This document shows positions 1-64,000 of a DNA stretch of 64,000 bases, piece after piece. The stretch is from positions 1 to 64,000 of the forward strand of contig JACPPA010000029.1 of NCBI GenBank assembly GCA_016191285.1. The letters run 5' to 3'. Within the stretch, counting starts at the first letter, position 1; every line of letters starts with the position of its first letter. This DNA is from Gammaproteobacteria bacterium. GTDB lineage: Bacteria > Pseudomonadota > Gammaproteobacteria > Ga0077536. The translations under genes were made by a program, and so were the position numbers. Under the pieces are notes generated by a model. It had not been told where the DNA came from and made no database searches. It was given only the letters and a program-made list of their open reading frames with translations.

Positions 1-111
1 ATTCAGGTGAAGTTAATCAATCCGATAGCGATGGAAGAAGGGTTACGGTTTGCGATCCGCGAAGGGGGCCGCACGGTCGGCGCCGGGGTGGTTGCGAAAA
101 TTATCGAATAG
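1..111 (+). CDS. tuf: Elongation factor Tu, C-terminal 36 residues (5' end outside window)
   Basis: The frame is open from base 1 and ends at TAG 109-111. It reads as the last beta-barrel strand of EF-Tu domain 3, including [15 protein letters not shown], a hallmark of bacterial EF-Tu. EF-Tu is the GTPase that delivers aminoacyl-tRNA to the ribosome. Its place just upstream of rpsJ is the usual str-S10 junction of proteobacteria. The gene starts before the window, so nothing can be said of its G domain. Confidence 0.95.
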
Positions 112-180
112 CGCTTGGAAGACGGCAGGACGGCGCTCGTGTTCAACGAACGCGGTCCAGCAATCGAAGGATAAAAGATC

Positions 181-492
181 ATGAATCAGCAGGTCATCAG
201 GATACGGCTCAAAGCGTTCGACCATCGCCTTATCGACCAGTCGACGCGCGAAATCGTGGAAACCGCGAAGCGCACCGGGGCCCAGATCCGTGGACCGATT
301 CCGCTGCCGTCGCGGCACGAGCGCTTCACTATATTGATTTCGCCGCACGCCAATAAGGACGCGCGCGATCAGTACGAGATCCGGACGCATAAGCGGCTGC
401 TCGATATCGTGAATCCCACCGACAAGACGGTCGATGCGTTGATGAAACTCGATCTCGCCGCCGGCGTCGACGTTCAGATTAAGCTCAGCTAA
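181..492 (+). CDS. rpsJ: 30S ribosomal protein S10
   Basis: The product is 103 aa, the standard length of S10. S10 sits in the 30S head and, in its free form, pairs with NusB in transcription antitermination. [10 protein letters not shown] near the N-terminus and [19 protein letters not shown] in the middle are family hallmarks. It is the first gene of the S10 operon, 69 bp after tuf. I saw no obvious separate S10 promoter or L4-binding leader in that short gap, so it may be co-transcribed with tuf. Confidence 0.97.
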
Positions 493-509
493 GCGGCGCG
501 AGGCACACC

Positions 510-1166
510 ATGACATTAGGAGTAATTGGGATTAAACGCGGGATGACCCGCATCTATGCCGATGATGGCCGCGCGGTGCCGGTGACCGTAGTCGAAGTCG
601 AACCCAATCGCGTGACGCGCGTCAAATCAGTTGAATCCGACGGTTATCGTGCCGTGCAAGTGACGACAGGCACCAAGCACCGCAATCGGATCAACCAGCC
701 GGATGCTGGGGTCTACGCCAAGTTATCGGTGCCCGCCGGTCGCGGTTTGTGGGAGTTCCGGCTCAACGCAGTCGAGGGCGTGGAACTGCAAACCGGCGCC
801 GAAATCAAAGTGGACATATTTAGCCAAGGTCAGCTCGTCGATGTGACCGGCGTGACGATTGGTAAAGGATTTGCCGGCACCATCAAGCGGCACAATTTCA
901 GCATGGGCGATGCCACGCACGGGAACTCGCTGTCACATCGCTCCCCAGGTTCTATTGGGCAACGCCAAACACCCGGTCGAGTGATCAAAGGTAAACGCAT
1001 GTCCGGCCACATGGGCGACGTGCGACGTACGACACAACGCCTGCAAGTGGTGCAGATCGATAACGAACGCAATCTCCTGATGATCGAAGGCGCGATCCCG
1101 GGCGCGAAGGGCGGCGACGTGCTGATTAAACCATCGGTCAAAGACCGTAAGAATCAACAAGGTTGA
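510..1166 (+). CDS. rplC: 50S ribosomal protein L3
   Basis: The product is 218 aa, close to the usual 209-215. L3 is an early assembly protein whose long extension reaches toward the peptidyl-transferase centre. The start of the protein ([19 protein letters not shown]) and the central [21 protein letters not shown] segment, which carries the glutamine/histidine-rich tip region, are typical. It overlaps the upstream end of rplD's leader, so the two are likely translationally coupled. Confidence 0.97.
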
Positions 1167-1171
1167 TGCCC

Positions 1172-1792
1172 ATGGACTTGACTCTACATTCGTTCGCGAA
1201 CGGCACCAGCGCGGGCACTGTCGCGGTGGCTGACGCGATTTTTGCGCAGCCGTACAAGGAAGCGCTGGTGCACCAAGTAGTAACAGCTTATTTCGCCGGC
1301 TCGCGCCAGGGCACCAAGGCGCAGAAAACGCGCGCCGAAGTCCGCGGCGGTGGTGCGAAACCCTGGAAACAAAAAGGCCTCGGCCGGGCGCGTGCCGGTA
1401 CGTCGCGCGGTCCGTTGTGGCGCAAGGGCGGCCGCGCGTTTGCCGCGCGACCGCGCTCGTTTGAGCAGAAGGTCAACCGCAAGATGTATCGTGGCGCGCT
1501 ATGTTCGATCTTGTCGGAGCTGATCCGCCAAGATCGCTTGCTGGCCGTCGACAGCCTGGACGTGCAAACCAAAAAGACCAAGTTGCTGATCACGACACTG
1601 GCCAAGTTCGGATTAACCGATGTGTTGATCGTCGCCGACGACGTGACGGACGGCCTCTATTTGTCAGCGCGTAATCTGCATTGGGTGGGACTCGCCGACG
1701 TCGAAACCATCGATCCGGCCTTGCTGATCTCGTTTTCAAAAGTGGTGATAAGCCAAGCCGCGTTGGCTCGTCTGCAGGAGCAATTGACATGA
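1172..1792 (+). CDS. rplD: 50S ribosomal protein L4
   Basis: The product is 206 aa. L4 lines the exit tunnel; in E. coli it also represses the S10 operon. The tunnel loop is visible as GTKAQKTRAEVRGGGAKPW and the following GRARAGTSRGP. I chose ATG 1172, not ATG 1166, because AAGG at 1159-1162 is then 9 bases upstream. The 3' end overlaps rplW by four bases (ATGA). Confidence 0.95.
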   Translation: MDLTLHSFANGTSAGTVAVADAIFAQPYKEALVHQVVTAYFAGSRQGTKAQKTRAEVRGGGAKPWKQKGLGRARAGTSRGPLWRKGGRAFAARPRSFEQKVNRKMYRGALCSILSELIRQDRLLAVDSLDVQTKKTKLLITTLAKFGLTDVLIVADDVTDGLYLSARNLHWVGLADVETIDPALLISFSKVVISQAALARLQEQLT

Positions 1793-2085
1793 ATCAAGAG
1801 CGCCTAATGCAAGTTCTCGTCGAACCCCAAATGACCGAAAAAGCGACGCGAATCGGGGACAAACACCGGCAGTACGTGTTCAAAGTGTTGCGCGATGCGA
1901 CCAAGCCGGAAATTAAAGCGGCGGTCGAGAAAATGTTTAATGTCCAGGTGACGGGCGTGCAATCGCTGGTCGTACGTCCGCGCACGAAACAGTTTCGCGG
2001 TCGCGTGGGTGTGCGCCAGGGCTGGAAGAAGGCCTACATCACGCTCAAAGAAGGTTTCAATATCGATTTCTTAGGCGCCGCCTAA
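1789..2085 (+). CDS. rplW: 50S ribosomal protein L23
   Basis: The product is 98 aa, as expected for bacterial L23, which sits at the tunnel exit and docks trigger factor and SRP. LMQVLVEPQMTEKATR and YVFKVLRDATKPEIK are characteristic. The frame is open further upstream (from 1681), but the start at 1789 gives the normal length and an ATGA overlap with rplD, indicating coupled translation. Confidence 0.96.
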   Translation: MNQERLMQVLVEPQMTEKATRIGDKHRQYVFKVLRDATKPEIKAAVEKMFNVQVTGVQSLVVRPRTKQFRGRVGVRQGWKKAYITLKEGFNIDFLGAA

Positions 2086-2105
2086 GTTAGATAGGAACGC
2101 ATTGC

Positions 2106-2933
2106 ATGGCGCTTATCAAAACCAAACCTACCTCGCCCGGCCGCCGCGCGGTCGTCAAAGTCGTCACGCCGGGACTGCATAAGGGTAAACCGCATGCGGC
2201 GCTGGTGGAGCGACAGACGCAAAACGCCGGCCGCAATAACGCCGGCCGCATAACCGTTCGCCATCGCGGCGGTGGGCACAAGCAGCATTACCGCATCGTC
2301 GATTTCAAGCGGCGGAAAGACGGGATCGCGGCTACCGTTGAACGGCTGGAATACGATCCGAACCGTTCGGCGCATATCGCTCTTCTGTGTTACGCGGATG
2401 GCGAACGGTGCTACATCATCGCGCCCAAAGGGCTCGAAGCCGGTCAGGTATTGCGTTCCGGCAGCGATGCCCCGATCCAAGTCGGGAATTGTCTGCCGCT
2501 GCGTAATATTCCGGTGGGCGCGATTATTCACTGCGTCGAACTCAAACCGGGTAAGGGCGCGCAGATCGGTCGCAGCGCCGGCGCCGGTATTCAATACGTG
2601 GCGCGTGAAGGCGCCAATGCGACCTTGCGCTTACGCTCCGGTGAAATGCGCCTGGTGCCGGTTGATTGCCGGGCGACGATCGGCGAAGTCGGTAATAACG
2701 AACATTCGCTGCGTTCACTCGGTAAGGCAGGGGCTAAGCGCTGGCGCGGTATCCGGCCGACGGTGCGCGGTGTGGCAATGAACCCTGTCGATCACCCCCA
2801 TGGCGGTGGCGAAGGCCGAACGTCGGGTGGCCGTCACCCCGTGAGCCCATGGGGCCAGCCGACCAAGGGATACAAGACGCGGACTAACAAGCGTACGGAC
2901 AATATGATCGTCCGCCGTCGCGATAAGCGCTAA
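2106..2933 (+). CDS. rplB: 50S ribosomal protein L2
   Basis: The product is 275 aa, the usual size. L2 binds domain IV of 23S rRNA and is needed for peptidyl-transferase assembly and subunit joining. The conserved C-terminal segment [20 protein letters not shown] contains the histidine of the HPHGGG motif. Basic N- and C-terminal tails are intact. It lies 20 bp after rplW in the S10 operon. Confidence 0.97.
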
Positions 2934-2943
2934 GAGGCAGCAC

Positions 2944-3216
2944 ATGTCACGTTCGATTAAGAAGGGCCCGTTTGTCGATCATCATTTGCAGAAGAAGGTT
3001 GAGACCGCGCGCGCAAACAGCGACAAACGCCCGATCAAGACCTGGTCGCGGCGCTCGCTAATCGTGCCGGACATGATCGGCCTCACGCTAGGCGTGCATA
3101 ACGGACGCCAGCACATGCCGGTATTCGTTACCGAAAACATGATTGGGCACAAACTCGGCGAGTTCGCGCCGACGCGGACCTTCCGCGGGCATACCGCCGA
3201 CAAGAAGACGAAGTAA
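2944..3216 (+). CDS. rpsS: 30S ribosomal protein S19
   Basis: The product is 90 aa. S19 forms a complex with S13 in the 30S head. The N-terminal [19 protein letters not shown] and the C-terminal [14 protein letters not shown] are diagnostic. It follows rplB after 10 bp and precedes rplV, the standard S10-operon order. Confidence 0.97.
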
Positions 3217-3234
3217 GGACAGGCGCCGAAAGTT

Positions 3235-3573
3235 ATGGCTACCATCGCAAAGCTCCGCCAAGCGCACATCACGCCGCAAAAGGCGCGCTTAGTCGCCGAC
3301 CAAATCCGTGGTCTGCGAGTTGACCGGGCGCTCAACATTCTTGCCTTTAGCAATAAGAAAGCCGCCACGCTGATCAAAAAAGTTCTCGAGTCGGCAATCG
3401 CGAATGCCGAGCACAACGACGGTTCGGATGTCGACGAATTGAAGGTCAAAACCATCATGGTTGACGAAGGCCCGATCATGAAACGATTCATGCCGCGCGC
3501 GCGCGGCCGGGCCAATCAGATTTTTAAACGCACCAGTCACGTGACGGTCATTGTCGAAGAAGCAGGGCGATAA
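3235..3573 (+). CDS. rplV: 50S ribosomal protein L22
   Basis: The product is 112 aa, like E. coli L22 (110). L22 touches all 23S domains; its beta-hairpin narrows the exit tunnel. The hairpin is visible as [19 protein letters not shown]. The C-terminus ends in [10 protein letters not shown]. Only two bases separate it from rpsC, so coupling is likely. Confidence 0.97.
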
Positions 3574-3575
3574 CC

Positions 3576-4256
3576 ATGGGTCAAAAAGTACACCCGTACG
3601 GCATCCGGTTAGGCATCATCAAAGATTGGACGTCGACCTGGTATGCCGATCGCCGACGCTACGCGGACTATCTCAATACCGATATCGCGGTCCGCGCGTT
3701 CCTGCGAAAAAAACTGGCGCACGCGTCGGTCAGCCGCATTCAAATCGAACGTCCAGCAAATAACGCGCGCATCGTGATCCACACCGCGCGACCCGGCATC
3801 GTAATCGGGAAAAAAGGCGAAGACATCGAATCGCTGCGTAAACAAGTCGCCAAGCTGATGGGGATCCCGACGCACTTGAGCGTCGAGGAAATCCGCAAGC
3901 CCGAACTTGATTCCTACTTGGTCGCCGAATCCGTCGCGCAGCAGCTCGAACGCCGCATCATGTTTCGGCGCGCGATGAAGCGTGCGGTGTCCAACGCACT
4001 TCGTCTCGGTGCTCAAGGGATCAAGATCAACGTTGCCGGACGCCTGAACGGCGCGGAAATCGCGCGCAGCGAATGGTATCGCGAAGGCCGCGTGCCACTG
4101 CACACCCTACGCGCCGACATCGATTACGGCTTCGCCGAAGCGCATACGACCTATGGCGTGATCGGGGTCAAGGTGTGGATATTCAAAGGCGAAGTCCTTA
4201 GCAAAGCAGAAGTGGCGGCGGGCGAAGCCGCCGCCGAGCAGGCAACGGCCTCCTAG
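3576..4256 (+). CDS. rpsC: 30S ribosomal protein S3
   Basis: The product is 226 aa. S3 lines the mRNA entry channel and has helicase activity with S4 and S5. It begins [17 protein letters not shown], carries a KH domain ([18 protein letters not shown], about residues 67-84), and a C-terminal domain with [20 protein letters not shown]. An alanine-rich tail closes the protein. Confidence 0.97.
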
Positions 4257-4267
4257 GAGACAAGACC

Positions 4268-4681
4268 GTGTTACAACCCAAGAACACCAAATACCGAAAA
4301 CAACAAAAAGGTCGCAATACGGGCATGGCGTTGCGCGGCAGCGCGGTTAGCTTTGGCGAATTCGGCTTGAAGGCCATCGAGCGCGGGCGTTTGACAGCAC
4401 GCCAGATCGAAGCGGCACGACGCTGTATCACCCGCGCAGTGAAGCGTGGCGCGCGCGTGTGGATCCGCGTGTTCCCCGATAAACCGATTTCCAAGAAGCC
4501 GCTGGAAGTGCGCATGGGCAGCGGCAAAGGCAATGTAGAGTATTGGATCGCGCAGGTTAAACCCGGCATGGTCCTCTACGAAATGGAAGGCGTGGATGAA
4601 GCCGTGGCGCGCGAGGCGTTTAAGCTTGCCGGCGCCAAGCTGCCGATTCAAACCACCTTCGCGGTCCGAAAGGTAATGTGA
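4268..4681 (+). CDS. rplP: 50S ribosomal protein L16
   Basis: The product is 137 aa, normal for L16, which helps organise the A-site tRNA elbow. The start codon is GTG at 4268, with GGAGA eight bases upstream. [18 protein letters not shown] and the [18 protein letters not shown] segment, site of the conserved hydroxylated arginine in E. coli, are present. The stop overlaps the first base of rpmC. Confidence 0.97.
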
Positions 4682-4881
4682 TGAAAGCTCTGGAATTGCG
4701 CGCGAAATCGGTGGCCGATTTGAAGACCTTGCTCATTGATAAACGCAAGGAGCAGTTCAACCTTCGCATGCAGCGTGGCAGCGGGCAACCGATCCGTTCC
4801 AGCCAAGTGCGAGAGACCAGACGAGATATCGCCAGAATCAAAACGGTTCTGGGCCAGAAGCAAATAGGCGGTGCAGCATGA
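4681..4881 (+). CDS. rpmC: 50S ribosomal protein L29
   Basis: The product is 66 aa, two antiparallel helices at the tunnel exit beside L23. [15 protein letters not shown] and [21 protein letters not shown] are typical. ATG 4681 shares a base with the rplP stop; a GTG one codon upstream is possible but less likely. Its own stop overlaps rpsQ by four bases (ATGA). Confidence 0.96.
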
Positions 4882-5147
4882 CCACAGCCACAGAGGCGCT
4901 AAAGCGAACCCTGATCGGTCAGGTGGTGAGCGACAAAATGGATAAGACCATCGCCGTGCTAATCGAGCGCCGGGTCGAGCATCCGCTGTATAAAAAATAC
5001 GTGCGGAAGTCGACCAAGCTCCTGGCGCACGACGCCAATAACGAGTGCAAGGAAGGCGATACCGTTGCCATCGAAGAATGCCGGCCGCTCTCCAAACGCA
5101 AAGCGTGGCGGCTGCAGCGCATAGTCGAGAAAGCCGTGGAACTTTAA
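4878..5147 (+). CDS. rpsQ: 30S ribosomal protein S17
   Basis: The product is 89 aa, an OB-fold primary binder of the 16S 5' domain. [20 protein letters not shown] and [13 protein letters not shown] are family signatures, as is the C-terminal [19 protein letters not shown]. It overlaps rpmC by four bases. Confidence 0.97.
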
Positions 5148-5176
5148 CGAGCTGCCTGCGAGCCCGGAGAAATACG

Positions 5177-5545
5177 ATGATTCAAATGCAGTCAATGCTC
5201 GATGCGGCGGACAACAGTGGCGCCCGCCGTCTTATGTGTATCAAGGTCCTCGGCGGCTCGCATCGCCGTTACGCGGGCATCGGTGATGTGATCAAAGTCA
5301 GCATCAAAGATGCGATCCCACGCGGCAAGGTCAAAAAAGGCGAAGTCTTCAACGCGGTGGTGGTACGCACCCGCAAAGGTGTACGCCGTCCAGACGGCTC
5401 GTTAATCCGTTTTGACGGTAACGCCGCGGTGTTACTCGATAAGCAGCTGCAACCGATCGGCACGCGCATTTTCGGACCGGTGACTCGCGAGCTTCGCGGT
5501 GAGCGCTTCATGCGTATCGTGTCACTCGCGCCGGAAGTCCTGTAG
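5177..5545 (+). CDS. rplN: 50S ribosomal protein L14
   Basis: The product is 122 aa, exactly the usual bacterial length, starting [18 protein letters not shown]14 lies at the subunit interface and is the docking point of the silencing factor RsfS. The frame is open upstream to 5045, but that extension overlaps rpsQ and the 5177 start follows a GGAG box. First gene of the spc group. Confidence 0.97.
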
Positions 5546-5561
5546 GCCGGAGACAAAGACG

Positions 5562-5879
5562 ATGAACAAGATAAAAAAAGGCGACCAGGTCTACGTGACC
5601 ACCGGTAAAGACAAGGGCAAGCGCGGGGTGGTGACTGCCGTGCGCGATGATGGCCGGCTCGTGGTCGAGGGCATCAACGTCATTAAGCGTCATACGAAAC
5701 CCAATCCGATGCACGGCACGCCCGGCGGTATTGTCGAGAAGGAAGCGCCAATCCAATGCTCGAACGTCGCCTTGTTCAATCCGATGACGTCGAAGCCCGA
5801 CCGCGTGGGTTTCAAGACGTTGGAAGACGGACGCAAGGTTCGGATTTTCAAATCCACGCAAGAAGTCGTGGATATCTAA
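5562..5879 (+). CDS. rplX: 50S ribosomal protein L24
   Basis: The product is 105 aa. L24 initiates 50S assembly and sits at the tunnel exit. The KOW motif is visible as [15 protein letters not shown] at about residues 10-24. The start at 5562 (MNKIKKGD) gives the family length and follows GGAGACAAAG; the longer upstream reading from 5499 overlaps rplN and is rejected. Confidence 0.96.
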
Positions 5880-5898
5880 ACCCTCGGGATCGCAACAC

Positions 5899-6438
5899 AT
5901 GTCCAGGCTAAATGACTTTTATCGCACGACCGTGATCAAGCAGCTGATGGAGCGTTTCAACTATGCGTCCGTCATGCAGGTTCCGCGCATCACCAAGGTC
6001 ACGCTCAACATGGGTCTTGGTAAATCCGTTGGCGACAAAAAGGTGTTGGAGAACGCCGTCGCTGAAATGACGCTCATCGCCGGACAGAAGCCGATCATTA
6101 CCAACGCGCGCAAATCCATCGCCAATTTCAAAGTGCGCGAAGGCTGGCCGATCGGCGCCAAGGTGACGTTGCGGCGCGAACGCATGTATGAATTTCTGGA
6201 TCGTCTGATCAGTGTGGCGATTCCCCGGATCCGCGATTTCCGCGGCGTCAACGGCCGCGCCTTCGATGGGATGGGCAATTACACCTTGGGGGTTAAGGAA
6301 CAGATCATCTTCCCCGAGATCGAATACGACAAGGTCGATGCAATTCGTGGTATGGATATTTGCATATCGACCACGGCGCGCACTGACGAAGAAGGCCGAG
6401 CGTTGCTGCAAGCATTTAAATTTCCGCTGCGAGGTTAA
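5899..6438 (+). CDS. rplE: 50S ribosomal protein L5
   Basis: The product is 179 aa, as in E. coli. L5 binds 5S rRNA and the P-site t[19 protein letters not shown] and [15 protein letters not shown] are conserved family segments, as is [14 protein letters not shown]. It is followed by rpsN after 6 bp. Confidence 0.97.
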
Positions 6439-6444
6439 TTCTGT

Positions 6445-6750
6445 ATGGCCAAGACTTCCATGATCATGCGTGAAGTGAAGCGAGCGAAACTCGTGAAGAA
6501 ATTCGCGATCAAACGCGCGGCTTTGAAGGAAACAATCAAAGACAGCAAACGCTCGTTTGAGGAACGCGAAGACGCGCGCAATAAATTGCAGCAACTGCCG
6601 CGCGATTCGTGCCCCATACGCGGGCGGAATCGGTGCCGGTTGACGGGCCGCGCGCACGGCGTGTATCGAAAATTTGGTCTCGGTCGTAATGAACTTCGTC
6701 GATTGGCCATGGAAGGACATGTGCCAGGTTTGGTCAAGGCGAGCTGGTAG
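6445..6750 (+). CDS. rpsN: 30S ribosomal protein S14 (zinc-free type)
   Basis: The product is 101 aa, the long form of S14 that lacks the CxxC..CxxC zinc ribbon. It contains [20 protein letters not shown] and ends GLVKASW as expected. The two cysteines visible (in DSC and NRC) are not arranged as a zinc site. It lies in its usual place between rplE and rpsH. Confidence 0.96.
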
Positions 6751-6791
6751 TTCGACGATCGATCGCAGACGTTAAGTTGAGTAAATAGATT

Positions 6792-7187
6792 ATGAGTATG
6801 CAAGACCCCATCGCTGACATGCTGACACGCATCCGCAACGCACAGGCGCGGGCCAAACGCGAAGTACTGATGCCGGCGTCGAAGCGCAAGGCGGCGATCG
6901 CCGCGGTGCTGAAAAGCGAGGGTTATATCGCTGACTTCCGTCTGGCCGAAGGCGCCGGTCACCCGCAATTGGTCATCGAACTCAAGTATTACAACGGGCG
7001 TCCGGTCATCGAGAAGATCCAACGCGTGAGCCGACCCGGCTTGCGCGCTTATCGCACCAGTGATGAATTACCGAAAATCGTGGGTGGTCTAGGTGTGGCT
7101 ATCGTGTCTACGTCGCGCGGACTCATGACGGATCGCGCCGCTCGAGCTCAGGGCATCGGCGGCGAGGTCATCTGCTCCGTCTACTAG
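6792..7187 (+). CDS. rpsH: 30S ribosomal protein S8
   Basis: The product is 131 aa. S8 binds the central domain of 16S rRNA and in E. coli also represses the spc operon. [18 protein letters not shown] is nearly invariant. The C-terminal [19 protein letters not shown] segment holds the S8 signature. The start at 6792 rather than the internal ATG two codons later matches family N-termini. Confidence 0.97.
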
Positions 7188-7199
7188 GAAGCTAAATGT

Positions 7200-7733
7200 A
7201 TGTCACGAGTTGCTAACAAGCCGATCAAGGTCCCGTCCGGTGTCGAAGTTCGAATCGACGGCCAGGCGGTGAATGTTAAAGGTCCAAAAGGCGTCTTGGC
7301 CTGGCAGGTTCATCACCGTGTGCAAGTGGCGCTGACCAGTGACGAGCTAACCGTCGCCACCCGCGATGGATCACAAGACGCCAATGCCCAAGCCGGTACC
7401 ACGCGCGCGTTGCTGAACAATATGGTGGTCGGAGTCTCGGCCGGCTACGAGCGCAAGCTGGATATCACTGGCGTCGGTTATCGGGCGCAGGCGAAAGGTA
7501 AGACGTTGAATCTGGCCCTGGGTTATTCGCACCCAATCGAATTCGATATTCCGGCCGGGATCACGATCGAGACGCCAAGCCAGACGGAAATTTTGGTGAA
7601 AGGGATCGATCGCCAACAAGTCGGACAAGTGGCCGCGAATATTCGCGCTTATCGCCGACCGGAACCGTACAAAGGCAAAGGCGTGCGCTATGCCAACGAG
7701 CGGATCCGGCGCAAGGAAGCTAAAAAGACCTAA
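7200..7733 (+). CDS. rplF: 50S ribosomal protein L6
   Basis: The product is 177 aa, the usual length, with two tandem L6 folds. It begins MSRVANKPIKVPSGVEV and carries the C-terminal signature RRPEPYKGKGVRYANE. L6 sits near the sarcin-ricin loop. It lies 12 bp after rpsH. Confidence 0.97.
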   Translation: MSRVANKPIKVPSGVEVRIDGQAVNVKGPKGVLAWQVHHRVQVALTSDELTVATRDGSQDANAQAGTTRALLNNMVVGVSAGYERKLDITGVGYRAQAKGKTLNLALGYSHPIEFDIPAGITIETPSQTEILVKGIDRQQVGQVAANIRAYRRPEPYKGKGVRYANERIRRKEAKKT

Positions 7734-7780
7734 GCGGCGCCTCTGGAGCGTGCCTCCTTTAATTTGAAGCGGACGGGACG

Positions 7781-8134
7781 ATGAACAAAAAGCAAGCGCG
7801 GATACGCCGTGCCAAACAGACCAGGATGCATATCCGCGAGCTCGGTGCAGTGCGCCTGTGCATTTACCGGACTCCGCGACATATCTACGCCCAGGTCCTG
7901 TCGGTGGATGGGGCGCGAGTAGTCGCCGCGGCGTCGACGGTCGAAAAGCCACTGCGCGAGGCGCTACCGAACGGCGGTAACGCCGCCGCGGCCGCGGCGG
8001 TGGGGAAGCTGGTCGCGGAACGGGCCGTCGCCGCCGGAATTCAGCAAGTAGCGTTCGACCGTGCCGGATTTAAATACCACGGTCGCGTTAAAGCGCTGGC
8101 CGATGCCGCGCGTGAGCACGGTTTGAAATTCTAG
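7781..8134 (+). CDS. rplR: 50S ribosomal protein L18
   Basis: The product is 117 aa, as in E. coli; it binds 5S rRNA with L5. The basic N-terminus ([13 protein letters not shown]), [11 protein letters not shown], and the C-terminal [20 protein letters not shown] are typical. A 47-bp gap precedes it, longer than its neighbours; no promoter was evident in that gap. Confidence 0.97.
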
Positions 8135-8148
8135 GAGTTGTAATCTCA

Positions 8149-8658
8149 ATGAGCGTTAACGAAAGCATCACTGAAAGCGCGGAAGGCTACCTTGAAAAGT
8201 TGGTGGCCGTGAATCGCGTGGCCAAGGTGGTCAAAGGCGGGCGCATTTTCGGATTCGCGGCGCTCACCGTCGTCGGTGACGGCGCCGGACGCGTCGGCAT
8301 GGGGCGTGGTAAGGCGCGCGAAGTCCCCGCCGCCATTCAGAAGGCGCTCGAAGCCGCCCGCCGCAATATGATCCGAGTCGCGCTCAACGGCGACACCCTG
8401 CAATATCCCGTTATCGGCGAACACGGCGCGGCCAAGGTCTATATGCAGCCGGCATCGCAAGGCACTGGCATCATCGCGGGCGGACCGATGCGCGCGGTGT
8501 TCGAGGCGATCGGGATCCATAACGTACTCGCGAAATGTATTGGCACGTCGAATCCGATCAATGTCGTGCGCGCGACTATCCGCGGCTTGCAAAATATGGC
8601 CGCACCGGACTATGTCGCGGCCAAGCGCGGCAAGTCGGTTGAAGAAATCAGGGGCTAA
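8149..8658 (+). CDS. rpsE: 30S ribosomal protein S5
   Basis: The product is 169 aa. S5 contributes to decoding fidelity and mRNA unwinding. It has the double-stranded-RNA-binding-like N-terminal domain ([20 protein letters not shown], about residues 17-36) and the C-terminal [18 protein letters not shown] segment. The spacing to rpmD is 4 bp. Confidence 0.97.
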
Positions 8659-8662
8659 TACC

Positions 8663-8851
8663 GTGTCCTCGTCCAAGAAACTCAAAGTCACGCTGGTCAA
8701 GAGCATTGCTGGGCGTTTGGAAGCGCATCGCGCCTGCGTGCGCGGCCTGGGCTTGCGCCGCCAGCGGCATTCGGTGGAGCTCCCGGACGGACCCGAAGTG
8801 CGCGGCATGATTGCTAAAGTGGCATACCTACTGGATGTAAAAGAGGTTTGA
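8663..8851 (+). CDS. rpmD: 50S ribosomal protein L30
   Basis: The product is 62 aa, slightly longer than the usual 58-60, starting at GTG 8663, four bases after the rpsE stop. [18 protein letters not shown] and [15 protein letters not shown] are L30 hallmarks. The frame is open further upstream inside rpsE, but only this start gives the family length. Confidence 0.93.
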
Positions 8852-8853
8852 CG

Positions 8854-9288
8854 ATGTATCTCAACACCATTCATCCGGCGCCCGGCGCCAAGCAAGGTCG
8901 CAAACGCCTTGGCCGTGGCATCGGGTCGGGCCTCGGTAAAACCTGCGGCAAGGGTCACAAAGGCCAAAAAGCGCGCGCCGGCGGTTATCACAAAGTCGGA
9001 TTCGAAGGCGGTCAGATGCCCATTCAACGGCGCCTGCCGAAATTCGGCTTCCGCTCGCAGAAGGCGTTAACGCGCGACGAGATCCGTCTGCACGAACTGA
9101 ATCTTGTCACCGTCGAAGTCATCGATCTGCTCGCGTTGAAAGCGGCCGGCCTGGTGCGTGGCGATTGCGAAGAGGTGAAGATCATCGGCCGCGGCGCGAT
9201 CACCAAAGCCGTGACGATCCGCGGTTTGCGCGTAACCGCCGGGGCGCGTAGTGCAATCGAAGCGGCCGGAGGCAAGGTCGAAGCGTAA
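8854..9288 (+). CDS. rplO: 50S ribosomal protein L15
   Basis: The product is 144 aa. L15 is a late-assembly protein with a long glycine/arginine-rich extension, visible as [20 protein letters not shown] and [14 protein letters not shown] 8854 lies two bases after the rpmD stop; a TTG two codons upstream is not needed. The C-terminal globular domain ends in [11 protein letters not shown]. Confidence 0.96.
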
Positions 9289-9292
9289 ACCC

Positions 9293-10636
9293 ATGGCGAC
9301 CGCGACTAAAAATCTTCCGGGCGGGCTCGGCAACTTGAGTAAGCTTACCGAGTTGCGTCAGCGTCTCGTGTTTTTGCTCGGGGCGATAGTGGTGTTCCGG
9401 ATCTGTACGCACATTCCGGTGCCGGGCATCAATCCAGTCGCGCTGGCGCAGTTATTTAATTCGCAAACCGGCACGATCCTCGACATGTTCAACATGTTTT
9501 CGGGTGGCGCGTTGAAACGTTTCTCGGTCGTCGCGCTCGGCATCATGCCGTATATCTCGGCGTCGATTATTTTGCAGTTGCTGACCCTGGTCCATCCGAA
9601 GCTCGAGCAATTGAAGAAGGAAGGCGAATCCGGCCGGCGCAAGATCAATCAATACACGCGTTACGCGACAGTGGTGTTGTCCATTTTCCAAGCCACCGGT
9701 ATCGCGATCATGATGGAGCAGCAGACCGCGGCCGGCATGTCGCTTGTGATGTATCCGGGGATCGCGTTTAAAATCGCCTGTGTTTCCACTTTGGTGACGG
9801 GGACGCTATTTCTAATGTGGCTTGGCGAGCAAGTCACCGAACGCGGAGTCGGCAACGGCATTTCCATGATCATCTTCGCCGGCATCGCGGCTGGCTTGCC
9901 GCGCGCCATCGGCGGGACCTTGGAGCTTGCCCGGACTGGCGAATTGCATATTTTCCTCGTGTTCGCGCTGTTCATCTTAGTGATCATGGTGACGGGGCTG
10001 GTGGTATTCGTCGAGCGCGGCCAACGTCGCATCACGGTCAATTACGCCAAGCAACAACGCGGACGTCAGGTGTTTGCCGGCCAAGCCAGTCACCTGCCGC
10101 TCAAGATCAATATGGCGGGTGTAATCCCACCGATTTTTGCGTCGAGCATTATCTTGTTTCCCAGCACGGTCGCCGGTTGGTTTGGTAATGCGCAGGGCTT
10201 GACGTGGTTGCGGGATCTGGCGAGTGCGTTATCGCCGGGACAACCGATCTACGTCATGCTGTATGCGATTGCGATAGTGTTCTTCTGCTTTTTCTACACC
10301 GCCTTGGTGTTTAATCCCAAGGAGACCGCGGATAACTTGAAGAAATCCGGTGCGTTGGTTCCAGGTTTTCGCCCGGGCGACCAGACCGCGAAATACATTG
10401 ATGGCGTGATGACGCGCCTGACGGCCGCTGGCGCTATCTACATCACACTGGTGTGCCTGCTGCCTGAGTTCCTCATCCTAGAATTCAACGTCCCCTTCTA
10501 TTTTGGCGGGACGTCGCTCCTCATCATCGTTGTGGTGGTGATGGACTTCATGGCTCAAGTGCAGGCGCATTTGATGTCACACCAGTACGAGGGGCTGCTC
10601 AAGAAGGCCAACCTTAAAGGGTATGGCCGGCGCTAG
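9293..10636 (+). CDS. secY: Protein translocase subunit SecY
   Basis: The product is 447 aa, the central channel of the SecYEG translocon in the inner membrane. About ten hydrophobic segments are visible. [13 protein letters not shown] near the N-terminus, the plug region [20 protein letters not shown] and the [14 protein letters not shown] segment are conserved. I chose ATG 9293, four bases after the rplO stop, over the open upstream frame because it gives the usual N-terminus. In its normal place between rplO and rpmJ. Confidence 0.97.
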
Positions 10637-10659
10637 CGGTCCCAACAGGAAACCTTCGT

Positions 10660-10773
10660 ATGAAAGTACGTGCATCTATCAAACCGATTTGTCGCAATTG
10701 CCGGATTATTCGGCGTAAAGGCACCGTGCGAGTGATCTGCAAGGATCCTCGTCACAAGCAGCGTCAAGGTTAA
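10660..10773 (+). CDS. rpmJ: 50S ribosomal protein L36
   Basis: This is a 37-codon gene. The protein begins [20 protein letters not shown] and ends DPRHKQRQG. Cys11, Cys14, Cys27 and His32 form the zinc site of the C+ type of L36. A further zinc-free paralogue could exist elsewhere, which is common but not visible here. It sits between secY and rpsM as in most bacteria. Confidence 0.95.
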
Positions 10774-10795
10774 CGAGACAACGAGGCAAATATAT

Positions 10796-11152
10796 ATGGC
10801 GCGTGTCGCAGGCGTAAACATTCCGGATCGGAAGCATACGGTCATTGCGCTGACCCACATTTACGGCATCGGCCTGACGCGCTCGCGCAAAATTTGCGCG
10901 GCGTCGAAGGTGCCGCAGAATGCGAAGATTAAAGACTTAACCGAAGAGCAACTTGAAAGTTTGCGCGCGGAAGTCGGCAAATTCGTCGTCGAAGGCGACT
11001 TACGACGTGAAGTCTCCATGAGCATCAAGCGCCTGATGGACCTTGGGTGTTACCGAGGTGTTCGTCATCGCCGTGGTTTGACCGTACGCGGCCAACGCAC
11101 TCGCACCAATGCGCGCACCCGTAAAGGGCCGCGTCGCGCCGTTAGGAAGTAG
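10796..11152 (+). CDS. rpsM: 30S ribosomal protein S13
   Basis: The product is 118 aa, as in E. coli. S13 bridges the 30S head to the 50S and touches the P-site tRNA with its C-terminal tail. [20 protein letters not shown] and the tail segment [16 protein letters not shown] are characteristic. First gene of the alpha group. Confidence 0.97.
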
Positions 11153-11161
11153 GTATCTAAT

Positions 11162-11557
11162 ATGGCAACCACACCGGCGCCCGCCAAAGTCCGTAAGCGC
11201 ACGAAGAAGACCGTGGTCGACGGGATCGCGCATATTCACGCGTCGTTTAATAATACGATCATCACCATCACCGATCGCCAGGGGAATACGCTGGCCTGGG
11301 CCACCGCCGGTGGCAGCGGTTTCCGCGGTTCGCGTAAGAGTACGCCGTTCGCGGCCCAAGTCGCAGCCGAGAAACTCTCGCATGTGATCGATGACTACGG
11401 GACGCAAACGTTGGATGTGTTCGTTAAAGGCCCAGGACCAGGCCGCGAATCCGCCGTCCGCTCGCTCAACGCCGCGGGCTTCAAGATCACCAACATCACC
11501 GATGTGACGCCCATACCGCACAACGGTTGCCGACCGCCCAAGAAGCGGCGCGTATAA
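11162..11557 (+). CDS. rpsK: 30S ribosomal protein S11
   Basis: The product is 131 aa. S11 forms part of the platform near the Shine-Dalgarno helix. [19 protein letters not shown] and the C-terminal [18 protein letters not shown] are nearly invariant. It is 9 bp downstream of rpsM. Confidence 0.97.
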
Positions 11558-11574
11558 AGTTCGAGGAAAAGCGC

Positions 11575-12198
11575 ATGGCCAGATACTTAGGACCGAAGTG
11601 TAAATTGAGCCGCCGACAAGGCACCGACTTGTCGCTCAAGAGTCGCGCGCGCGGCATTGAATCGAAATGCCAGCTCGACAAACCACCCGGACAGCACGGC
11701 GACAATCGCAATCGCCGGCAATCGAACTACGCCACGCAGCTGCGTGAAAAGCAGAAGCTTCGTTATATCTACGGCGTGCTTGAACGGCAATTCAGCAACT
11801 ACTATCAGCGGGCCGCGCAGAGCAAGGGCGCCACCGGCGAAAATCTGCTGAAGCTGCTTGAATCGCGGCTCGACAACGTGGTCTATCGCATGGGTTTTGG
11901 CGTGACGCGCTCGGAAGCACGGCAGCTGGTCGCGCATAAAGCGATTACCGTCAACGGTGGGATCGTGAATATTCCGTCGTATCAAGTCAGCGCCAAAGAC
12001 CTCATCGCCATTCGCGAACGCGCGAAAAAGCAAACACGGATCCAAGATTCGCTCACCATCGCGGAGCAAATTGGGTTCCCCGATTGGTTGGACGTGAACG
12101 TCAAAAAGATGGAAGGCACGTTCAAGGCGGCGCCGGAGCGCAGCGAGCTGCCAGCCGACATTAACGAATCCCTGGTCGTAGAGTTGTACTCGAAGTAA
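11575..12198 (+). CDS. rpsD: 30S ribosomal protein S4
   Basis: The product is 207 aa. S4 is a primary 16S binder; in E. coli it also represses the alpha operon. It begins [19 protein letters not shown], has the S4 RNA-binding domain ([20 protein letters not shown], near residues 97-116) and ends [12 protein letters not shown]. It is the zinc-free type. The start at 11575 was chosen over the open frame inside rpsK. Confidence 0.97.
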
Positions 12199-12219
12199 GG
12201 GTTGGAATAGGAGAAAGTT

Positions 12220-13230
12220 ATGGCGGCAGTAGTCAGCGAATTGTTGAAGCCTAAAATCGTCGAGGTGCAAAACTTAGGCCTAAACACGGCGCGCATTACC
12301 CTCGAACCGCTCAATCGCGGATTCGGCCACACACTCGGTAACGCGCTCAGGAGAGTGCTGTTGTCCTCCATGACAGGGGCGGCAGTGGTTGAAGTTGAAA
12401 TCGAAAACGTGCTGCACGAATACACCACCATTGAGGGTGTCCAGGAAGACGTCACGGATATTCTGTTGAACCTCAAAGGGCTCGCGATTCGGATGCACGC
12501 GCGAGATGAGGCAACGATCACGATCAACAAGCGGGGACCCGGCCCTGCGCTGGCGAGCGACATCATGCTCGACCACGACATCGAAATTGTCGATCCCGCA
12601 TTTCATATCGCTAATCTGGCGGCGAACGGCGAACTGAATATGACGCTTAAGATCGCGCGCGGCCGCGGATATCGTCCAGCGGTCGGTCGTGAGGCGCCGG
12701 CGCCAGAAGAAGCGGAGCACACCATCGGACGACTCAAGCTCGATGCGTCCTTTAGTCCGGTACGCCGCGTGGCCTACGAAGTGCAGAGTGCGCGCGTCGA
12801 ACAGCAGACCGATCTCGACAAACTCATCATCACCATTGAAACCAACGGCACCATCGATCCCGAATACGCGGTGCGCGAAGCGGCCGGGATTTTGCGCAGC
12901 CAACTGGCGGTGTTGGTCGATCTAAGCGGCGAGCAAGCGGCTGAACCTTCGCGGCGTCAAGATGCCGAGATCGATCCGATTCTGTTGCGCTCGATTGACG
13001 ATTTGGAGCTCACGGTACGTTCGGCCAATTGTTTAAAAGCGGAAAGCATTTACTACATCGGCGATCTCATTCAACGCACTGAAGTAGAGTTATTGAAGAC
13101 GCCGAACTTAGGCAAGAAGTCGCTTACCGAAATCAAAGACGTCTTGGCGGCGCGTGGGTTATCTTTAGGCATGCGCCTTGAGAATTGGCCACCCAAGGGT
13201 CTTTATGAACATGAGCGGATGGCCGGCTAA
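12220..13230 (+). CDS. rpoA: RNA polymerase subunit alpha
   Basis: The product is 336 aa. The N-terminal dimerisation domain ([19 protein letters not shown], about residues 29-47) nucleates polymerase assembly. The C-terminal domain ([20 protein letters not shown], about 263-282) binds UP elements and activators. A GGAG box stands upstream of ATG 12220. It lies in the canonical rpsD-rpoA-rplQ order. Confidence 0.98.
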
Positions 13231-13257
13231 GGTCGCGCACGGTTAGAGGAATTTTCG

Positions 13258-13644
13258 ATGAGACATCAAAACGCTGGACGCCATTTAGGGCGTACCAGCT
13301 CGCACCGCAAGGCCATGTTTAGAAACATGGCCGCTTCGTTGATTCGTCACGAGGTGATTCGCACCACGCTACCGAAAGCGAAAGAACTTCGGCGCGAAGC
13401 GGAGCCCTTGATTACGTTGGCGAAGGCCGATTCGGTCGCCAATCGTCGTCTGGCGTTTTCGCGCCTGCGCGATCGCGACGCGGTGACGAAACTCTTCAAT
13501 CTACTCGGGCCGCGTTTTTTACAACGGCCAGGTGGTTATCTACGGATCCTGAAATGCGGATTTCGCCCGGGTGATAAAGCGCCGATGGCGATCGTCGAGT
13601 TGATGGATCGTCCGCCAGCCGAGGTCACCGATACCGCCGAGTAG
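13258..13644 (+). CDS. rplQ: 50S ribosomal protein L17
   Basis: The product is 128 aa. [20 protein letters not shown] and [20 protein letters not shown] are diagnostic of L17, which lies near the tunnel exit. It is the last gene of the ribosomal superoperon and converges on gatB, with a REP palindrome in the 128-bp junction. Confidence 0.97.
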
Positions 13645-13708
13645 CGGCAAAATTATCGCGGTATCTCATGGGACCCCCGCAGTGAGCCAGGAACTCTTAA
13701 GGCGCTCA

Positions 13709-13733
13709 ATTCGCGGCTAAAGCCGCTCCCGCC
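13709..13733. repeat. Single REP palindrome between rplQ and gatB
   Basis: The sequence ATTCGCGGCTAAAGCCGCTC followed by CCGCC is one copy of the REP unit found as paired copies near 42.8, 48.0 and 51.5 kb. The GCGGCT/AGCCGC arms form a short hairpin. It lies between two convergent genes, where it could also stall transcription from either side. No U-rich tract follows, so it is not a classical terminator. Confidence 0.8.
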
Positions 13734-13772
13734 AAAGCCGAATTCGCGCTTCGTCCACCCGCAGGCGGCGGA

Positions 13773-15218
13773 CTAGTTGTCCCTCACACTTAACGCCGAT
13801 TTCAACAGCACATTGAGCTGCTGGGGGTCGGCTTTCCCGCCGGATCTTCTCATGACCTGACCGACAAAGTAGCCGAATATCTTTTCCTTGCCGGCGCGAT
13901 ATTGGGCGACCTGCTGGGGACTGTCGGCGATGACTGCTGCAATTAACTTTGAAATTTCATCGGTATCGCTTACCTGCTGTAGATCACTCCCCGCAATGAG
14001 CTCATCCACAGTTCCATCCCACCCGTTCCACATGACTTTGAAAAGCAGCTTTGCAGTTGTGTTCGAAATGGTCCGGCCGCGAATTCGAAGTAGTAATTGC
14101 GCTAGCGCAGCGGGCCCGACTCTTACTGCCGAGAAATCGATCCCTTCGCGACGCACGGCGGCGAACAACTCACCGACGACCCAGTTGGCGGCTTGCGTGG
14201 GATCGCCGCACGCCTGGGCAAGCGCTTCGAAATATTCGCACACAGTGCGTTCGCCCGAGAGCGAGTCGGCATCCTCCTCGCTTAAACCGAATTCGCTGAC
14301 GTAACGAATCCGACGGCTCGCCGGTAATTCGGGAAGCCGTGCGCGCGCCGCGTTAATCTCATCGGTATTAATCCGGATCGGGAGGAGATCGGGATCGGGA
14401 AAGTAGCGGTAATCATGCGCGTCTTCTTTGTTCCGCATGCTCCGGGTTTCGTCGCGGTCCGGATCATAGAGCCGCGTTTCCTGCACGACATTCCGCCCGT
14501 TTTCCAACAATTCGGTTTGCCGCTCGATCTCATAATTGATCGCGCGTTCGATAAAGCGGAACGAGTTAAGGTTTTTGATTTCGGCGCGAGTGCCGAGTGC
14601 CTCGGAACCTACCGGCCGCACCGATACATTCGCATCGCAACGGAACGAGCCCTCCTGCATGTTGCCGTCGCAGATCCCGATAAACCGCACCAGCGTGTGG
14701 ATCGCGCGCATGTATTGAACCGCTTCGAGCGCCGTCGCCAGGTCCGGTTCGGACACCACTTCAAGTAACGGCGTGCCAGCCCGATTCAAATCCACGCCGG
14801 TCGCACCTGGAAAAAGATCATGCACGGACTTTCCCGCGTCTTCTTCCAGGTGCGCGCGCCGGATACTAATGCGCTTCAGGCTGCCATCGGCGCGCGGCAA
14901 GTCAAGATAGCCGTCGGCGACAATCGGGTGTTCGTACTGACTGATTTGATAACCCTTGGGCAGATCCGGGTAGAAATAATTCTTCCGCGCGAAAACCGAC
15001 GACGACGCGATCCGCGCATTGATCGCGAGGCCGAACAGTATCGCCATCTCGATCGCGCGCGCATTAACCACCGGCAGCACGCCCGGCAGACCTAGGTCGA
15101 TCGCGCAGGCTTGGGTGTTTGGCGCCGTGCCGTACTTAGTCGATGCGCCCGAAAAGATCTTGGACACGGTTGCCAGTTGCACATGAATCTCAAGACCGAT
15201 GACCGGTTCCCATTGCAT
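13773..15218 (-). CDS. gatB: Aspartyl/glutamyl-tRNA amidotransferase subunit B
   Basis: The product is 481 aa, full length. GatB carries the kinase-like site that phosphorylates the side chain of mischarged Glu-tRNA(Gln) or Asp-tRNA(Asn) before amidation. It begins [15 protein letters not shown], and contains [18 protein letters not shown] and [12 protein letters not shown]-terminal YqeY-like tRNA-binding domain follows. It abuts gatA with no gap, in a gatC-gatA-gatB operon. Confidence 0.97.
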
Positions 15219-16688
15219 TTAAGTCGATCCAATCCAAGAAGGAGTGTGTTGGTGCCAGTCCGTTTCGCCCTGAAACCGGTGCGCGACGTTCAAGACTTTG
15301 GCTTCGGAAAAATAATTACCAATTAACTGCAGGCCGACCGGCAACTCATTCACGAAGCCCGCGGGTATCGACGCCGCGGGTAAGCCCGCGAGATTTACCG
15401 CTGTCGTATAAATATCGGATAAATACATCTGCACCGGATCGGCGGCTTTTTGCCCGAGTCGGAACGCCACGCTCGGTGCGGTGGGGCCCGCAATCAGATC
15501 GACATCGGCAAACGCCGCTTGGAAGTCCTCTTTGATCAGACGGCGCAATCGCTGCGCTTTGGCGTAATAGGCAGCGTAGTATCCAGCCGACAACGCATAC
15601 GTCCCAACGAGAATGCGGCGTTTCACTTCGGCGCCAAAGCCCTCGGCGCGCGAACGCGTGTAGAGATCCTCAAGGTTCGCGGGGTCGGCGCAGCGATGCC
15701 CAAAGCGCACGCCATCGTACCGCGACAAATTGGAGGAACATTCGGCGGATGACAGGATGTAATACGCAGGAATCGCGTAGGCCGTGCTCGCGAGCGAAAT
15801 CTCGCGACACTCGGCGCCTAGTCGACGCAACACCGCCAAGGCTTGTTCGAGACAGCTACCAACCGCTGGATCGAGCGCCGCATCAAAAAACTCACGCGGT
15901 AAGCCGATGCGCAAGCCGCGTAACGGTGCATCCAGCTCTCGCGTAAAATCTTCATCGGCGCGTGGCGCAGAGGTGGAATCGCGGCCATCAAAACCGCACA
16001 TGGCGTTCAGCATCAACGCCAGATCTTCCGCGCTAAGCGCCATCGGCCCGCCTTGATCGAGACTCGAGGCGAAGGCGATCATGCCGTAACGCGACACCCG
16101 GCCGTAGGTTGGCTTGATGCCGCTGATCCCGCAGAACGCGGCCGGCAAACGAATCGAGCCGCCGGTGTCCGTGCCAGTCGCGGCGGGGGCGAGACGTGCG
16201 GCGACCGCGGCGGCCGAGCCGCCGGATGAACCGCCTGGGACACAATCCAAATTCCACGGGTTGCGCGTGGGACCGTAGTAGCTGGTTTCGTTCGACGAGC
16301 CCATCGCAAATTCGTCCATGTTGGTCTTGCCCGACATCACCATGCCCGCCGCGGTTAGTCGCTCGACGACCGTGGCGTCGTAGGGCGCGATGAACGAATC
16401 CAGCATGCGCGAGGCACAGCTGGTGCGCGTGCCAGCCGCGCAAAAAATATCCTTGTTCGCGTACGGGATCCCGAGCAGCGGCCCGTTCGCGCCACGCGCA
16501 CGCGCGGCGTCCGCGCCGGCCGCCGCCGCCAACGCGCGCTCGGGGTACACTGAAATAAAACTATTTAGCCGCGGATCAAGTGCCGCGATGCGCGCCAAAT
16601 AATGTTGCGTGAGGTCGACGCTAGTGAAATCGCCGCGGGCGAGACCCGCCGCGAGGCCCTTAAGGGTGGCCGGAAATACGCTACGCAT
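15219..16688 (-). CDS. gatA: Aspartyl/glutamyl-tRNA amidotransferase subunit A
   Basis: The product is 489 aa, an amidase-signature enzyme that releases ammonia from glutamine. The Lys of PYANKDIF, the [13 protein letters not shown] loop, and the nucleophile region [14 protein letters not shown] give the Ser-cisSer-Lys triad. It is 4 bp from gatC and adjacent to gatB. The complete set implies indirect formation of Gln- and/or Asn-tRNA. Confidence 0.97.
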
Positions 16689-16692
16689 GCGT

Positions 16693-16977
16693 CTATTCGA
16701 TCACACGTGGTACGAGGTAGTAGCCAGCTTCGGTCGCTGGCGCGCCGTGTTGCAGGTTCGCGCGTTGGTCCTGTTCGGTAATTTCGTCCGCACGTCGACG
16801 CGAGTCAATTTCGAGCGGGTGGGCGAGCGGTTCAACGCCGTCGGTTGCAACAGCATTCATGCGCTCGACCAAGTTCAGAATCTCGCCTAGCTGTGTCACC
16901 AGCGCAGCTGTCTCACGCGCATCGAGTTGGATCCTGGCGAGCCGCGAGAGGGCTTCGATTTGAGCTGCGTTTAGCAT
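16693..16977 (-). CDS. gatC: Aspartyl/glutamyl-tRNA amidotransferase subunit C
   Basis: The product is 94 aa, the small stabilising subunit that wraps around Gat[18 protein letters not shown] near the N-terminus and the C-terminal [15 protein letters not shown] match the family. First gene of the gatCAB operon, divergent from mreB. A candidate -10 (TATAAC on the - strand) lies about 15 bases upstream of the start, which would leave a very short leader. Confidence 0.95.
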
Positions 16978-17236
16978 TTTATTGAGAGTGTTATATGTTG
17001 AATAAAAAGAGAAAAATGCATTTCGACCCGTGCTTGCTTAAAAGCACATGTCGCTGCTACATTACGGCCAAGTTTATCCGCCCCGCGAGTATTTTAAGAA
17101 TCGCCTTGCGCGCCATTTCGAGCACGTAATGCGCACAAAGTTTATCACGATCAATTCCGATCCGCGGGCCACCATTCTCCTCGTTTCACGTCGCACGCGC
17201 TTGCGGCGCGAAGCGTGCAGTGCAGAGGACGTTTAA
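16978..17236. promoter_or_regulatory. Divergent gatC-mreB intergenic region
   Basis: This 259-bp gap separates two divergent operons, so it should hold promoters for both. On the + strand TTGCTT (17034-17039) and TACATT (17058-17063) are 18 bp apart, a weak sigma70 match. AGAGGA six bases before the mreB ATG is a clear ribosome-binding site. A 62-codon frame at 17048-17236 has no recognisable features and is not called as a gene. Confidence 0.35.
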
Positions 17237-18280
<1,044 letters not shown>

Positions 18281-18345
18281 CGCGCAATAACTTTAGTCTA
18301 CGTTGCCGGTCTAACTTCACCTTTGCGAGCGCCGGGAGCCGAGCC

Positions 18346-19209
18346 ATTAAACCGCTATTCATCGATGCGCCTTCGCCGAGTGCGCGCTTCATTACGTGCT
18401 TGGTGCTATCGTTTCTGTTGATCTCCGTCGATAACCGGCACACCCATTTGGCGGCGATCCGCGCGGTGTTGTCGGTCGCGCTGTACCCGGTGCAATATGC
18501 CGTGACGTTACCGGTTCGGTTTGTCGATTCAGTAGCCGATTCGTTCGCGACCCGCAATGGATTGGCGCAGGACAACACCACCTTACGCGAGGAGAATTTA
18601 CTGCTCCGCAGCCGCGTACAAAAATTCGCCGCGTTGGAAAGCGAAAACCGTCGTCTGCGTGCGTTGCTCGATTCCAGTGTCGAGCGCGGCGAAGAAGTGG
18701 TGGCGGCCGATATTCTGGCGATCGAGACCAGCGCCGTCATGCGCCAATTAGTCATCAACAAAGGCAGTCGACAACACGTGTATGTCGGTCAGCCGATCGC
18801 GGACGCCCACGGCATCCTCGGTCAAATAATCCAAGTAAACCCCCTGTCGAGCACGGTGATTTTGATCACCGATGCCCGCCATGCGTTACCCGTGATCATC
18901 AATCGCAATGGGATCCGCGCCGTTGCCATGGGTGGTGACAACAATGATGAGCTAACCTTGAGCTTTGTTCCGAACAATGCTGACATCAATGTCGGCGACT
19001 TGGTCGTCACCTCGGGCCTTGACCGTCGTTTCCCAAGCGGCTACCCCGTCGGCGAAGTGGTGCGCGCGGAAAATGATCCCAGCGAACCCTTCGCGCACAT
19101 TGTGCTTAAACCCAGCGCCCACATCGGTCGTGCGCGCGAAGTATTGTTGGTGTGGCCGCGTGCGCAACCGAACGAGGCCATTGCCCCAGCTACGGCGACC
19201 GTGCAATGA
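18346..19209 (+). CDS. mreC: Rod-shape-determining protein MreC, probable ATT start
   Basis: MreC is a bitopic protein that forms periplasmic scaffolds linking MreB to PBP2. One transmembrane segment (TCLVLSFLLISV), a coiled coil (about residues 75-110) and the beta-sandwich domain are visible. No in-frame ATG, GTG or TTG exists between the mreB stop and the conserved KPLF N-terminus. The codon in the usual Met position is ATT 18346, with GGGAG seven bases before it. Translation from ATT, perhaps coupled to mreB, is inferred; the next in-frame TTG/GTG would remove part of the membrane anchor. Confidence 0.88.
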   Translation: MKPLFIDAPSPSARFITCLVLSFLLISVDNRHTHLAAIRAVLSVALYPVQYAVTLPVRFVDSVADSFATRNGLAQDNTTLREENLLLRSRVQKFAALESENRRLRALLDSSVERGEEVVAADILAIETSAVMRQLVINKGSRQHVYVGQPIADAHGILGQIIQVNPLSSTVILITDARHALPVIINRNGIRAVAMGGDNNDELTLSFVPNNADINVGDLVVTSGLDRRFPSGYPVGEVVRAENDPSEPFAHIVLKPSAHIGRAREVLLVWPRAQPNEAIAPATATVQ

Positions 19210-19225
19210 CGCGGAGCGGGCACGC

Positions 19226-19729
19226 GTGATCATGGCCACCAGTTCGTGGAGGGGGGTCTTCGCCGTGATCTTTTCCGTGATCGTCGCCTTTATTTTAGCT
19301 AGCGTCCCGCTCCCCGATAGCGTGCGCGATTGGCGACCGGCATGGGTCGCTTTGGTGATTATCTATTGGTGTCTTGCCATTCCCGAACGCGTTGGCGTGT
19401 TGACGGCGTGGACAATTGGCATACTCCTCGATGTGATGCAAGGCACGCTGCTCGGGCAGAACGCCCTAGGCCTGGCGTTTGTCGCCTATGTGGCGCTTTT
19501 ATACCATCAACGCATTCGCGTCTTTCCATTGTTCCAGCAGTCGCTCTTCGTTGGCTCGTTGATTTTCATTTATCTGGGGTGGATGCTAGTGGTCTATAAC
19601 CTCCTCGGGTCGCGACATTACGCGATTTCCTATTTGCTCGGCGCGTGCACGAGCGCGCTACTGTGGCCATGGATATTTATCGTATTGCGCGATCTCAGAC
19701 GGCGGACGGTACGTGTCGCGGCCCATTAG
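19226..19729 (+). CDS. mreD: Rod-shape-determining protein MreD
   Basis: The product is about 167 aa with five to six membrane segments, an inner-membrane partner of MreC. VFAVIFSVIVAFILASVPLP and ILLDVMQGTLLGQNALGLAF match the family, the latter being its best conserved region. GTG 19226 is preferred because GGAG lies nine bases upstream; ATG 19232 is the alternative. Confidence 0.93.
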   Translation: MIMATSSWRGVFAVIFSVIVAFILASVPLPDSVRDWRPAWVALVIIYWCLAIPERVGVLTAWTIGILLDVMQGTLLGQNALGLAFVAYVALLYHQRIRVFPLFQQSLFVGSLIFIYLGWMLVVYNLLGSRHYAISYLLGACTSALLWPWIFIVLRDLRRRTVRVAAH

Positions 19730-19785
19730 TCGTAGCCTTCACCGCCGTAAAACAATTCACCATCAGCCCGCTCAGCGAATAACCC

Positions 19786-21663
19786 GTGCCGCTTTTTAAA
19801 TTGCCCTTAGGACGTAAATCGAACGGCGCCGAATTCGAGATCTTCCTCCGGCGATTTTGGATCGCCGGCGTCGGTACATTAATAATGGCGTGTACGTTGG
19901 TGTTGCGGTTGGTTTACCTGCAAGTATTTCATCACGATCTTTATACGACTCTGTCGCAGGAGAATCGGTTAAAAGTCGTGCCGTTGCCGCCGATTCGCGG
20001 TCTCATTTACAGCCGCGATGGGGTGCTGGTCGCGGGCAATCGGCCCAGTTTCGCGCTCGAGGTGGTACCGGAACGCGTCGCCGATCTGGAGCAGAGCATC
20101 GCCGGCATTCGGCAACTCATGACGCTTGAATCCGATCAAATTGAACGTTTCCATACCGATTTAAAGCAAAAGCGCCGCTTCGATACGATTACGTTAAAAA
20201 GCAATTTGACCACCGAGGAGGTCGCGATTTTCGCGGTGAATCGACATCGTTTCGCCGGTTTCGAAATTGCAGGACGGTTGACTCGCTACTATCCGCTCGG
20301 CTCGCAAATGGTCCATGCCGTTGGTTATGTCGGACGCATCAATCTGGAGGAATTGAATCGTATCGACGCCGGCAGCTACAGCGGAACAACCCATATCGGG
20401 AAGGAAGGCATCGAAAAGGGACAGGAAGAGGTTTTACATGGCACGGTCGGTTATCAACGCGTCGAAGTGAATGCGCAGGGGCGCATTCTCCGCGTGGTGG
20501 AGCGCACGCCGCCGATTCCCGGCAAGGACGTCCATCTCACGCTCGACAGCACGTTACAAGCGGCTGCTATCGAGGCCTTGGCCGGCAATAAAGGCGCCAT
20601 TGTCGCGATTGAGCCGGCCACCGGCGCGGTACTCGCCTTTGTCAGCAATCCCGCCTTCGACCCGAATGAGTTTGTAAATGGTATCAGTGCCAAGCTGTAT
20701 GCGGCATTACGCGATTCACCGGATCGGCCGTTGTTCAATCGCGTGCTTCAAGGCCTTTATCCACCGGGATCGACCATTAAACCCGCGATGGCGATTGCGG
20801 GTTTGGAGTACAAGATCCGGCTCCCGAGCGATCGTACTTGGTGCCCGGGTTGGATCCGCCTGCCTGGGCAAATCCACAAATACCGCTGTTGGCAGAAGGC
20901 CGGTCACGGCTCAGTCGATCTATCGCGCGCGATCGCCGAATCCTGCGATGTCTATTTCTACACGTTGGCGAAAGATCTCGGTATCGATCGCATGCACGAC
21001 ATGCTCGCCAATTTTAGTTTGGGACAGCGCACCGGTGTTGATCTGCCGGGTGAATTAACGGGCATCTTGCCGTCGCGCGAATGGAAACGGCGAACCCGCA
21101 AACTGCCATGGTTTCCGGGTGAAACGTTGATCAACGGAATCGGTCAGGGGTTCATGTTGGCGACGCCGATGCAGCTGGCAAAAATGGCGACGGTGTTTGC
21201 GAATCGCGGCGAAGTCGTCGCGCCCCACCTCACCGATTATTTCAGCGATCCCCTGACGAATGTCCATTCGGAACCGGAACGGATTGCGAGAACGCGCGCC
21301 GCGAGTATCGACTCGAGTACCTGGCAAATCGCGATCGACGGCATGCATGAAGTCGTGCAAGGCGCGCGCGGCACCGCGCAGGCGACGGGGGTCGGCGCGA
21401 GCTACCAATATGCCGGTAAAACTGGTACTGCACAGTTGTTCGGCATCGCGCAGGATAAAACCGTCAAAAATGAAAACGTCGTGAAACATTTGCGCGATCA
21501 CGCGCTGTTCATCGCGTTTGCACCGCTCGATCATCCGCGTATCGCGCTCGGTATTGTCATCGAGAACGGTGAAAGCGGTAGTCATGCTGCCGCGCCGATC
21601 GCGCGTCAGCTGTTCGATCTCTATCTTGACTCCATGCCACCGGCACCCAATGCGAACGGCTAG
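19786..21663 (+). CDS. mrdA: Penicillin-binding protein 2, elongation transpeptidase
   Basis: The product is 625 aa with a GTG start. PBP2 cross-links lateral-wall peptidoglycan together with RodA. A short cytoplasmic tail and one membrane anchor (about residues 27-48) precede the PBP dimerisation domain. The transpeptidase site is Ser329 in GSTIK, the second motif SCD at 386-388, and KTG at 545-547. It overlaps rodA by 14 bases. Confidence 0.97.
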   Translation: MPLFKLPLGRKSNGAEFEIFLRRFWIAGVGTLIMACTLVLRLVYLQVFHHDLYTTLSQENRLKVVPLPPIRGLIYSRDGVLVAGNRPSFALEVVPERVADLEQSIAGIRQLMTLESDQIERFHTDLKQKRRFDTITLKSNLTTEEVAIFAVNRHRFAGFEIAGRLTRYYPLGSQMVHAVGYVGRINLEELNRIDAGSYSGTTHIGKEGIEKGQEEVLHGTVGYQRVEVNAQGRILRVVERTPPIPGKDVHLTLDSTLQAAAIEALAGNKGAIVAIEPATGAVLAFVSNPAFDPNEFVNGISAKLYAALRDSPDRPLFNRVLQGLYPPGSTIKPAMAIAGLEYKIRLPSDRTWCPGWIRLPGQIHKYRCWQKAGHGSVDLSRAIAESCDVYFYTLAKDLGIDRMHDMLANFSLGQRTGVDLPGELTGILPSREWKRRTRKLPWFPGETLINGIGQGFMLATPMQLAKMATVFANRGEVVAPHLTDYFSDPLTNVHSEPERIARTRAASIDSSTWQIAIDGMHEVVQGARGTAQATGVGASYQYAGKTGTAQLFGIAQDKTVKNENVVKHLRDHALFIAFAPLDHPRIALGIVIENGESGSHAAAPIARQLFDLYLDSMPPAPNANG

Positions 21664-22750
21664 CGAACAAGATCTTCTGACCCGGATCCACATCGATGGC
21701 CCGCTACTCGGTGGGGTGTTGGTGATCTGCGCGGTCGGACTGGTGGTGCTCTACAGCGCCTCCAGCGAATCGCTGGAGACCGTGATGCGACAGGCGCTGC
21801 GCATGTTGTTGGGATTGGTCGCGATGTGTTCGATCGCGCAATTCACTCCAGCGCGGCTGGCGCGCTGGGCGCCGCTGCTCTACTGCATTGGGCTCGCACT
21901 GCTCTTTGCGGCATTCCTGGTCGGCACTGGCCGTGGCGCTCATCGCTGGTTGGAGTTTGGGGCATTCCGCTTTCAACCATCCGAAATCATGAAAATCGCG
22001 GTCCCGCTGACGGTGGCCTGGTTCATGAGCGATAAAATTCTGCCGCCCAAACTCTCCACGGTGATGATCGTGTTGGTCGTGATCGGCGCGCCTACCGCGC
22101 TCATCGCCGAACAACCGGATTTGGGCACCGCGATCTTGGTCATGACGGCGGGATTGTTAGTGCTGTTTTTCGCCGGGTTGTCGTGGCGCTGGATTGGGGT
22201 CGCGCTCGCCGTTGCGGTCGTGCTTGCGCCCATCGCGTGGTATTCCATGCATGATTACCAACGACAACGGATTGAAACCTTACTCGATCCCACCAAGGAT
22301 CCGCTGGGCACGGGCTACCATATTATTCAGGCCACGATAGCCGTCGGCTCGGGCGGCGTGTCCGGTAAGGGGTGGCTCAACGGCACGCAATCGCATCTGG
22401 AATTTCTGCCGGAACGCGCGACCGACTTTATTTTTGCGGTGTATTGCGAGGAGTTTGGACTGATCGGAGTTTTGGTGTTGCTCGCAGCCTACTCGCTGGT
22501 CCTGGTTCGCGGTTTTAGCATCGCGCTTAATGCGCAAGATAACTTTGGTCGCTTGGTCGCCGCCAGTCTCACCTTTACGTTTTTCGTTTATATCTTCGTC
22601 AATATGGGAATGGTCACCGGGCAATTGCCCGTGGTCGGTGTGCCGCTACCGTTAGTCAGTTATGGCGGCACCTCGGTGGTTACGTTGTTGACAGGATTCG
22701 GCGTGTTGATGTCGATTCAAACGCATCGGCGCTTTATTGTAAAATCGTAG
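21650..22750 (+). CDS. mrdB: Peptidoglycan glycosyltransferase RodA
   Basis: The product is 366 aa, a SEDS-family glycosyltransferase with about ten membrane segments that pairs with PBP2. WLEFGAFRFQPSEIMKIA, AEQPDLGTAILV and the C-terminal VSYGGTSVVTLL are SEDS hallmarks, with the catalytic Asp expected in the loop near residues 250-265. I chose ATG 21650 inside the end of mrdA; the longer frame upstream is out of register with known N-termini. Confidence 0.96.
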   Translation: MRTASEQDLLTRIHIDGPLLGGVLVICAVGLVVLYSASSESLETVMRQALRMLLGLVAMCSIAQFTPARLARWAPLLYCIGLALLFAAFLVGTGRGAHRWLEFGAFRFQPSEIMKIAVPLTVAWFMSDKILPPKLSTVMIVLVVIGAPTALIAEQPDLGTAILVMTAGLLVLFFAGLSWRWIGVALAVAVVLAPIAWYSMHDYQRQRIETLLDPTKDPLGTGYHIIQATIAVGSGGVSGKGWLNGTQSHLEFLPERATDFIFAVYCEEFGLIGVLVLLAAYSLVLVRGFSIALNAQDNFGRLVAASLTFTFFVYIFVNMGMVTGQLPVVGVPLPLVSYGGTSVVTLLTGFGVLMSIQTHRRFIVKS

Positions 22751-22799
22751 CGGTGCCAATGTGTAATACACGGAACGCGCCAGTATCCATTGCATCCCC

Positions 22800-23861
22800 A
22801 TGCATCACGCGCGGTGGAAACGCCGTGCATCAAAATTGGACTTTGACGTGACGCGCCGCCAGCAGCGCTTTCAAAATCGCCGCGCCGCACATTTGCTCGT
22901 GCTGCTTTTCGCGACATTGTTCGCGTTGCCGATAAGGGCGGCGGGCCTTGATGCGCAACAAGTCGAATTGTTCGCGCTAGAGATGGAGCACAAACATGGG
23001 TTTGATGCGACCGCCGTTAAAAACGTTCTAAATCTGGCGGTCAAACTCGACAGTGTGCTTGCCACCATGGCGCGACCCGCCGAATCCAAACCGTGGTCTC
23101 AGTACCGTCCGCTGTTTTTATCCGCCGAGCGAATACGGGCCGGCGTTGAATTCTGGAATACCTACGCCACCGCGCTTGACGATGTCTCCACACAATATGG
23201 AGTGCCGCCCGAAATCGTGGTGGCTATTATTGGAGTGGAAACGTTTTACGGTCGCAATATGGGTAACTATCGCGTGCTCGACGCGCTGGGCACGCTGGCT
23301 TTTCATTTCCCGGCGCGCGGCGCCTTTTTTCGATCTGAACTTGAACAATTTCTGCTGCTAACGCGCGCCGAACAATTGGATCCGGTAACGCCCCGTGGTT
23401 CCTATGCCGGGGCGATGGGCTTCCCGCAATTCATGCCCAGTAGTTTTCTGAGATTTGCGGTTGATTTCGATCACGACGGGCACCGCGATATTTGGCGCAA
23501 CCCGGTGGATGCGATCGGTAGCGTCGCGAGCTACTTACATGCACACGGTTGGCGTGCGGCTGAACCGGTTACGATGGTCGCGGAACCCTCGAATTGGAAT
23601 GAGAACAACTCGAGTACCAAGGTCGAACTTAAACAAACCATCGCCGAGTACGCGAGTGCCGGCTCGTCGCCCCGAAGTACGGTCGCGCCGAATGCGCCCG
23701 CTGTGTTACTGGCCTATGCGGGGGCCGAGGGTAATGAATATTGGTTTGCGCTGAATAATTTTTACGTGATTACGCGCTATAACCATAGTCCGAAGTACGC
23801 GCTAGCCGTGTATCAACTGGCGGAGGCCATTCGGGACATGCACACGCAGAAAACGCAATAA
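22800..23861 (+). CDS. mltB: Lytic murein transglycosylase B
   Basis: The product is up to 353 aa. MltB cleaves MurNAc-GlcNAc bonds with formation of 1,6-anhydroMurNAc. The catalytic Glu is E147 in AIIGVETFYGRNMGNY. GSYAGAMGFPQFMPSSF and the calcium-loop-like DFDHDGHRDIW segment also match. A hydrophobic stretch at about residues 31-47 looks like a signal peptide rather than a lipobox. An internal GTG at 22848 would give a more usual N-terminal length. Confidence 0.95.
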   Translation: MHHARWKRRASKLDFDVTRRQQRFQNRRAAHLLVLLFATLFALPIRAAGLDAQQVELFALEMEHKHGFDATAVKNVLNLAVKLDSVLATMARPAESKPWSQYRPLFLSAERIRAGVEFWNTYATALDDVSTQYGVPPEIVVAIIGVETFYGRNMGNYRVLDALGTLAFHFPARGAFFRSELEQFLLLTRAEQLDPVTPRGSYAGAMGFPQFMPSSFLRFAVDFDHDGHRDIWRNPVDAIGSVASYLHAHGWRAAEPVTMVAEPSNWNENNSSTKVELKQTIAEYASAGSSPRSTVAPNAPAVLLAYAGAEGNEYWFALNNFYVITRYNHSPKYALAVYQLAEAIRDMHTQKTQ

Positions 23862-24682
23862 TGCCGAGGTTACGCCGTTGGGCCGGAGCGTGGATAATGC
23901 GCAGCGCGCTGTTCACGGTGATATGTGTTGGTAGTGGCTGTGGATTGTTTGGGCGTCAGGCCGAGTCACCGGTAGTGGTCGAGTCCGAACCAAGCGCGCC
24001 GCCCGCAAACTCGGATTCCACGTCTGAGCCGCTAAGTCAGTATGGTAATCCGGCATTTTATGACGCGCTGGGCAAGCGCTATTTTCCGATGAAGTCCGCC
24101 ACCGGCTATGTCGAACGCGGAATCGCCTCCTGGTACGGACCCGATTTCCACGGTGAGCTAACGTCGACCCGTGAGGCGTACGACATGTATCGGATGACTG
24201 CCGCGCACAAAGTGCTGCCGCTACCAACTTGGGTCCAAGTAACCAATCTCGAAAATAATCGTTCAGTCAAAGTTCGAGTCAACGATCGCGGGCCGTTCAA
24301 AGACAACCGAATTATCGATTTATCGTATGCCGCGGCATTAAAACTGGACGTGGTGAAACCGGGCACCGCGTTTGTGGAAGTTCGTGCGCTGAGCTCGCCG
24401 GCGTCTGTTCCCATCCAGGTAATAGAAAATGGCGCCGAGCCGCTCGCGCCGCCCACGGTATCGATGTACCTTCAAGTTGGCGCCTTTGGCGAGCGTGCTA
24501 ATGCTGAACGCCTGCAGGCGCGCCTAGTCAATACGTTTGGACCCGATTTGCACATCCATGAGGACGCGAAACATTTATTCAAAGTTCAAGTCGGGCCGAT
24601 TCGCGATGTGGCGCATGCCGATAGTGTAGTGCTAGCGTTACAAGAATTAGGGATCACGGAGCATCAGCTTGTTACCAACTGA
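23861..24682 (+). CDS. rlpA: Septal-ring lytic transglycosylase RlpA, lipoprotein with SPOR domain
   Basis: The product is 273 aa, starting one base inside the mltB stop. The N-terminal hydrophobic run ends in VGSGC, a plausible lipobox; ATG 23897 is an alternative start. The double-psi beta-barrel spans about residues 85-175 (GIASWYGPDFHGELTSTREA, VRVNDRGPFKDNRIIDLSY). A SPOR domain that binds denuded glycan fills the last 75 residues (YLQVGAFGERANAERLQARL). Confidence 0.94.
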   Translation: MPRLRRWAGAWIMRSALFTVICVGSGCGLFGRQAESPVVVESEPSAPPANSDSTSEPLSQYGNPAFYDALGKRYFPMKSATGYVERGIASWYGPDFHGELTSTREAYDMYRMTAAHKVLPLPTWVQVTNLENNRSVKVRVNDRGPFKDNRIIDLSYAAALKLDVVKPGTAFVEVRALSSPASVPIQVIENGAEPLAPPTVSMYLQVGAFGERANAERLQARLVNTFGPDLHIHEDAKHLFKVQVGPIRDVAHADSVVLALQELGITEHQLVTN

Positions 24683-25856
24683 CGGATCGCAATATTCTGG
24701 CCGGCGGCGAAGGGTGTGGCCCCACCGTGTTGTCGTGCTCGGGTTGACGCTGGGCCCGTGGCTTGCGGCGTCTGCCGCCGGCTTCGCCGGCATTCCCGAC
24801 GCGCCGCAATTGCCGGTCAAAAGCTATATCCTGATCGACTTTCAAAGCGGGCAGGCGTTGGCCGAGAATAATGCCGACACGCGCGCCGAACCCGCGAGCT
24901 TGAGCAAGATCATGACCGTGTATACGGTGGCCGATGCCATACGCAAGGGGCTCATTAAGCTCACCGATCAAACGATGGTCAGCGAACACGCATGGAAGCA
25001 AGAAGGCTCGCGCATGTTCATCAAAGTCAATGAACCGGTGTCGGTCGATCAATTACTGCACGGTGACATCATTCAATCCGGCAATGACGCGAGCGTGGCG
25101 CTCGCCGAGCATGTCTCGGGATCCGAAGAAACCTTTACGATCGTGATGAGTCAGCACGCCAAGCGGCTCGGTATGAAGGCGAGTCACTTTGCGAGCAGCA
25201 CGGGTTTGCCGAGTCCGAACACCTACAGCACCGCGCGCGACTTGAGTGTGCTCGCGCGGGCGTTGATCGCGGACTTTCCCGAGACTTACAAAATCTTTAG
25301 TGAACGCGAATACACCTACAACGGGATCCGGCAGCCCAATCGCAACGGCCTGCTGCGTCGCGACCCGACCGCCGACGGGATCAAGACCGGCCATACCGAG
25401 GCCGCTGGCTTCTGCCTGGTGGCCTCGGCGGTACGCGACGGCATGCGGCTTATTTCCGTGGTGTTGGGCGCCGAATCGGATCGCGCACGGACCCAGGCGA
25501 GTGAAAATCTGCTCAACTACGGGTTTCGCTTTTTCGAAAACAAGCAGCTGTACAAGGCTGGTGCGACGGTCGCGACGAACAAAGTCTGGAAGGGCGATAG
25601 CGCAACGGTCGCGGTAGGCGTTGCCGCGGCGCTCAGCGTCGCCGTGCCGCGCGGGAAAGCAGGTAGCGTGACCACGGTCGCTGAAATGCAGAAGCCGCTG
25701 CTCGCGCCACTCCAGCTGGATCAAAAAGTGGGCGAGTTGATCGTGCGTTATGACGGGAATGAAGTACGACGAGTCCCGTTGCTGGCGCAGCGCGCGGTCG
25801 GCGAGGGGTCGTGGTATTCGCGCGCCATCGACGCGGTTAAATTGCGTTTCGAATAA
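24669..25856 (+). CDS. dacC: D-alanyl-D-alanine carboxypeptidase (PBP5/6 type)
   Basis: The product is about 395 aa, a class C low-mass PBP that trims the terminal D-Ala from peptidoglycan stems. The active site is S77-x-x-K80 (SLSK), then SGN at 137-139, then a KTG triad near residue 238. A signal peptide precedes it and an amphipathic C-terminal anchor (YSRAIDAVKLRFE) ends it. The start is TTG 24669 overlapping rlpA, or GTG 24714. Whether dacA or dacC fits better cannot be decided from sequence alone. Confidence 0.93.
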   Translation: MLPTDGSQYSGRRRRVWPHRVVVLGLTLGPWLAASAAGFAGIPDAPQLPVKSYILIDFQSGQALAENNADTRAEPASLSKIMTVYTVADAIRKGLIKLTDQTMVSEHAWKQEGSRMFIKVNEPVSVDQLLHGDIIQSGNDASVALAEHVSGSEETFTIVMSQHAKRLGMKASHFASSTGLPSPNTYSTARDLSVLARALIADFPETYKIFSEREYTYNGIRQPNRNGLLRRDPTADGIKTGHTEAAGFCLVASAVRDGMRLISVVLGAESDRARTQASENLLNYGFRFFENKQLYKAGATVATNKVWKGDSATVAVGVAAALSVAVPRGKAGSVTTVAEMQKPLLAPLQLDQKVGELIVRYDGNEVRRVPLLAQRAVGEGSWYSRAIDAVKLRFE

Positions 25857-25860
25857 GCCC

Positions 25861-26748
25861 GTGTCGATTTGCTATTTAAACGGCGAATTGCTGCCCCTTG
25901 CCACCGCCCGAATCTCGGTTCTCGACCGTGGTTTTATCTTTGGCGACGGTGTCTACGAAGTCATCCCCATCTTCGATGATCGGCCGTTTCGCTTGGATGA
26001 GCACCTGACGCGTCTCGCGCGCAGTTTAGATGCGATTGCATTGCCGAATCCGCACACAATACCGCAATGGCGTGCGTTGGTTAGTGCGGTCGTCACGGCG
26101 AATCCACCGAGTGAAATCTCGCTATACATTCAAGTAACGCGCGGCCCTGCACCGCGTAATCACGCTGCGCCGATTGACCCCACGCCCACGGTGTTTGCCA
26201 TGGTCTCGCCACTAACGTCGACGCCGGCACCGCTGCCGGTCGCGACCATCACGCTAGCCGACATTCGCTGGGCGCGTTGCGACATAAAGGCCGTGTCGTT
26301 GTTACCCAATGTGATGTTTCGGTCGGCGGCGCAAGCCGCTGGGGCTTACGAAGCGCTATTAATTCGTGATGGATGGCTAACCGAGGGGGCGGCGAGCAAT
26401 GTCTTTGTGATCGCCGATGGCCGGATCAAAACGCCGCCGCACTCGTGCTATATCCTGCCCGGCGTGACGCGTGATGTGCTCGTTACAGCGCTTAAAGGGT
26501 CAGCCGATGAAGTGCTTGAGACGGCAATATCCAAAGACGAACTTCTCGCGGCCGACGAAGTATGGCTCACGAGTTCGACGCGTGATTTAGTGCCGGTGGC
26601 GAGCATCGATGGGTGCGCACTCGGCGCCGCCGCGCCCGGTCCGGTATTCCGGCGCGTAACGAGTCATTACACCCAGTATAAGCGCGCCATGCTCGTGACC
26701 GTTGCGCCGCTCAATGCGCGCCAGCGAATAAGTCGGCCAAGTGCTTAG
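25861..26748 (+). CDS. dat: D-amino-acid aminotransferase (class IV PLP enzyme)
   Basis: The product is 295 aa from GTG 25861. Fold-type IV transaminases interconvert D-alanine and D-glutamate with 2-oxo acids. LDRGFIFGDGVYEVIPIFDD is the family signature, K143 in DIKAVSLLPN is the predicted PLP lysine, and LTEGAASNVFVIADG binds the cofactor phosphate. It follows the carboxypeptidase by 4 bp, so a role in recycling or supplying D-amino acids for the wall is likely. The 3' end overlaps convergent yadH by four bases. Confidence 0.9.
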   Translation: MSICYLNGELLPLATARISVLDRGFIFGDGVYEVIPIFDDRPFRLDEHLTRLARSLDAIALPNPHTIPQWRALVSAVVTANPPSEISLYIQVTRGPAPRNHAAPIDPTPTVFAMVSPLTSTPAPLPVATITLADIRWARCDIKAVSLLPNVMFRSAAQAAGAYEALLIRDGWLTEGAASNVFVIADGRIKTPPHSCYILPGVTRDVLVTALKGSADEVLETAISKDELLAADEVWLTSSTRDLVPVASIDGCALGAAAPGPVFRRVTSHYTQYKRAMLVTVAPLNARQRISRPSA

Positions 26749-27536
26749 GAGCGCAGTCCAGTACCGCGCCGCATCAACTCCAGACTTATCCCGAACAGCG
26801 CCACGATAAAGAGCAGAATTACCGCGAACGCGGTAGTGAGATCGATATCGCTTACGCCCAGCACGCCGTAGCGGAAGGCGTTTACCATATACAGAATCGG
26901 ATTGCCTAAGGACACGCGCTGCCAGAACTCTGGCAGCAGATCGATCGAATAAAATACACCGCCCAAATAGGTCAGCGGGGTCAATATAAACGTCGGCACG
27001 ATCGAAATGTCATCAAATTTTTTGGCGAATAATGCGTTGATATAGCCGGCCAGTGAAAATAGTACGGCGGTGAGGATCACTACCGAAATCGTCACTGCGT
27101 ACGAATGCACCTGCAAATCGGTGAAGAATAGCGCGACCAAGGTGACCGCCGCGCCCACGATGATCCCGCGCGCCACGCCACCGGCGACAAAGCCGCCCAC
27201 GATTAGAATATCAGGGATCGGCGCCACCAAGATTTCCTCGATGTGGCGCTGGAATTTGGCGCCGAATAGCGATGACACGACATTCGCGTACGCATTCGTG
27301 ATCACCGCCATCATGATGATCCCCGGCGCGATATATTGCATGTAGTTGAAGCCGTGCATTTTGCCAATCCGCGGTCCGATTAAATTGCCGAAAATAACGA
27401 AGTACAAAGCCATCGTGATCGCGGGCGGTAGAATGGTCTGTAGCCAAATGCGCATGAAGCGATTCACTTCTTTATTGACGATGGTCGCAAAGGCCATCCA
27501 ATGACTGCCAGCGGGGGCGGGAAGATTAGCCTTCAT
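26745..27536 (-). CDS. yadH: ABC-2 type transporter permease, YadH-like
   Basis: The product is 263 aa with six membrane segments of the ABC-2 type. It closely resembles E. coli YadH from memory: FMRIWLQTILPPAITMALYF, GNLIGPRIGKMHGFNYMQYI and VPTFILTPLTYLGGVFYSID. The transported substrate is not established. It overlaps yadG by four bases, so both halves of the exporter are coupled. Confidence 0.93.
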   Translation of the reverse strand: MKANLPAPAGSHWMAFATIVNKEVNRFMRIWLQTILPPAITMALYFVIFGNLIGPRIGKMHGFNYMQYIAPGIIMMAVITNAYANVVSSLFGAKFQRHIEEILVAPIPDILIVGGFVAGGVARGIIVGAAVTLVALFFTDLQVHSYAVTISVVILTAVLFSLAGYINALFAKKFDDISIVPTFILTPLTYLGGVFYSIDLLPEFWQRVSLGNPILYMVNAFRYGVLGVSDIDLTTAFAVILLFIVALFGISLELMRRGTGLRS

Positions 27537-28471
27537 ACGTGATCTAGAACCTTGAGTTGGCCGTTTTCCTGCACGAGATTGACGAATAGTTCCTCGAGGC
27601 GGTTGGACTTGTTCCGCATGCTCAAGACACGGATCTCACGCTGCGACAGGAACTCGAATAATTGATTGATCGAGCGCATCCTGTTGACGCGCGCTTCCAG
27701 GGTTGTGCTATCCAGCAGGCTAAATTGAAATTCCGCGGTGTGTGGCGGGGTGGTGAGCGGATCGGCCAGATCGAGCACGAAGGTTTCGGTATGCAGCGTC
27801 GCCAACAAATCTTTCATGCTTGTATTTTCGATAATGCGCCCGTCATCGATGATCGCGATATTGCGGCACAGGCGTTCCGCTTCCTCCAAATAGTGAGTGG
27901 TTAGGATGACGGTGGTTCCCTCCCGATTGAGATCCGCCAAGAAGTCCCACATCGACCGCCTGACTTCGATATCAACCCCGGCCGTGGGCTCGTCAAGAAT
28001 CAAGAGTCGCGGTTGATGGAGGAGCGCGCGCGCGATCATCAAGCGGCGTTTCATGCCGCCGGAAAGCGTTCGTGATCGGTCCTGCCGTTGGTCCCATAAA
28101 TCCAATTGCCGCAAATATTTTTCAGCGCGTACTGCGGCGAGCCGCGGCTCCAGGCCATAGAATCCGGCCTGATTCGTTACGATTTCCCACACCGTTTCGA
28201 ACTGCGAAAAATTAAACTCTTGCGGGACAACTCCAAGATAGGACTTGGCGCGCGCGAAATTGGCATCGATATCGGTATCGAAGATGCGTACTTGACCGCT
28301 GGTTTTCGTGACGAGCGACGTGACCACGCCGATGATCGTCGATTTACCGGCGCCATTCGGACCCAACAAGGCAAAGAACTCGCCTTCCCCAACCGTCAGA
28401 TCGACGCCAGCGAGTGCTTGTTTGCCGTTACCGTAGATTTTGGTGAGCGCGCGAAGTTCGAGTGCATTCAT
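27533..28471 (-). CDS. yadG: ABC transporter ATP-binding protein, YadG-like
   Basis: The product is 312 aa. Walker A is LLGPNGAGKST (about residues 36-46), the signature LSGGMKRRLMIARALL, and Walker B LLILDEPTAGVD followed by the switch histidine in TTHYLEEA. The C-terminal extension with EIRVLSMRNKSNRLEELFV is shared with YadG. I used ATG 28471 (MNALELRAL); the eight residues upstream are not conserved. It lies 47 bp after the cyclic-nucleotide-domain gene on the same strand. Confidence 0.94.
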   Translation of the reverse strand: MNALELRALTKIYGNGKQALAGVDLTVGEGEFFALLGPNGAGKSTIIGVVTSLVTKTSGQVRIFDTDIDANFARAKSYLGVVPQEFNFSQFETVWEIVTNQAGFYGLEPRLAAVRAEKYLRQLDLWDQRQDRSRTLSGGMKRRLMIARALLHQPRLLILDEPTAGVDIEVRRSMWDFLADLNREGTTVILTTHYLEEAERLCRNIAIIDDGRIIENTSMKDLLATLHTETFVLDLADPLTTPPHTAEFQFSLLDSTTLEARVNRMRSINQLFEFLSQREIRVLSMRNKSNRLEELFVNLVQENGQLKVLDHV

Positions 28472-28518
28472 GAGCAAAAGTGGAACCGGTCTCAAATCGC
28501 CGCGCGCGGCCGCGCGGT

Positions 28519-29379
28519 TTAACGATCTTTCGAGGGGCCGATTGCGTTCGCGATTTTTTTCTTTTGCGCTTCGCCCACCGCCTTCAACGCGAGCATGAGC
28601 TTGTTGTCATGATTGATGATCAACTGGAAAAAGCGCTTGGCGACTCGGATAAGCGTTGCGTCCTCATTCGCGCGAACATTCGCGTTGCGTTTCCCGGTGC
28701 CAGTCGGCAACAGCGCTTGTTCACCAAAATAGTGGCCGCGCGTGAGCTCGGAAAGCACCATGATTTTACCGTCGTCATCGGTCACGAAGACTTCGACCGT
28801 GCCATCGAGGACGACATACATGAAGTCCCCATCTTCAGCTTCGCGGACGATGATATCGCCGGCCTTAAACCGGACGACTTCGGTCCACTCGCCAACGTGA
28901 TCCAAATCGCGACTCGATAACGAGCGGAACAACCGCACGCTGCGGAGCATCATGCGGACGCGCTCTTCGGCGTCCACGTTCTCAAAATCCACGATGCCGA
29001 GGTCGTCAGCAGCGGTCATGCCGAGCGTGACATCGGTCTTCGAAATCTTGAACAAACGGCATTTTTGCAGTGCCCGCACGGTGGCATTGCGCCGGCCGCT
29101 CGAACCGGGGAGCAGCGCCTGTTCGCCGAAGAACTCACCGGTCTTTAGCGTGGCAATGGTAATTTCGCGGCCATCAATGGCCTTGATCCGAACATCAACA
29201 GCACCGTCGAGTACGATATACATACAAGTTCCGACCTCGTTTTCTTCGACGATCGGATCGAGCGGCTGGGCTTCCACGATCCCATTAGCCGGCGAATCGA
29301 TGACGCGTTTCAATTCGTCATCGGTAAGGCTGCTGAAGATCGGTACCGAGCGCAGGAGTTGAATGGTGGCGCGTTGCAT
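28519..29379 (-). CDS. Protein with two tandem cyclic-nucleotide-binding domains
   Basis: The product is 286 aa with two CAP_ED domains, at about residues 10-125 and 145-265. Each carries the phosphate-binding cassette signature: GEFFGEQALLPGSSGRRNAT and GHYFGEQALLPTGTGKRNAN. The consensus cNMP-binding cassette has Arg before the final Ala-Thr; here GRRNAT and GKRNAN are close but the second is altered, so ligand binding is uncertain. There is no DNA-binding helix-turn-helix and no kinase. It leads the yadG-yadH genes, suggesting it senses a ligand for that exporter or forms part of its control. Confidence 0.88.
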   Translation of the reverse strand: MQRATIQLLRSVPIFSSLTDDELKRVIDSPANGIVEAQPLDPIVEENEVGTCMYIVLDGAVDVRIKAIDGREITIATLKTGEFFGEQALLPGSSGRRNATVRALQKCRLFKISKTDVTLGMTAADDLGIVDFENVDAEERVRMMLRSVRLFRSLSSRDLDHVGEWTEVVRFKAGDIIVREAEDGDFMYVVLDGTVEVFVTDDDGKIMVLSELTRGHYFGEQALLPTGTGKRNANVRANEDATLIRVAKRFFQLIINHDNKLMLALKAVGEAQKKKIANAIGPSKDR

Positions 29380-29523
29380 CGACTAACGTTTGACACTGGA
29401 TTGGCGGGCGATCTTACTCTGGTGGCGGCCGTACCGGAACCACAAGCCATGCGGTCGCGACGGATTTACGGTATATAGACCGCGCGGCGCCCGCTGAATC
29501 GATGACGCAACGGAGCAATACGC

Positions 29524-30042
29524 TTGGACCGGACCGCAAGCTCTACTGCCATTATCATGCGCCACGCCACAGCGGAGGATCCGGCGCGAGCGCGCGATTT
29601 CGAGCGCGCCCTTACGCCCGGCGGTTGCGATGATGCGCGCGCCATGGGGAGGTGGTTACGTCAGCGGTCGCTAAGCATCACCCAGGTGCTGTGTTCGCCG
29701 GCGCTGCGCACCCGGCAAACGGCCGAGTTAGTCCTCGACTGCTGGGCCGATGCACCGCAGGTCGAGGTTACGGCCGGATTGTATTTAGCCGACTGGCCGG
29801 CGTTGGTGGCGACCCTCGAACCGATACGCCGCGGTGCGTTGTTGCTGATTGGGCACAACCCCGGACTTGAGGATTTACTAACGTATATGCTGCCGAGACG
29901 GACGATCGCGCAGATTGCTGGACCGTTACTGCCGCCGGGAGCCCTTTATGTCGTCCACTTTACGGTAGAGGATGGCGTGTTAGTTGAAGGGAGCGGGCAA
30001 CTCCGCACCGCGATGCGACCGCAACTGCTAAGCGCTGAGTAG
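29524..30042 (+). CDS. sixA: Histidine phosphatase, SixA family
   Basis: The product is 172 aa, slightly longer than E. coli SixA, which dephosphorylates HPt histidines of phosphorelays. The RH motif is IIMRHATAEDPARARDFERA, the second conserved Arg is in CSPALRTRQTAEL, and the second His is in LLIGHNPGLEDLL. The start is TTG 29524, as no other start precedes the first motif. It is divergent from the cyclic-nucleotide-domain gene. Confidence 0.9.
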   Translation: MDRTASSTAIIMRHATAEDPARARDFERALTPGGCDDARAMGRWLRQRSLSITQVLCSPALRTRQTAELVLDCWADAPQVEVTAGLYLADWPALVATLEPIRRGALLLIGHNPGLEDLLTYMLPRRTIAQIAGPLLPPGALYVVHFTVEDGVLVEGSGQLRTAMRPQLLSAE

Positions 30043-30050
30043 GTTGGAAG

Positions 30051-30197
30051 CTATAGAAACAGCACGACTGGGAACACCAACGCGGCCACGATAAAGACCA
30101 GCCATTCCATATTCCGATCGGCCAACCAACCGGTGAAGTGAAGGACTAGCACCGTGATGGCGAAGAGATAGAACAGCCCGAATAGCATGTCATTCAT
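30051..30197 (-). CDS. Small membrane protein of 48 residues
   Basis: The frame from ATG 30197 encodes two hydrophobic segments (FGLFYLFAITVLVLHFTGWL and WLVFIVAALVFPVVLFL) separated by ADRNME. I do not recognise a family. The frame is open further upstream, but the first twenty residues there are basic and unlike a membrane protein. It is convergent with sixA, 8 bp apart. It could be a genuine small protein or a chance hydrophobic frame. Confidence 0.5.
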   Translation of the reverse strand: MNDMLFGLFYLFAITVLVLHFTGWLADRNMEWLVFIVAALVFPVVLFL

Positions 30198-30331
30198 TCG
30201 GTCGACCTTTATACGATTTATACAGCGACCGTGGTTTGTCGCGATGACCGACAAGTTATATTCCCCACATGCATTCTAGCAATACCAGTTCTGCTTACCA
30301 GTTTAAGCGAGTGATTTAGGCGCCATTCAAA

Positions 30332-31105
30332 ATGTTAAAAAATGCGCCGGCGGCGCCCGAATTAATCGAATTGCTCGGGGCGAGCAACGGTCTCGTGGCG
30401 TGTGTCGGCGCGGGTGGGAAAAAAAGCGTTATCTACCATCTCGCGGCACTCTATCCCGGTACCGTCGGCATCACCGCCACGGCACACATTGAACGCTTTC
30501 CGCGCGAGATGGCGGCGTACAGCGTGGTCGCTGACGGCCCGGTGTTAGCGGCGGAGGTCGTGGCGTTAAGTAAGCATCAGCGTGTGGTCGCCTTCGCGAA
30601 ACCGTGCGAGCTGCCGGGTCGGTATCTGGGCGTTACTTTCGGCGAACTGCGATCGCTACGCCGCGCGGCCGCGTTCGAGCTGTGTTTGGTCAAGGCCGAT
30701 GGTGCGCGCAACCGCATCCTCAAAGCCCCCGGATCGCACGAACCGGTGATTCCGCCGGAGACCGATACCGTCATCGCGCTCTGTTCGGCGCGCGCGATCG
30801 GGGAACCGTTGACCGATCGCATCGCGCATCGGCCCGAGCGCGTCGCTGAAGTGGCGGATCTTGCGCTCGGCGCGCGTCTAGAGCCGATCCATCTCGGACG
30901 CTTACTCGCGAGCCCCGCGGGCGCGCTCCGCGGTGTCGGCGAGGCGCGGGTGATCCCCGTGATCAATATGGTGGACGATGCCACGCTCGAACGGCAGGCC
31001 GTAGCCGCGGCGGAAGCGGCGCTTGCACTGACCACGCGCTTCGATTACATCGTGCTGGCGGCGTTTCGCAATAATTCGCCGCTAGTCCGAGTCATCAGGC
31101 GCTGA
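30332..31105 (+). CDS. yqeC: YqeC-like putative selenium-dependent hydroxylase accessory protein
   Basis: The product is 257 aa. A P-loop-like VGAGGKKSVIYHLAALYPG stands near residue 25, and LVKADGARNRILKAPGSHEP and ARVIPVINMVDD match the YqeC family. That family is associated in E. coli and others with selenium-containing molybdenum hydroxylases, by gene neighbourhood rather than proven chemistry. No such hydroxylase, and no selD or selA, lies beside it here. The nearest molybdenum-hydroxylase trace is the iorA-like remnant at 54 kb. Confidence 0.85.
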   Translation: MLKNAPAAPELIELLGASNGLVACVGAGGKKSVIYHLAALYPGTVGITATAHIERFPREMAAYSVVADGPVLAAEVVALSKHQRVVAFAKPCELPGRYLGVTFGELRSLRRAAAFELCLVKADGARNRILKAPGSHEPVIPPETDTVIALCSARAIGEPLTDRIAHRPERVAEVADLALGARLEPIHLGRLLASPAGALRGVGEARVIPVINMVDDATLERQAVAAAEAALALTTRFDYIVLAAFRNNSPLVRVIRR

Positions 31106-31165
31106 CCAGTGTGGTGTTCCGCAATGAACCTTCCCCATAACTGAATATATGGTCGCTTGCCCTCG

Positions 31166-31237
31166 AACCGCGAGACGGCGTTGCCGGGCGTCGCAATAGC
31201 CCTGCTATTAGTCCTTCTCGCGCCTGGTCTCGCGGTT
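31166..31237. repeat. Nested inverted repeat, MITE-like
   Basis: AACCGCGAGAC (31166-31176) pairs perfectly with GTCTCGCGGTT (31227-31237). Inside it AATAGC (31195-31200) pairs with GCTATT (31204-31209) around a three-base loop. The whole could fold as a stem with a hairpin at its tip. I see no target-site duplication and cannot tell a miniature transposable element from a structured RNA. Confidence 0.6.
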
Positions 31238-31346
31238 TGACGGCGTCGCGATTCCTTGAAGTTTATCGCGGAACGACGCACTGGAAGTCATCTCGAAAAT
31301 GAGCGCTTTTGAGATTGAAGTGGGTGTGGGTCTCGAGCTCCGAAAC

Positions 31347-31440
31347 CCCTCACCCTAACCCTCTCCCGCAAGGGGAGAGGGGAAAGATCACGCGATCGCA
31401 ACGCCCTCTCCTCGCGGGAGAGGGCCGGGGTGAGGGGGCA
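31347..31440. repeat. Palindromic intergenic repeat (CCCTCACCC type)
   Basis: Outer arms CCCCTCACCCTAACCCTCTC and its near-complement GAGAGGGCCGGGGTGAGGGG enclose two G/C-rich hairpins (CTCTCCCGCAAGGGGAGAG and CTCTCCTCGCGGGAGAG). Repeats of this general form are widespread between proteobacterial genes. Only one copy occurs in the window. Confidence 0.7.
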
Positions 31441-31675
31441 GGAAAACGCGATAGCAGTCCGGCGTTTGGGTTTTAGCCGCGATCAATCTTGTTTCACCTG
31501 CTCAAAATTCCAAAGACGCCAATAATGCTCGTGGCGCGTTCATACGTTGTTCCGCGATCTTTTCCGGTGCTCATTCACTACGTGTAAACTGCGCTTCTCA
31601 AAGGTCGCGCGCCTAGCCTGAATCCATCACAAGTATTCCTGAAAGTGCTTGTACTAATTGGCAACTCCGTCGCCC

Positions 31676-31945
31676 ATGTTAGAAACCGAATCGTCCCTAC
31701 TTACCTTTCCCTCCGCTTTTCCGATCAAAGTCATGGGCCATGCGGCAGATGATTTTGCTGAGCTGGTGATAGAGATTGTGTTGCGCCATGTCCGCGAGTT
31801 AGGCGAAGGGGCGGTGGAATCTCGTCCCAGCAGGCAAGGCAAATATTTGTCGTTGACGGTGACCGTCGAGGTCGACAGCCAAGCCCAATTGGACCGGCTG
31901 TATCGCGAATTAAGCACGCATACGCGCATTCTGATGGTGTTATGA
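31676..31945 (+). CDS. ybeD: YbeD-family protein (DUF493)
   Basis: The product is 89 aa, the usual size. It contains FPIKVMGHAADDFAELVIEI and SRQGKYLSLTVTVEVDSQAQ, typical of the ACT-like YbeD fold. In E. coli ybeD likewise lies between dacA and lipB. Its biochemical role is not settled. ATG 31676 is preferred to TTG 31658. It overlaps lipB by four bases (ATGA). Confidence 0.92.
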   Translation: MLETESSLLTFPSAFPIKVMGHAADDFAELVIEIVLRHVRELGEGAVESRPSRQGKYLSLTVTVEVDSQAQLDRLYRELSTHTRILMVL

Positions 31946-32595
31946 CCGCGCTCGTGCGACGACTCGGATGTCGCGCGTATGCCGCTGTGTGGCAGGACAT
32001 GCGGACGTTTGTCGATGCGCGCACGGCGGCGACCGCCGACGAGTTTTGGTTGCTCGAACACCCGCCGGTATTTACCTTAGGTTTAGCCGGCTCGCGCGCC
32101 CATTTGTTAGATCCCGGCACAATTCCGGTGATCGCGACGGATCGCGGTGGCCAAGTGACTTATCACGCACCGGGCCAGTTGATCGCGTATGTGCTGTTGG
32201 ATCTGAAGCGCCTCGATCTTGGGCCGCGTGAATTGGTGCGGCGCCTGGAAGCGGCAGTGATCGCGACGCTCGCGACTTATGCCGTCAGTGGCGAACGACG
32301 CCCTGGTGCGCCCGGCGTGTACGTCGATGGCGAAAAAATCGCGGCTTTGGGCTTACGCATCCGCCATGGCTTCAGCTATCACGGGCTCGCGCTGAATGTC
32401 GAGCCTGATCTCGCGCCGTTTACGCGCATTAATCCCTGTGGTTACGCGGGGTTGAAAGTGACGAGCATGGCCGCGCTCGGCGCGGTCTGCGACCTGTCGA
32501 CGGTCATGGACCGTCTGGAAGGGGCACTACAGCACGCGCTCTATGCACCGGGTGCGAAAGTTTCACCCGCGGCCGATAATGCCTTACCTTTCTGA
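31942..32595 (+). CDS. lipB: Octanoyl-(acyl-carrier-protein):protein N-octanoyltransferase
   Basis: The product is 217 aa. LipB moves octanoyl from ACP to lipoyl domains through a cysteine acyl-enzyme. RGGQVTYHAPGQLIAY is the family signature; the catalytic Cys is in RINPCGYAGLKVTS and the partner Lys in GEKIAALGLRIRHG. It lies 15 bp upstream of lipA, whose product then inserts sulfur. Confidence 0.97.
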   Translation: MTALVRRLGCRAYAAVWQDMRTFVDARTAATADEFWLLEHPPVFTLGLAGSRAHLLDPGTIPVIATDRGGQVTYHAPGQLIAYVLLDLKRLDLGPRELVRRLEAAVIATLATYAVSGERRPGAPGVYVDGEKIAALGLRIRHGFSYHGLALNVEPDLAPFTRINPCGYAGLKVTSMAALGAVCDLSTVMDRLEGALQHALYAPGAKVSPAADNALPF

Positions 32596-32610
32596 GTAGC
32601 GCCGTTCAGT

Positions 32611-33573
32611 ATGAGCAGTGATTTAACCACTCCCAGCATCGCGCGTGCCCAACGTGGCAGTTCGAAGGTCGCTAAAATTCCGATCAAGGTCGAACCGACC
32701 ATCGGTCCGTTGCCGCGCAAACCCGCATGGATCAAAGCCAAAGCGCCGACCGATCCTAAAGTCGTCGCATTGAAGCAGCTGTTACGCGCACATGATTTAC
32801 ACACGGTATGCGAAGAAGCCGCATGTCCTAATCTTGGCGAGTGTTTTTCGAAGGGCACGGCGACCTTCATGATCATGGGCGCGTTGTGCACGCGGCGTTG
32901 CCCGTTTTGCGATGTGGCGCATGGCCGGCCCTTGCCGCTGGATGCACACGAGCCCGCGCATCTGGCTGAGGCCGTACGCTTGATGGATTTGCGCTATGTG
33001 GTGATTACCTCGGTCGATCGCGATGATTTACGCGACGGCGGCGCCAGCCATTTCGCGGCGTGCGTGCGCGCCGTGCGTGAGGCTCAACCCAAAATTCAAA
33101 TCGAAATTCTCGTGCCGGATTTTCGCGGGCGCCTGGAGCCCGCGCTCGCCGCGTTGTTGGTCGCGCCACCCGATGTATTCAATCACAACTTAGAAACCGT
33201 CCCCCGACTTTATCGCCAGGTCCGGCCGGGCGCCGACTATGCGTGGTCGCTTGATCTAATCCGCGCGTTTAAGGCGCAGGCGCCCGCGGTGCCGACCAAA
33301 TCGGGCGTAATGCTCGGTCTTGGTGAAGAGATGAGTGAAGTGCACGCTGTGCTCCGCGACCTGCGGACGCATGATTGCGATAGGGTGACGATCGGACAAT
33401 ATCTACAACCGAGTCGCGCCCATCTGCCGGTGGCGCGCTTTGTCACACCCGACGAATTCGCCGAGCTCGGTCGGTTTGCGCGCGGTCTGGGCTTTACGAA
33501 TATCGCGAGTGGACCGCTGGTGCGTTCCTCGTATCACGCCGATCGACAGGCCGCTGGGGAGAACATTTCCTAA
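32611..33573 (+). CDS. lipA: Lipoyl synthase
   Basis: The product is 320 aa, a radical-SAM enzyme that inserts two sulfurs into protein-bound octanoate. The auxiliary cluster ligands are in [12 protein letters not shown] and the SAM cluster ligands in [12 protein letters not shown]-terminal serine ([11 protein letters not shown]) supplies the RSSY motif. It forms the standard lipB-lipA pair. Confidence 0.97.
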
Positions 33574-33623
33574 TCCACTTCGTGGTTGAGTGACTGCGCG
33601 CACTCGGACGAAATGCCCAGCCC

Positions 33624-34388
33624 ATGGATATTGCGCTGATCTACTTCGTTAAGGACCTGCTGTTACCACCCACCGGTAATGTGCTGCTGGCGCTGATCGC
33701 CTACGCGCTGCGTCATCGCATGCCGCGTTTCAGTTCGAGTGCGATGATCTTCGCCGTGGTCTCGATTCTGATTCTAATGGTGCCAAAGATCAGCGTTTTA
33801 ATCGCGGAGCCCTTGGAACAGACCCCACCGTTCAACGTCGCCGCCGGCGCGCAAGGGGCCGAAGCGATTGTGGTGCTATCGGGAGGCGTTTATTCGCGCG
33901 CACCCGAGTATCGCGGCGCCGATACCGTTAACAGGCGCACGCTCGAACGCCTGCGCTACGGCGCCTATCTACATCAGCATTTAGATCTGCCGATTGCGCT
34001 CGTTGGGGGCGATGTTTTCGGCACGGGCGCGACCGAAGGCTTGTTAATGTACGAGGTGATGTCGAAGGGATTTAAAACGCCGGTCATGTGGATTGAAGCG
34101 GGCAGCCGTAATACCGCGGAAAACGCGAGCGATACGCGTAAACTCGTCGCCGCCAAGCGCATCATCCTGGTGACTAATGCCATGCACATGCCGCGTTCGC
34201 GTCGAATGTTCGAACAGGCCGGATTCGAAGTGCTGCCGGCCCCGATGGGCTTCTATATCAAGCCCGATGTCGGTGTGAGTTCGCCGCTCGAATACCTGCC
34301 GGCGTTGGAAGGACTGGAACTCGCACGTGCCGCGCTGCATGAATATCTCGGCATGCTGTGGTACCGGCTGCGCTATCGTGCGTCTTGA
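33624..34388 (+). CDS. YdcF/ElyC-family membrane protein (DUF218)
   Basis: The product is 254 aa. Two N-terminal membrane segments (about residues 5-28 and 36-58) precede a DUF218 domain with AEAIVVLSGGVYSR, LVGGDVFGTGATEG and ILVTNAMHMPRSRRMFEQAG. ElyC of this family affects envelope polymer synthesis at low temperature in E. coli. The 3' end overlaps convergent xseA by 16 bases. Confidence 0.88.
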   Translation: MDIALIYFVKDLLLPPTGNVLLALIAYALRHRMPRFSSSAMIFAVVSILILMVPKISVLIAEPLEQTPPFNVAAGAQGAEAIVVLSGGVYSRAPEYRGADTVNRRTLERLRYGAYLHQHLDLPIALVGGDVFGTGATEGLLMYEVMSKGFKTPVMWIEAGSRNTAENASDTRKLVAAKRIILVTNAMHMPRSRRMFEQAGFEVLPAPMGFYIKPDVGVSSPLEYLPALEGLELARAALHEYLGMLWYRLRYRAS

Positions 34389-35746
34389 ACGTCGATGTCG
34401 AGCGGCGGCGATCCCAGATCAACTTCTTCAACCCGACAACGCAGTGCGCCCGATGCTAAACGCGCCGTGACGGGATCGCCAGTCTGAACTTTTGCCGCGT
34501 CGCGCGCGATGCGACCGTTCTCATCCGTAACAATGGCGTAGCCGCGATCCAAGGTCGCGAGGGGGCTCACCGCATTCAGGGTTTGCATGGTGAGCGCCAA
34601 ACGTGTCTGCAAACGATCTTGTTGCTTGCCGATGGCGTGATGGAGTCGCTCAGTCGCCCGCGTCACGCGCGCGCCAAGCAGCGTCACGCGCTGCGCCGGA
34701 TTGGTCGCATTCAACAGCGCATAGGCGTGACCGACACGCGAATTTAAAAGATGCAATTGATGTTGCACGACCTGCGCTAAACGGCGAGAGAGCTCATCCA
34801 GGCGCTGGGAAAGCGTTTCGATGCGACGACCCGGATGCACCAAGCGCTGTAATGCTGCCTGCTGACGTAGGCGAAAGTGCGCCAGGCGCACGGCCACGGC
34901 GTGCGTCGCGCGCCGCTCGAATTGGGTGATGCGCACAAGCAGCGCCTGTGCGTCGGGTGCTGCCAGCTCCGCCGCGGCCGATGGCGTCGGGGCCCTGAGA
35001 TCGGCGACCAAGTCGGTTAGCGTGAGATCGGTCTCGTGGCCGACGCCGGCGATCACCGGCAGGTCGGATTCAAAGATCGCGCGCACCACGACTTCTTCAT
35101 TGAATGCCCACAGATCTTCCAGCGACCCGCCGCCACGGGCCACGATCAGTACGTCGCATTCGGCGCGTCGATTGGCGGCACGAATCATGTTAACTAATTC
35201 TGGCGCCGCCGCTGCCCCTTGCACGGCACTCGGATACAGCACGATGTGGAGCGCGGGATTGCGTCGCCGTAACACCTGCAAGATATCGCGAACCGCGGCG
35301 CCCGTGGGCGAGCTGATAATGCCGATACACGCGGGATAAGCGGGCGCCGTGCGTTTGTGTTCCAGATCAAACAGCCCTTCGGCGGCGAGTTTGCGTTTTA
35401 GGGCCTCGAACTTAAGTCGTAATGCGCCTTCACCCGCGGCTTCCATGTGTTCGACAATGAGTTGAAATTCGCCGCGGGGTTCGTACATCGAAACTCGTGC
35501 GTACAGCACCACCTGCGCCCCGTTGCCGGGCGTGAAATTGAGTACTGCATTGCGCACGCGAAACATCGCGCAGCGCACTTGCGCATCGGCGTCCTTGAGT
35601 GAGAAATAGAGGTGGCCCGAGCTTGGTCGCGCCAGGTTGGAGATTTCGCCCTGGATCCAGACGGCGCCATAATGGCCTTCCAACAACGTCCGCACCGCGC
35701 GGGTTAAGCGGCCCACCGTCAAAATATCGCGTGGCATCGGTTCCAT
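34373..35746 (-). CDS. xseA: Exodeoxyribonuclease VII large subunit
   Basis: The product is 457 aa from ATG 35746, which would be 469 from GTG 35782. XseA carries an N-terminal OB fold (AVWIQGEISNLARPSSGHLY) and the nuclease domain with GIISSPTGAAVRDIL, ARGGGSLEDLWAFNEE and AGVGHETDLTL. A coiled-coil region follows. It degrades single-stranded DNA with the small subunit XseB, which is not in the window. Divergent from guaB. Confidence 0.94.
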   Translation of the reverse strand: MEPMPRDILTVGRLTRAVRTLLEGHYGAVWIQGEISNLARPSSGHLYFSLKDADAQVRCAMFRVRNAVLNFTPGNGAQVVLYARVSMYEPRGEFQLIVEHMEAAGEGALRLKFEALKRKLAAEGLFDLEHKRTAPAYPACIGIISSPTGAAVRDILQVLRRRNPALHIVLYPSAVQGAAAAPELVNMIRAANRRAECDVLIVARGGGSLEDLWAFNEEVVVRAIFESDLPVIAGVGHETDLTLTDLVADLRAPTPSAAAELAAPDAQALLVRITQFERRATHAVAVRLAHFRLRQQAALQRLVHPGRRIETLSQRLDELSRRLAQVVQHQLHLLNSRVGHAYALLNATNPAQRVTLLGARVTRATERLHHAIGKQQDRLQTRLALTMQTLNAVSPLATLDRGYAIVTDENGRIARDAAKVQTGDPVTARLASGALRCRVEEVDLGSPPLDIDVQDAR

Positions 35747-35819
35747 TGCACTATTAGACCCTGAGGCTGCGCCGTGTGCCACGCCCCGCTTGCCTCGAGC
35801 TAAGCGCTGCGAATTCGCG

Positions 35820-37345
<1,526 letters not shown>

Positions 37346-37350
37346 GAAGA

Positions 37351-37405
37351 GAAATAGGGGACAGAGCGCGATTTTCGAAAAATCGTGCTCTGTCTCCCCT
37401 ATTTC
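37351..37405. repeat. Long palindrome between guaB and guaA
   Basis: GAAATAGGGGACAGAGCGCG runs into ATTTTCGAAAAATCG and back through TGCTCTGTCTCCCCTATTTC. The two arms match almost base for base over about 25 bp with a TTCGAA centre. In RNA it would be a very stable hairpin between two co-directional genes. It is followed by ACATAAGCC before the guaA ATG and has no U tract, so it looks like an inserted palindromic element rather than a classical terminator. Confidence 0.85.
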
Positions 37406-37414
37406 CCATAAGCC

Positions 37415-38986
37415 ATGGATATTCACGCTGATCGCATTCTAATTCTCGATTTCGGTGCGCAGTACACGCAGCTGATCGCGCGGCGCGTGCGTGAAGCGCA
37501 GGTCTATTGCGAAATTAAGCCGTGGGATATGGCGCCGGCCGCCATCCGGGCGTTTGGCGCCAAAGGGATCATCTTGTCGGGTGGTCCGGAGTCGGTCATC
37601 GCCGTTAATGGGCCGGCCGCGCCGGCCGTCGTCTTTGAGCTTGGCATCCCGGTGCTTGGGATTTGCTACGGCATGCAAACCATGGCCGCGCAATTGGGCG
37701 GCAAGGTGCTAGCTGCGACGCAGCGCGAGTTTGGCTATGCGCAGGTGCGCGCACGCGGCCACTCGCGTTTATTGCACGACATTCAGGACGAAATCAACGT
37801 TGAAGGTCACGGCCTGCTCGATGTGTGGATGAGCCACGGCGATCACGTGGTCGAAGTACCGCCGGGATTCAAATGCATTGCGTCGACCGCAACTTCGCCA
37901 ATCGCGGGCATGGCGGATGAAACGCGCGGTTTCTACGCCGTGCAATTTCATCCGGAGGTAACCCACACCAAACAAGGCGCGGCGATCCTGCAGCGCTTTG
38001 TGCACGACATTTGCGGCTGCCGCCCGTTATGGAGTTCAGCGAGCATCGTGGCCGACGCCATCGCGCGCGCGCGCGCCGCGGTCGGCTCTGATCATGTGTT
38101 GCTTGGACTCTCGGGCGGCGTCGATTCGTCCGTGGTCGCCGCGCTTTTGCATCACGCACTGGGAGCCCAGTTGACGTGCATCTTCGTCGACAACGGATTA
38201 TTGCGCTTGAACGAAGGTGACGAAGTGATGGCGACCTTCGCGCAGCATTTGGGCGTGAAAGTGATCCGCGTGGATGCCGCCGCGCGTTTTCTATCCGCGC
38301 TCAAAGGCGTTTCCTATCCTGAACAGAAGCGGAAAATTATCGGCCGTGTGTTCATCGAAGTATTCGATGCCGAAGCACATAAACTCGACGGCGTACGGTG
38401 GCTGGCGCAGGGCACGATTTATCCCGACGTCATCGAATCCGCCGGCGCCGCATCCGGCAAGGCGCATGTGATCAAGTCGCATCACAATGTCGGCGGTTTG
38501 CCGGCGGAAATGAACCTTTTGCTGATGGAGCCGCTGAAAGAGTTGTTTAAAGATGAGGTGCGCCGGATTGGACTTGAGCTTGGGTTGCCGCGCGAACTCG
38601 TGTACCGCCATCCGTTTCCCGGACCCGGACTCGGCGTGCGGATCCTAGGTGAAGTTGAACAAGCACACGCCGATTGCCTGCGGCGCGCCGACGCGATTTT
38701 CATCGCCGAATTGCGCGCCCATGATTTATACGACCGCGTCAGTCAAGCGTTCGCGGTGTTTCTGCCGGTGAAATCCGTTGGCGTGCAGGGCGACGCACGG
38801 CGCTATGAACATGTCATCGCGTTACGCGCGGTCGAGACCATTGATTTCATGACGGCCCAATGGGCACACCTGCCCTATGCGTTTCTCGATCTCGTATCAC
38901 GCCGCATCATCAACGAAGTCCCTGGGATCTCACGCGTCGTCTACGATATTTCCGGCAAACCGCCGGCGACGATCGAGTGGGAATGA
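37415..38986 (+). CDS. guaA: GMP synthase (glutamine-hydrolysing)
   Basis: The product is 523 aa. The class I glutamine amidotransferase domain has catalytic Cys84 in [15 protein letters not shown] and the His-Glu pair in [10 protein letters not shown]. The ATP-pyrophosphatase P-loop is [16 protein letters not shown]. The C-terminal dimerisation domain includes [15 protein letters not shown]. It converts XMP to GMP, following guaB. Confidence 0.98.
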
Positions 38987-39279
38987 ATAGCGTGGTCTAT
39001 CGGAGGCTATCGCCCTTTATCGGCGGAAAACATAACACACTGATTTATATATTAAGGGTCTTCGCGATCTGCAGTCCTGTCGGATTCAAGCAAATTCTTT
39101 TGACGGTATTGTCTTTCGTCCTCGTAATTTGCTGCTGCGATACCGTCGCCGATGCCGTCAGCCCTCTGCGAAATCCTGTGAATCCAGATGCTCCCAGCGA
39201 TGTGGAGACTGATATTGACCGTTGCCAAGCTACTCAGTGCAACGGACCTGCAAATGCATTCCAACAGACCCTGACTTAA
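38983..39279 (+). CDS. Doubtful 98-residue frame overlapping guaA
   Basis: An ATG overlaps the guaA stop (ATGA), then the frame runs 98 codons. It contains one hydrophobic stretch ([20 protein letters not shown]). I recognise no family, and the cysteine-rich, mixed composition is unlike the surrounding genes. It may be chance, since it lies in a low-GC stretch at the edge of the accessory island. Confidence 0.2.
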
Positions 39280-39353
39280 TCAAGCCCCATACGTCAACCG
39301 GGACATCTTGCCGAAGTTGCTGGGAGCGCGCGAGTCTATCTCTCGTACTGTGA

Positions 39354-39563
39354 CTTTGGTTCATAGCCGACAAGAACGACCAACGCGTTGATAGTTTGCG
39401 CACAGCTATTGAGTATCGGAATGCCACGAATTTTCGGCCAATTCTTGCACGCCTTCACAGTAGTCGGTCAATAGACCTAGCCGCTAACAGCATATGCACA
39501 CTATCGCCGAAGGGCATCGCAGAAGCCGAGGACATTCTCCGGAGTCTCACAGCTGCACAGTAA
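39354..39563 (+). pseudogene. Remnant of an unidentified gene (C-terminal part only)
   Basis: A frame without a start codon, 69 codons long, ends at TAA 39561-39563. It reads as ordinary soluble protein, with DKNDQRVDSLRTAIEYRNAT and ending LSPKGIAEAEDILRSLTAAQ. A neighbouring frame just upstream (39290-39340) reads YVNRDILPKLLGARESISR, as if joined to it by a frameshift. I cannot name the family; the tail resembles the end of a winged-helix domain. Confidence 0.35.
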
Positions 39564-39730
39564 GACAAAATGTGGAGCGGTTCCAAGCCGTGGCTGCCTT
39601 TCAGGAGCGGCAGACGCCATCGCTCTACGGCCTGCAGAGGAGCAGGGCGGGCGACGATCTGAGACGCTGTCTCAAATTCGATATTTATGCTCTGTGTGGT
39701 CTGTAAAGCAGATTGTGTTACTTTTACCAG
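39564..39730. other. Short stretch with no recognised feature
   Basis: No gene, repeat or clear promoter was found. Overlapping frames on both strands here are mutually exclusive and lack family features. The small-protein gene begins at its end. Confidence 0.4.
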
Positions 39731-39931
39731 ATGGACAAAAGGATCACTCGTTACAGCAGCCTGCAAGCGATGAAGGCGGACGAATATCGTTCCTGGCAAC
39801 GCCTGCCGGGAAGCGAACGGATTCGCGCTGTGATGGACCTCAACCTTGAGCTTTACGCGATGAAGGGACAAGCCGCGGATGCACCAAGACTTCAAAGAAC
39901 TGTTATCTGCTTTCAACGCCGGACAGGTTAG
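39731..39931 (+). CDS. Small protein overlapping a nucleotidyltransferase gene
   Basis: The product is 66 aa, basic and without membrane segments. It reads MDKRITRYSSLQAMKADEYR, then WQRLPGSERIRAVMDL, then APRLQRTVICFQ. From memory, small proteins with the pattern EMKADEYRYWQSRP..LQRT often precede DUF6036-type nucleotidyltransferase genes in unrelated bacteria. The overlap of 53 bases with the next gene suggests coupled expression. The function is unknown; a partner or antidote of the next protein is a guess. Confidence 0.7.
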   Translation: MDKRITRYSSLQAMKADEYRSWQRLPGSERIRAVMDLNLELYAMKGQAADAPRLQRTVICFQRRTG

Positions 39932-40466
39932 GTACTTGATTGTCGGCGGGTACGCGGTTTCGCTTCATGCGCAGCCACGCGCGACCAAAGATCTGGATAT
40001 TTTGATTGGCGCAGACACTGAAAACAGCAAAGCGGTGTATGCCGCGCTCGCGAAGTTCGGAGCACCGATTGAAGGGCTGAGCGCCAAGGATTTCTCCGAG
40101 CCCGATAACTTCTTTCGCATGGGCACGCCGCCGGTGATGGTAGACATCATGCCTAAGATCAGTGGCGTCGAGTTTGAGGAAGCTTGGCGACGGCGGGTAG
40201 ATGTTCGAATAGATGATGATTTGACTGTGCCATTTATCTCGCGAGAGGACTTGCTGGTTGCAAAGGTCTCGGCGGGCCGAGCACAGGATTTGATTGACGT
40301 TGATGCATTGCGTGAAAGTATCCGGGGCCAAGAGGTCGAACCGCAACAACGGACTGGAGAGAATTCTCGGAGTCCCCAGGATCGTTCTGCCGAGAGAGAT
40401 CAAGATTCGGAGCCCAAGGATCTGTCGCGAGACCCGGACAAAGAGGTCGACGACGACCTGAAATAA
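39879..40466 (+). CDS. Nucleotidyltransferase-fold protein (DUF6036/AbiEii-like)
   Basis: The product is 195 aa. The nucleotidyltransferase core is IVGGYAVSLHAQPRATKDLD (about residues 21-40), giving the GG..AV..H..R.T.D.D pattern with D38 and D40 as likely metal ligands. A third acidic residue should be the Asp of MVDIMP near 107. The last 45 residues are strongly charged (RDQDSEPKDLSRDPDKEVDD) and probably disordered. Family members of this fold include toxins that modify tRNA, but the activity here is unproven. Confidence 0.75.
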   Translation: MHQDFKELLSAFNAGQVRYLIVGGYAVSLHAQPRATKDLDILIGADTENSKAVYAALAKFGAPIEGLSAKDFSEPDNFFRMGTPPVMVDIMPKISGVEFEEAWRRRVDVRIDDDLTVPFISREDLLVAKVSAGRAQDLIDVDALRESIRGQEVEPQQRTGENSRSPQDRSAERDQDSEPKDLSRDPDKEVDDDLK

Positions 40467-40799
40467 CAGCTCGCTCGGCAAGTTTTCCATGACGCGCGAG
40501 AATGCCTGGAGTTTTTGACAGCGCTAGTTCTGTTTCTATCGCTCTCTATCGGCACAAAGCAAAATCTTTTGACGATACATCTGACGGTATTGGCGAATCG
40601 CTGGCTTATAGTATTCATGTAAATCAGAGAGCTATGAGGCTCGGCGATGGTCTCGGCTCCGTCATCACTGACGCAAATTTTGACCTCAAGCGATCTCGAT
40701 CCTCGATCTGTCGATGCCTGGTCCACCGCCAGAGGGGGTGGAATGGATTGATGCTGTCCGCCGCTGGGACGGGAATTGTTGGAAGTAGATAGGGTTTTT
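40467..40799. other. Non-coding or decayed stretch upstream of hipB
   Basis: No supported gene. A + frame at 40502-40792 and a - frame at 40400-40726 overlap each other; neither has a recognisable domain. Base composition is lower in GC than the core genes, in keeping with an inserted segment. Confidence 0.4.
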
Positions 40800-40832
40800 A
40801 TTTTAGCTATATATAAATAAAACAGCTAAAAT
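40800..40832. promoter_or_regulatory. Inverted-repeat operator upstream of hipB
   Basis: ATTTTAGCT (40800-40808) and AGCTAAAAT (40824-40832) are a perfect 9-bp inverted repeat with a 15-bp AT-rich spacer. It ends nine bases before the hipB ATG. The position and symmetry fit autoregulation by the HipB dimer, as known for E. coli hipBA. The A/T-rich spacer (TATATAAAT) could hold the -10 element. Confidence 0.75.
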
Positions 40833-40841
40833 AATTACACT

Positions 40842-41351
40842 ATGGCTAAGACAATCGCTCCGCTCCTTCCCTCGACGACCGACTTCTTGCAACGGTTCGG
40901 CGAACGGCTGCGCTTGGCGCGCTTGCGTCGGCGTTTGACCGCCAAGCAGGTGGCGGAACGGGCGGGCATGGCGCCGATGACCCTGCGCAGCCTGGAGCGG
41001 GGCGGCGCGGGAGTGACGATGGGGGCTTACCTGACCGTCATGCAGGTGCTTGGCATTGAGAAAGACTTAGACTTGCTAGGGGCTGCCGATCCACTGGGGC
41101 GCGAGCTGCAGGATGCGCGCTTGACTGCTCGTGGCAAGCCGTCAGCATCCGTGGAGCCGGTTAAGCGCCGGCAAACGGTCACTGTTGCAGATATGACCAC
41201 GAGGCGTGTGGTGCAGACTACGCCGGGCAAGTCCCAGCCTCGGCCTCGCAAGGGTGCTGGGCGCTGGATCGAGAAGAGCGGCTTTACCAGCGCCCAGAGC
41301 TTGGTCGATCTGATCGATCCCAAGAGCACAGCGCCTTCGAGGCGGCGTTGA
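40842..41351 (+). CDS. hipB: HipB-like antitoxin and repressor (XRE family) with C-terminal extension
   Basis: The product is 169 aa, nearly twice E. coli HipB. The helix-turn-helix lies at about residues 20-55 (RLARLRRRLTAKQVAERAGM). The C-terminal 80 residues are basic, with TTPGKSQPRPRKGAGRW and a final RWIEKSGFTSAQSLVDLIDP segment. The gene ends one base before hipA. The extension may contact HipA or DNA, which is inference. Confidence 0.88.
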   Translation: MAKTIAPLLPSTTDFLQRFGERLRLARLRRRLTAKQVAERAGMAPMTLRSLERGGAGVTMGAYLTVMQVLGIEKDLDLLGAADPLGRELQDARLTARGKPSASVEPVKRRQTVTVADMTTRRVVQTTPGKSQPRPRKGAGRWIEKSGFTSAQSLVDLIDPKSTAPSRRR

Positions 41352-41352
41352 G

Positions 41353-42618
41353 ATGCCCATCGCCGTTTACGCTGATTGGGATGGATTGCCACATCCGCTG
41401 CGGCTCGGTCTGCTGCATGCACAGCGCTTCGCGGCACGCGAGGTGTTTGAGTTCGAGTTCGATGCCGAGGCATTAACGCGTCCTGCGGTGGTGGGTTTTC
41501 AACTCGATCCACGCCTTGGTTTGTTCATAGGCCGCCAGCATCCGCCGCAGGGCCACGAGACGTTTGGTGTCTTCGCCGATGCCAGCCCAGATCGTTGGGG
41601 TCGTTTGCTCATGCAGCGGCGTTTGGAACGAGAGAAGCGGGCGGGCCAGGCCCCCAAGCGTGCGCGCCTGTACGAATCCGACTACCTGCTGGGCGTACAT
41701 GACGCGTTCCGAGTGGGCGGGCTTCGATTCCGGCTCGATGACGTCGGTGAGTTCCTGGACAACCGTCATGACGCTGCGGCGCCGCCCTTCGTACAACTGC
41801 GCGAGCTGGAAGCCGCCAGCCTGGGGCTGGAACGCGATGAAGACAACACGGCCAAGGCTGGCGACGACTGGTTGCGGATGTTGATCGCGCCGGGTGGTTC
41901 GTTGGGCGGAGCTCGACCCAAGGCCAGCGTCGTCGATCCGGAGGGTCATTTGTGGATCGCCAAGTTTCCCAGCGTGCGCGACGAGCACGACGTGGGCGGC
42001 TGGGAGCTTGTGGTGCAGACCTTGGCGCGGGGCTGCGGACTGCGTGTGCCCGAAAGCCTGGCGCGCCGGTTCGCGAATCCGCACCACAGCTTTCTCGTAA
42101 AACGCTTCGATCGAACCGACGCCGGACGACGTTCGCACTTCGCCTCGGCCATGACGCTGACCGGGCGCAAAGATGGCGATGACGCATCGACGGGCGCGAG
42201 CTACCTGGAGCTGGCCCGTGTACTGATCGATCACGGCGCGCAGACCGATGCCGACCTTCAAGAATTGTGGTCACGCGTCGTGTTCAACATGCTGGTCTCG
42301 AACACCGACGACCATCTGCGCAATCACGGCTTCCTGCTGGTGCCGGGCAAGGGGTGGCGTCTGACCGAGGCTTTCGACATGAACCCGGTAGCCGACTCAG
42401 ATGGCTTGCGGCTGAACGTCAGCGAGGCCGACAACGCACAGGATCTCGACCTGGCTCGTTCCGTGGCGCCCTACTTCCGGGTTGCGGCGAAGAACGCGAA
42501 CCCGATCATCGAGCGCAGCCAGACGGTCGTGCGGCAGTGGCCGAAGATTGCCACGAGTCTGCGCATCCCGGCCCGCGAACAGCAGCGGATGGCCTTCGCG
42601 TTTCGGCTGGCGGAATGA
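41353..42618 (+). CDS. hipA: HipA-family serine/threonine kinase toxin
   Basis: The product is 421 aa. HipA proteins phosphorylate glutamyl-tRNA synthetase or other targets and induce dormancy. The glycine-rich loop is GGSLGGARPKA (181-191), the ATP-binding Lys is K204 in LWIAKFP, the catalytic loop is NTDDHLRNHG (317-326) and the metal Asp is D342 in AFDMNP. All kinase motifs are present, so the toxin looks intact. It is coupled to hipB. Confidence 0.92.
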   Translation: MPIAVYADWDGLPHPLRLGLLHAQRFAAREVFEFEFDAEALTRPAVVGFQLDPRLGLFIGRQHPPQGHETFGVFADASPDRWGRLLMQRRLEREKRAGQAPKRARLYESDYLLGVHDAFRVGGLRFRLDDVGEFLDNRHDAAAPPFVQLRELEAASLGLERDEDNTAKAGDDWLRMLIAPGGSLGGARPKASVVDPEGHLWIAKFPSVRDEHDVGGWELVVQTLARGCGLRVPESLARRFANPHHSFLVKRFDRTDAGRRSHFASAMTLTGRKDGDDASTGASYLELARVLIDHGAQTDADLQELWSRVVFNMLVSNTDDHLRNHGFLLVPGKGWRLTEAFDMNPVADSDGLRLNVSEADNAQDLDLARSVAPYFRVAAKNANPIIERSQTVVRQWPKIATSLRIPAREQQRMAFAFRLAE

Positions 42619-42833
42619 TAGTTACGCCGGCCGTTGTGAGCACTCATTTTTTTCGAGCGAAGTGACGACAAATATCGAGTAGGCCTCGAGAAAACCAGAG
42701 CCCACGTGGGTTTTCGGTCTTCGGCAAGTTATCGTCGCACATAATCTGAACACCTCATGCGGAGTTTTGAGATAACTTCTAGTGCCCTTCCCGCAATAAA
42801 CCGACGTAATTCATGGGCTACTGGGGCACTGGA
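42619..42833. other. Non-coding stretch after hipA
   Basis: GAGAAAACC and GGGTTTTC (about 42689-42716) form a hairpin around CCCACGTGGG, possibly the end of the hipBA transcript although no U tract follows. Nothing else is recognised before the REPIN. Confidence 0.35.
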
Positions 42834-42895
42834 TGGGAGCCGTTTTAGCGGCGAATCTTCGCGACTTTCTCATTCGCGGCTAAAGCCGCTCCCAC
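42834..42895. repeat. REPIN (inverted REP pair) inside the RAYT remnant
   Basis: TGGGAGCCGTTTTAGCGGCG and ATTCGCGGCTAAAGCCGCTC are inverted REP units separated by about 15 bases. The total length is about 62 bp, the same architecture as the copies near 48.0 and 51.5 kb. One arm carries T and C changes, so this copy is older or drifting. Confidence 0.85.
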
Positions 42896-43051
42896 TGCCC
42901 CGGCGAAAGGCAGTAACGTCGGCAGAGGTGTGGGACGTGACGCGTCGTGACGCCGGTTTCGCGCAATCTCAAATAGCCGTTGTCGAATCGAGGTGAAATC
43001 GGAATCGATGAGGGTGGTCGTGATCCCCGCCCTAACCGGATTCAAATCGAC
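42845..43051 (-). pseudogene. C-terminal remnant of a REP-associated (RAYT, Y1) transposase
   Basis: The - strand reads VDLNPVRAGITTTLIDSDFT then SIRQRLFEIARN. The VDLNPVRA and SDFTSI motifs are typical of the C-terminal part of RAYT transposases. A TAG stop replaces the residue before VDLN, and everything upstream, including the catalytic HUH and Tyr, is gone. The REPIN supplies the last codons before the stop. Confidence 0.75.
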
Positions 43052-43065
43052 CTACACCATCGCTG

Positions 43066-43434
43066 TTAACACCGCGCCCTCGTCCAACAAGGCTTGCGAT
43101 TTGAAGCGATAGCCAGCTTGACCGGCTTGCCGATGCGGCTGAGCATTTCCACCAGCGTGTCGATGGTGAACTTGGCCGTTTTCTTGTTCACCACGTCGGA
43201 CACGCACGGGCGCGAGATCATCAGAATCTCGGCGGCCTCGGCCTGCTTCAAGTGATGTTCCGCAATCCAGGTGGACAGCGCTTCCATCAGTTGTTGCTTG
43301 AGCAGCCGCGTGTCATTGATCTGCTTGCGGGACGCAGCCTGTAGACGCTTGGCCTCGGCCGGCGCAAAACCCAGTTCGAAGAAGAGGTTCGCGCCCGGCT
43401 TTGTCACATGGCGAATTTTGGTGTCGATCGTCAT
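43066..43434 (-). CDS. Helix-turn-helix antitoxin (HigA-like)
   Basis: The product is 122 aa from ATG 43434. The helix-turn-helix lies in HLKQAEAAEILMISRPCVSD (about residues 60-79), followed by KKTAKFTIDTLVEMLSRIGK. This is the XRE-type antitoxin that follows RelE/Gp49-like toxin genes. Its start overlaps the upstream toxin remnant by four bases (ATGA), confirming the toxin-first gene order. The reading frame is intact while its partner is decayed. Confidence 0.82.
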   Translation of the reverse strand: MTIDTKIRHVTKPGANLFFELGFAPAEAKRLQAASRKQINDTRLLKQQLMEALSTWIAEHHLKQAEAAEILMISRPCVSDVVNKKTAKFTIDTLVEMLSRIGKPVKLAIASNRKPCWTRARC

Positions 43435-43592
43435 TTCTTTGCCTTTCTCGCGTTGACCACGACGCGATAACGCACCGTGGCAATGGCTTTGTGCCGCACG
43501 CTGGTTACCTGCATCTTCTTCTGGAAGCAATGCAGGACATACGGCGGCAACCGCCACAAATAACCGAATAATCGAAACTCCGGCGCCGAACG
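43431..43592 (-). pseudogene. Decayed RelE/HigB-like toxin (C-terminal part)
   Basis: The last 38 residues, YVLHCFQKKMQVTS followed by an RYR segment and KAKK, match the end of Gp49/HigB-type toxins, where VYVLHCFQKKTQKTS is usual. Upstream the frame reads as unrelated sequence, and the expected EIR..RV.Y core is missing or shifted to another frame. The longer frame to 43784 has no toxin features and runs into the helicase gene's start region. So the toxin appears truncated or frameshifted. Confidence 0.65.
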
Positions 43593-43669
43593 ACCGAGGA
43601 CATCGAGTAGTCTATGGAATATCCGAGAGAGTCCATTCACGAATACCCAAGCTGGGGGAGTTTGCAGAC

Positions 43670-46129
43670 GTGAAAGCGAAGTCGCGCAACGGCAGAACGA
43701 CGAGGTCCAAGCGATCTCCGCAACCTCGAGTGTCTCATACGCATGCGCCGGCGGAGCTTCCACCGGTTGAATGGCAGCGGGCATTGCGTCGCCAGTTCGG
43801 TCGCGAGCAGATATTCGGATTGGAAAATATCGGCGCGGAGCGGTTCTTTTCCGAGTTCCGGGTCACCAATGCACAATCGAAGAACACCTATCGCGTTGCG
43901 ATTCGCGGCACTCAGGCGGGCGACAATTATTGCGCCTGTCCCGACGCCGCCACCAACGAGCTGGGGACCTGCAAGCACATCGAGTTTGTGCTCGCCGCGT
44001 TGGAGAAAAAGCGGGGCGCTAAATCAGCCTTGGCGCGCGGCTACCGGCCAGCGTTTTCCGAACTCTACCTGCGCCACGATCACGTACGTTCAATCCATTT
44101 CCGCGCTGGCACGGATTGTCCGGCGGGTTTGTTAAAAGCAGCGGCATGGCTGTTCGACGAGTCCCGTGGCTGGGTCTTGCCGGCCGCACGTTTTGACGAG
44201 CTCGATCGCTTCTTGATGTTGGCGGCCAAAACGAAACACGAACTGCGCGCTTACGACGATGCGCTCGATTTCATCGCCGGGCGACGCGATGCGCAACGCC
44301 GTACGCTGGCGCTCGACGGCTTGTTCCCCCGCGGTGTTGCCGAGCCTGCGTTGAAGGAGTTACTTAAGGTCCCGTTGTACCCGTACCAGACCGAAGGCGC
44401 TCTGTTTGCGGTTCGCGCCGGCCGCGCGCTGATCGGCGACGAAATGGGTCTGGGCAAGACCATCCAGGCGATTGCCGCCGCTGAAATTTTGATCCGGCAT
44501 TTCGGTCTCTCGAAAATACTGGTCATTTGTCCGACTTCGCTCAAATACCAGTGGCAAAGCGAAGTCGCGCGTTTTTCCGGTCGCGATTCGCGCGTCGTCA
44601 CCGGTGGCCGCGCCCACCGTCAAAAGGACTTTGCGCTGGGCGATCTTTACAAGATCACCAACTATGAAAAACTGCAACCCGACCTCGATCTAATCACCGC
44701 CTGGGCCCCGGAATTGGTGATCCTCGACGAGGCGCAGCGGGTCAAGAACTGGAATACGATCGCGGCTCGGGCTTTGAAGCGTATCGACAGCCCCTATGCC
44801 GTCGTGCTCACCGGCACACCACTGGAAAACAAACTCGAGGAACTGATTTCCATCGTCCAGTTCGTCGACCAGCATCGCCTGGGACCCACTTGGAAGCTGC
44901 TTTACACACATCAGGTCAAGGACGAAGGCGGCCGCGTTACCGGCTATACCGGGCTCGAAAAAATCGGCCAGACGTTGGCGCCGATTATGATCAGACGCCG
45001 CAAATCCGAAGTCCTGATGCAGTTGCCGAAACGCACTGACCAGAATCTGCTGCTGCCGATGACCGAGCCACAGATGACTTACCACCAGGAAAACGCCGAC
45101 ATCGTGGCGCAGATCGTCCAGCGCTGGCGCAAGACAAAATTCCTTTCGGACACGGATCAGCGACGCCTGACTTGCGCCTTGCAAAACATGCGCATGTCGT
45201 GCAACAGCACCTATCTGCTCGACCAGGAAAGCGACCATGGCGTCAAGACCGACGAGCTGGCGGCGTTGTTCGACGACCTGTTCGTGCAACCGGACGCGAA
45301 AGCAGTAGTGTTCAGTCAATGGACGCGAACCCACGATATCGTTATACGTCGCCTCGCGGTGCGCGGGATCGGCTACGTGAGTTTTCACGGTGGCGTGCCC
45401 TCGGAAAAGCGACCGGCGTTGGTGGAACGTTTCCGTACCGATCCGGAGTGTCGGGTGTTCCTCTCGACGGATGCCGGGTCCTCCGGCCTCAACCTGCAAA
45501 ACGCCTCGACTTTGGTGAACATGGATCTACCGTGGAATCCAGCGCTTCTCGAACAACGCATCGCGCGGATTCACCGCATCGGGCAGCGGCGGCCGGTGCA
45601 GATCATCAATTTGATCGCCAAAGGAACGATTGAAGAAGGCATGCTCTCGGTGCTGGCCTTCAAGCGGTCCTTATCGGCCGGGATTCTCGACGGTGGTACA
45701 GGTGAGATTTCGTTGGGTGGTTCGCGTCTCAGCCGCTTTTTGAAGGACGTCGAAAAAGTCACCAGCCACATGGGCGAGGGCGACAGCATCACACCCGCCG
45801 AAGAAGTGGAGAACGTGGTGACTGCGCCAATAGTCACGCCGGTGCAAGCAGCGCACGCGGAGGTAGGACATGGCGGGCATGAGGCTGCAACAATGGTCGC
45901 CAAGGACCCGGCACTACCGCTGCCTTCGCATGGTGACCCGTGGCAAGTTGTGGCGCAGGTCGGCGCGCGGTTGCTCTCGACCTTGGCGGCGACCCACACC
46001 TGGATGGAACGCGACTCTGGGACCGGGGTGCGCAACCTCAAGCTCCCGCTGCCTCCCCCAGAGACAGTCAAACAACTTGCCGACGCGTTTTCGGCGTTGG
46101 CGGACGCGTTGCGGGGTCATCTCCCGTGA
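43670..46129 (+). CDS. SNF2-family helicase with N-terminal SWIM zinc finger
   Basis: The product is 819 aa. The SWIM motif is C88-x-C90 ... C101-x-H103. The SNF2 ATPase has Walker A DEMGLGKT (257-264), the DEAQ box (353-356), and the C-terminal lobe with motif VI QRIARIHRIGQ (629-639). The last 120 residues are low complexity then a short conserved-looking domain. SNF2 proteins translocate on double-stranded DNA. Similar proteins occur in defence islands, but no partner nuclease or methylase is present here. Confidence 0.9.
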   Translation: MKAKSRNGRTTRSKRSPQPRVSHTHAPAELPPVEWQRALRRQFGREQIFGLENIGAERFFSEFRVTNAQSKNTYRVAIRGTQAGDNYCACPDAATNELGTCKHIEFVLAALEKKRGAKSALARGYRPAFSELYLRHDHVRSIHFRAGTDCPAGLLKAAAWLFDESRGWVLPAARFDELDRFLMLAAKTKHELRAYDDALDFIAGRRDAQRRTLALDGLFPRGVAEPALKELLKVPLYPYQTEGALFAVRAGRALIGDEMGLGKTIQAIAAAEILIRHFGLSKILVICPTSLKYQWQSEVARFSGRDSRVVTGGRAHRQKDFALGDLYKITNYEKLQPDLDLITAWAPELVILDEAQRVKNWNTIAARALKRIDSPYAVVLTGTPLENKLEELISIVQFVDQHRLGPTWKLLYTHQVKDEGGRVTGYTGLEKIGQTLAPIMIRRRKSEVLMQLPKRTDQNLLLPMTEPQMTYHQENADIVAQIVQRWRKTKFLSDTDQRRLTCALQNMRMSCNSTYLLDQESDHGVKTDELAALFDDLFVQPDAKAVVFSQWTRTHDIVIRRLAVRGIGYVSFHGGVPSEKRPALVERFRTDPECRVFLSTDAGSSGLNLQNASTLVNMDLPWNPALLEQRIARIHRIGQRRPVQIINLIAKGTIEEGMLSVLAFKRSLSAGILDGGTGEISLGGSRLSRFLKDVEKVTSHMGEGDSITPAEEVENVVTAPIVTPVQAAHAEVGHGGHEAATMVAKDPALPLPSHGDPWQVVAQVGARLLSTLAATHTWMERDSGTGVRNLKLPLPPPETVKQLADAFSALADALRGHLP

Positions 46130-46182
46130 TGATGGCGGTGAACTCCAGTCCCTATCAGGTAGTGACAGGATTAAGCGCTTGA

Positions 46183-46644
46183 ATGGGCATGAATCCAGAA
46201 ACCGATGCACGTTGGATGGCTCATGCGCTGACGCTTGCGGCGCTTGCCGAACAGCACAGGGAAGTGCCTGTCGGCGCGGTGGTGATCCGCGATAATGAAA
46301 TCGTTGGCGCGGGTTGGAATCAACCCATCGGCACGCATGATCCCACTGCCCACGCCGAGATTGTCGCGTTACGCGATGCGGCACGGCGCCTCGGCAACTA
46401 TCGCCTTTCTGCCACCACGCTCTATGTCACCTTGGAGCCCTGCGCCATGTGTAGTGGCGCAATCATGTACGCCCGCGTCGCACGCGTGGTGTATGCCGCG
46501 CCGGATCCGAAGGCGGGTGCGGCGGGCAGTGTGTTCGATATTTTAAATTCCGAGCGTTTGAATCACCGGGTGTCGATTACCAGTGGAGTGGCGGCGGCGT
46601 CCGCCGCGCAAATGTTGCAGGCATTTTTTAAACAGCGTCGATAA
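46183..46644 (+). CDS. tadA: tRNA-specific adenosine deaminase
   Basis: The product is 153 aa. TadA makes inosine at the wobble position of tRNA-Arg(ACG). The zinc site is HAE (THDPTAHAEIVALRDA) and PCAMC (LEPCAMCSGAIMYARVARVV). A second ATG two codons downstream is possible. tadA commonly lies near guaA in proteobacteria, which marks the 39-46 kb segment as an insertion. Confidence 0.95.
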   Translation: MGMNPETDARWMAHALTLAALAEQHREVPVGAVVIRDNEIVGAGWNQPIGTHDPTAHAEIVALRDAARRLGNYRLSATTLYVTLEPCAMCSGAIMYARVARVVYAAPDPKAGAAGSVFDILNSERLNHRVSITSGVAAASAAQMLQAFFKQRR

Positions 46645-46649
46645 TCATC

Positions 46650-47168
46650 ATGACCTCGACCCTCACACAATACACCTTGGAAGAATTGGCGCTCGCGCTT
46701 GGCGATGCGCTGAATAAAAAAAAATGGACGCTTGCCACCGCGGAATCCTGCACCGGCGGTTGGGTGACGCAAGCAGTGACCGCAATCGCCGGCAGCTCAG
46801 CGTGGTTCGATCGCGGTTTCGTTACTTATTCAAACGAAGCTAAGCACGAAATGCTCGGCGTCGCGCTAGCAACCATCGTCGAACACGGCGCAGTCAGCAG
46901 CGCTACGGCGGAGGCCATGGCGCGTGGTGCCCTCATCCATTCGCCCGCCGCGTTAGCCGTGTCGATTACGGGTGTGGCGGGACCCACCGGTGCGAGTTCC
47001 ACGAAACCGGTGGGCACCGTGTGGTTTGGTTTTGCCGTGCGCGACGGCGTAACCATGACCCGCCATCGTGTGTTTGCTGGCGATCGTCACGCCGTGCGCA
47101 TTCAGGCGGTGGAGTTTGCGCTGCGCGGGCTACTCGCGATAACGGCGGATCGGGCGCCAGAGTCGTAA
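46650..47168 (+). CDS. pncC: Nicotinamide-nucleotide amidase (CinA C-terminal domain)
   Basis: The product is 172 aa, a stand-alone CinA C-terminal domain that deamidates NMN to nicotinate mononucleotide. ATAESCTGGWVTQAVTAIAG carries the catalytic Ser and the ESCTGG motif; SITGVAGPTG is also typical. It lies 5 bp after tadA. recA, often nearby, is not in the window. Confidence 0.93.
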   Translation: MTSTLTQYTLEELALALGDALNKKKWTLATAESCTGGWVTQAVTAIAGSSAWFDRGFVTYSNEAKHEMLGVALATIVEHGAVSSATAEAMARGALIHSPAALAVSITGVAGPTGASSTKPVGTVWFGFAVRDGVTMTRHRVFAGDRHAVRIQAVEFALRGLLAITADRAPES

Positions 47169-47196
47169 CGCACTCTGGCCGCACATCGCCTGCAAT

Positions 47197-47721
47197 TTAA
47201 AGCGGTCCAGGCCGCACTGGATTCTTCCCATCCCAACCCTTGGCGGCGTCCTCGACCAGCTGAAACAGATCTTTGAAGACCGGCGAGTTATCCCACAGCT
47301 CGATGTAGTGGCCGACGGTTTTCACCGTGTCGAAGTACACGAGCTCAGCGCCACCGACAGTACATTCGAAAGCGGCCGCGTGCCCGCGCGCCCGGTACTC
47401 AGCGCAGGTGGCCTTATAGTCCACCGGCATCATCCCAAAATGATGTACACCCACGCGGCCGGCGTCGAGAAATTCCTTGTAGACCGACGGCGCATCGTTG
47501 TGTTGATAGATCAACTCGATCTGCACATCTCCGCTGTTGCCGAGCGCGAGATCGACATCCACATTCGACGGCTGACCGAAGTAGCGCTGATTCTGCAACG
47601 GGCAATGTTCGAACATAAAAAACGGGCCGACTTTCAGTACCTCGGTCCAATACTTGAGCGCGGCGTCTAGATCACGAACGACATAGGCGACTTGGCGAAT
47701 GGTATACAACGGTTGCGTCAT
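47197..47721 (-). CDS. VOC-family protein (glyoxalase/methylmalonyl-CoA epimerase fold)
   Basis: The product is 174 aa. Two VOC modules are seen, with the opening RQVAYVVRDLDAALKYWTEV and the second module near GRVGVHHFGMM. Candidate metal ligands are the His of VHHFG, the Glu of VQIELIY and the Glu of GHYIELW. The substrate cannot be predicted; members include epimerases, glyoxalases and ring-cleaving dioxygenases. Standing convergent with pncC. Confidence 0.82.
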   Translation of the reverse strand: MTQPLYTIRQVAYVVRDLDAALKYWTEVLKVGPFFMFEHCPLQNQRYFGQPSNVDVDLALGNSGDVQIELIYQHNDAPSVYKEFLDAGRVGVHHFGMMPVDYKATCAEYRARGHAAAFECTVGGAELVYFDTVKTVGHYIELWDNSPVFKDLFQLVEDAAKGWDGKNPVRPGPL

Positions 47722-47960
47722 GGTTGTTTCTCCGGTGATGCGTGGAGACGGACAGTACCGTGAATGAGAAGCGGAGAAAAGGCGCGACCTGGAGGACCAT
47801 TCGGGCCACAGCGGACAGCTGCGATAGCGGTAAGGCGGCGCTGCTGGCAGTGCGGAATCATCGCCAGTTCAAGGCCAATTACGCGCAACTCCACCCAAGT
47901 TTCCGGCGCAGATGCCGTCTAGTGTTTCAACCGCGGACACACAAAAGCGAGAGCCGCGTT
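47722..47960. other. Non-coding stretch next to a REPIN
   Basis: With the following REPIN this makes a 317-bp gap between the VOC gene and the sensor-kinase gene. No supported gene or promoter was found. Short + frames here have no family features. Confidence 0.4.
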
Positions 47961-48022
47961 GTGGGAGCGGCTTTAGCCGCGAATCCTTATCGAAGTCGAT
48001 TCGCCGCTAAAGCGGCTCCCAC
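47961..48022. repeat. REPIN, best-preserved copy
   Basis: GTGGGAGCGGCTTTAGCCGC at the left and GCCGCTAAAGCGGCTCCCAC at the right, with GAATCCTTATCGAAGTCGATTC-type sequence between. The 62-bp unit is nearly symmetric and could fold as one long hairpin. It ends 16 bp from the stop codon of the kinase gene. Confidence 0.92.
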
Positions 48023-48038
48023 CAGAAGCAAGGATGCG

Positions 48039-51000
48039 TTATGCGCCGATCGCCGCCTTGAGTTCAGTGACGGGTAACCAGCGCACCAAGGTTTCGCGGA
48101 GCGCGTCGACGGTGATGGGTTTGGTCAAGTAGTCGTCCATGCCGGCAGCCATGCAGCGCTCGCGGTCGCCCGTCATCGCGTTTGCCGTCAACGCAATGAT
48201 GGGGATACGGCTGTCGCCCGCGGCGTTGCTTGATACTGCCTCGTGCCGTCGGATCAGCGTGGCCGCTTCGAAGCCATTCATCTCTGGCATCTGGCAATCC
48301 ATTAGCACTAATGAATAATACCCGTGCTGCCACGCGGCCACCGCTTGGCGGCCGTTAATCACCGCGTCGGACGCAACGCCGAGCGAGTTTAAAATCGCGA
48401 GCGTCACCTGACGGTTGATGTGATTATCTTCCGCGATTAGCACACGGCCGGTCTGCGGCCGTGGTTGAGCGCCGAGCCCAGTCTGCGCCAAGGTCGGTGC
48501 GACCGCCGTGGTCGGCGTCTGGGCTGGTAACGTGAACCAAAATAACGAGCCGACTCGCAATACACTCTTGAAGCCGACTTCGCCACCCATCAATTCGACC
48601 AGTTGCTTGGTGATGGCGAGACCGAGACCGGTGCCGCCGAAGCGTCGCGTCGAGGATTCATCCGCTTGCGTAAACGGCGTGAACAAGCGTTCGGCGGTGT
48701 TATCGTCGATCCCAATTCCGGTGTCCGCGATCTCGAATTTCAACGTCAGATTTTGCGCGCGTGGGTCGCTGTCTTCGGCGAGCTTAAGCGTGATCGAGGC
48801 ATGTCCACGATCGGTAAATTTAATGGCGTTGTTGGTGAGATTCAGTAAGATTTGACGCAGGCGCAAAGGATCGATGAAAACCAGCTCAGGGACCGCGGCA
48901 TCGATTGCGGTAGTCAACTCTAGCGCTTTCTCGTGGGCCCGTGGCCCGAGGATATCCGCGACTTCGCGCACGATATCGCGGGGCGAACATTCGATCAGAT
49001 CAATACTAAGTTTACCGGCCTCAATCTTGGAAAAATCCAGAATATCGTTGACCACGCCCAATAGCACTTGACCCGACCGCTGCGCTACCTGTGCAAATTT
49101 ACGCTGCTCATCGTTGAGCGTCGTATAAAGCAATAGTTCGGTCATGCCGAGCACACCGTTAATTGGTGTGCGGATTTCATGACTCATGTTGGCGAGGAAC
49201 TGGCTTTTCGCGGCGTTCGCCTGCTCGGCCAGGTCTTTGGCCGAACGGAGTTCTTCCTCGACGCGATGGCGTCGATCGAGTGCGTCCGCGAGATCGAGCA
49301 CTCGCTGCTCAAGGCTGGCGTTGGTGGTGACAAGATTTTCGCGCGCATCGCGTAAGCCTTCGCGGGCGCCCGCTAAACCGACGGCAGCTTCTGCGATTTC
49401 TGTTTGTAATGTATTGAAATTGCCGGCCATCTCGCCAAGTTCGTCTTGTGAATAGACCTTCACCGGCACCACATCAACGCGCGCGTGTGCATGCTCCAAT
49501 TCGCCGCGGCCAAGGGCGATCATCGCGCGCGAAAAATCCGCCACCGTCCCACGCGCCAGACGCTCGGCGGCGTTGGCGACGGCTTCGGCTGAGTGGCCGA
49601 TCATCCCCGGGAGAATTAGTCCCACCGAGATAGTCAGCATCGCAACCGCCACGAAGATGTCTTCGAGCATGGCGATCAACGAGGCGTCGGTTTCTCCCGG
49701 CAGCGCGGTGACCGCCATGAAGTAGCCCGCGCCGTCGAGGAGTAATACCACCAGCATCGCGCCGGTAAGTTTGACGTGGAGCGAGCGTTTGATTCCGGTT
49801 AGTCCGCGCGCGCGGCGGTCCTGATAGCGGCGCACGGCATAAAGCAGCGTGCCGGAAAAGGCGAACAGCAAACCAAATAGCACCGTTGGCAAACCAAACT
49901 GCTGAAAGCCCAACAACGCGCTCATCGCCCACACGATGGCGGCCACCAAACCCAACACAATGGTGCCGCGCGGCGCACGATAGGGACGGCGCATTTCCGG
50001 CGCATCCTTGCGCAACAACCACACCGCGACGCTGGGTAGACAGATCCCGATCAAGTAAGTGAAGTTGGCAGCCGCAATGAGCCAAATCGGATCGCCGATC
50101 AGCAAGAAGAATATCGACATCCCGGCAGTGGCGAGCGTCGCGAGCCACGGCGCGTCGGATGGCGCGCGGCGGGCAAAGGCCGCGGGTAACAATCCATCTT
50201 CGGCGAGTTGCGACAGCGTGCGCGCGGCGCCGGCCAGCGGCTGCACCGTGCCATGAAACATGTTCAACATCATGAACCAGATCGCGGCCGCCTTGGCGCT
50301 GGCGCCGAACAGCGGCGCAAAGGTCGGACCGAGCACCAACGCGAGATCCTTGCCGAGCGGCTCGGGGCCGAGTGTGCCCAGCCAGACCACGGGCAGTACG
50401 ATGAAATAAACCGCCGCCATGGCGGCCGAGGCAAACATCGCGCGCGGTACGTTACGCTCCGGATCGATGGTCTCGCCGACATGGCAGGCCGCGGCCTCAA
50501 AGGCCGGCGCCGCAAATCCAATGAGATAAAGCCCCGCCATCGCGCTGGTCAGCTGACCGAAAAAACCGCCGAACGGCGTCGTCAGATGAAAAGTGAGCGC
50601 ACGGGTCCAATCGACTTCGCCCGCGACCGTCGGCATCAATGCTGAGATAAAGGCGAGGCCCGCCGAGCCGGCCGCAATCGGCACCACCAACCGTGCGACC
50701 CATTTGACGCCGCATAGATTGACGCCAGCGAAAAACAGCACGAGGCCGCAGGCCAAGACATTGATGGGCATCCCAGGAAGGTACCAGGCATGAATTGCGG
50801 AAGCGGACAAAATCGCCGTCAAACCGCAGGTCGGCACCCAGCCCCACCAGTAACAGGTCCCCGCCAAATTACCGAGCACCGGCGCATAAGGCCTAAACGC
50901 TTCGCCGCAGGTCGCGGCAATTCCGCCGACCCGGTTTGGCCACATCATAATGAGTTCAGTCCAGCCCGGCAGCGCGGCCCAACTCAGGAGCAGGCCAACG

Positions 51001-51179
51001 ATCAATAGGGGAACGGCAGCACTGCCTTGGCCTGGAATGTCACCCTGGCCGATAAAGAGCGCGGCCAGCAGGAACAGGCTTTGGTTGCTGCCCCCCATGG
51101 CGAGCGCCGATGTGCCGACCCAACCGAGCGTGCGTGGATGGGTAAGCGTGACGGCCGGAGATTCTGTGCTTACCTCCAT
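48039..51179 (-). CDS. APC-permease/hybrid histidine kinase/receiver fusion protein
   Basis: The product is 1046 aa. Residues 1-450 form an APC-superfamily amino-acid permease of about twelve membrane segments (FAAPAFEAAACHVGETIDPE near 222-241). Two more segments (about 471-493, 505-528), a HAMP-like region (535-600) and a coiled coil follow. HisKA has H667 in ANMSHEIRTPINGVLGM. The ATPase has N784 (LTNNAIKF), ADTGIGI with D819, and GTGLGL at 849-854. The receiver (911-1035) has E917/D918, phosphoacceptor D961 and K1020. No HPt domain is present and no partner regulator is adjacent. A permease used as sensor, as in CbrA (a different transporter family), is the inferred role. Confidence 0.9.
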   Translation of the reverse strand: MEVSTESPAVTLTHPRTLGWVGTSALAMGGSNQSLFLLAALFIGQGDIPGQGSAAVPLLIVGLLLSWAALPGWTELIMMWPNRVGGIAATCGEAFRPYAPVLGNLAGTCYWWGWVPTCGLTAILSASAIHAWYLPGMPINVLACGLVLFFAGVNLCGVKWVARLVVPIAAGSAGLAFISALMPTVAGEVDWTRALTFHLTTPFGGFFGQLTSAMAGLYLIGFAAPAFEAAACHVGETIDPERNVPRAMFASAAMAAVYFIVLPVVWLGTLGPEPLGKDLALVLGPTFAPLFGASAKAAAIWFMMLNMFHGTVQPLAGAARTLSQLAEDGLLPAAFARRAPSDAPWLATLATAGMSIFFLLIGDPIWLIAAANFTYLIGICLPSVAVWLLRKDAPEMRRPYRAPRGTIVLGLVAAIVWAMSALLGFQQFGLPTVLFGLLFAFSGTLLYAVRRYQDRRARGLTGIKRSLHVKLTGAMLVVLLLDGAGYFMAVTALPGETDASLIAMLEDIFVAVAMLTISVGLILPGMIGHSAEAVANAAERLARGTVADFSRAMIALGRGELEHAHARVDVVPVKVYSQDELGEMAGNFNTLQTEIAEAAVGLAGAREGLRDARENLVTTNASLEQRVLDLADALDRRHRVEEELRSAKDLAEQANAAKSQFLANMSHEIRTPINGVLGMTELLLYTTLNDEQRKFAQVAQRSGQVLLGVVNDILDFSKIEAGKLSIDLIECSPRDIVREVADILGPRAHEKALELTTAIDAAVPELVFIDPLRLRQILLNLTNNAIKFTDRGHASITLKLAEDSDPRAQNLTLKFEIADTGIGIDDNTAERLFTPFTQADESSTRRFGGTGLGLAITKQLVELMGGEVGFKSVLRVGSLFWFTLPAQTPTTAVAPTLAQTGLGAQPRPQTGRVLIAEDNHINRQVTLAILNSLGVASDAVINGRQAVAAWQHGYYSLVLMDCQMPEMNGFEAATLIRRHEAVSSNAAGDSRIPIIALTANAMTGDRERCMAAGMDDYLTKPITVDALRETLVRWLPVTELKAAIGA

Positions 51180-51439
51180 AAAGGACCTTTAAAGGAGCGT
51201 TCCCGGCAGCGCCGATTCGACATTGTTGTGAAAAAAATTTTCGCGGCGATGATGGATTGCCTCACGTTGTGCCGACGGCTGTTGACGATTCTTAAGCGAA
51301 ACTCTTTGCGTTTGGCCCCTTGGCGTGCAGTTAACGTGAATCTCCATTCGACCGTCAAGGCATGTCACGAGATATGTCGAGCGTGTTGGGGCGCGGTGAA
51401 TTTATCTGACGTGCCGGTCGGGGCACAACAGCGCGTATT
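51180..51439. other. Non-coding stretch upstream of the sensor-kinase gene
   Basis: AAGGTCC upstream of the kinase ATG (51179, - strand) may serve as ribosome-binding site. No sigma70 pair is convincing. Nothing else is recognised up to the REPIN. Confidence 0.35.
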
Positions 51440-51500
51440 GTGGGTGCCGCTTCAGCGGCGAATTGTTTTGAGGCCTATTCGCGGCTAAAGCCGCTCCCAC
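51440..51500. repeat. REPIN with one diverged arm, abutting an IS110 remnant
   Basis: GTGGGTGCCGCTTCAGCGGC and GCGGCTAAAGCCGCTCCCAC are inverted REP arms about 20 bp apart. The left arm has a T for A and a C for T relative to the consensus, but compensating bases keep its own small hairpin. The right arm is intact. Confidence 0.85.
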
Positions 51501-51617
51501 AAAGCGCATGTTCGGGCGACTCACCGCTTCGGCATCGCGCGCATCGTTCTTGTTGGTCTTCACGCAGGGTTTGACGAACTGCGGGGCCATAACAAAAAGA
51601 TTAGGGCGGGACCGCAC
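51498..51617 (-). pseudogene. IS110-family transposase fragment
   Basis: The - strand reads FVMAPQFVKPCVKTNKNDAR followed by DAEAVSRPNMRFV. This is the N-terminal DEDD-domain segment of IS110 transposases (usual form APQFVKPYVKTNKNDAADAEAI). About four residues are missing between DAEA and VSRP, and the frame then runs into the REPIN. Only about 40 codons survive. Confidence 0.75.
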
Positions 51618-51678
51618 GGTCGGTTCTTAACGTCCAAACACGCGCCCTCGATTCCGCGCATCCAGCTACAATGGCCGG

Positions 51679-53535
51679 ATGCGCCACCACTCTCATTCCC
51701 ACGCTAGTCATCGCGGATCCACTCCAACGGTGCGTGGCGACTGGAAGACCATTAAAAGCCTCATCCCGTATCTGTGGGATTACCGTTGGCGGATTTTCGT
51801 CGCGCTGTCGTTCTTGATTACCGCCAAGCTCGCCAATGTGGGTGTGCCATTGCTGATGAAGGAAATTGTCGACGCGTTGAGCCCCACCAACGCGTTATTG
51901 ACGATGCCGGTGTTCTTACTGATTGCATATGGCGTGTTGCGCTTGTCGAGCACCCTATTCGCCGAGCTTCGCGACGTGGTCTTTGCCAAGGTGGCGCAGA
52001 ATTCGATTCGCCGCGCGGCGCTCGAAGTTTTCCGTCATTTGCATGATTTAAGCCTCCGGTTTCATCTGGATCGGCAGACCGGTGGCGTATCGCGCGATAT
52101 CGAACGCGGTACGCGCGGCATCGAAAATCTACTGCGCTTTGCGCTCTTCAGCATCATTCCGACGCTGTTCGAGATGGTGCTGGTGGGCGTCATCCTCATC
52201 CGCAAATACAATGTCTGGTTCGCCGTGATTACGCTCGGTGCGCTGATTTTTTATATTACGCTGACGGTACTGGTCACCGAATGGCGCACACAATTTCGCC
52301 GCTCGATGAATGAACTCGATTCAAAGGCGAACTCGCGCGCCATCGACAGCTTGCTTAACTATGAGACCGTCAAGTATTTCAATAACGAAGACTTCGAGGC
52401 GCGCCGCTACGACGAAAATCTGCGGCGCTTGGAGCAGGCCACCGTCAAGAGCCAGACTTCGCTCGGCTTTTTGAACGCGGCGCAAGCGACGACCATTGCC
52501 GCGGCCGTCACGGGGTTGATGGTGCTCGCGGCGCACGGCGTGGTCGCGGGCAGCATGACGGTGGGCGATCTAGTGCTCGTCAATGTGTTGCTGATCCAGC
52601 TTTATATCCCGCTCAATTTTCTCGGCGTGATTTATCGCGAAATTAAACAATCCCTCGCCGACATGGAAAAAATGTTTCGCCTGCTGCGCGAAAATCGCGA
52701 AGTAGCCGACTCACCCAACGCTCATCCACTACGCCTCGATGGCGCAAGTATCCGCTTTGAGCACGTGAGTTTTGGCTACGACCCCAGGCGACAGATCCTG
52801 TTTGACGTGAGCTTTGAAGTGCCAGCGGGCAAGAAGGTGGCGGTGGTGGGGACGAGCGGCGCCGGGAAATCGACGTTGGCGCGGCTGCTATTCCGCTTCT
52901 ATGACGTGACGGGCGGGCGAATTCTGATCAACGGACAAGACCTTCGCGACGTCACGCAGGCGAGTCTGCGGCGAGGCATTGGCATCGTGCCGCAGGATAC
53001 CGTGCTGTTCAACGATACCCTGTGGTACAACATCGCCTATGGTCGCCCGGAGGCCAGCGACGACGAAATTATCAGCGCGGCGAAGTCCGCCCATATTTAC
53101 GATTTCATTCAGTCCCTGCCGGACAAATTTCAAGCGCAGGTGGGCGAACGTGGTTTGAAACTTTCCGGTGGGGAGAAGCAGCGCGTAGCGATTGCGCGCA
53201 CGCTGCTGAAATCGCCCGCGATCCTGATTTTCGACGAAGCGACGTCGGCGCTCGATTCACGCACCGAGAAAAGTATTCAGATGGAATTGCTGGAGATCGC
53301 CCTGAACCGCACGACCTTGGTGATCGCGCATCGCCTATCGACCATTATTGACGCGGATCAGATTCTCGTAATCGAACACGGGCGTATCGTTGAACGTGGC
53401 AATCATCGAGCACTACTCGAGTTGGACGGCATCTACGCGACGATGTGGGCCATGCAACAGCAGGAGGACTTCGAGCAAGAGCCTGCGCTGGCCGCCTTCC
53501 CGAGTCCCGTCGCCGTCGCGAAACAGGCGGTGTGA
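51679..53535 (+). CDS. Atm1/ABCB7-type ABC exporter (fused permease and ATPase)
   Basis: The product is 618 aa, a half-transporter with about six membrane segments (residues 35-320) and a C-terminal ATPase. Walker A is [11 protein letters not shown] (about 391-401), the signature [16 protein letters not shown], Walker [13 protein letters not shown], and the switch His in VIAHRLST. It resembles Atm1/HMT1-like exporters of glutathione or metal conjugates. The N-terminus is histidine-rich ([12 protein letters not shown]), which may bind metal. It ends 75 bp before a SulP remnant. Confidence 0.93.
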
Positions 53536-53610
53536 AAAGCAGCGGTACAAACGATCGCTCCCGCAAGGCCTGCCACACCCCGCACTACCGTCGATCAGTT
53601 TTGAAAAAAA

Positions 53611-53912
53611 ATGGTATTGCTGCTGCCCTCCGCCTTTGCGATCACCATGCTAGGGGCCATTGAATCCTTGCTCTCGGCCGTGGTCGCCGATGGCTTGGCG
53701 GGCACCCGTCATGGCTCGAACCAGGAACTCATCGAACAAGGGATCGCTAAACTTCTTGCGCCGTTGGTAGGCGGGATCGCGTCCACCGCGCCATCGCGCG
53801 GATGGCGACCAACTTTCGCAATGGCGCCAATAGCCCGTTGGCGGGTGTCACGCATAGCGCGATCTTGATTTTGGTCCTGCTACTTTTCACGCCGCTCGCG
53901 GCTTGGGGTTAA
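53611..53912 (+). pseudogene. SulP-family anion transporter fragment, frameshifted
   Basis: The frame from 53611 reads MLGAIESLLSAVVADGLAGT and GTRHGSNQELIEQGIAKLLA, a conserved SulP transport-core segment. Near 53790 the reading must shift frame to continue as AIARMATNFRNGANSPLAGV, then VTHSAILILVLLLFTPLAAW and a stop at 53910-53912. Both the N-terminal membrane region and the C-terminal STAS domain are absent. Confidence 0.85.
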
Positions 53913-54059
53913 CCGAGGACGGTTCAGGCACCGGTAACGTGGCCGCCGTCGCGGCCAGCGCGCCGAAACCGGCGGAAGCATCGGTATCGCGTACGCGGAC
54001 CCGATAACATTATTGCGCTCGCGGTTCGTCTGCGGGTCGTAGAACGTCCCGTCGACCAA

Positions 54060-54439
54060 TTGCGAGGTCGAGATCGAGTTCGTCGGTCGGCCGTGGAATA
54101 CGTTTCAGCAGAGCGGCGGCCGCCATGACCATGCCCGGCTGGCAGTAGCCGCACTGCGGCACGCTAACCCGCGATCCATGCCTCCTGTACCGGATGGAGG
54201 CCGTTCGCGCCGATACCCTCGATAGTCGTAACGGACTTGCCTTCGAGTCCGCTCACCGGAAGTTGACACGATGGCATGGGTTGTCCGTCGACCTGTACGA
54301 GACAGGCGAGACACTGCGCAATACCGCAGCCGAACTTGGTGCCGATGAGCCCGCGCTGCTCGCGAAGAAACCACCGCAGCGGCAGAGCGGCCGGATTGTC
54401 GACTTCGATTTCGACACCGTTGAGCGTGAATTTCGTCAC
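54060..54439 (-). pseudogene. [2Fe-2S] subunit of a molybdenum hydroxylase (IorA/NicA-like), frameshifted
   Basis: From GTG 54439 the protein opens [20 protein letters not shown] and has the plant-type ferredoxin cysteines C38, C43, C46 and C58 ([18 protein letters not shown]). The frame stops at 54164 after PVQEAWIAG. In a shifted frame it continues as VPQCGYCQPGMVMAAAALLK, the start of the second [2Fe-2S] domain, but the final NxCRCGT motif is lost. No large molybdenum subunit is nearby. Confidence 0.85.
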
Positions 54440-54630
54440 CTTAGGCTCCCTCGTTTCAGCGCGCTGCGGCAGGCGGCATACGAACCGGCCATACAATCCG
54501 ACAGACCGACGTGAAGAAAAAGGGGAGACGTCGGATGGTGATCCGCGCGTCTGCGAACCTCGCCTCCGCGCTGGTCCTTTACAGTGACTTAGCTTCCCGC
54601 GGGGTCCTCGTAATCGGGAGCGCCGGGATG

Positions 54631-55671
54631 TCAGTGCTGGTGCGGGCGCATGTCGGCCGGCAGTACCTCGCCACGCGCGAGGATCAACTCGTCGTCCAGC
54701 CACAGACTGCAGTTCTGCATCGGCAGATCGAGGTGACAGGCCGTGTCGTTGGTGCCGCCGAATTCGGTGTCGGGTCCGAGCGAGAACAGGACGTTGCCGT
54801 AGTAGGCCCGCCCATCCATGCCGATGCCCGGCAGATCGGAGTTCCAGACGCAGCGTTCGTTCAATCCCCAGCCGATATGCGAAACGGCGTATGCGCGCGG
54901 GTCGCAATATGCTTCCATGAATTCGCGCAGTGCTGCGGCCTCCGTGCCACCAAGGATGGCCCTGACGACGCCATGCTCAATCACGAACTCTATCGGTTCC
55001 CGAAGGGTCTTTTTCTGCGGAAACAAAATATCGCCGCGATCCATCACCACGCGGCCATTCACCTCACGTTCGCGCGCCATCGTCGCCAGGAATCCCCCTG
55101 GCCAGTGATCCCAGCGCCCGGGTTGGTCGGTGAACCCGTACTCGGTCATGATGTGCTTGCCGCCTAATTCATAGGTCACATCGGTGCCGGCGTCGTTCGT
55201 GAAGCGCAGGCGTCGAGCTCGCTGGAGACGAAATTCGGCTGCTTCCACCCTTTGGTGCAAGCCGTCCTGGGGTTGCAGCCGCGCCAGAATCTCGACCGGT
55301 TCGACCACCATCAGCACGCGCGTGCCCGCGGCCTGCATCGCGATCTGCTCGGGCGAGAAAAGCAGCAGCATGTGATCGATGACGATATCGGCGCGCTTGC
55401 ACTGTTCGATGGCAGCGGGATATTTCGACAGATTGTTGTTACCGATATTCGCCATACGCGCGTTAGCATCCAGCGCATCGTCGCCCGGAATGTTGAGATC
55501 GACGGCTTCCGCGCCCAGCGCCTGCGCGGCCGCTACTGAAGCCACGGCATAGTCACGAAGCTGTTCGCCCTCCGATAGCACAACTACGTGCTGCCCCGGT
55601 CCAATACGGCAACGCGCATAATTTTCACAGAAGAGGCTTACGATAGCAGGCTGAGGGACGGACTTCGTCAT
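54631..55671 (-). CDS. NicX-like non-haem iron ring-cleavage dioxygenase (M29 fold)
   Basis: The product is 346 aa, of the aminopeptidase T/M29-like family that includes 2,5-dihydroxypyridine 5,6-dioxygenase NicX (about 350 aa). H265, S297, H313 and D315 (ACHLDLP) can be matched to the NicX iron ligands His, Ser, His and Asp, and the Ser-to-His spacing of 16 is the same as in NicX as I recall it. It is intact and stands between two decayed genes. A plain M29 aminopeptidase cannot be excluded. The substrate is not known. Confidence 0.75.
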
Positions 55672-55734
55672 CGAATGACTCTCGTGCGCGGTCGGCGTTT
55701 GCGCGAAAGTATAACGAGCACGCGCCCCCGGCTG

Positions 55735-56243
55735 TCAGCGTGCCAGCAGCGCGCGGACAGCCTCGCGGATGAATGCTGCATCGACAAGGTTCGCCGCTGC
55801 AATTGCCTGCAACGCGCGGGCGAGATCGCCGTCGTACAACGCGTTCGCGCCGATATCTGCGGCGTCCCAGGTTTTCAATTGCGCGTAGAGATCCGCGGCC
55901 GGCAGCGCGCCGAAGCGCTGCTCCCAATCGCGATGCAGAAACGATTCCAGATCCGCGGCGCCCAGGTTGCCGGCCACGCCGCTCGCGAGATGCAGGCCCG
56001 CACGATAGAAATCCTGACTGAGCGCCCAGCCGGCATAGATCCGTCCGAACGCTCGGAGCGCCGCGCGTGGCTCGACTGCGAAGCGACCGGCGCCGATGTG
56101 CTCGGGTGCCGCAACACCCGGTTGTGAGCCGCGGTGCGCGCGGCGCCGCAATTGACGACGATCCGTGCCACCGCATGCGGGAACAGGGCGGCCCAGATGA
56201 TATCGCCCGCGTGATGTATCCCTGACTGGGTGGGCCAGGACAT
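55735..56243 (-). pseudogene. MetX-like alpha/beta hydrolase, truncated and frameshifted
   Basis: From ATG 56243, preceded by AGGAG, the reading is IIWAALFPHAVARIVVNCGA then ARTAAHNRV, as found after the nucleophile elbow of homoserine-acetyltransferase-type hydrolases. It shifts frame near 56125 and continues LRAFGRIYAGWALSQDFYRA, then LKTWDAADIGANALYDGDLA. The nucleophile serine region and the final catalytic His segment are both missing. Confidence 0.75.
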
Positions 56244-56548
56244 GTTTGCTCCTGTTACCAATAATTTCCGCGAATTCAGTGTATTGAAAATGGAGTCAGG
56301 CGTATAGGTGGGATAACCGCGCGATGCAGTGAACTCGATCCGACATAGCTCACCCAGTTGATGAAGTCGTGGGTCGAGCCGAAGTTGTGAGAGGCCGCTA
56401 TCACAGACATAAGCATCCGCTGTTGAGAAGCCTGGTTGACCCCTAATCGCCGCCGGTCGACACCGGTCGCGTCGCACCGAATGACCAATGATGTCGAATG
56501 AAGAACCTTCGATATCCCGTTACTGACTGTATACGGCAACGACCGTGC
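56244..56548. other. Intergenic stretch with no supported gene
   Basis: A - strand frame at 56276-56539 (87 codons) contains QASQQRMLMSVIAASHNFGS and HDFINWVSYVGSSSLH. I do not recognise it, and it has no clear ribosome-binding site. It may be a remnant of an unknown gene or chance. Confidence 0.35.
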
Positions 56549-57499
56549 TCAGGGATCGCCCCTCGGCAACGTGCGGCCGGCTAGCACGCTCCGGTGCAAC
56601 GCGATATAACCCCCCGTTACAAATGACTCGAGCTGCTGGCTGACCAGGCGGTGCGTAGCCGGCAGCTGATGCCAGGGTATGCTCGGCCACGCGTGGTGCT
56701 CTGCGTGATAGTTCATATTCCATAACCAGAAGCGCACGAAAGGGGTAGTCGTTACGGTGCGCGTGCGCGCGAGAATGCTGCCCTCATGGGGTAGCCCGGT
56801 GTGTTCGGCGGCGAGCCACAGCGCCTGGAACACATGGCTTAACCAGGCCGCAAATACCAGCCACCCGCCGCCTGGTAACAGGAACAGCGCCGCGAGGAGA
56901 AACAGGATCCAGAAGGCCAGCACCACACGGCATTCGAACACGAGCCGCGCGGGATCATCGATGCGAGGGGCCCAGCGTGCAAAGGTCTCCCATTGGGATT
57001 GAGGCTTGGTCGCGAAGCCAATCAATGGTCGCAGCTTGAGCAGGAGCAGCCCATAACCGTTCATCGCAACGAGCCAGATGCGCGGGTTCGGTGGCCACGA
57101 CGCGTAACGCGGATCGCCCGTAAGCTCAGGGTCCTTGTCGAGATCCTGGGTGAATCGATGATGCTCGTAATGGAAGATTCGATACATTGCGGGGGCCATT
57201 CCGAAAGGCACACCGGTCAGCCACGCACCAATCGAGTTCCCGCGCGGAGAGCGGAACGCGGTGCGATGAGTGCATTCATGGAAAGGCGCGAATAGGCCGC
57301 TCCAGATCCAGGCGAGCGCGACCGAGAGCAGGAATGCGAGCCACCAGCGATCCGCATTCCTTACGACGCAGATCCCCACGATGACAAAGGCGCCCAGATG
57401 CAGGATAAAACGCACCAGTGAGGGCGTAGTACGGCGGTTTATCAGGGTCCGCAGGTCTTCTTGCCCGAGCAGCGGCCGTGTCTCGAACTGTTCTTCCAA
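56549..57499 (-). CDS. Membrane fatty-acid desaturase family protein
   Basis: The product is 316 aa from TTG 57499, chosen because GAGGAG lies eight bases upstream; no ATG is well placed. The three histidine boxes are HECTH (74-78), HYEHH (110-114) and NYHAEHHAWPS near the C-terminus. Four membrane segments are visible. Members use a di-iron centre and oxygen to desaturate or hydroxylate acyl chains or carotenoids. Divergent from the VOC gene. Confidence 0.85.
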   Translation of the reverse strand: MEEQFETRPLLGQEDLRTLINRRTTPSLVRFILHLGAFVIVGICVVRNADRWWLAFLLSVALAWIWSGLFAPFHECTHRTAFRSPRGNSIGAWLTGVPFGMAPAMYRIFHYEHHRFTQDLDKDPELTGDPRYASWPPNPRIWLVAMNGYGLLLLKLRPLIGFATKPQSQWETFARWAPRIDDPARLVFECRVVLAFWILFLLAALFLLPGGGWLVFAAWLSHVFQALWLAAEHTGLPHEGSILARTRTVTTTPFVRFWLWNMNYHAEHHAWPSIPWHQLPATHRLVSQQLESFVTGGYIALHRSVLAGRTLPRGDP

Positions 57500-57665
57500 G
57501 CTGTTCGCTCCTCGGCTAGCGCGAAGGAGCACGAAGCATAGCACTGTGCAGTCTTTTCCATCTCCGCCGCTACCCGCCATCCTTGATCGAGGTATCGACT
57601 GGCACCGGCATTCAGCCGCAGAATAAATGGATTGTTTCCGAACGACGACAATATTCAAGGTCTCC

Positions 57666-58118
57666 ATGATCGAAATCAACGGCATCGCGCACGTCATCCT
57701 GTCGGTTAGCAACTGGGATGCCTGCCGACGCTTTTACGAGCAGCTGCTGCCCTTCTTCGGCATGAAGCGCACCTTCGACGGCGAGCAGATGATGTATTTC
57801 GTCGGCGGGCGTACGGCGCTCGGTATCAGCAAGTGTGATCCAGCCTATGAACATGAGCGCTTCGTGCAAACTCGCGTCGGGCTTCATCACGTCTGCTTTC
57901 GGGTGCGCGAAAAATCCGCAGTCGATGCCGTGCATCAATTTTTGCAAGGCATCGGCGCGACCATCGTGCACGGCCCGCAAGAACATACCTGGGCGCCCGG
58001 CTACTACTCGGTTTTGTTCGAAGATCCGATCGGAACGCGTCTGGAAGTTAATTATGTGCCGGGTCAGGGCCTGCTTGCTCCGGACGCCGCATTCGATCCG
58101 GGTGGGGATTACCGCTGA
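57666..58118 (+). CDS. VOC-family protein (glyoxalase/dioxygenase-like)
   Basis: The product is 150 aa from ATG 57666 (MIEINGIAHVILSVSNWDAC). It has a beta-alpha-beta-beta-beta pair with candidate metal ligands His in GIAHVIL, His in GLHHVCF and Glu in GTRLEVNYVPG. The substrate is unknown. It is not closely related to the other VOC protein at 47 kb. Confidence 0.85.
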   Translation: MIEINGIAHVILSVSNWDACRRFYEQLLPFFGMKRTFDGEQMMYFVGGRTALGISKCDPAYEHERFVQTRVGLHHVCFRVREKSAVDAVHQFLQGIGATIVHGPQEHTWAPGYYSVLFEDPIGTRLEVNYVPGQGLLAPDAAFDPGGDYR

Positions 58119-58182
58119 AAGGGGTCAGTGGGATCAGGTTCCGGCCAAGGTCTTTCCTGGCGCCTGGGATTCTGTGGAATTT

Positions 58183-58286
58183 CGTCATTCCGGAAGTCGC
58201 GGAGCGACTATCCGGAATCCCTGCGAGTACTCCGAAGCCCCTGGATTCCGGGTCTCCGCCGCTTCGCGGCTGCGCCCGGAATGACG
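58183..58286. repeat. Palindromic repeat, copy 1 of 2
   Basis: CGTCATTCCGGAAGTCGCGG at the left and GCTGCGCCCGGAATGACG at the right are inverted arms. Inner GGAATCC and GGATTCC also pair. A second copy in the same orientation lies at 63713-63817. Repeats of the form GTCATTCCGG...CCGGAATGAC are widespread in proteobacterial intergenic DNA. Confidence 0.88.
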
Positions 58287-58394
58287 GCGGTCAAGATCAT
58301 TCACCGCGCTCTATTCTGAGATTATTGGCGATGTGATTCCATTTAAGCATGGGTAATCGACACCGTAACGTAAACGGATTTTCAGCCGGTCCGA

Positions 58395-59177
58395 TCACGC
58401 GCCACAGAAACGAGGCGGTCGTTTCTCGGTCATCGCAGTGATTCCTTCCACGGCATCTTCCGTCGTCCAGGTATGCGCCTGGTACTCGGACTCGACTTCG
58501 ATCGCGGCATCAAGCGAGTCGGCGTCATTTCGATATAAGGCCTTCTTCGCAAGACGTACCGCAATCGGTGCGCTCGCGCAGATGTCGCGCGCGAGTGCGA
58601 ACGCTTCTTCCATCACGCGCTCGGTCGGGACCACGCGATTGGCGAGTCCGAAGGCGAAGGCTTCTTCGCCGCTGTAGAGCTTGCCGGTGAAAATGATTTC
58701 GCATGCCTTCGCCATGCCGACCAGGCGCGGCGCGGTGTAAGTTCCGGCCATTCCGGGATGGATCCCGAGGCGCACAAAATTAAGACCCACTTTGGCGTTA
58801 GCCGCCACAATTCTCATGTCACACGCGAGCGCAATGCAGAATCCGGCGCCGACGGCGGGGCCATTGATCGCGGCAATCGTCGGAATCTCAAGTTTTCGAA
58901 GGGCGAGATACCGTTGATAAAACACTTTCGGCGGCTCGGACTTGCCACTCCCACGCGCTTTGCTTGCAAGATTGCCTTTCGCACCGCCGGCTGAGAAGGC
59001 GCGACCGGCGCCCGTGAGGATCAGCACGCGCGCGTCACGATCGCGGTTGACTGCCGCAACAAGGTCGACAATTTCGTCGCCCATTTCCTCCGTCATCGCG
59101 TTTAGCGTCTCCGGATGATTCAACGTAACGGTGACGATTCCATCCTGCTGTGCAACGAGAATGTGTTGGTACGCCAC
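58395..59177 (-). CDS. Crotonase-fold protein lacking both usual catalytic glutamates
   Basis: The product is 260 aa from GTG 59177, chosen because GAGGAGG stands about eight bases upstream. The fold is that of enoyl-CoA hydratase: VTVTLNHPETLNAMTEEMGD, GRAFSAGGAKGNLA (oxyanion loop) and GPAVGAGFCIALACDMRI. The positions of the two catalytic glutamates of hydratases read Cys (in GAGFC) and Val (in NFVRLGIHPG). It may therefore act as an isomerase, thioesterase or hydrolase rather than a hydratase; this is inference. Confidence 0.85.
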   Translation of the reverse strand: MAYQHILVAQQDGIVTVTLNHPETLNAMTEEMGDEIVDLVAAVNRDRDARVLILTGAGRAFSAGGAKGNLASKARGSGKSEPPKVFYQRYLALRKLEIPTIAAINGPAVGAGFCIALACDMRIVAANAKVGLNFVRLGIHPGMAGTYTAPRLVGMAKACEIIFTGKLYSGEEAFAFGLANRVVPTERVMEEAFALARDICASAPIAVRLAKKALYRNDADSLDAAIEVESEYQAHTWTTEDAVEGITAMTEKRPPRFCGA

Positions 59178-59322
59178 GGCTAGACCCTCCTCGGTAACTG
59201 GCTCATCGGGCAAGGTATCAAGTGGGCGGCGTCTGGCATAGGGGCGGAACGAGACGGACAAAATCAAAAGGTGTGGTGTTGAGTCGCTTAAAACCGTCTA
59301 CGTCTGCAAGCCGTGACAATAC

Positions 59323-59334
59323 TTGTATATGCAA
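59323..59334. promoter_or_regulatory. Near-palindrome upstream of marR, candidate MarR site
   Basis: TTGTATATGCAA is a 12-bp imperfect palindrome, 22 bases before the regulator's ATG, of the kind bound by MarR proteins. It lies between the divergent crotonase-fold gene and marR, so it could control both. Confidence 0.5.
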
Positions 59335-59356
59335 ATAAACCCGCTATCATCAATGC

Positions 59357-59809
59357 ATGAACACGCTTACTCGCCAACCGCAGGGGTGCTCAAACTTCAA
59401 ACTTCGCCAGCTCCTGCGCGGGGTATCGCGGCATTACGACGCCGAACTCGCCAATGCCGGGATCAAGACCACGCAGTATTCGTTGCTCTCACATCTCGTT
59501 GACTTGGGGCCCATCACACCCGGCGACCTCGCGCGACGCATGGGCATGGATGCTTCAACCTTAACGCGCAACCTGCGCGTCGTGATCGAACAAGGCTGGG
59601 CGACGCAAGGCCCGGGCCGCGACACGCGTAGCCGACGGGTTGAAGTCACGTCGGCCGGGCGCGCCAAGCGCGCAGAAGCCAAGGCGCACTGGAAGCGTGC
59701 GCAGCTCGCGTTCAACGCACGTCTCGGCGTCACCAAGGTTGCCGCCTTACACGAACTTCTCGATCACGCACTCACCCATTTTTCGACCGGCGATCACGCT
59801 GACGACTGA
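59357..59809 (+). CDS. MarR-family transcriptional regulator
   Basis: The product is 150 aa. The winged helix is TPGDLARRMGMDASTLTRNL (about residues 54-73) with the wing GRDTRSRRVEVTSAGR. MarR proteins usually repress nearby genes and are released by phenolic or aromatic ligands. It is 11 bp upstream of the molybdopterin oxidoreductase gene, so it probably regulates that operon. Confidence 0.92.
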   Translation: MNTLTRQPQGCSNFKLRQLLRGVSRHYDAELANAGIKTTQYSLLSHLVDLGPITPGDLARRMGMDASTLTRNLRVVIEQGWATQGPGRDTRSRRVEVTSAGRAKRAEAKAHWKRAQLAFNARLGVTKVAALHELLDHALTHFSTGDHADD

Positions 59810-59820
59810 GGGTCTTTCCG

Positions 59821-62160
59821 ATGAACGAACGCACCTGGCATAAGACCGCCTGCAACCTCTGCTACGTCAATTGCGGCATTGAAGTTGCCGTTGACGGTGA
59901 AGGGCCGGCTGCCCGTATCACGAAGATCCGCGGTGATGCGGATAACCCGAAATCGGCCGGCTATCTGTGCAACAAAGCACAGGGCATCGTCAGCTACGTG
60001 CATCACCGCGATCGCCTGACCACGCCACTCAAGCGACGCGCTGACGGCACCTTCGAGGCGATTAGTTGGGAGACCGCAATCGGCGAAGTCGCCGCACGGT
60101 TGCGTGACGTAACGGCGTATGCAGGTGGCGCGAGTCTTGCGCTCTATGGCGGCGGCGGTCAGGGTAATCATGCCGGTGGCGCCTATGCCACCGCACTCAT
60201 GCGCGGTCTTGGCTCGCGCCACGTATTCAACGCACTGGCGCAGGAGAAGACCGGCGATTTCTGGGTCAATGGCCATCTGTTCGGCGCGCAGACCTGCCAT
60301 ACCGCGGAAGACGTCGAGCATTGCGATCTGCTGCTCGTGATCGGCGCGAACCCATGGCTCGCGCATGGCTTCGCGAATGCACGGCATCATCTGAATACCA
60401 TTCGTAAAGATCACGCGCGCAAGCTCATCGTCATCGATCCGCGGCGCACCGAAACGGCAGAGCATGCTGATCTTCATCTCGCCGTGCGGCCGGGCACGGA
60501 TGCCTTCCTGCTGGGCGCGATCCTCGCCACGTTGCTCCGACGAAATGCCTTCGATCGCGAATTCATCGCCGCGCATACCACCGGATTCGAGGCGGTTGCG
60601 GCAACGCTGCGCGCGCTGCCCATCGCCGAGTACGCGGCCGCCGCCGACGTGTCGCTTGACCTCATCGAGCGCACGGTCGACCTGATCGTGGCGGCGCGCG
60701 GCATGGTGGTGCGCGTCGAACTCGGCATTCAGCAAGGCCTCAATTCGACGCTCAATTCGTATCTCGAGAAATTGTTGTTTCTGTTGACCGGACACTTCGG
60801 TCGTAGCGGTACCAATACCTTGCACGGTTGGTTGCAACCGCTGTGGGGCAATGGTCGCGGCCAGCGTTACGCGCCGCTCAATGTGGAGATCATCGCGGGC
60901 CTGCTGCCACCGAATGTACTTGCGGACGCGATTCAAAACGATCATCCGGAACGACTGCGCGCGCTGTGGGTCGATAGCAGTAATCCCGCCAATACTGCCG
61001 CTGACACACAACGTGTGCAGCAGGCCTTGCAAGCGCTGGAACTCTTGGTCGTGGTCGATGTGGCATTCACCGAAACCGCGGCGCTCGCCCATTACGTGTT
61101 GCCCGCTTCCTCGCAGTACGAGAAAGGCGAGTACACCTTATTCAACTTCGAATATCCGGTGAATTACTTTCATGTGCGGCGACCGGTACTCCCGCCACTC
61201 GCCGGCACGTTGCCGGAGCCGGAGATCTACACGCGGCTGACGCGTGCCTTGGACCTACTGCCGCCGGCGGCTGATTTGGAATCACTCACTTTGGCTGCGC
61301 GCGGAGAACCTGCGCAATTCGCGCGCACCTTCGAGGAGTACATGGCCGCCCATCCGGCGCGTGCGGCTGTCGCGCCGCTAATCCTTTATAACACGTTGGG
61401 TACCACCTTGCCGGCCGGCACCGCCACGGCGGCGCCCTTATGGTTGTCGGCGCAACGTCTAGCCCGCACGCGACCGGACGCAGTGGGTGCCGCGCTTAGT
61501 GTCAGCGCCGCGAGCTCGGCAATCGAACTCGGCGCGCAACTTTTCATGCACATTATCGAGTCGCCGTCGGGAACGGCGTTCAGTATCGATGATGATGTAT
61601 GGGATCTGGTTGAAACCACCGATCGCCGCGTGCACCTCGCGATCCCGCAATTGCTCGACGCGCTGGCTTCACTCGATCCGGCGATCGCTGATCCCGAATT
61701 TCCGTTCGTGCTCTCGGCTGGTCAGCGCCGTGCACAAAACGCCAATCAACTCTTCCGCGATCCGGCGTTTCGGCGCAGCGATCCGGATGGCGCGCTGTTT
61801 ATTCATCCCGACGATCTCGCCGCGCTCGGGGTGGCCGAACGTGGATGGCTGTCGATCAAGTCACGTCGTGGCCGGTTGGTGGTAAGGGCGACCGTCGATC
61901 CAGGCCTGCGGCGTGGTTATGTGGTGCTGCCGCACGGCTATGGTCAGGCGTATCCGAGTGCGGATGGCGCGCGACTGGTGTGCGGACCACGCATTAATTT
62001 ACTGACCGACAGTCGCTTTCGCGATCCCATCGCGGGCACGCCGTATCACAAGAACATTCCAGTGCGACTGGCCGCGGCCACGGCGAGCGAAGCCGCGGCA
62101 GCGGAAGCTAATTCAGTGCGCATTTTCGCCAAAGCCGAACCCGCATTAGCGATATCGTGA
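59821..62160 (+). CDS. Molybdopterin-dependent oxidoreductase (DMSO-reductase superfamily)
   Basis: The product is 779 aa, cytoplasmic by lack of a signal peptide. The N-terminal [4Fe-4S] site is C11, C14, C18 and C50 (CNLCYVNCG, GYLC). The molybdopterin domains include LLVIGANPWLAHGF and VIDPRRTETAEHADLHLAVR. The C-terminal dinucleotide-binding domain has FPFVLSAGQRRAQNANQLFR. The molybdenum ligand is not obvious: C159 (AQTCHTAED) is close to a later motif, and the usual position has no clear Cys or Ser. Substrate unknown. Confidence 0.9.
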   Translation: MNERTWHKTACNLCYVNCGIEVAVDGEGPAARITKIRGDADNPKSAGYLCNKAQGIVSYVHHRDRLTTPLKRRADGTFEAISWETAIGEVAARLRDVTAYAGGASLALYGGGGQGNHAGGAYATALMRGLGSRHVFNALAQEKTGDFWVNGHLFGAQTCHTAEDVEHCDLLLVIGANPWLAHGFANARHHLNTIRKDHARKLIVIDPRRTETAEHADLHLAVRPGTDAFLLGAILATLLRRNAFDREFIAAHTTGFEAVAATLRALPIAEYAAAADVSLDLIERTVDLIVAARGMVVRVELGIQQGLNSTLNSYLEKLLFLLTGHFGRSGTNTLHGWLQPLWGNGRGQRYAPLNVEIIAGLLPPNVLADAIQNDHPERLRALWVDSSNPANTAADTQRVQQALQALELLVVVDVAFTETAALAHYVLPASSQYEKGEYTLFNFEYPVNYFHVRRPVLPPLAGTLPEPEIYTRLTRALDLLPPAADLESLTLAARGEPAQFARTFEEYMAAHPARAAVAPLILYNTLGTTLPAGTATAAPLWLSAQRLARTRPDAVGAALSVSAASSAIELGAQLFMHIIESPSGTAFSIDDDVWDLVETTDRRVHLAIPQLLDALASLDPAIADPEFPFVLSAGQRRAQNANQLFRDPAFRRSDPDGALFIHPDDLAALGVAERGWLSIKSRRGRLVVRATVDPGLRRGYVVLPHGYGQAYPSADGARLVCGPRINLLTDSRFRDPIAGTPYHKNIPVRLAAATASEAAAAEANSVRIFAKAEPALAIS

Positions 62161-62175
62161 GAGGAGTGCCTAGCA

Positions 62176-62841
62176 ATGAGTGAGCACTCGTCATCGAACG
62201 ATCACGAACCGAAACTCTTTGAGACCATTCACACGCTGCGCGCGATGCGACGGTTAAAGCCCGATCCCGTCCCGCCCGAGTTACTCAAAAAAGTGCTGGC
62301 CGCCGGAGTGTGCGCGCCGAGCGGGCAGAACACCCAACCCTGGGCCTTTGTGGTGCTGCGTAGCGCAGAGACTAAACTGTTTTTCGGCACACGCTATTTA
62401 AGTGCAATGAGAAAAGCCTTTGGCGACCGTCTGCGCTTAAGCGCAGACGACTTGAGCGCGAATGCGCGCACGCTCCGCGCGGCCTATCACCTTGCCGAAC
62501 ACATGCACGAGGCGCCGCTCATCCTGCTGGTTTGCGGCCGTCGCGACTGGCCGTTCGCCGTGCCGGCGGAGAAGCGCGTCGGCAAGGCGCCACCATCCTA
62601 TGGTTCGGTTTACCCTTGCGTGCAAAACATTCTGCTTGCCTGTCGTGGCCTCGGTCTCGCCGCCAGTCTGACCACGCTGCATCAATTGTTCGATGATGAA
62701 TTGTGCGCGCAGCTTGAGATCCCTGCGGAGTACGGCATTGTCTCGGCGATTCCCATCGGTTATCCGGCTGGAAAATTCGGACCGGTGAGTCGCCAGGATC
62801 CCGTCAGCGTCACGTACTTCGATCGCTGGGGCGCGCTATGA
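62176..62841 (+). CDS. Nitroreductase-family flavoprotein
   Basis: The product is 221 aa. The FMN-binding N-terminus is TLRAMRRLKPDPVPPELLKK, then AAGVCAPSGQNTQPWAFVVL, and the second segment is SVYPCVQNILLACRGLGLAA. Family members reduce nitro groups, quinones or enones with NAD(P)H. It lies 15 bp after the molybdopterin gene and overlaps the GST gene by four bases, so these three are one operon. Confidence 0.92.
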   Translation: MSEHSSSNDHEPKLFETIHTLRAMRRLKPDPVPPELLKKVLAAGVCAPSGQNTQPWAFVVLRSAETKLFFGTRYLSAMRKAFGDRLRLSADDLSANARTLRAAYHLAEHMHEAPLILLVCGRRDWPFAVPAEKRVGKAPPSYGSVYPCVQNILLACRGLGLAASLTTLHQLFDDELCAQLEIPAEYGIVSAIPIGYPAGKFGPVSRQDPVSVTYFDRWGAL

Positions 62842-63653
62842 CAAGCCGGCTGCGCATTTTTTCGTACCTGCCGAATCCGCGCCTGTGGAAGGCGACTATC
62901 GCGGCGCGACTGGCCGACGTGCCAATCGAAGTGCGCGGGGACGCGCCGCGCGAGATGCAGCATTGGTTATGGGATTTCGATGCGCACAAATTGGACGCGA
63001 ATGCGGAAACGGACCCGACCAATGTACGAGCGGGCACCGGCGGTTTTGCCGGCAAACAATTGCAGAAGACCGAAGCCTTTCTCGACGCCGCGCCCTTCGG
63101 TGCGATTCCGGTAGCGTTCAGTCCGGACGGAAAAATCGGCGTGTTCGAATCGAATAGCATTCTGCGCGCGGTGGCCCGACTCGCCGATGGTCGGGCGTTG
63201 CTGTACGGCTGCGATGTGTATCAAGCTTCACGTATCGATGCCTTTCTCGACGCGGGGTTGATCTGCGGTCGTGATACCCAGCCCTATCTCGTCTCCTTGC
63301 TCGGTTCGACGATTCCGGCCGCGGAGCATCAGCGCGCACGGGATGCCGTCGCGACTTATCTCGGCGGCATCGAGCGCGCGTTAGCGCCGGCGCGTCAGTT
63401 CTTGGTCGGCGATGCACTGACCATCGCCGACATTTGCTTCGTCTGCGAAATCACGATGCTGTACTACGAGAAGCCGCGATTGGCGGCGCTGCGCGCCGCA
63501 GGGTTGGCGCCGGTGTTGCCAGAAAATTATGATGCTGCGTTTCCGCGTGCGGCCGATCTATTCGCGCGACTCCGCACGCATCCGGCGTTTGCCGTCGATC
63601 TTGAAACACATCTTAAGAAGCTTGAAGGTGGGATCGAAGTCTTGAATGTCTAA
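62838..63653 (+). CDS. Glutathione S-transferase-like protein
   Basis: The product is 271 aa. A thioredoxin-like N-terminal domain (about residues 1-95, with AIPVAFSPDG and the FESNSILRAVARL segment that binds the gamma-glutamyl part of glutathione) is followed by an all-helical C-terminal domain (FLVGDALTIADICFVCEIT). It has a longer linker than standard GSTs, after AHKLDANAETDPT. In this operon it may conjugate or dehalogenate an aromatic product, which is inference. Confidence 0.85.
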   Translation: MTSRLRIFSYLPNPRLWKATIAARLADVPIEVRGDAPREMQHWLWDFDAHKLDANAETDPTNVRAGTGGFAGKQLQKTEAFLDAAPFGAIPVAFSPDGKIGVFESNSILRAVARLADGRALLYGCDVYQASRIDAFLDAGLICGRDTQPYLVSLLGSTIPAAEHQRARDAVATYLGGIERALAPARQFLVGDALTIADICFVCEITMLYYEKPRLAALRAAGLAPVLPENYDAAFPRAADLFARLRTHPAFAVDLETHLKKLEGGIEVLNV

Positions 63654-63712
63654 ACAATGTCGCATCGATAGTGAATCAATCGACTTGAGTCGTGCGCCGC
63701 GCCGTGAAATGT

Positions 63713-63817
63713 CGTCATTCCGGAAGTCGCGCAGCGACTATCCGGAATCCAGACGAGTGCACCGAAGCCCCCTGGATTCCGGGTCTCCGCCGCGTGGCGG
63801 CTGCGCCCGGAATGACG
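63713..63817. repeat. Palindromic repeat, copy 2 of 2
   Basis: It is a near-identical direct copy of the repeat at 58183-58286: CGTCATTCCGGAAGTCGCGC at the left and GGCTGCGCCCGGAATGACG at the right. Inner GGAATCC and GGATTCC also pair. It lies 60 bp after the GST stop and may end that transcript. Confidence 0.88.
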
Positions 63818-64000
63818 GTAATTGAGATCATTCATTCCCCTCCACCCGTGGATCGATTTCTATGTGATTCAGTCTAAGTCGGAGCGCATCGACCCGGGCA
63901 GGATTTTTTGTTTGACACCTATCTACGGCGCTCCTAGGCTTGCCACCGGTAATCCGAGGTCTCGCGCCGGCGCGTGAGTCCATTCACTCTCGATTGGAGC
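63818..64000. other. End of window after the repeat
   Basis: No gene is evident in the last 183 bases. They hold the candidate promoter listed separately, which suggests that a + strand gene begins beyond the window. Confidence 0.4.
63912..63940 (+). promoter_or_regulatory. Candidate sigma70 promoter
   Basis: A perfect -35 TTGACA (63912-63917) is followed after 17 bp by TAGGCT (63935-63940), a four-of-six match to the -10 consensus. It would drive a + strand gene beyond the window. Confidence 0.5.

Follow-up and report, generated by a model that had tools for sequence, protein, structure and literature searches.

Can a permease of the amino-acid type serve as the sensory input of a histidine kinase? 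The question is raised by a minus-strand frame in the window (the whole stretch of 64,000 nucleotides that was analysed), which starts with ATG, has its single stop at the end and joins a permease to a hybrid histidine kinase in one unbroken product. We consider it probable (about 0.72) that this fusion is a transporter-derived sensor, in which a ligand of the permease gates the kinase through two added membrane helices (TM13 and TM14) and a HAMP domain.

A permease and a hybrid kinase in one frame

An earlier note on this DNA had described a complete APC-type permease of about twelve membrane segments fused to a hybrid kinase. Pfam searches recovered both halves in 1046 amino acids without interruption, and twelve segments were counted on a predicted model. 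The AA_permease_2 family (PF13520) was matched at residues 18-417 with 95.7 bits against a cut-off of 27, and AA_permease was also listed; SSS/SLC5 was absent from the Pfam matches of the window protein (E up to 0.1), as was any Amt family, the predicted fold being APC. No STAC domain was recognized in the Pfam search, whose library may lack a STAC model, and HAMP stands in the corresponding position. HAMP scored 0.1 bits below the Pfam cut-off of 25 in the window protein and passed it in three relatives scanned whole (35.5, 35.3 and 31.0 bits).

The kinase half is that of a hybrid histidine kinase, with HisKA carrying its histidine, HATPase_c its conserved boxes and the receiver its aspartate. 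H667, D961 and the ATP boxes, to which the earlier note had drawn attention, are invariant in an alignment of 14 hybrid members, and the window protein contains no HPt domain, again as described there. In the permease, 54 sequences share invariant motifs in TM1 (G29, G30, N32, Q33), TM3 (C109-W114, P116, T117), TM6 (F222, A224-A226, E228, H233, E236) and TM10 (N372, Y375), the TM numbers being a reading from the predicted model. Four AA_permease_2 matches were found in the window's own genome (5.1 Mb, 60 contigs); only the fusion sits in a frame of about 1050 codons, the other three frames being 459-566 amino acids long.

Table 1. Features of the fusion gene and nearby genes (positions in the window)
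Feature	Position	Strand	Basis or remark
Whole gene: permease, TM13/TM14, HAMP, coiled coil, HisKA, HATPase, receiver	48039..51179	-	1046 aa
APC/LeuT-fold permease, residues 16-457	49809..51134	-	Pfam; invariant columns in 54 sequences; model and fold matches
Added helix TM13, residues 467-491	49707..49781	-	model; conserved LTGAM/LDGAGY motif
Added helix TM14 continuing into first HAMP helix, residues 499-557	49509..49685	-	model
HAMP domain, residues 548-595	49395..49538	-	Pfam, 24.9 bits; 31.0-35.5 bits in three relatives
Second HAMP helix and signalling coiled coil, residues 580-625	49305..49442	-	model
HisKA, residues 657-722; phospho-acceptor H667 at 49179-49181	49014..49211	-	Pfam; H667 invariant 14/14
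HATPase_c, residues 770-887	48519..48872	-	Pfam; invariant N780, N784, D819, G821, G823, G849, G851
Receiver, residues 913-1030; phospho-acceptor D961 at 48297-48299	48090..48443	-	Pfam; D961 invariant 14/14
Glyoxalase-fold gene	47197-47721	-	neighbour of the fusion
ABC exporter, divergent	51679-53535	+	neighbour of the fusion
SixA-like His_Phos_1 protein	29524-30042	+	32.1 bits; 18 kb from the fusion

Residues 1-626 were modelled from an alignment with 54 relatives, and the model reached a mean pLDDT of 84.8 and a pTM of 0.83 (L022, L041, L045, L049, L054, L058, L060, L062 and L064 were left out of the alignment, as was L071, a duplicate of L005). Membrane segments were counted on this model, in which the sixth of the twelve permease helices is broken at 221-222 and the permease is followed by TM13, by a long TM14 that is predicted to run continuously from the membrane into HAMP, and by the coiled-coil helix. 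Foldseek matched the modelled permease with BasC, LAT1 and AdiC (best E 4.1e-13), and alignment of the predicted model with y+LAT1 (VIA-align) gave a Z of 38.8 and an rmsd of 3.5 over 424 residues, so that the permease part is predicted to have the LeuT/APC fold. The full-length model was poor (pLDDT 69.8, pTM 0.49) and was kept out of the argument.

Distribution and exchanged outputs

Permease-linker peptides recruited 65 loci with relatives at 59-79% identity from the genomes of 84,980 species; because recruitment was by exact peptides this number is a lower bound, and the use of permease peptides favours conserved permeases. By record title, the carriers belong to Pseudomonadota, Verrucomicrobiota, Actinomycetota, Armatimonadota, Vulcanimicrobiota and Chloroflexota. 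Those outside Pseudomonadota are metagenome bins, and the isolates, all Pseudomonadota, are two Mesorhizobium, Hansschlegelia quercus, Paraburkholderia kururiensis, Methylocapsa palsarum and Lichenicoccus roseus. A plasmid collection contributed one further copy, from Paraburkholderia sp. PREW-6R, in which a megaplasmid, complete and circular, encodes a protein of 1188 residues with permease and HAMP followed by HisKA, HATPase, a receiver and HPt.

Homology searches independent of the peptides hit 9 of the 36 genomes from the window's order, a count that includes the window's own genome, one stand-alone permease at 30% identity and several broken genes. Occurrence was limited in larger samples, in which three to four candidates per genome were scored and misses are possible: 1/299 genomes of the phylum sample, namely the window's own; 2/321 in the window's class, again counting the window's; 4/297 in the order that includes the Methylocapsa genome, of which two were known carriers; and 2/288 in the phylum around an Opitutae carrier, the centre of the sample included. 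Beyond the window's own order, the fusion thus occurs in about 1% or fewer of the genomes sampled, which bears out the earlier view of an uncommon architecture. Identities of the matches fall either in 59-84% or in 23-31%, the sole exception being 42% over 106 residues; this sampling yielded no member at 31%-58% over a long stretch and no stand-alone relative above 31% over such a length. The gap in identity and the low frequency together indicate a rare, patchy and discrete family. Each of ten carrier genomes has one gene, split in two pieces in one of them.

Some relatives are split by frameshifts or contain in-frame stops (G007, G013, G020, L041, L058 and L060), and one broken relative comes from the Mesorhizobium isolate WSM3859; gene decay may be a source of the patchy distribution. 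In addition, L069 (7076 bases), from a bin named Klebsiella pneumoniae, has the same match pattern as the genome G020 (L075/L079), from the window's own family, with shared segments at 86.466% and 65.351%, and its species label looks wrong.

The reading frame continues past the linker in 61 of the 65 loci (L044, L065 and L067, at contig ends, and L069, with a split frame, were left out of the tail scans and the tree). Kinase domains are common in these 61 tails (HATPase_c in 33, HisKA in 28, HisKA_2 in 5, the receiver family Response_reg in 20, HPt in 8), and so are domains of c-di-GMP turnover (GGDEF in 26, EAL in 23, HD_5 in 2). The resulting architectures include kinases both simple and hybrid, some of them with HPt, forms bearing PAS or GAF, GGDEF-EAL and GGDEF-HD. 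A literal GGDEF motif is present in 23 of the 26 GGDEF domains, one of the three exceptions being truncated where its contig ends. In three deep members (L054, L062 and L064), HAMP is missing and TM14 leads through a short helix into GGDEF-EAL.

On the best quick tree of the permease (62 labelled rows), seven changes between kinase and c-di-GMP output were counted, of which at least three are forced by well supported branches. The output label is clustered, since shuffled labels gave a mean of 20.0 changes and none of 500 shuffles was as low. Output exchange is therefore real but infrequent. As judged by sequence comparison, the permease half forms a distinct and highly conserved input module whose outputs have been exchanged, and the TM13-TM14 helices and HAMP belong to it. 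The earlier note had recognized the permease-kinase fusion correctly, but it missed TM13-TM14 and HAMP as part of the module as well as the GGDEF-EAL, GGDEF-HD and other kinase outputs.

Constraint on the permease and its possible role

Sensor parts usually change faster than the kinase core. The reverse was observed among the 14 hybrid kinases, in which pairwise identity averaged 70.3% in the permease and 61.7% in TM13-HAMP but fell to 44.5% in the linker, 41.6% in HisKA-HATPase and 36.7% in the receiver. Four-fold sites of the permease differ by 0.61 on average in 1770 pairs (L060, L041 and L058 left out), near the 0.66 expected for unrelated sequences of the same composition, which implies that identity is kept by selection and not by recent common origin. 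The closest pair, the window and L005, is unsaturated (0.40), and its dN/dS (NG86) is about 0.16 in the permease and about 0.12 in the kinase part. Divergence is slightly lower at permease sites than at kinase sites (0.60 vs 0.65), and some extra exchange of permeases may have occurred. Phylum labels changed eight times on the tree for six groups (minimum 5, shuffled mean 23.3). Given nearly saturated silent sites and grouping by phylum, constraint explains the high identity better than recent horizontal spread, which we rejected as its cause. Single transfers are likely for Methylotenera L015, placed inside Verrucomicrobiota, and for the gammaproteobacterial L009, beside Verrucomicrobia L010, all from metagenome bins.

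The constrained residues are the same whichever output follows. Y110, W111, W112, G113 and W114 are shared by 34/34 kinase-type and 26/26 c-di-GMP-type proteins, and F222, P225, E228, H233, N372 and Y375 by 35/35 and 26/26; in the alignment of the two classes, no column had different residues at frequencies of at least 75% in each. Read from the predicted fold, the residues named would fall in ligand-site regions of the LeuT fold. The conservation could instead come from a transport function or from protein contact, and the fact that the module travels with its HAMP is compatible with a permease that binds no ligand and does not prove binding.

Gating of the kinase by a permease ligand could proceed as follows. 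A small ligand, such as an amino acid or amine, would bind the central LeuT-fold site between the permease bundles and shift the TM13-TM14 hairpin; HAMP, continuous with TM14, would turn this movement into a rearrangement of the coiled coil, which would switch autophosphorylation of H667 in whichever direction the response may run. Phosphate would then pass from H667 to D961, to a separate HPt protein encoded elsewhere and on to a regulator. The catalytic half of this chain follows known hybrid-kinase biochemistry; the first half, from ligand to HAMP, is suggested by the anatomy of the protein. Since the same module would drive c-di-GMP enzymes in other bacteria, it may act as a general receptor domain rather than one reserved for this kinase. 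A tentative extension of this idea is that the module represents a new class of receptor, an APC permease without transport that would be specific for a single small molecule throughout the six or more phyla that carry it, and whose pocket would have stayed constant as phosphorelay and c-di-GMP outputs replaced one another.

Several readings of the permease itself must be weighed. A permease that has lost transport and only binds, as in Ks-Amt5, is a serious candidate at somewhat under even odds: the permease was found only in fused form among the loci examined, with one gene per carrier genome (10/10), and TM1 carries GGSNQ where the usual break of such permeases is GSG-like. Sequence cannot by itself decide on transport, and the complete permease fold, the broken TM6 of the model and the conserved motifs of the pocket region would suit a true transceptor, which imports its substrate while the kinase reads flux or the transport cycle. 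CbrA, which is reported both to transport histidine and to signal (PMC7918813, PMC13022988), offers a precedent for such dual function. This reading appears rather unlikely to us, because a working transporter might also occur alone and all kinase and GGDEF forms were seen fused. In one alignment, S172 takes the position that a lysine of TM5 holds in the ordinary permease L001. The corresponding residue of ApcT, K158, couples protons, and the loss of the lysine is a weak hint against transport. A permease that only binds is slightly favoured over one that also transports, since no unfused close relative was seen and the GGSNQ of TM1 is unusual.

The permease might also serve as a membrane anchor or respond to the state of the membrane, while PAS, GAF or other proteins bring in the signal; this would fit the PAS or GAF domains that follow the module in some relatives. 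We regard such a role as improbable, because the permease is the most conserved part, its invariant motifs lie in the predicted ligand-site region, and most forms, including that of the window, have no other recognized input domain. The split relatives mentioned above might also raise the suspicion of a frameshift or assembly join, the very outcome that the earlier note had named as fatal to the fusion. Such an artefact deserves almost no credence: the frame is clean in the window, apart from four loci that are split or reach the end of their contig, all 65 (61 loci) have the same junction, which relatives keep at 59-79% identity, far more than chance would give, and it recurs in several isolates and in the complete megaplasmid. 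A sensor derived from a transporter, its permease ligand gating the kinase, remains our preferred interpretation.

The principle of a transporter as a sensor was already established by CbrA, CrbS/MxtR and Ks-Amt5. CbrA, CrbS/MxtR and RpuS are SLC5/STAC histidine kinases, CrbS/MxtR with a receiver (PMC7918813, PMC13022988, PMC5715377, PMC9100948), and transporter-kinase fusions are called rare with reference to CbrA (PMC13022988). As the earlier note had argued by analogy with CbrA, these kinases, like the fusion, join an N-terminal LeuT-fold transporter to histidine-kinase domains. Unlike them, the fusion has AA_permease_2 (APC) in place of SSS/SLC5 and a linker of a two-helix hairpin and HAMP with no STAC recognized, and its module also feeds GGDEF-EAL and GGDEF-HD. 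Ks-Amt5 is likewise an uptake transporter recruited as a kinase sensor, which is reported to have lost transport and only to bind (PMC5764959); however, it has the Amt fold, is a trimer and consists of a simple kinase without HAMP. MHYT, MASE1 and 5TMR are likewise described as single membrane input modules with GGDEF/EAL or kinase outputs (PMC8846402, PMC11109136), but these are domains of 5-8 helices with other folds, whereas the input of the fusion is a full permease. An APC-family input was not described in the portions searched of PMC11109136, PMC1183210, PMC13022988, PMC8846402, PMC10433425, PMC7918813, PMC5764959, PMC9756655, PMC5847659 and PMC8534201; other domain databases may already list the architecture. 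The family, set apart from these systems by its transporter family, its linker and its range of outputs, did not turn up in the literature searches.

The family thus offers a discrete, single-copy and highly constrained example of a transporter-sensor from a different transporter family. Its members are nature's own chimeras, with the same permease input on a kinase or on a diguanylate cyclase/phosphodiesterase. One ligand would be expected to control two unrelated enzymes, so that the conversion of a transporter fold into a receptor can be studied by direct experiment. Identity of the ligand would name a nutrient signal worth sensing for widely separated soil and freshwater bacteria.

Neighbouring genes, relay partners and candidate ligands

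No regulator adjoins the fusion in the window, as the earlier note had stated; its flanks are the glyoxalase-fold gene and the ABC exporter, and a sigma-70 promoter scan found one promoter-like site against 1.4 in shuffles. Among the relatives, a same-strand kinase or receiver gene was adjacent or one gene further on in 16/34 kinase-type loci and 0/26 GGDEF-type loci, a contrast that would be expected if a kinase depends on a partner protein and a c-di-GMP enzyme works without one. No adjacent partner was found for the window and 18/34 kinase-type loci, in some of which the contig ends nearby. The HisKA_2 forms without receiver (L017, L031, L034, L043 and L058) are each followed directly by a receiver-kinase-receiver gene. 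Receiver-HD genes lie beside the fusion or at most one gene further on in L015, L046 and L048, and receiver-EAL genes in L038 and on the Paraburkholderia megaplasmid, a hint that some kinase forms (4/34 loci and the megaplasmid) may feed c-di-GMP too. A GAF-kinase-receiver gene overlaps or abuts the fusion start in four loci (L056:3593-5944, L061:3764-5974, L038:4067-5950 and L102:6187-7989), which suggests a two-kinase relay.

Clustering of the neighbours in 63 loci revealed no recurring metabolic gene cluster, the largest clusters being signalling genes; the ligand is therefore not readable from gene context. The best NCBIfam permease model for the fusion is that of the TMAO permease TmaoP (NF053774), with 108.5 bits, and several carriers bear methylotroph names in their record titles. 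TmaoP and other AA_permease_2 transporters share the family and the predicted fold of the fusion permease; they are not fused, and the identity to a true TmaoP member, L097, is about 25%. TMAO or methylated amines were rejected as the general ligand, as the score is far under the cut-off of 690 and a true TMAO permease was found in 4/11 carrier genomes searched and was absent from the window's. In a Methylobacillus bin, a gene for a MauG-like di-haem peroxidase follows the fusion (L066:8728-9762).

Six HPt matches over the cut-off were found in the window's own genome (two short ones were inspected as ORFs), so that no single relay partner can be named. Membership of SixA in the same relay, which the earlier note had put forward, was not sustained: the candidate is a generic His_Phos_1 protein at a distance from the fusion (Table 1), and nothing was found tying it to the latter. 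Its ORF adjoins a gene with two cyclic-nucleotide-binding domains (28519-29379, minus strand).
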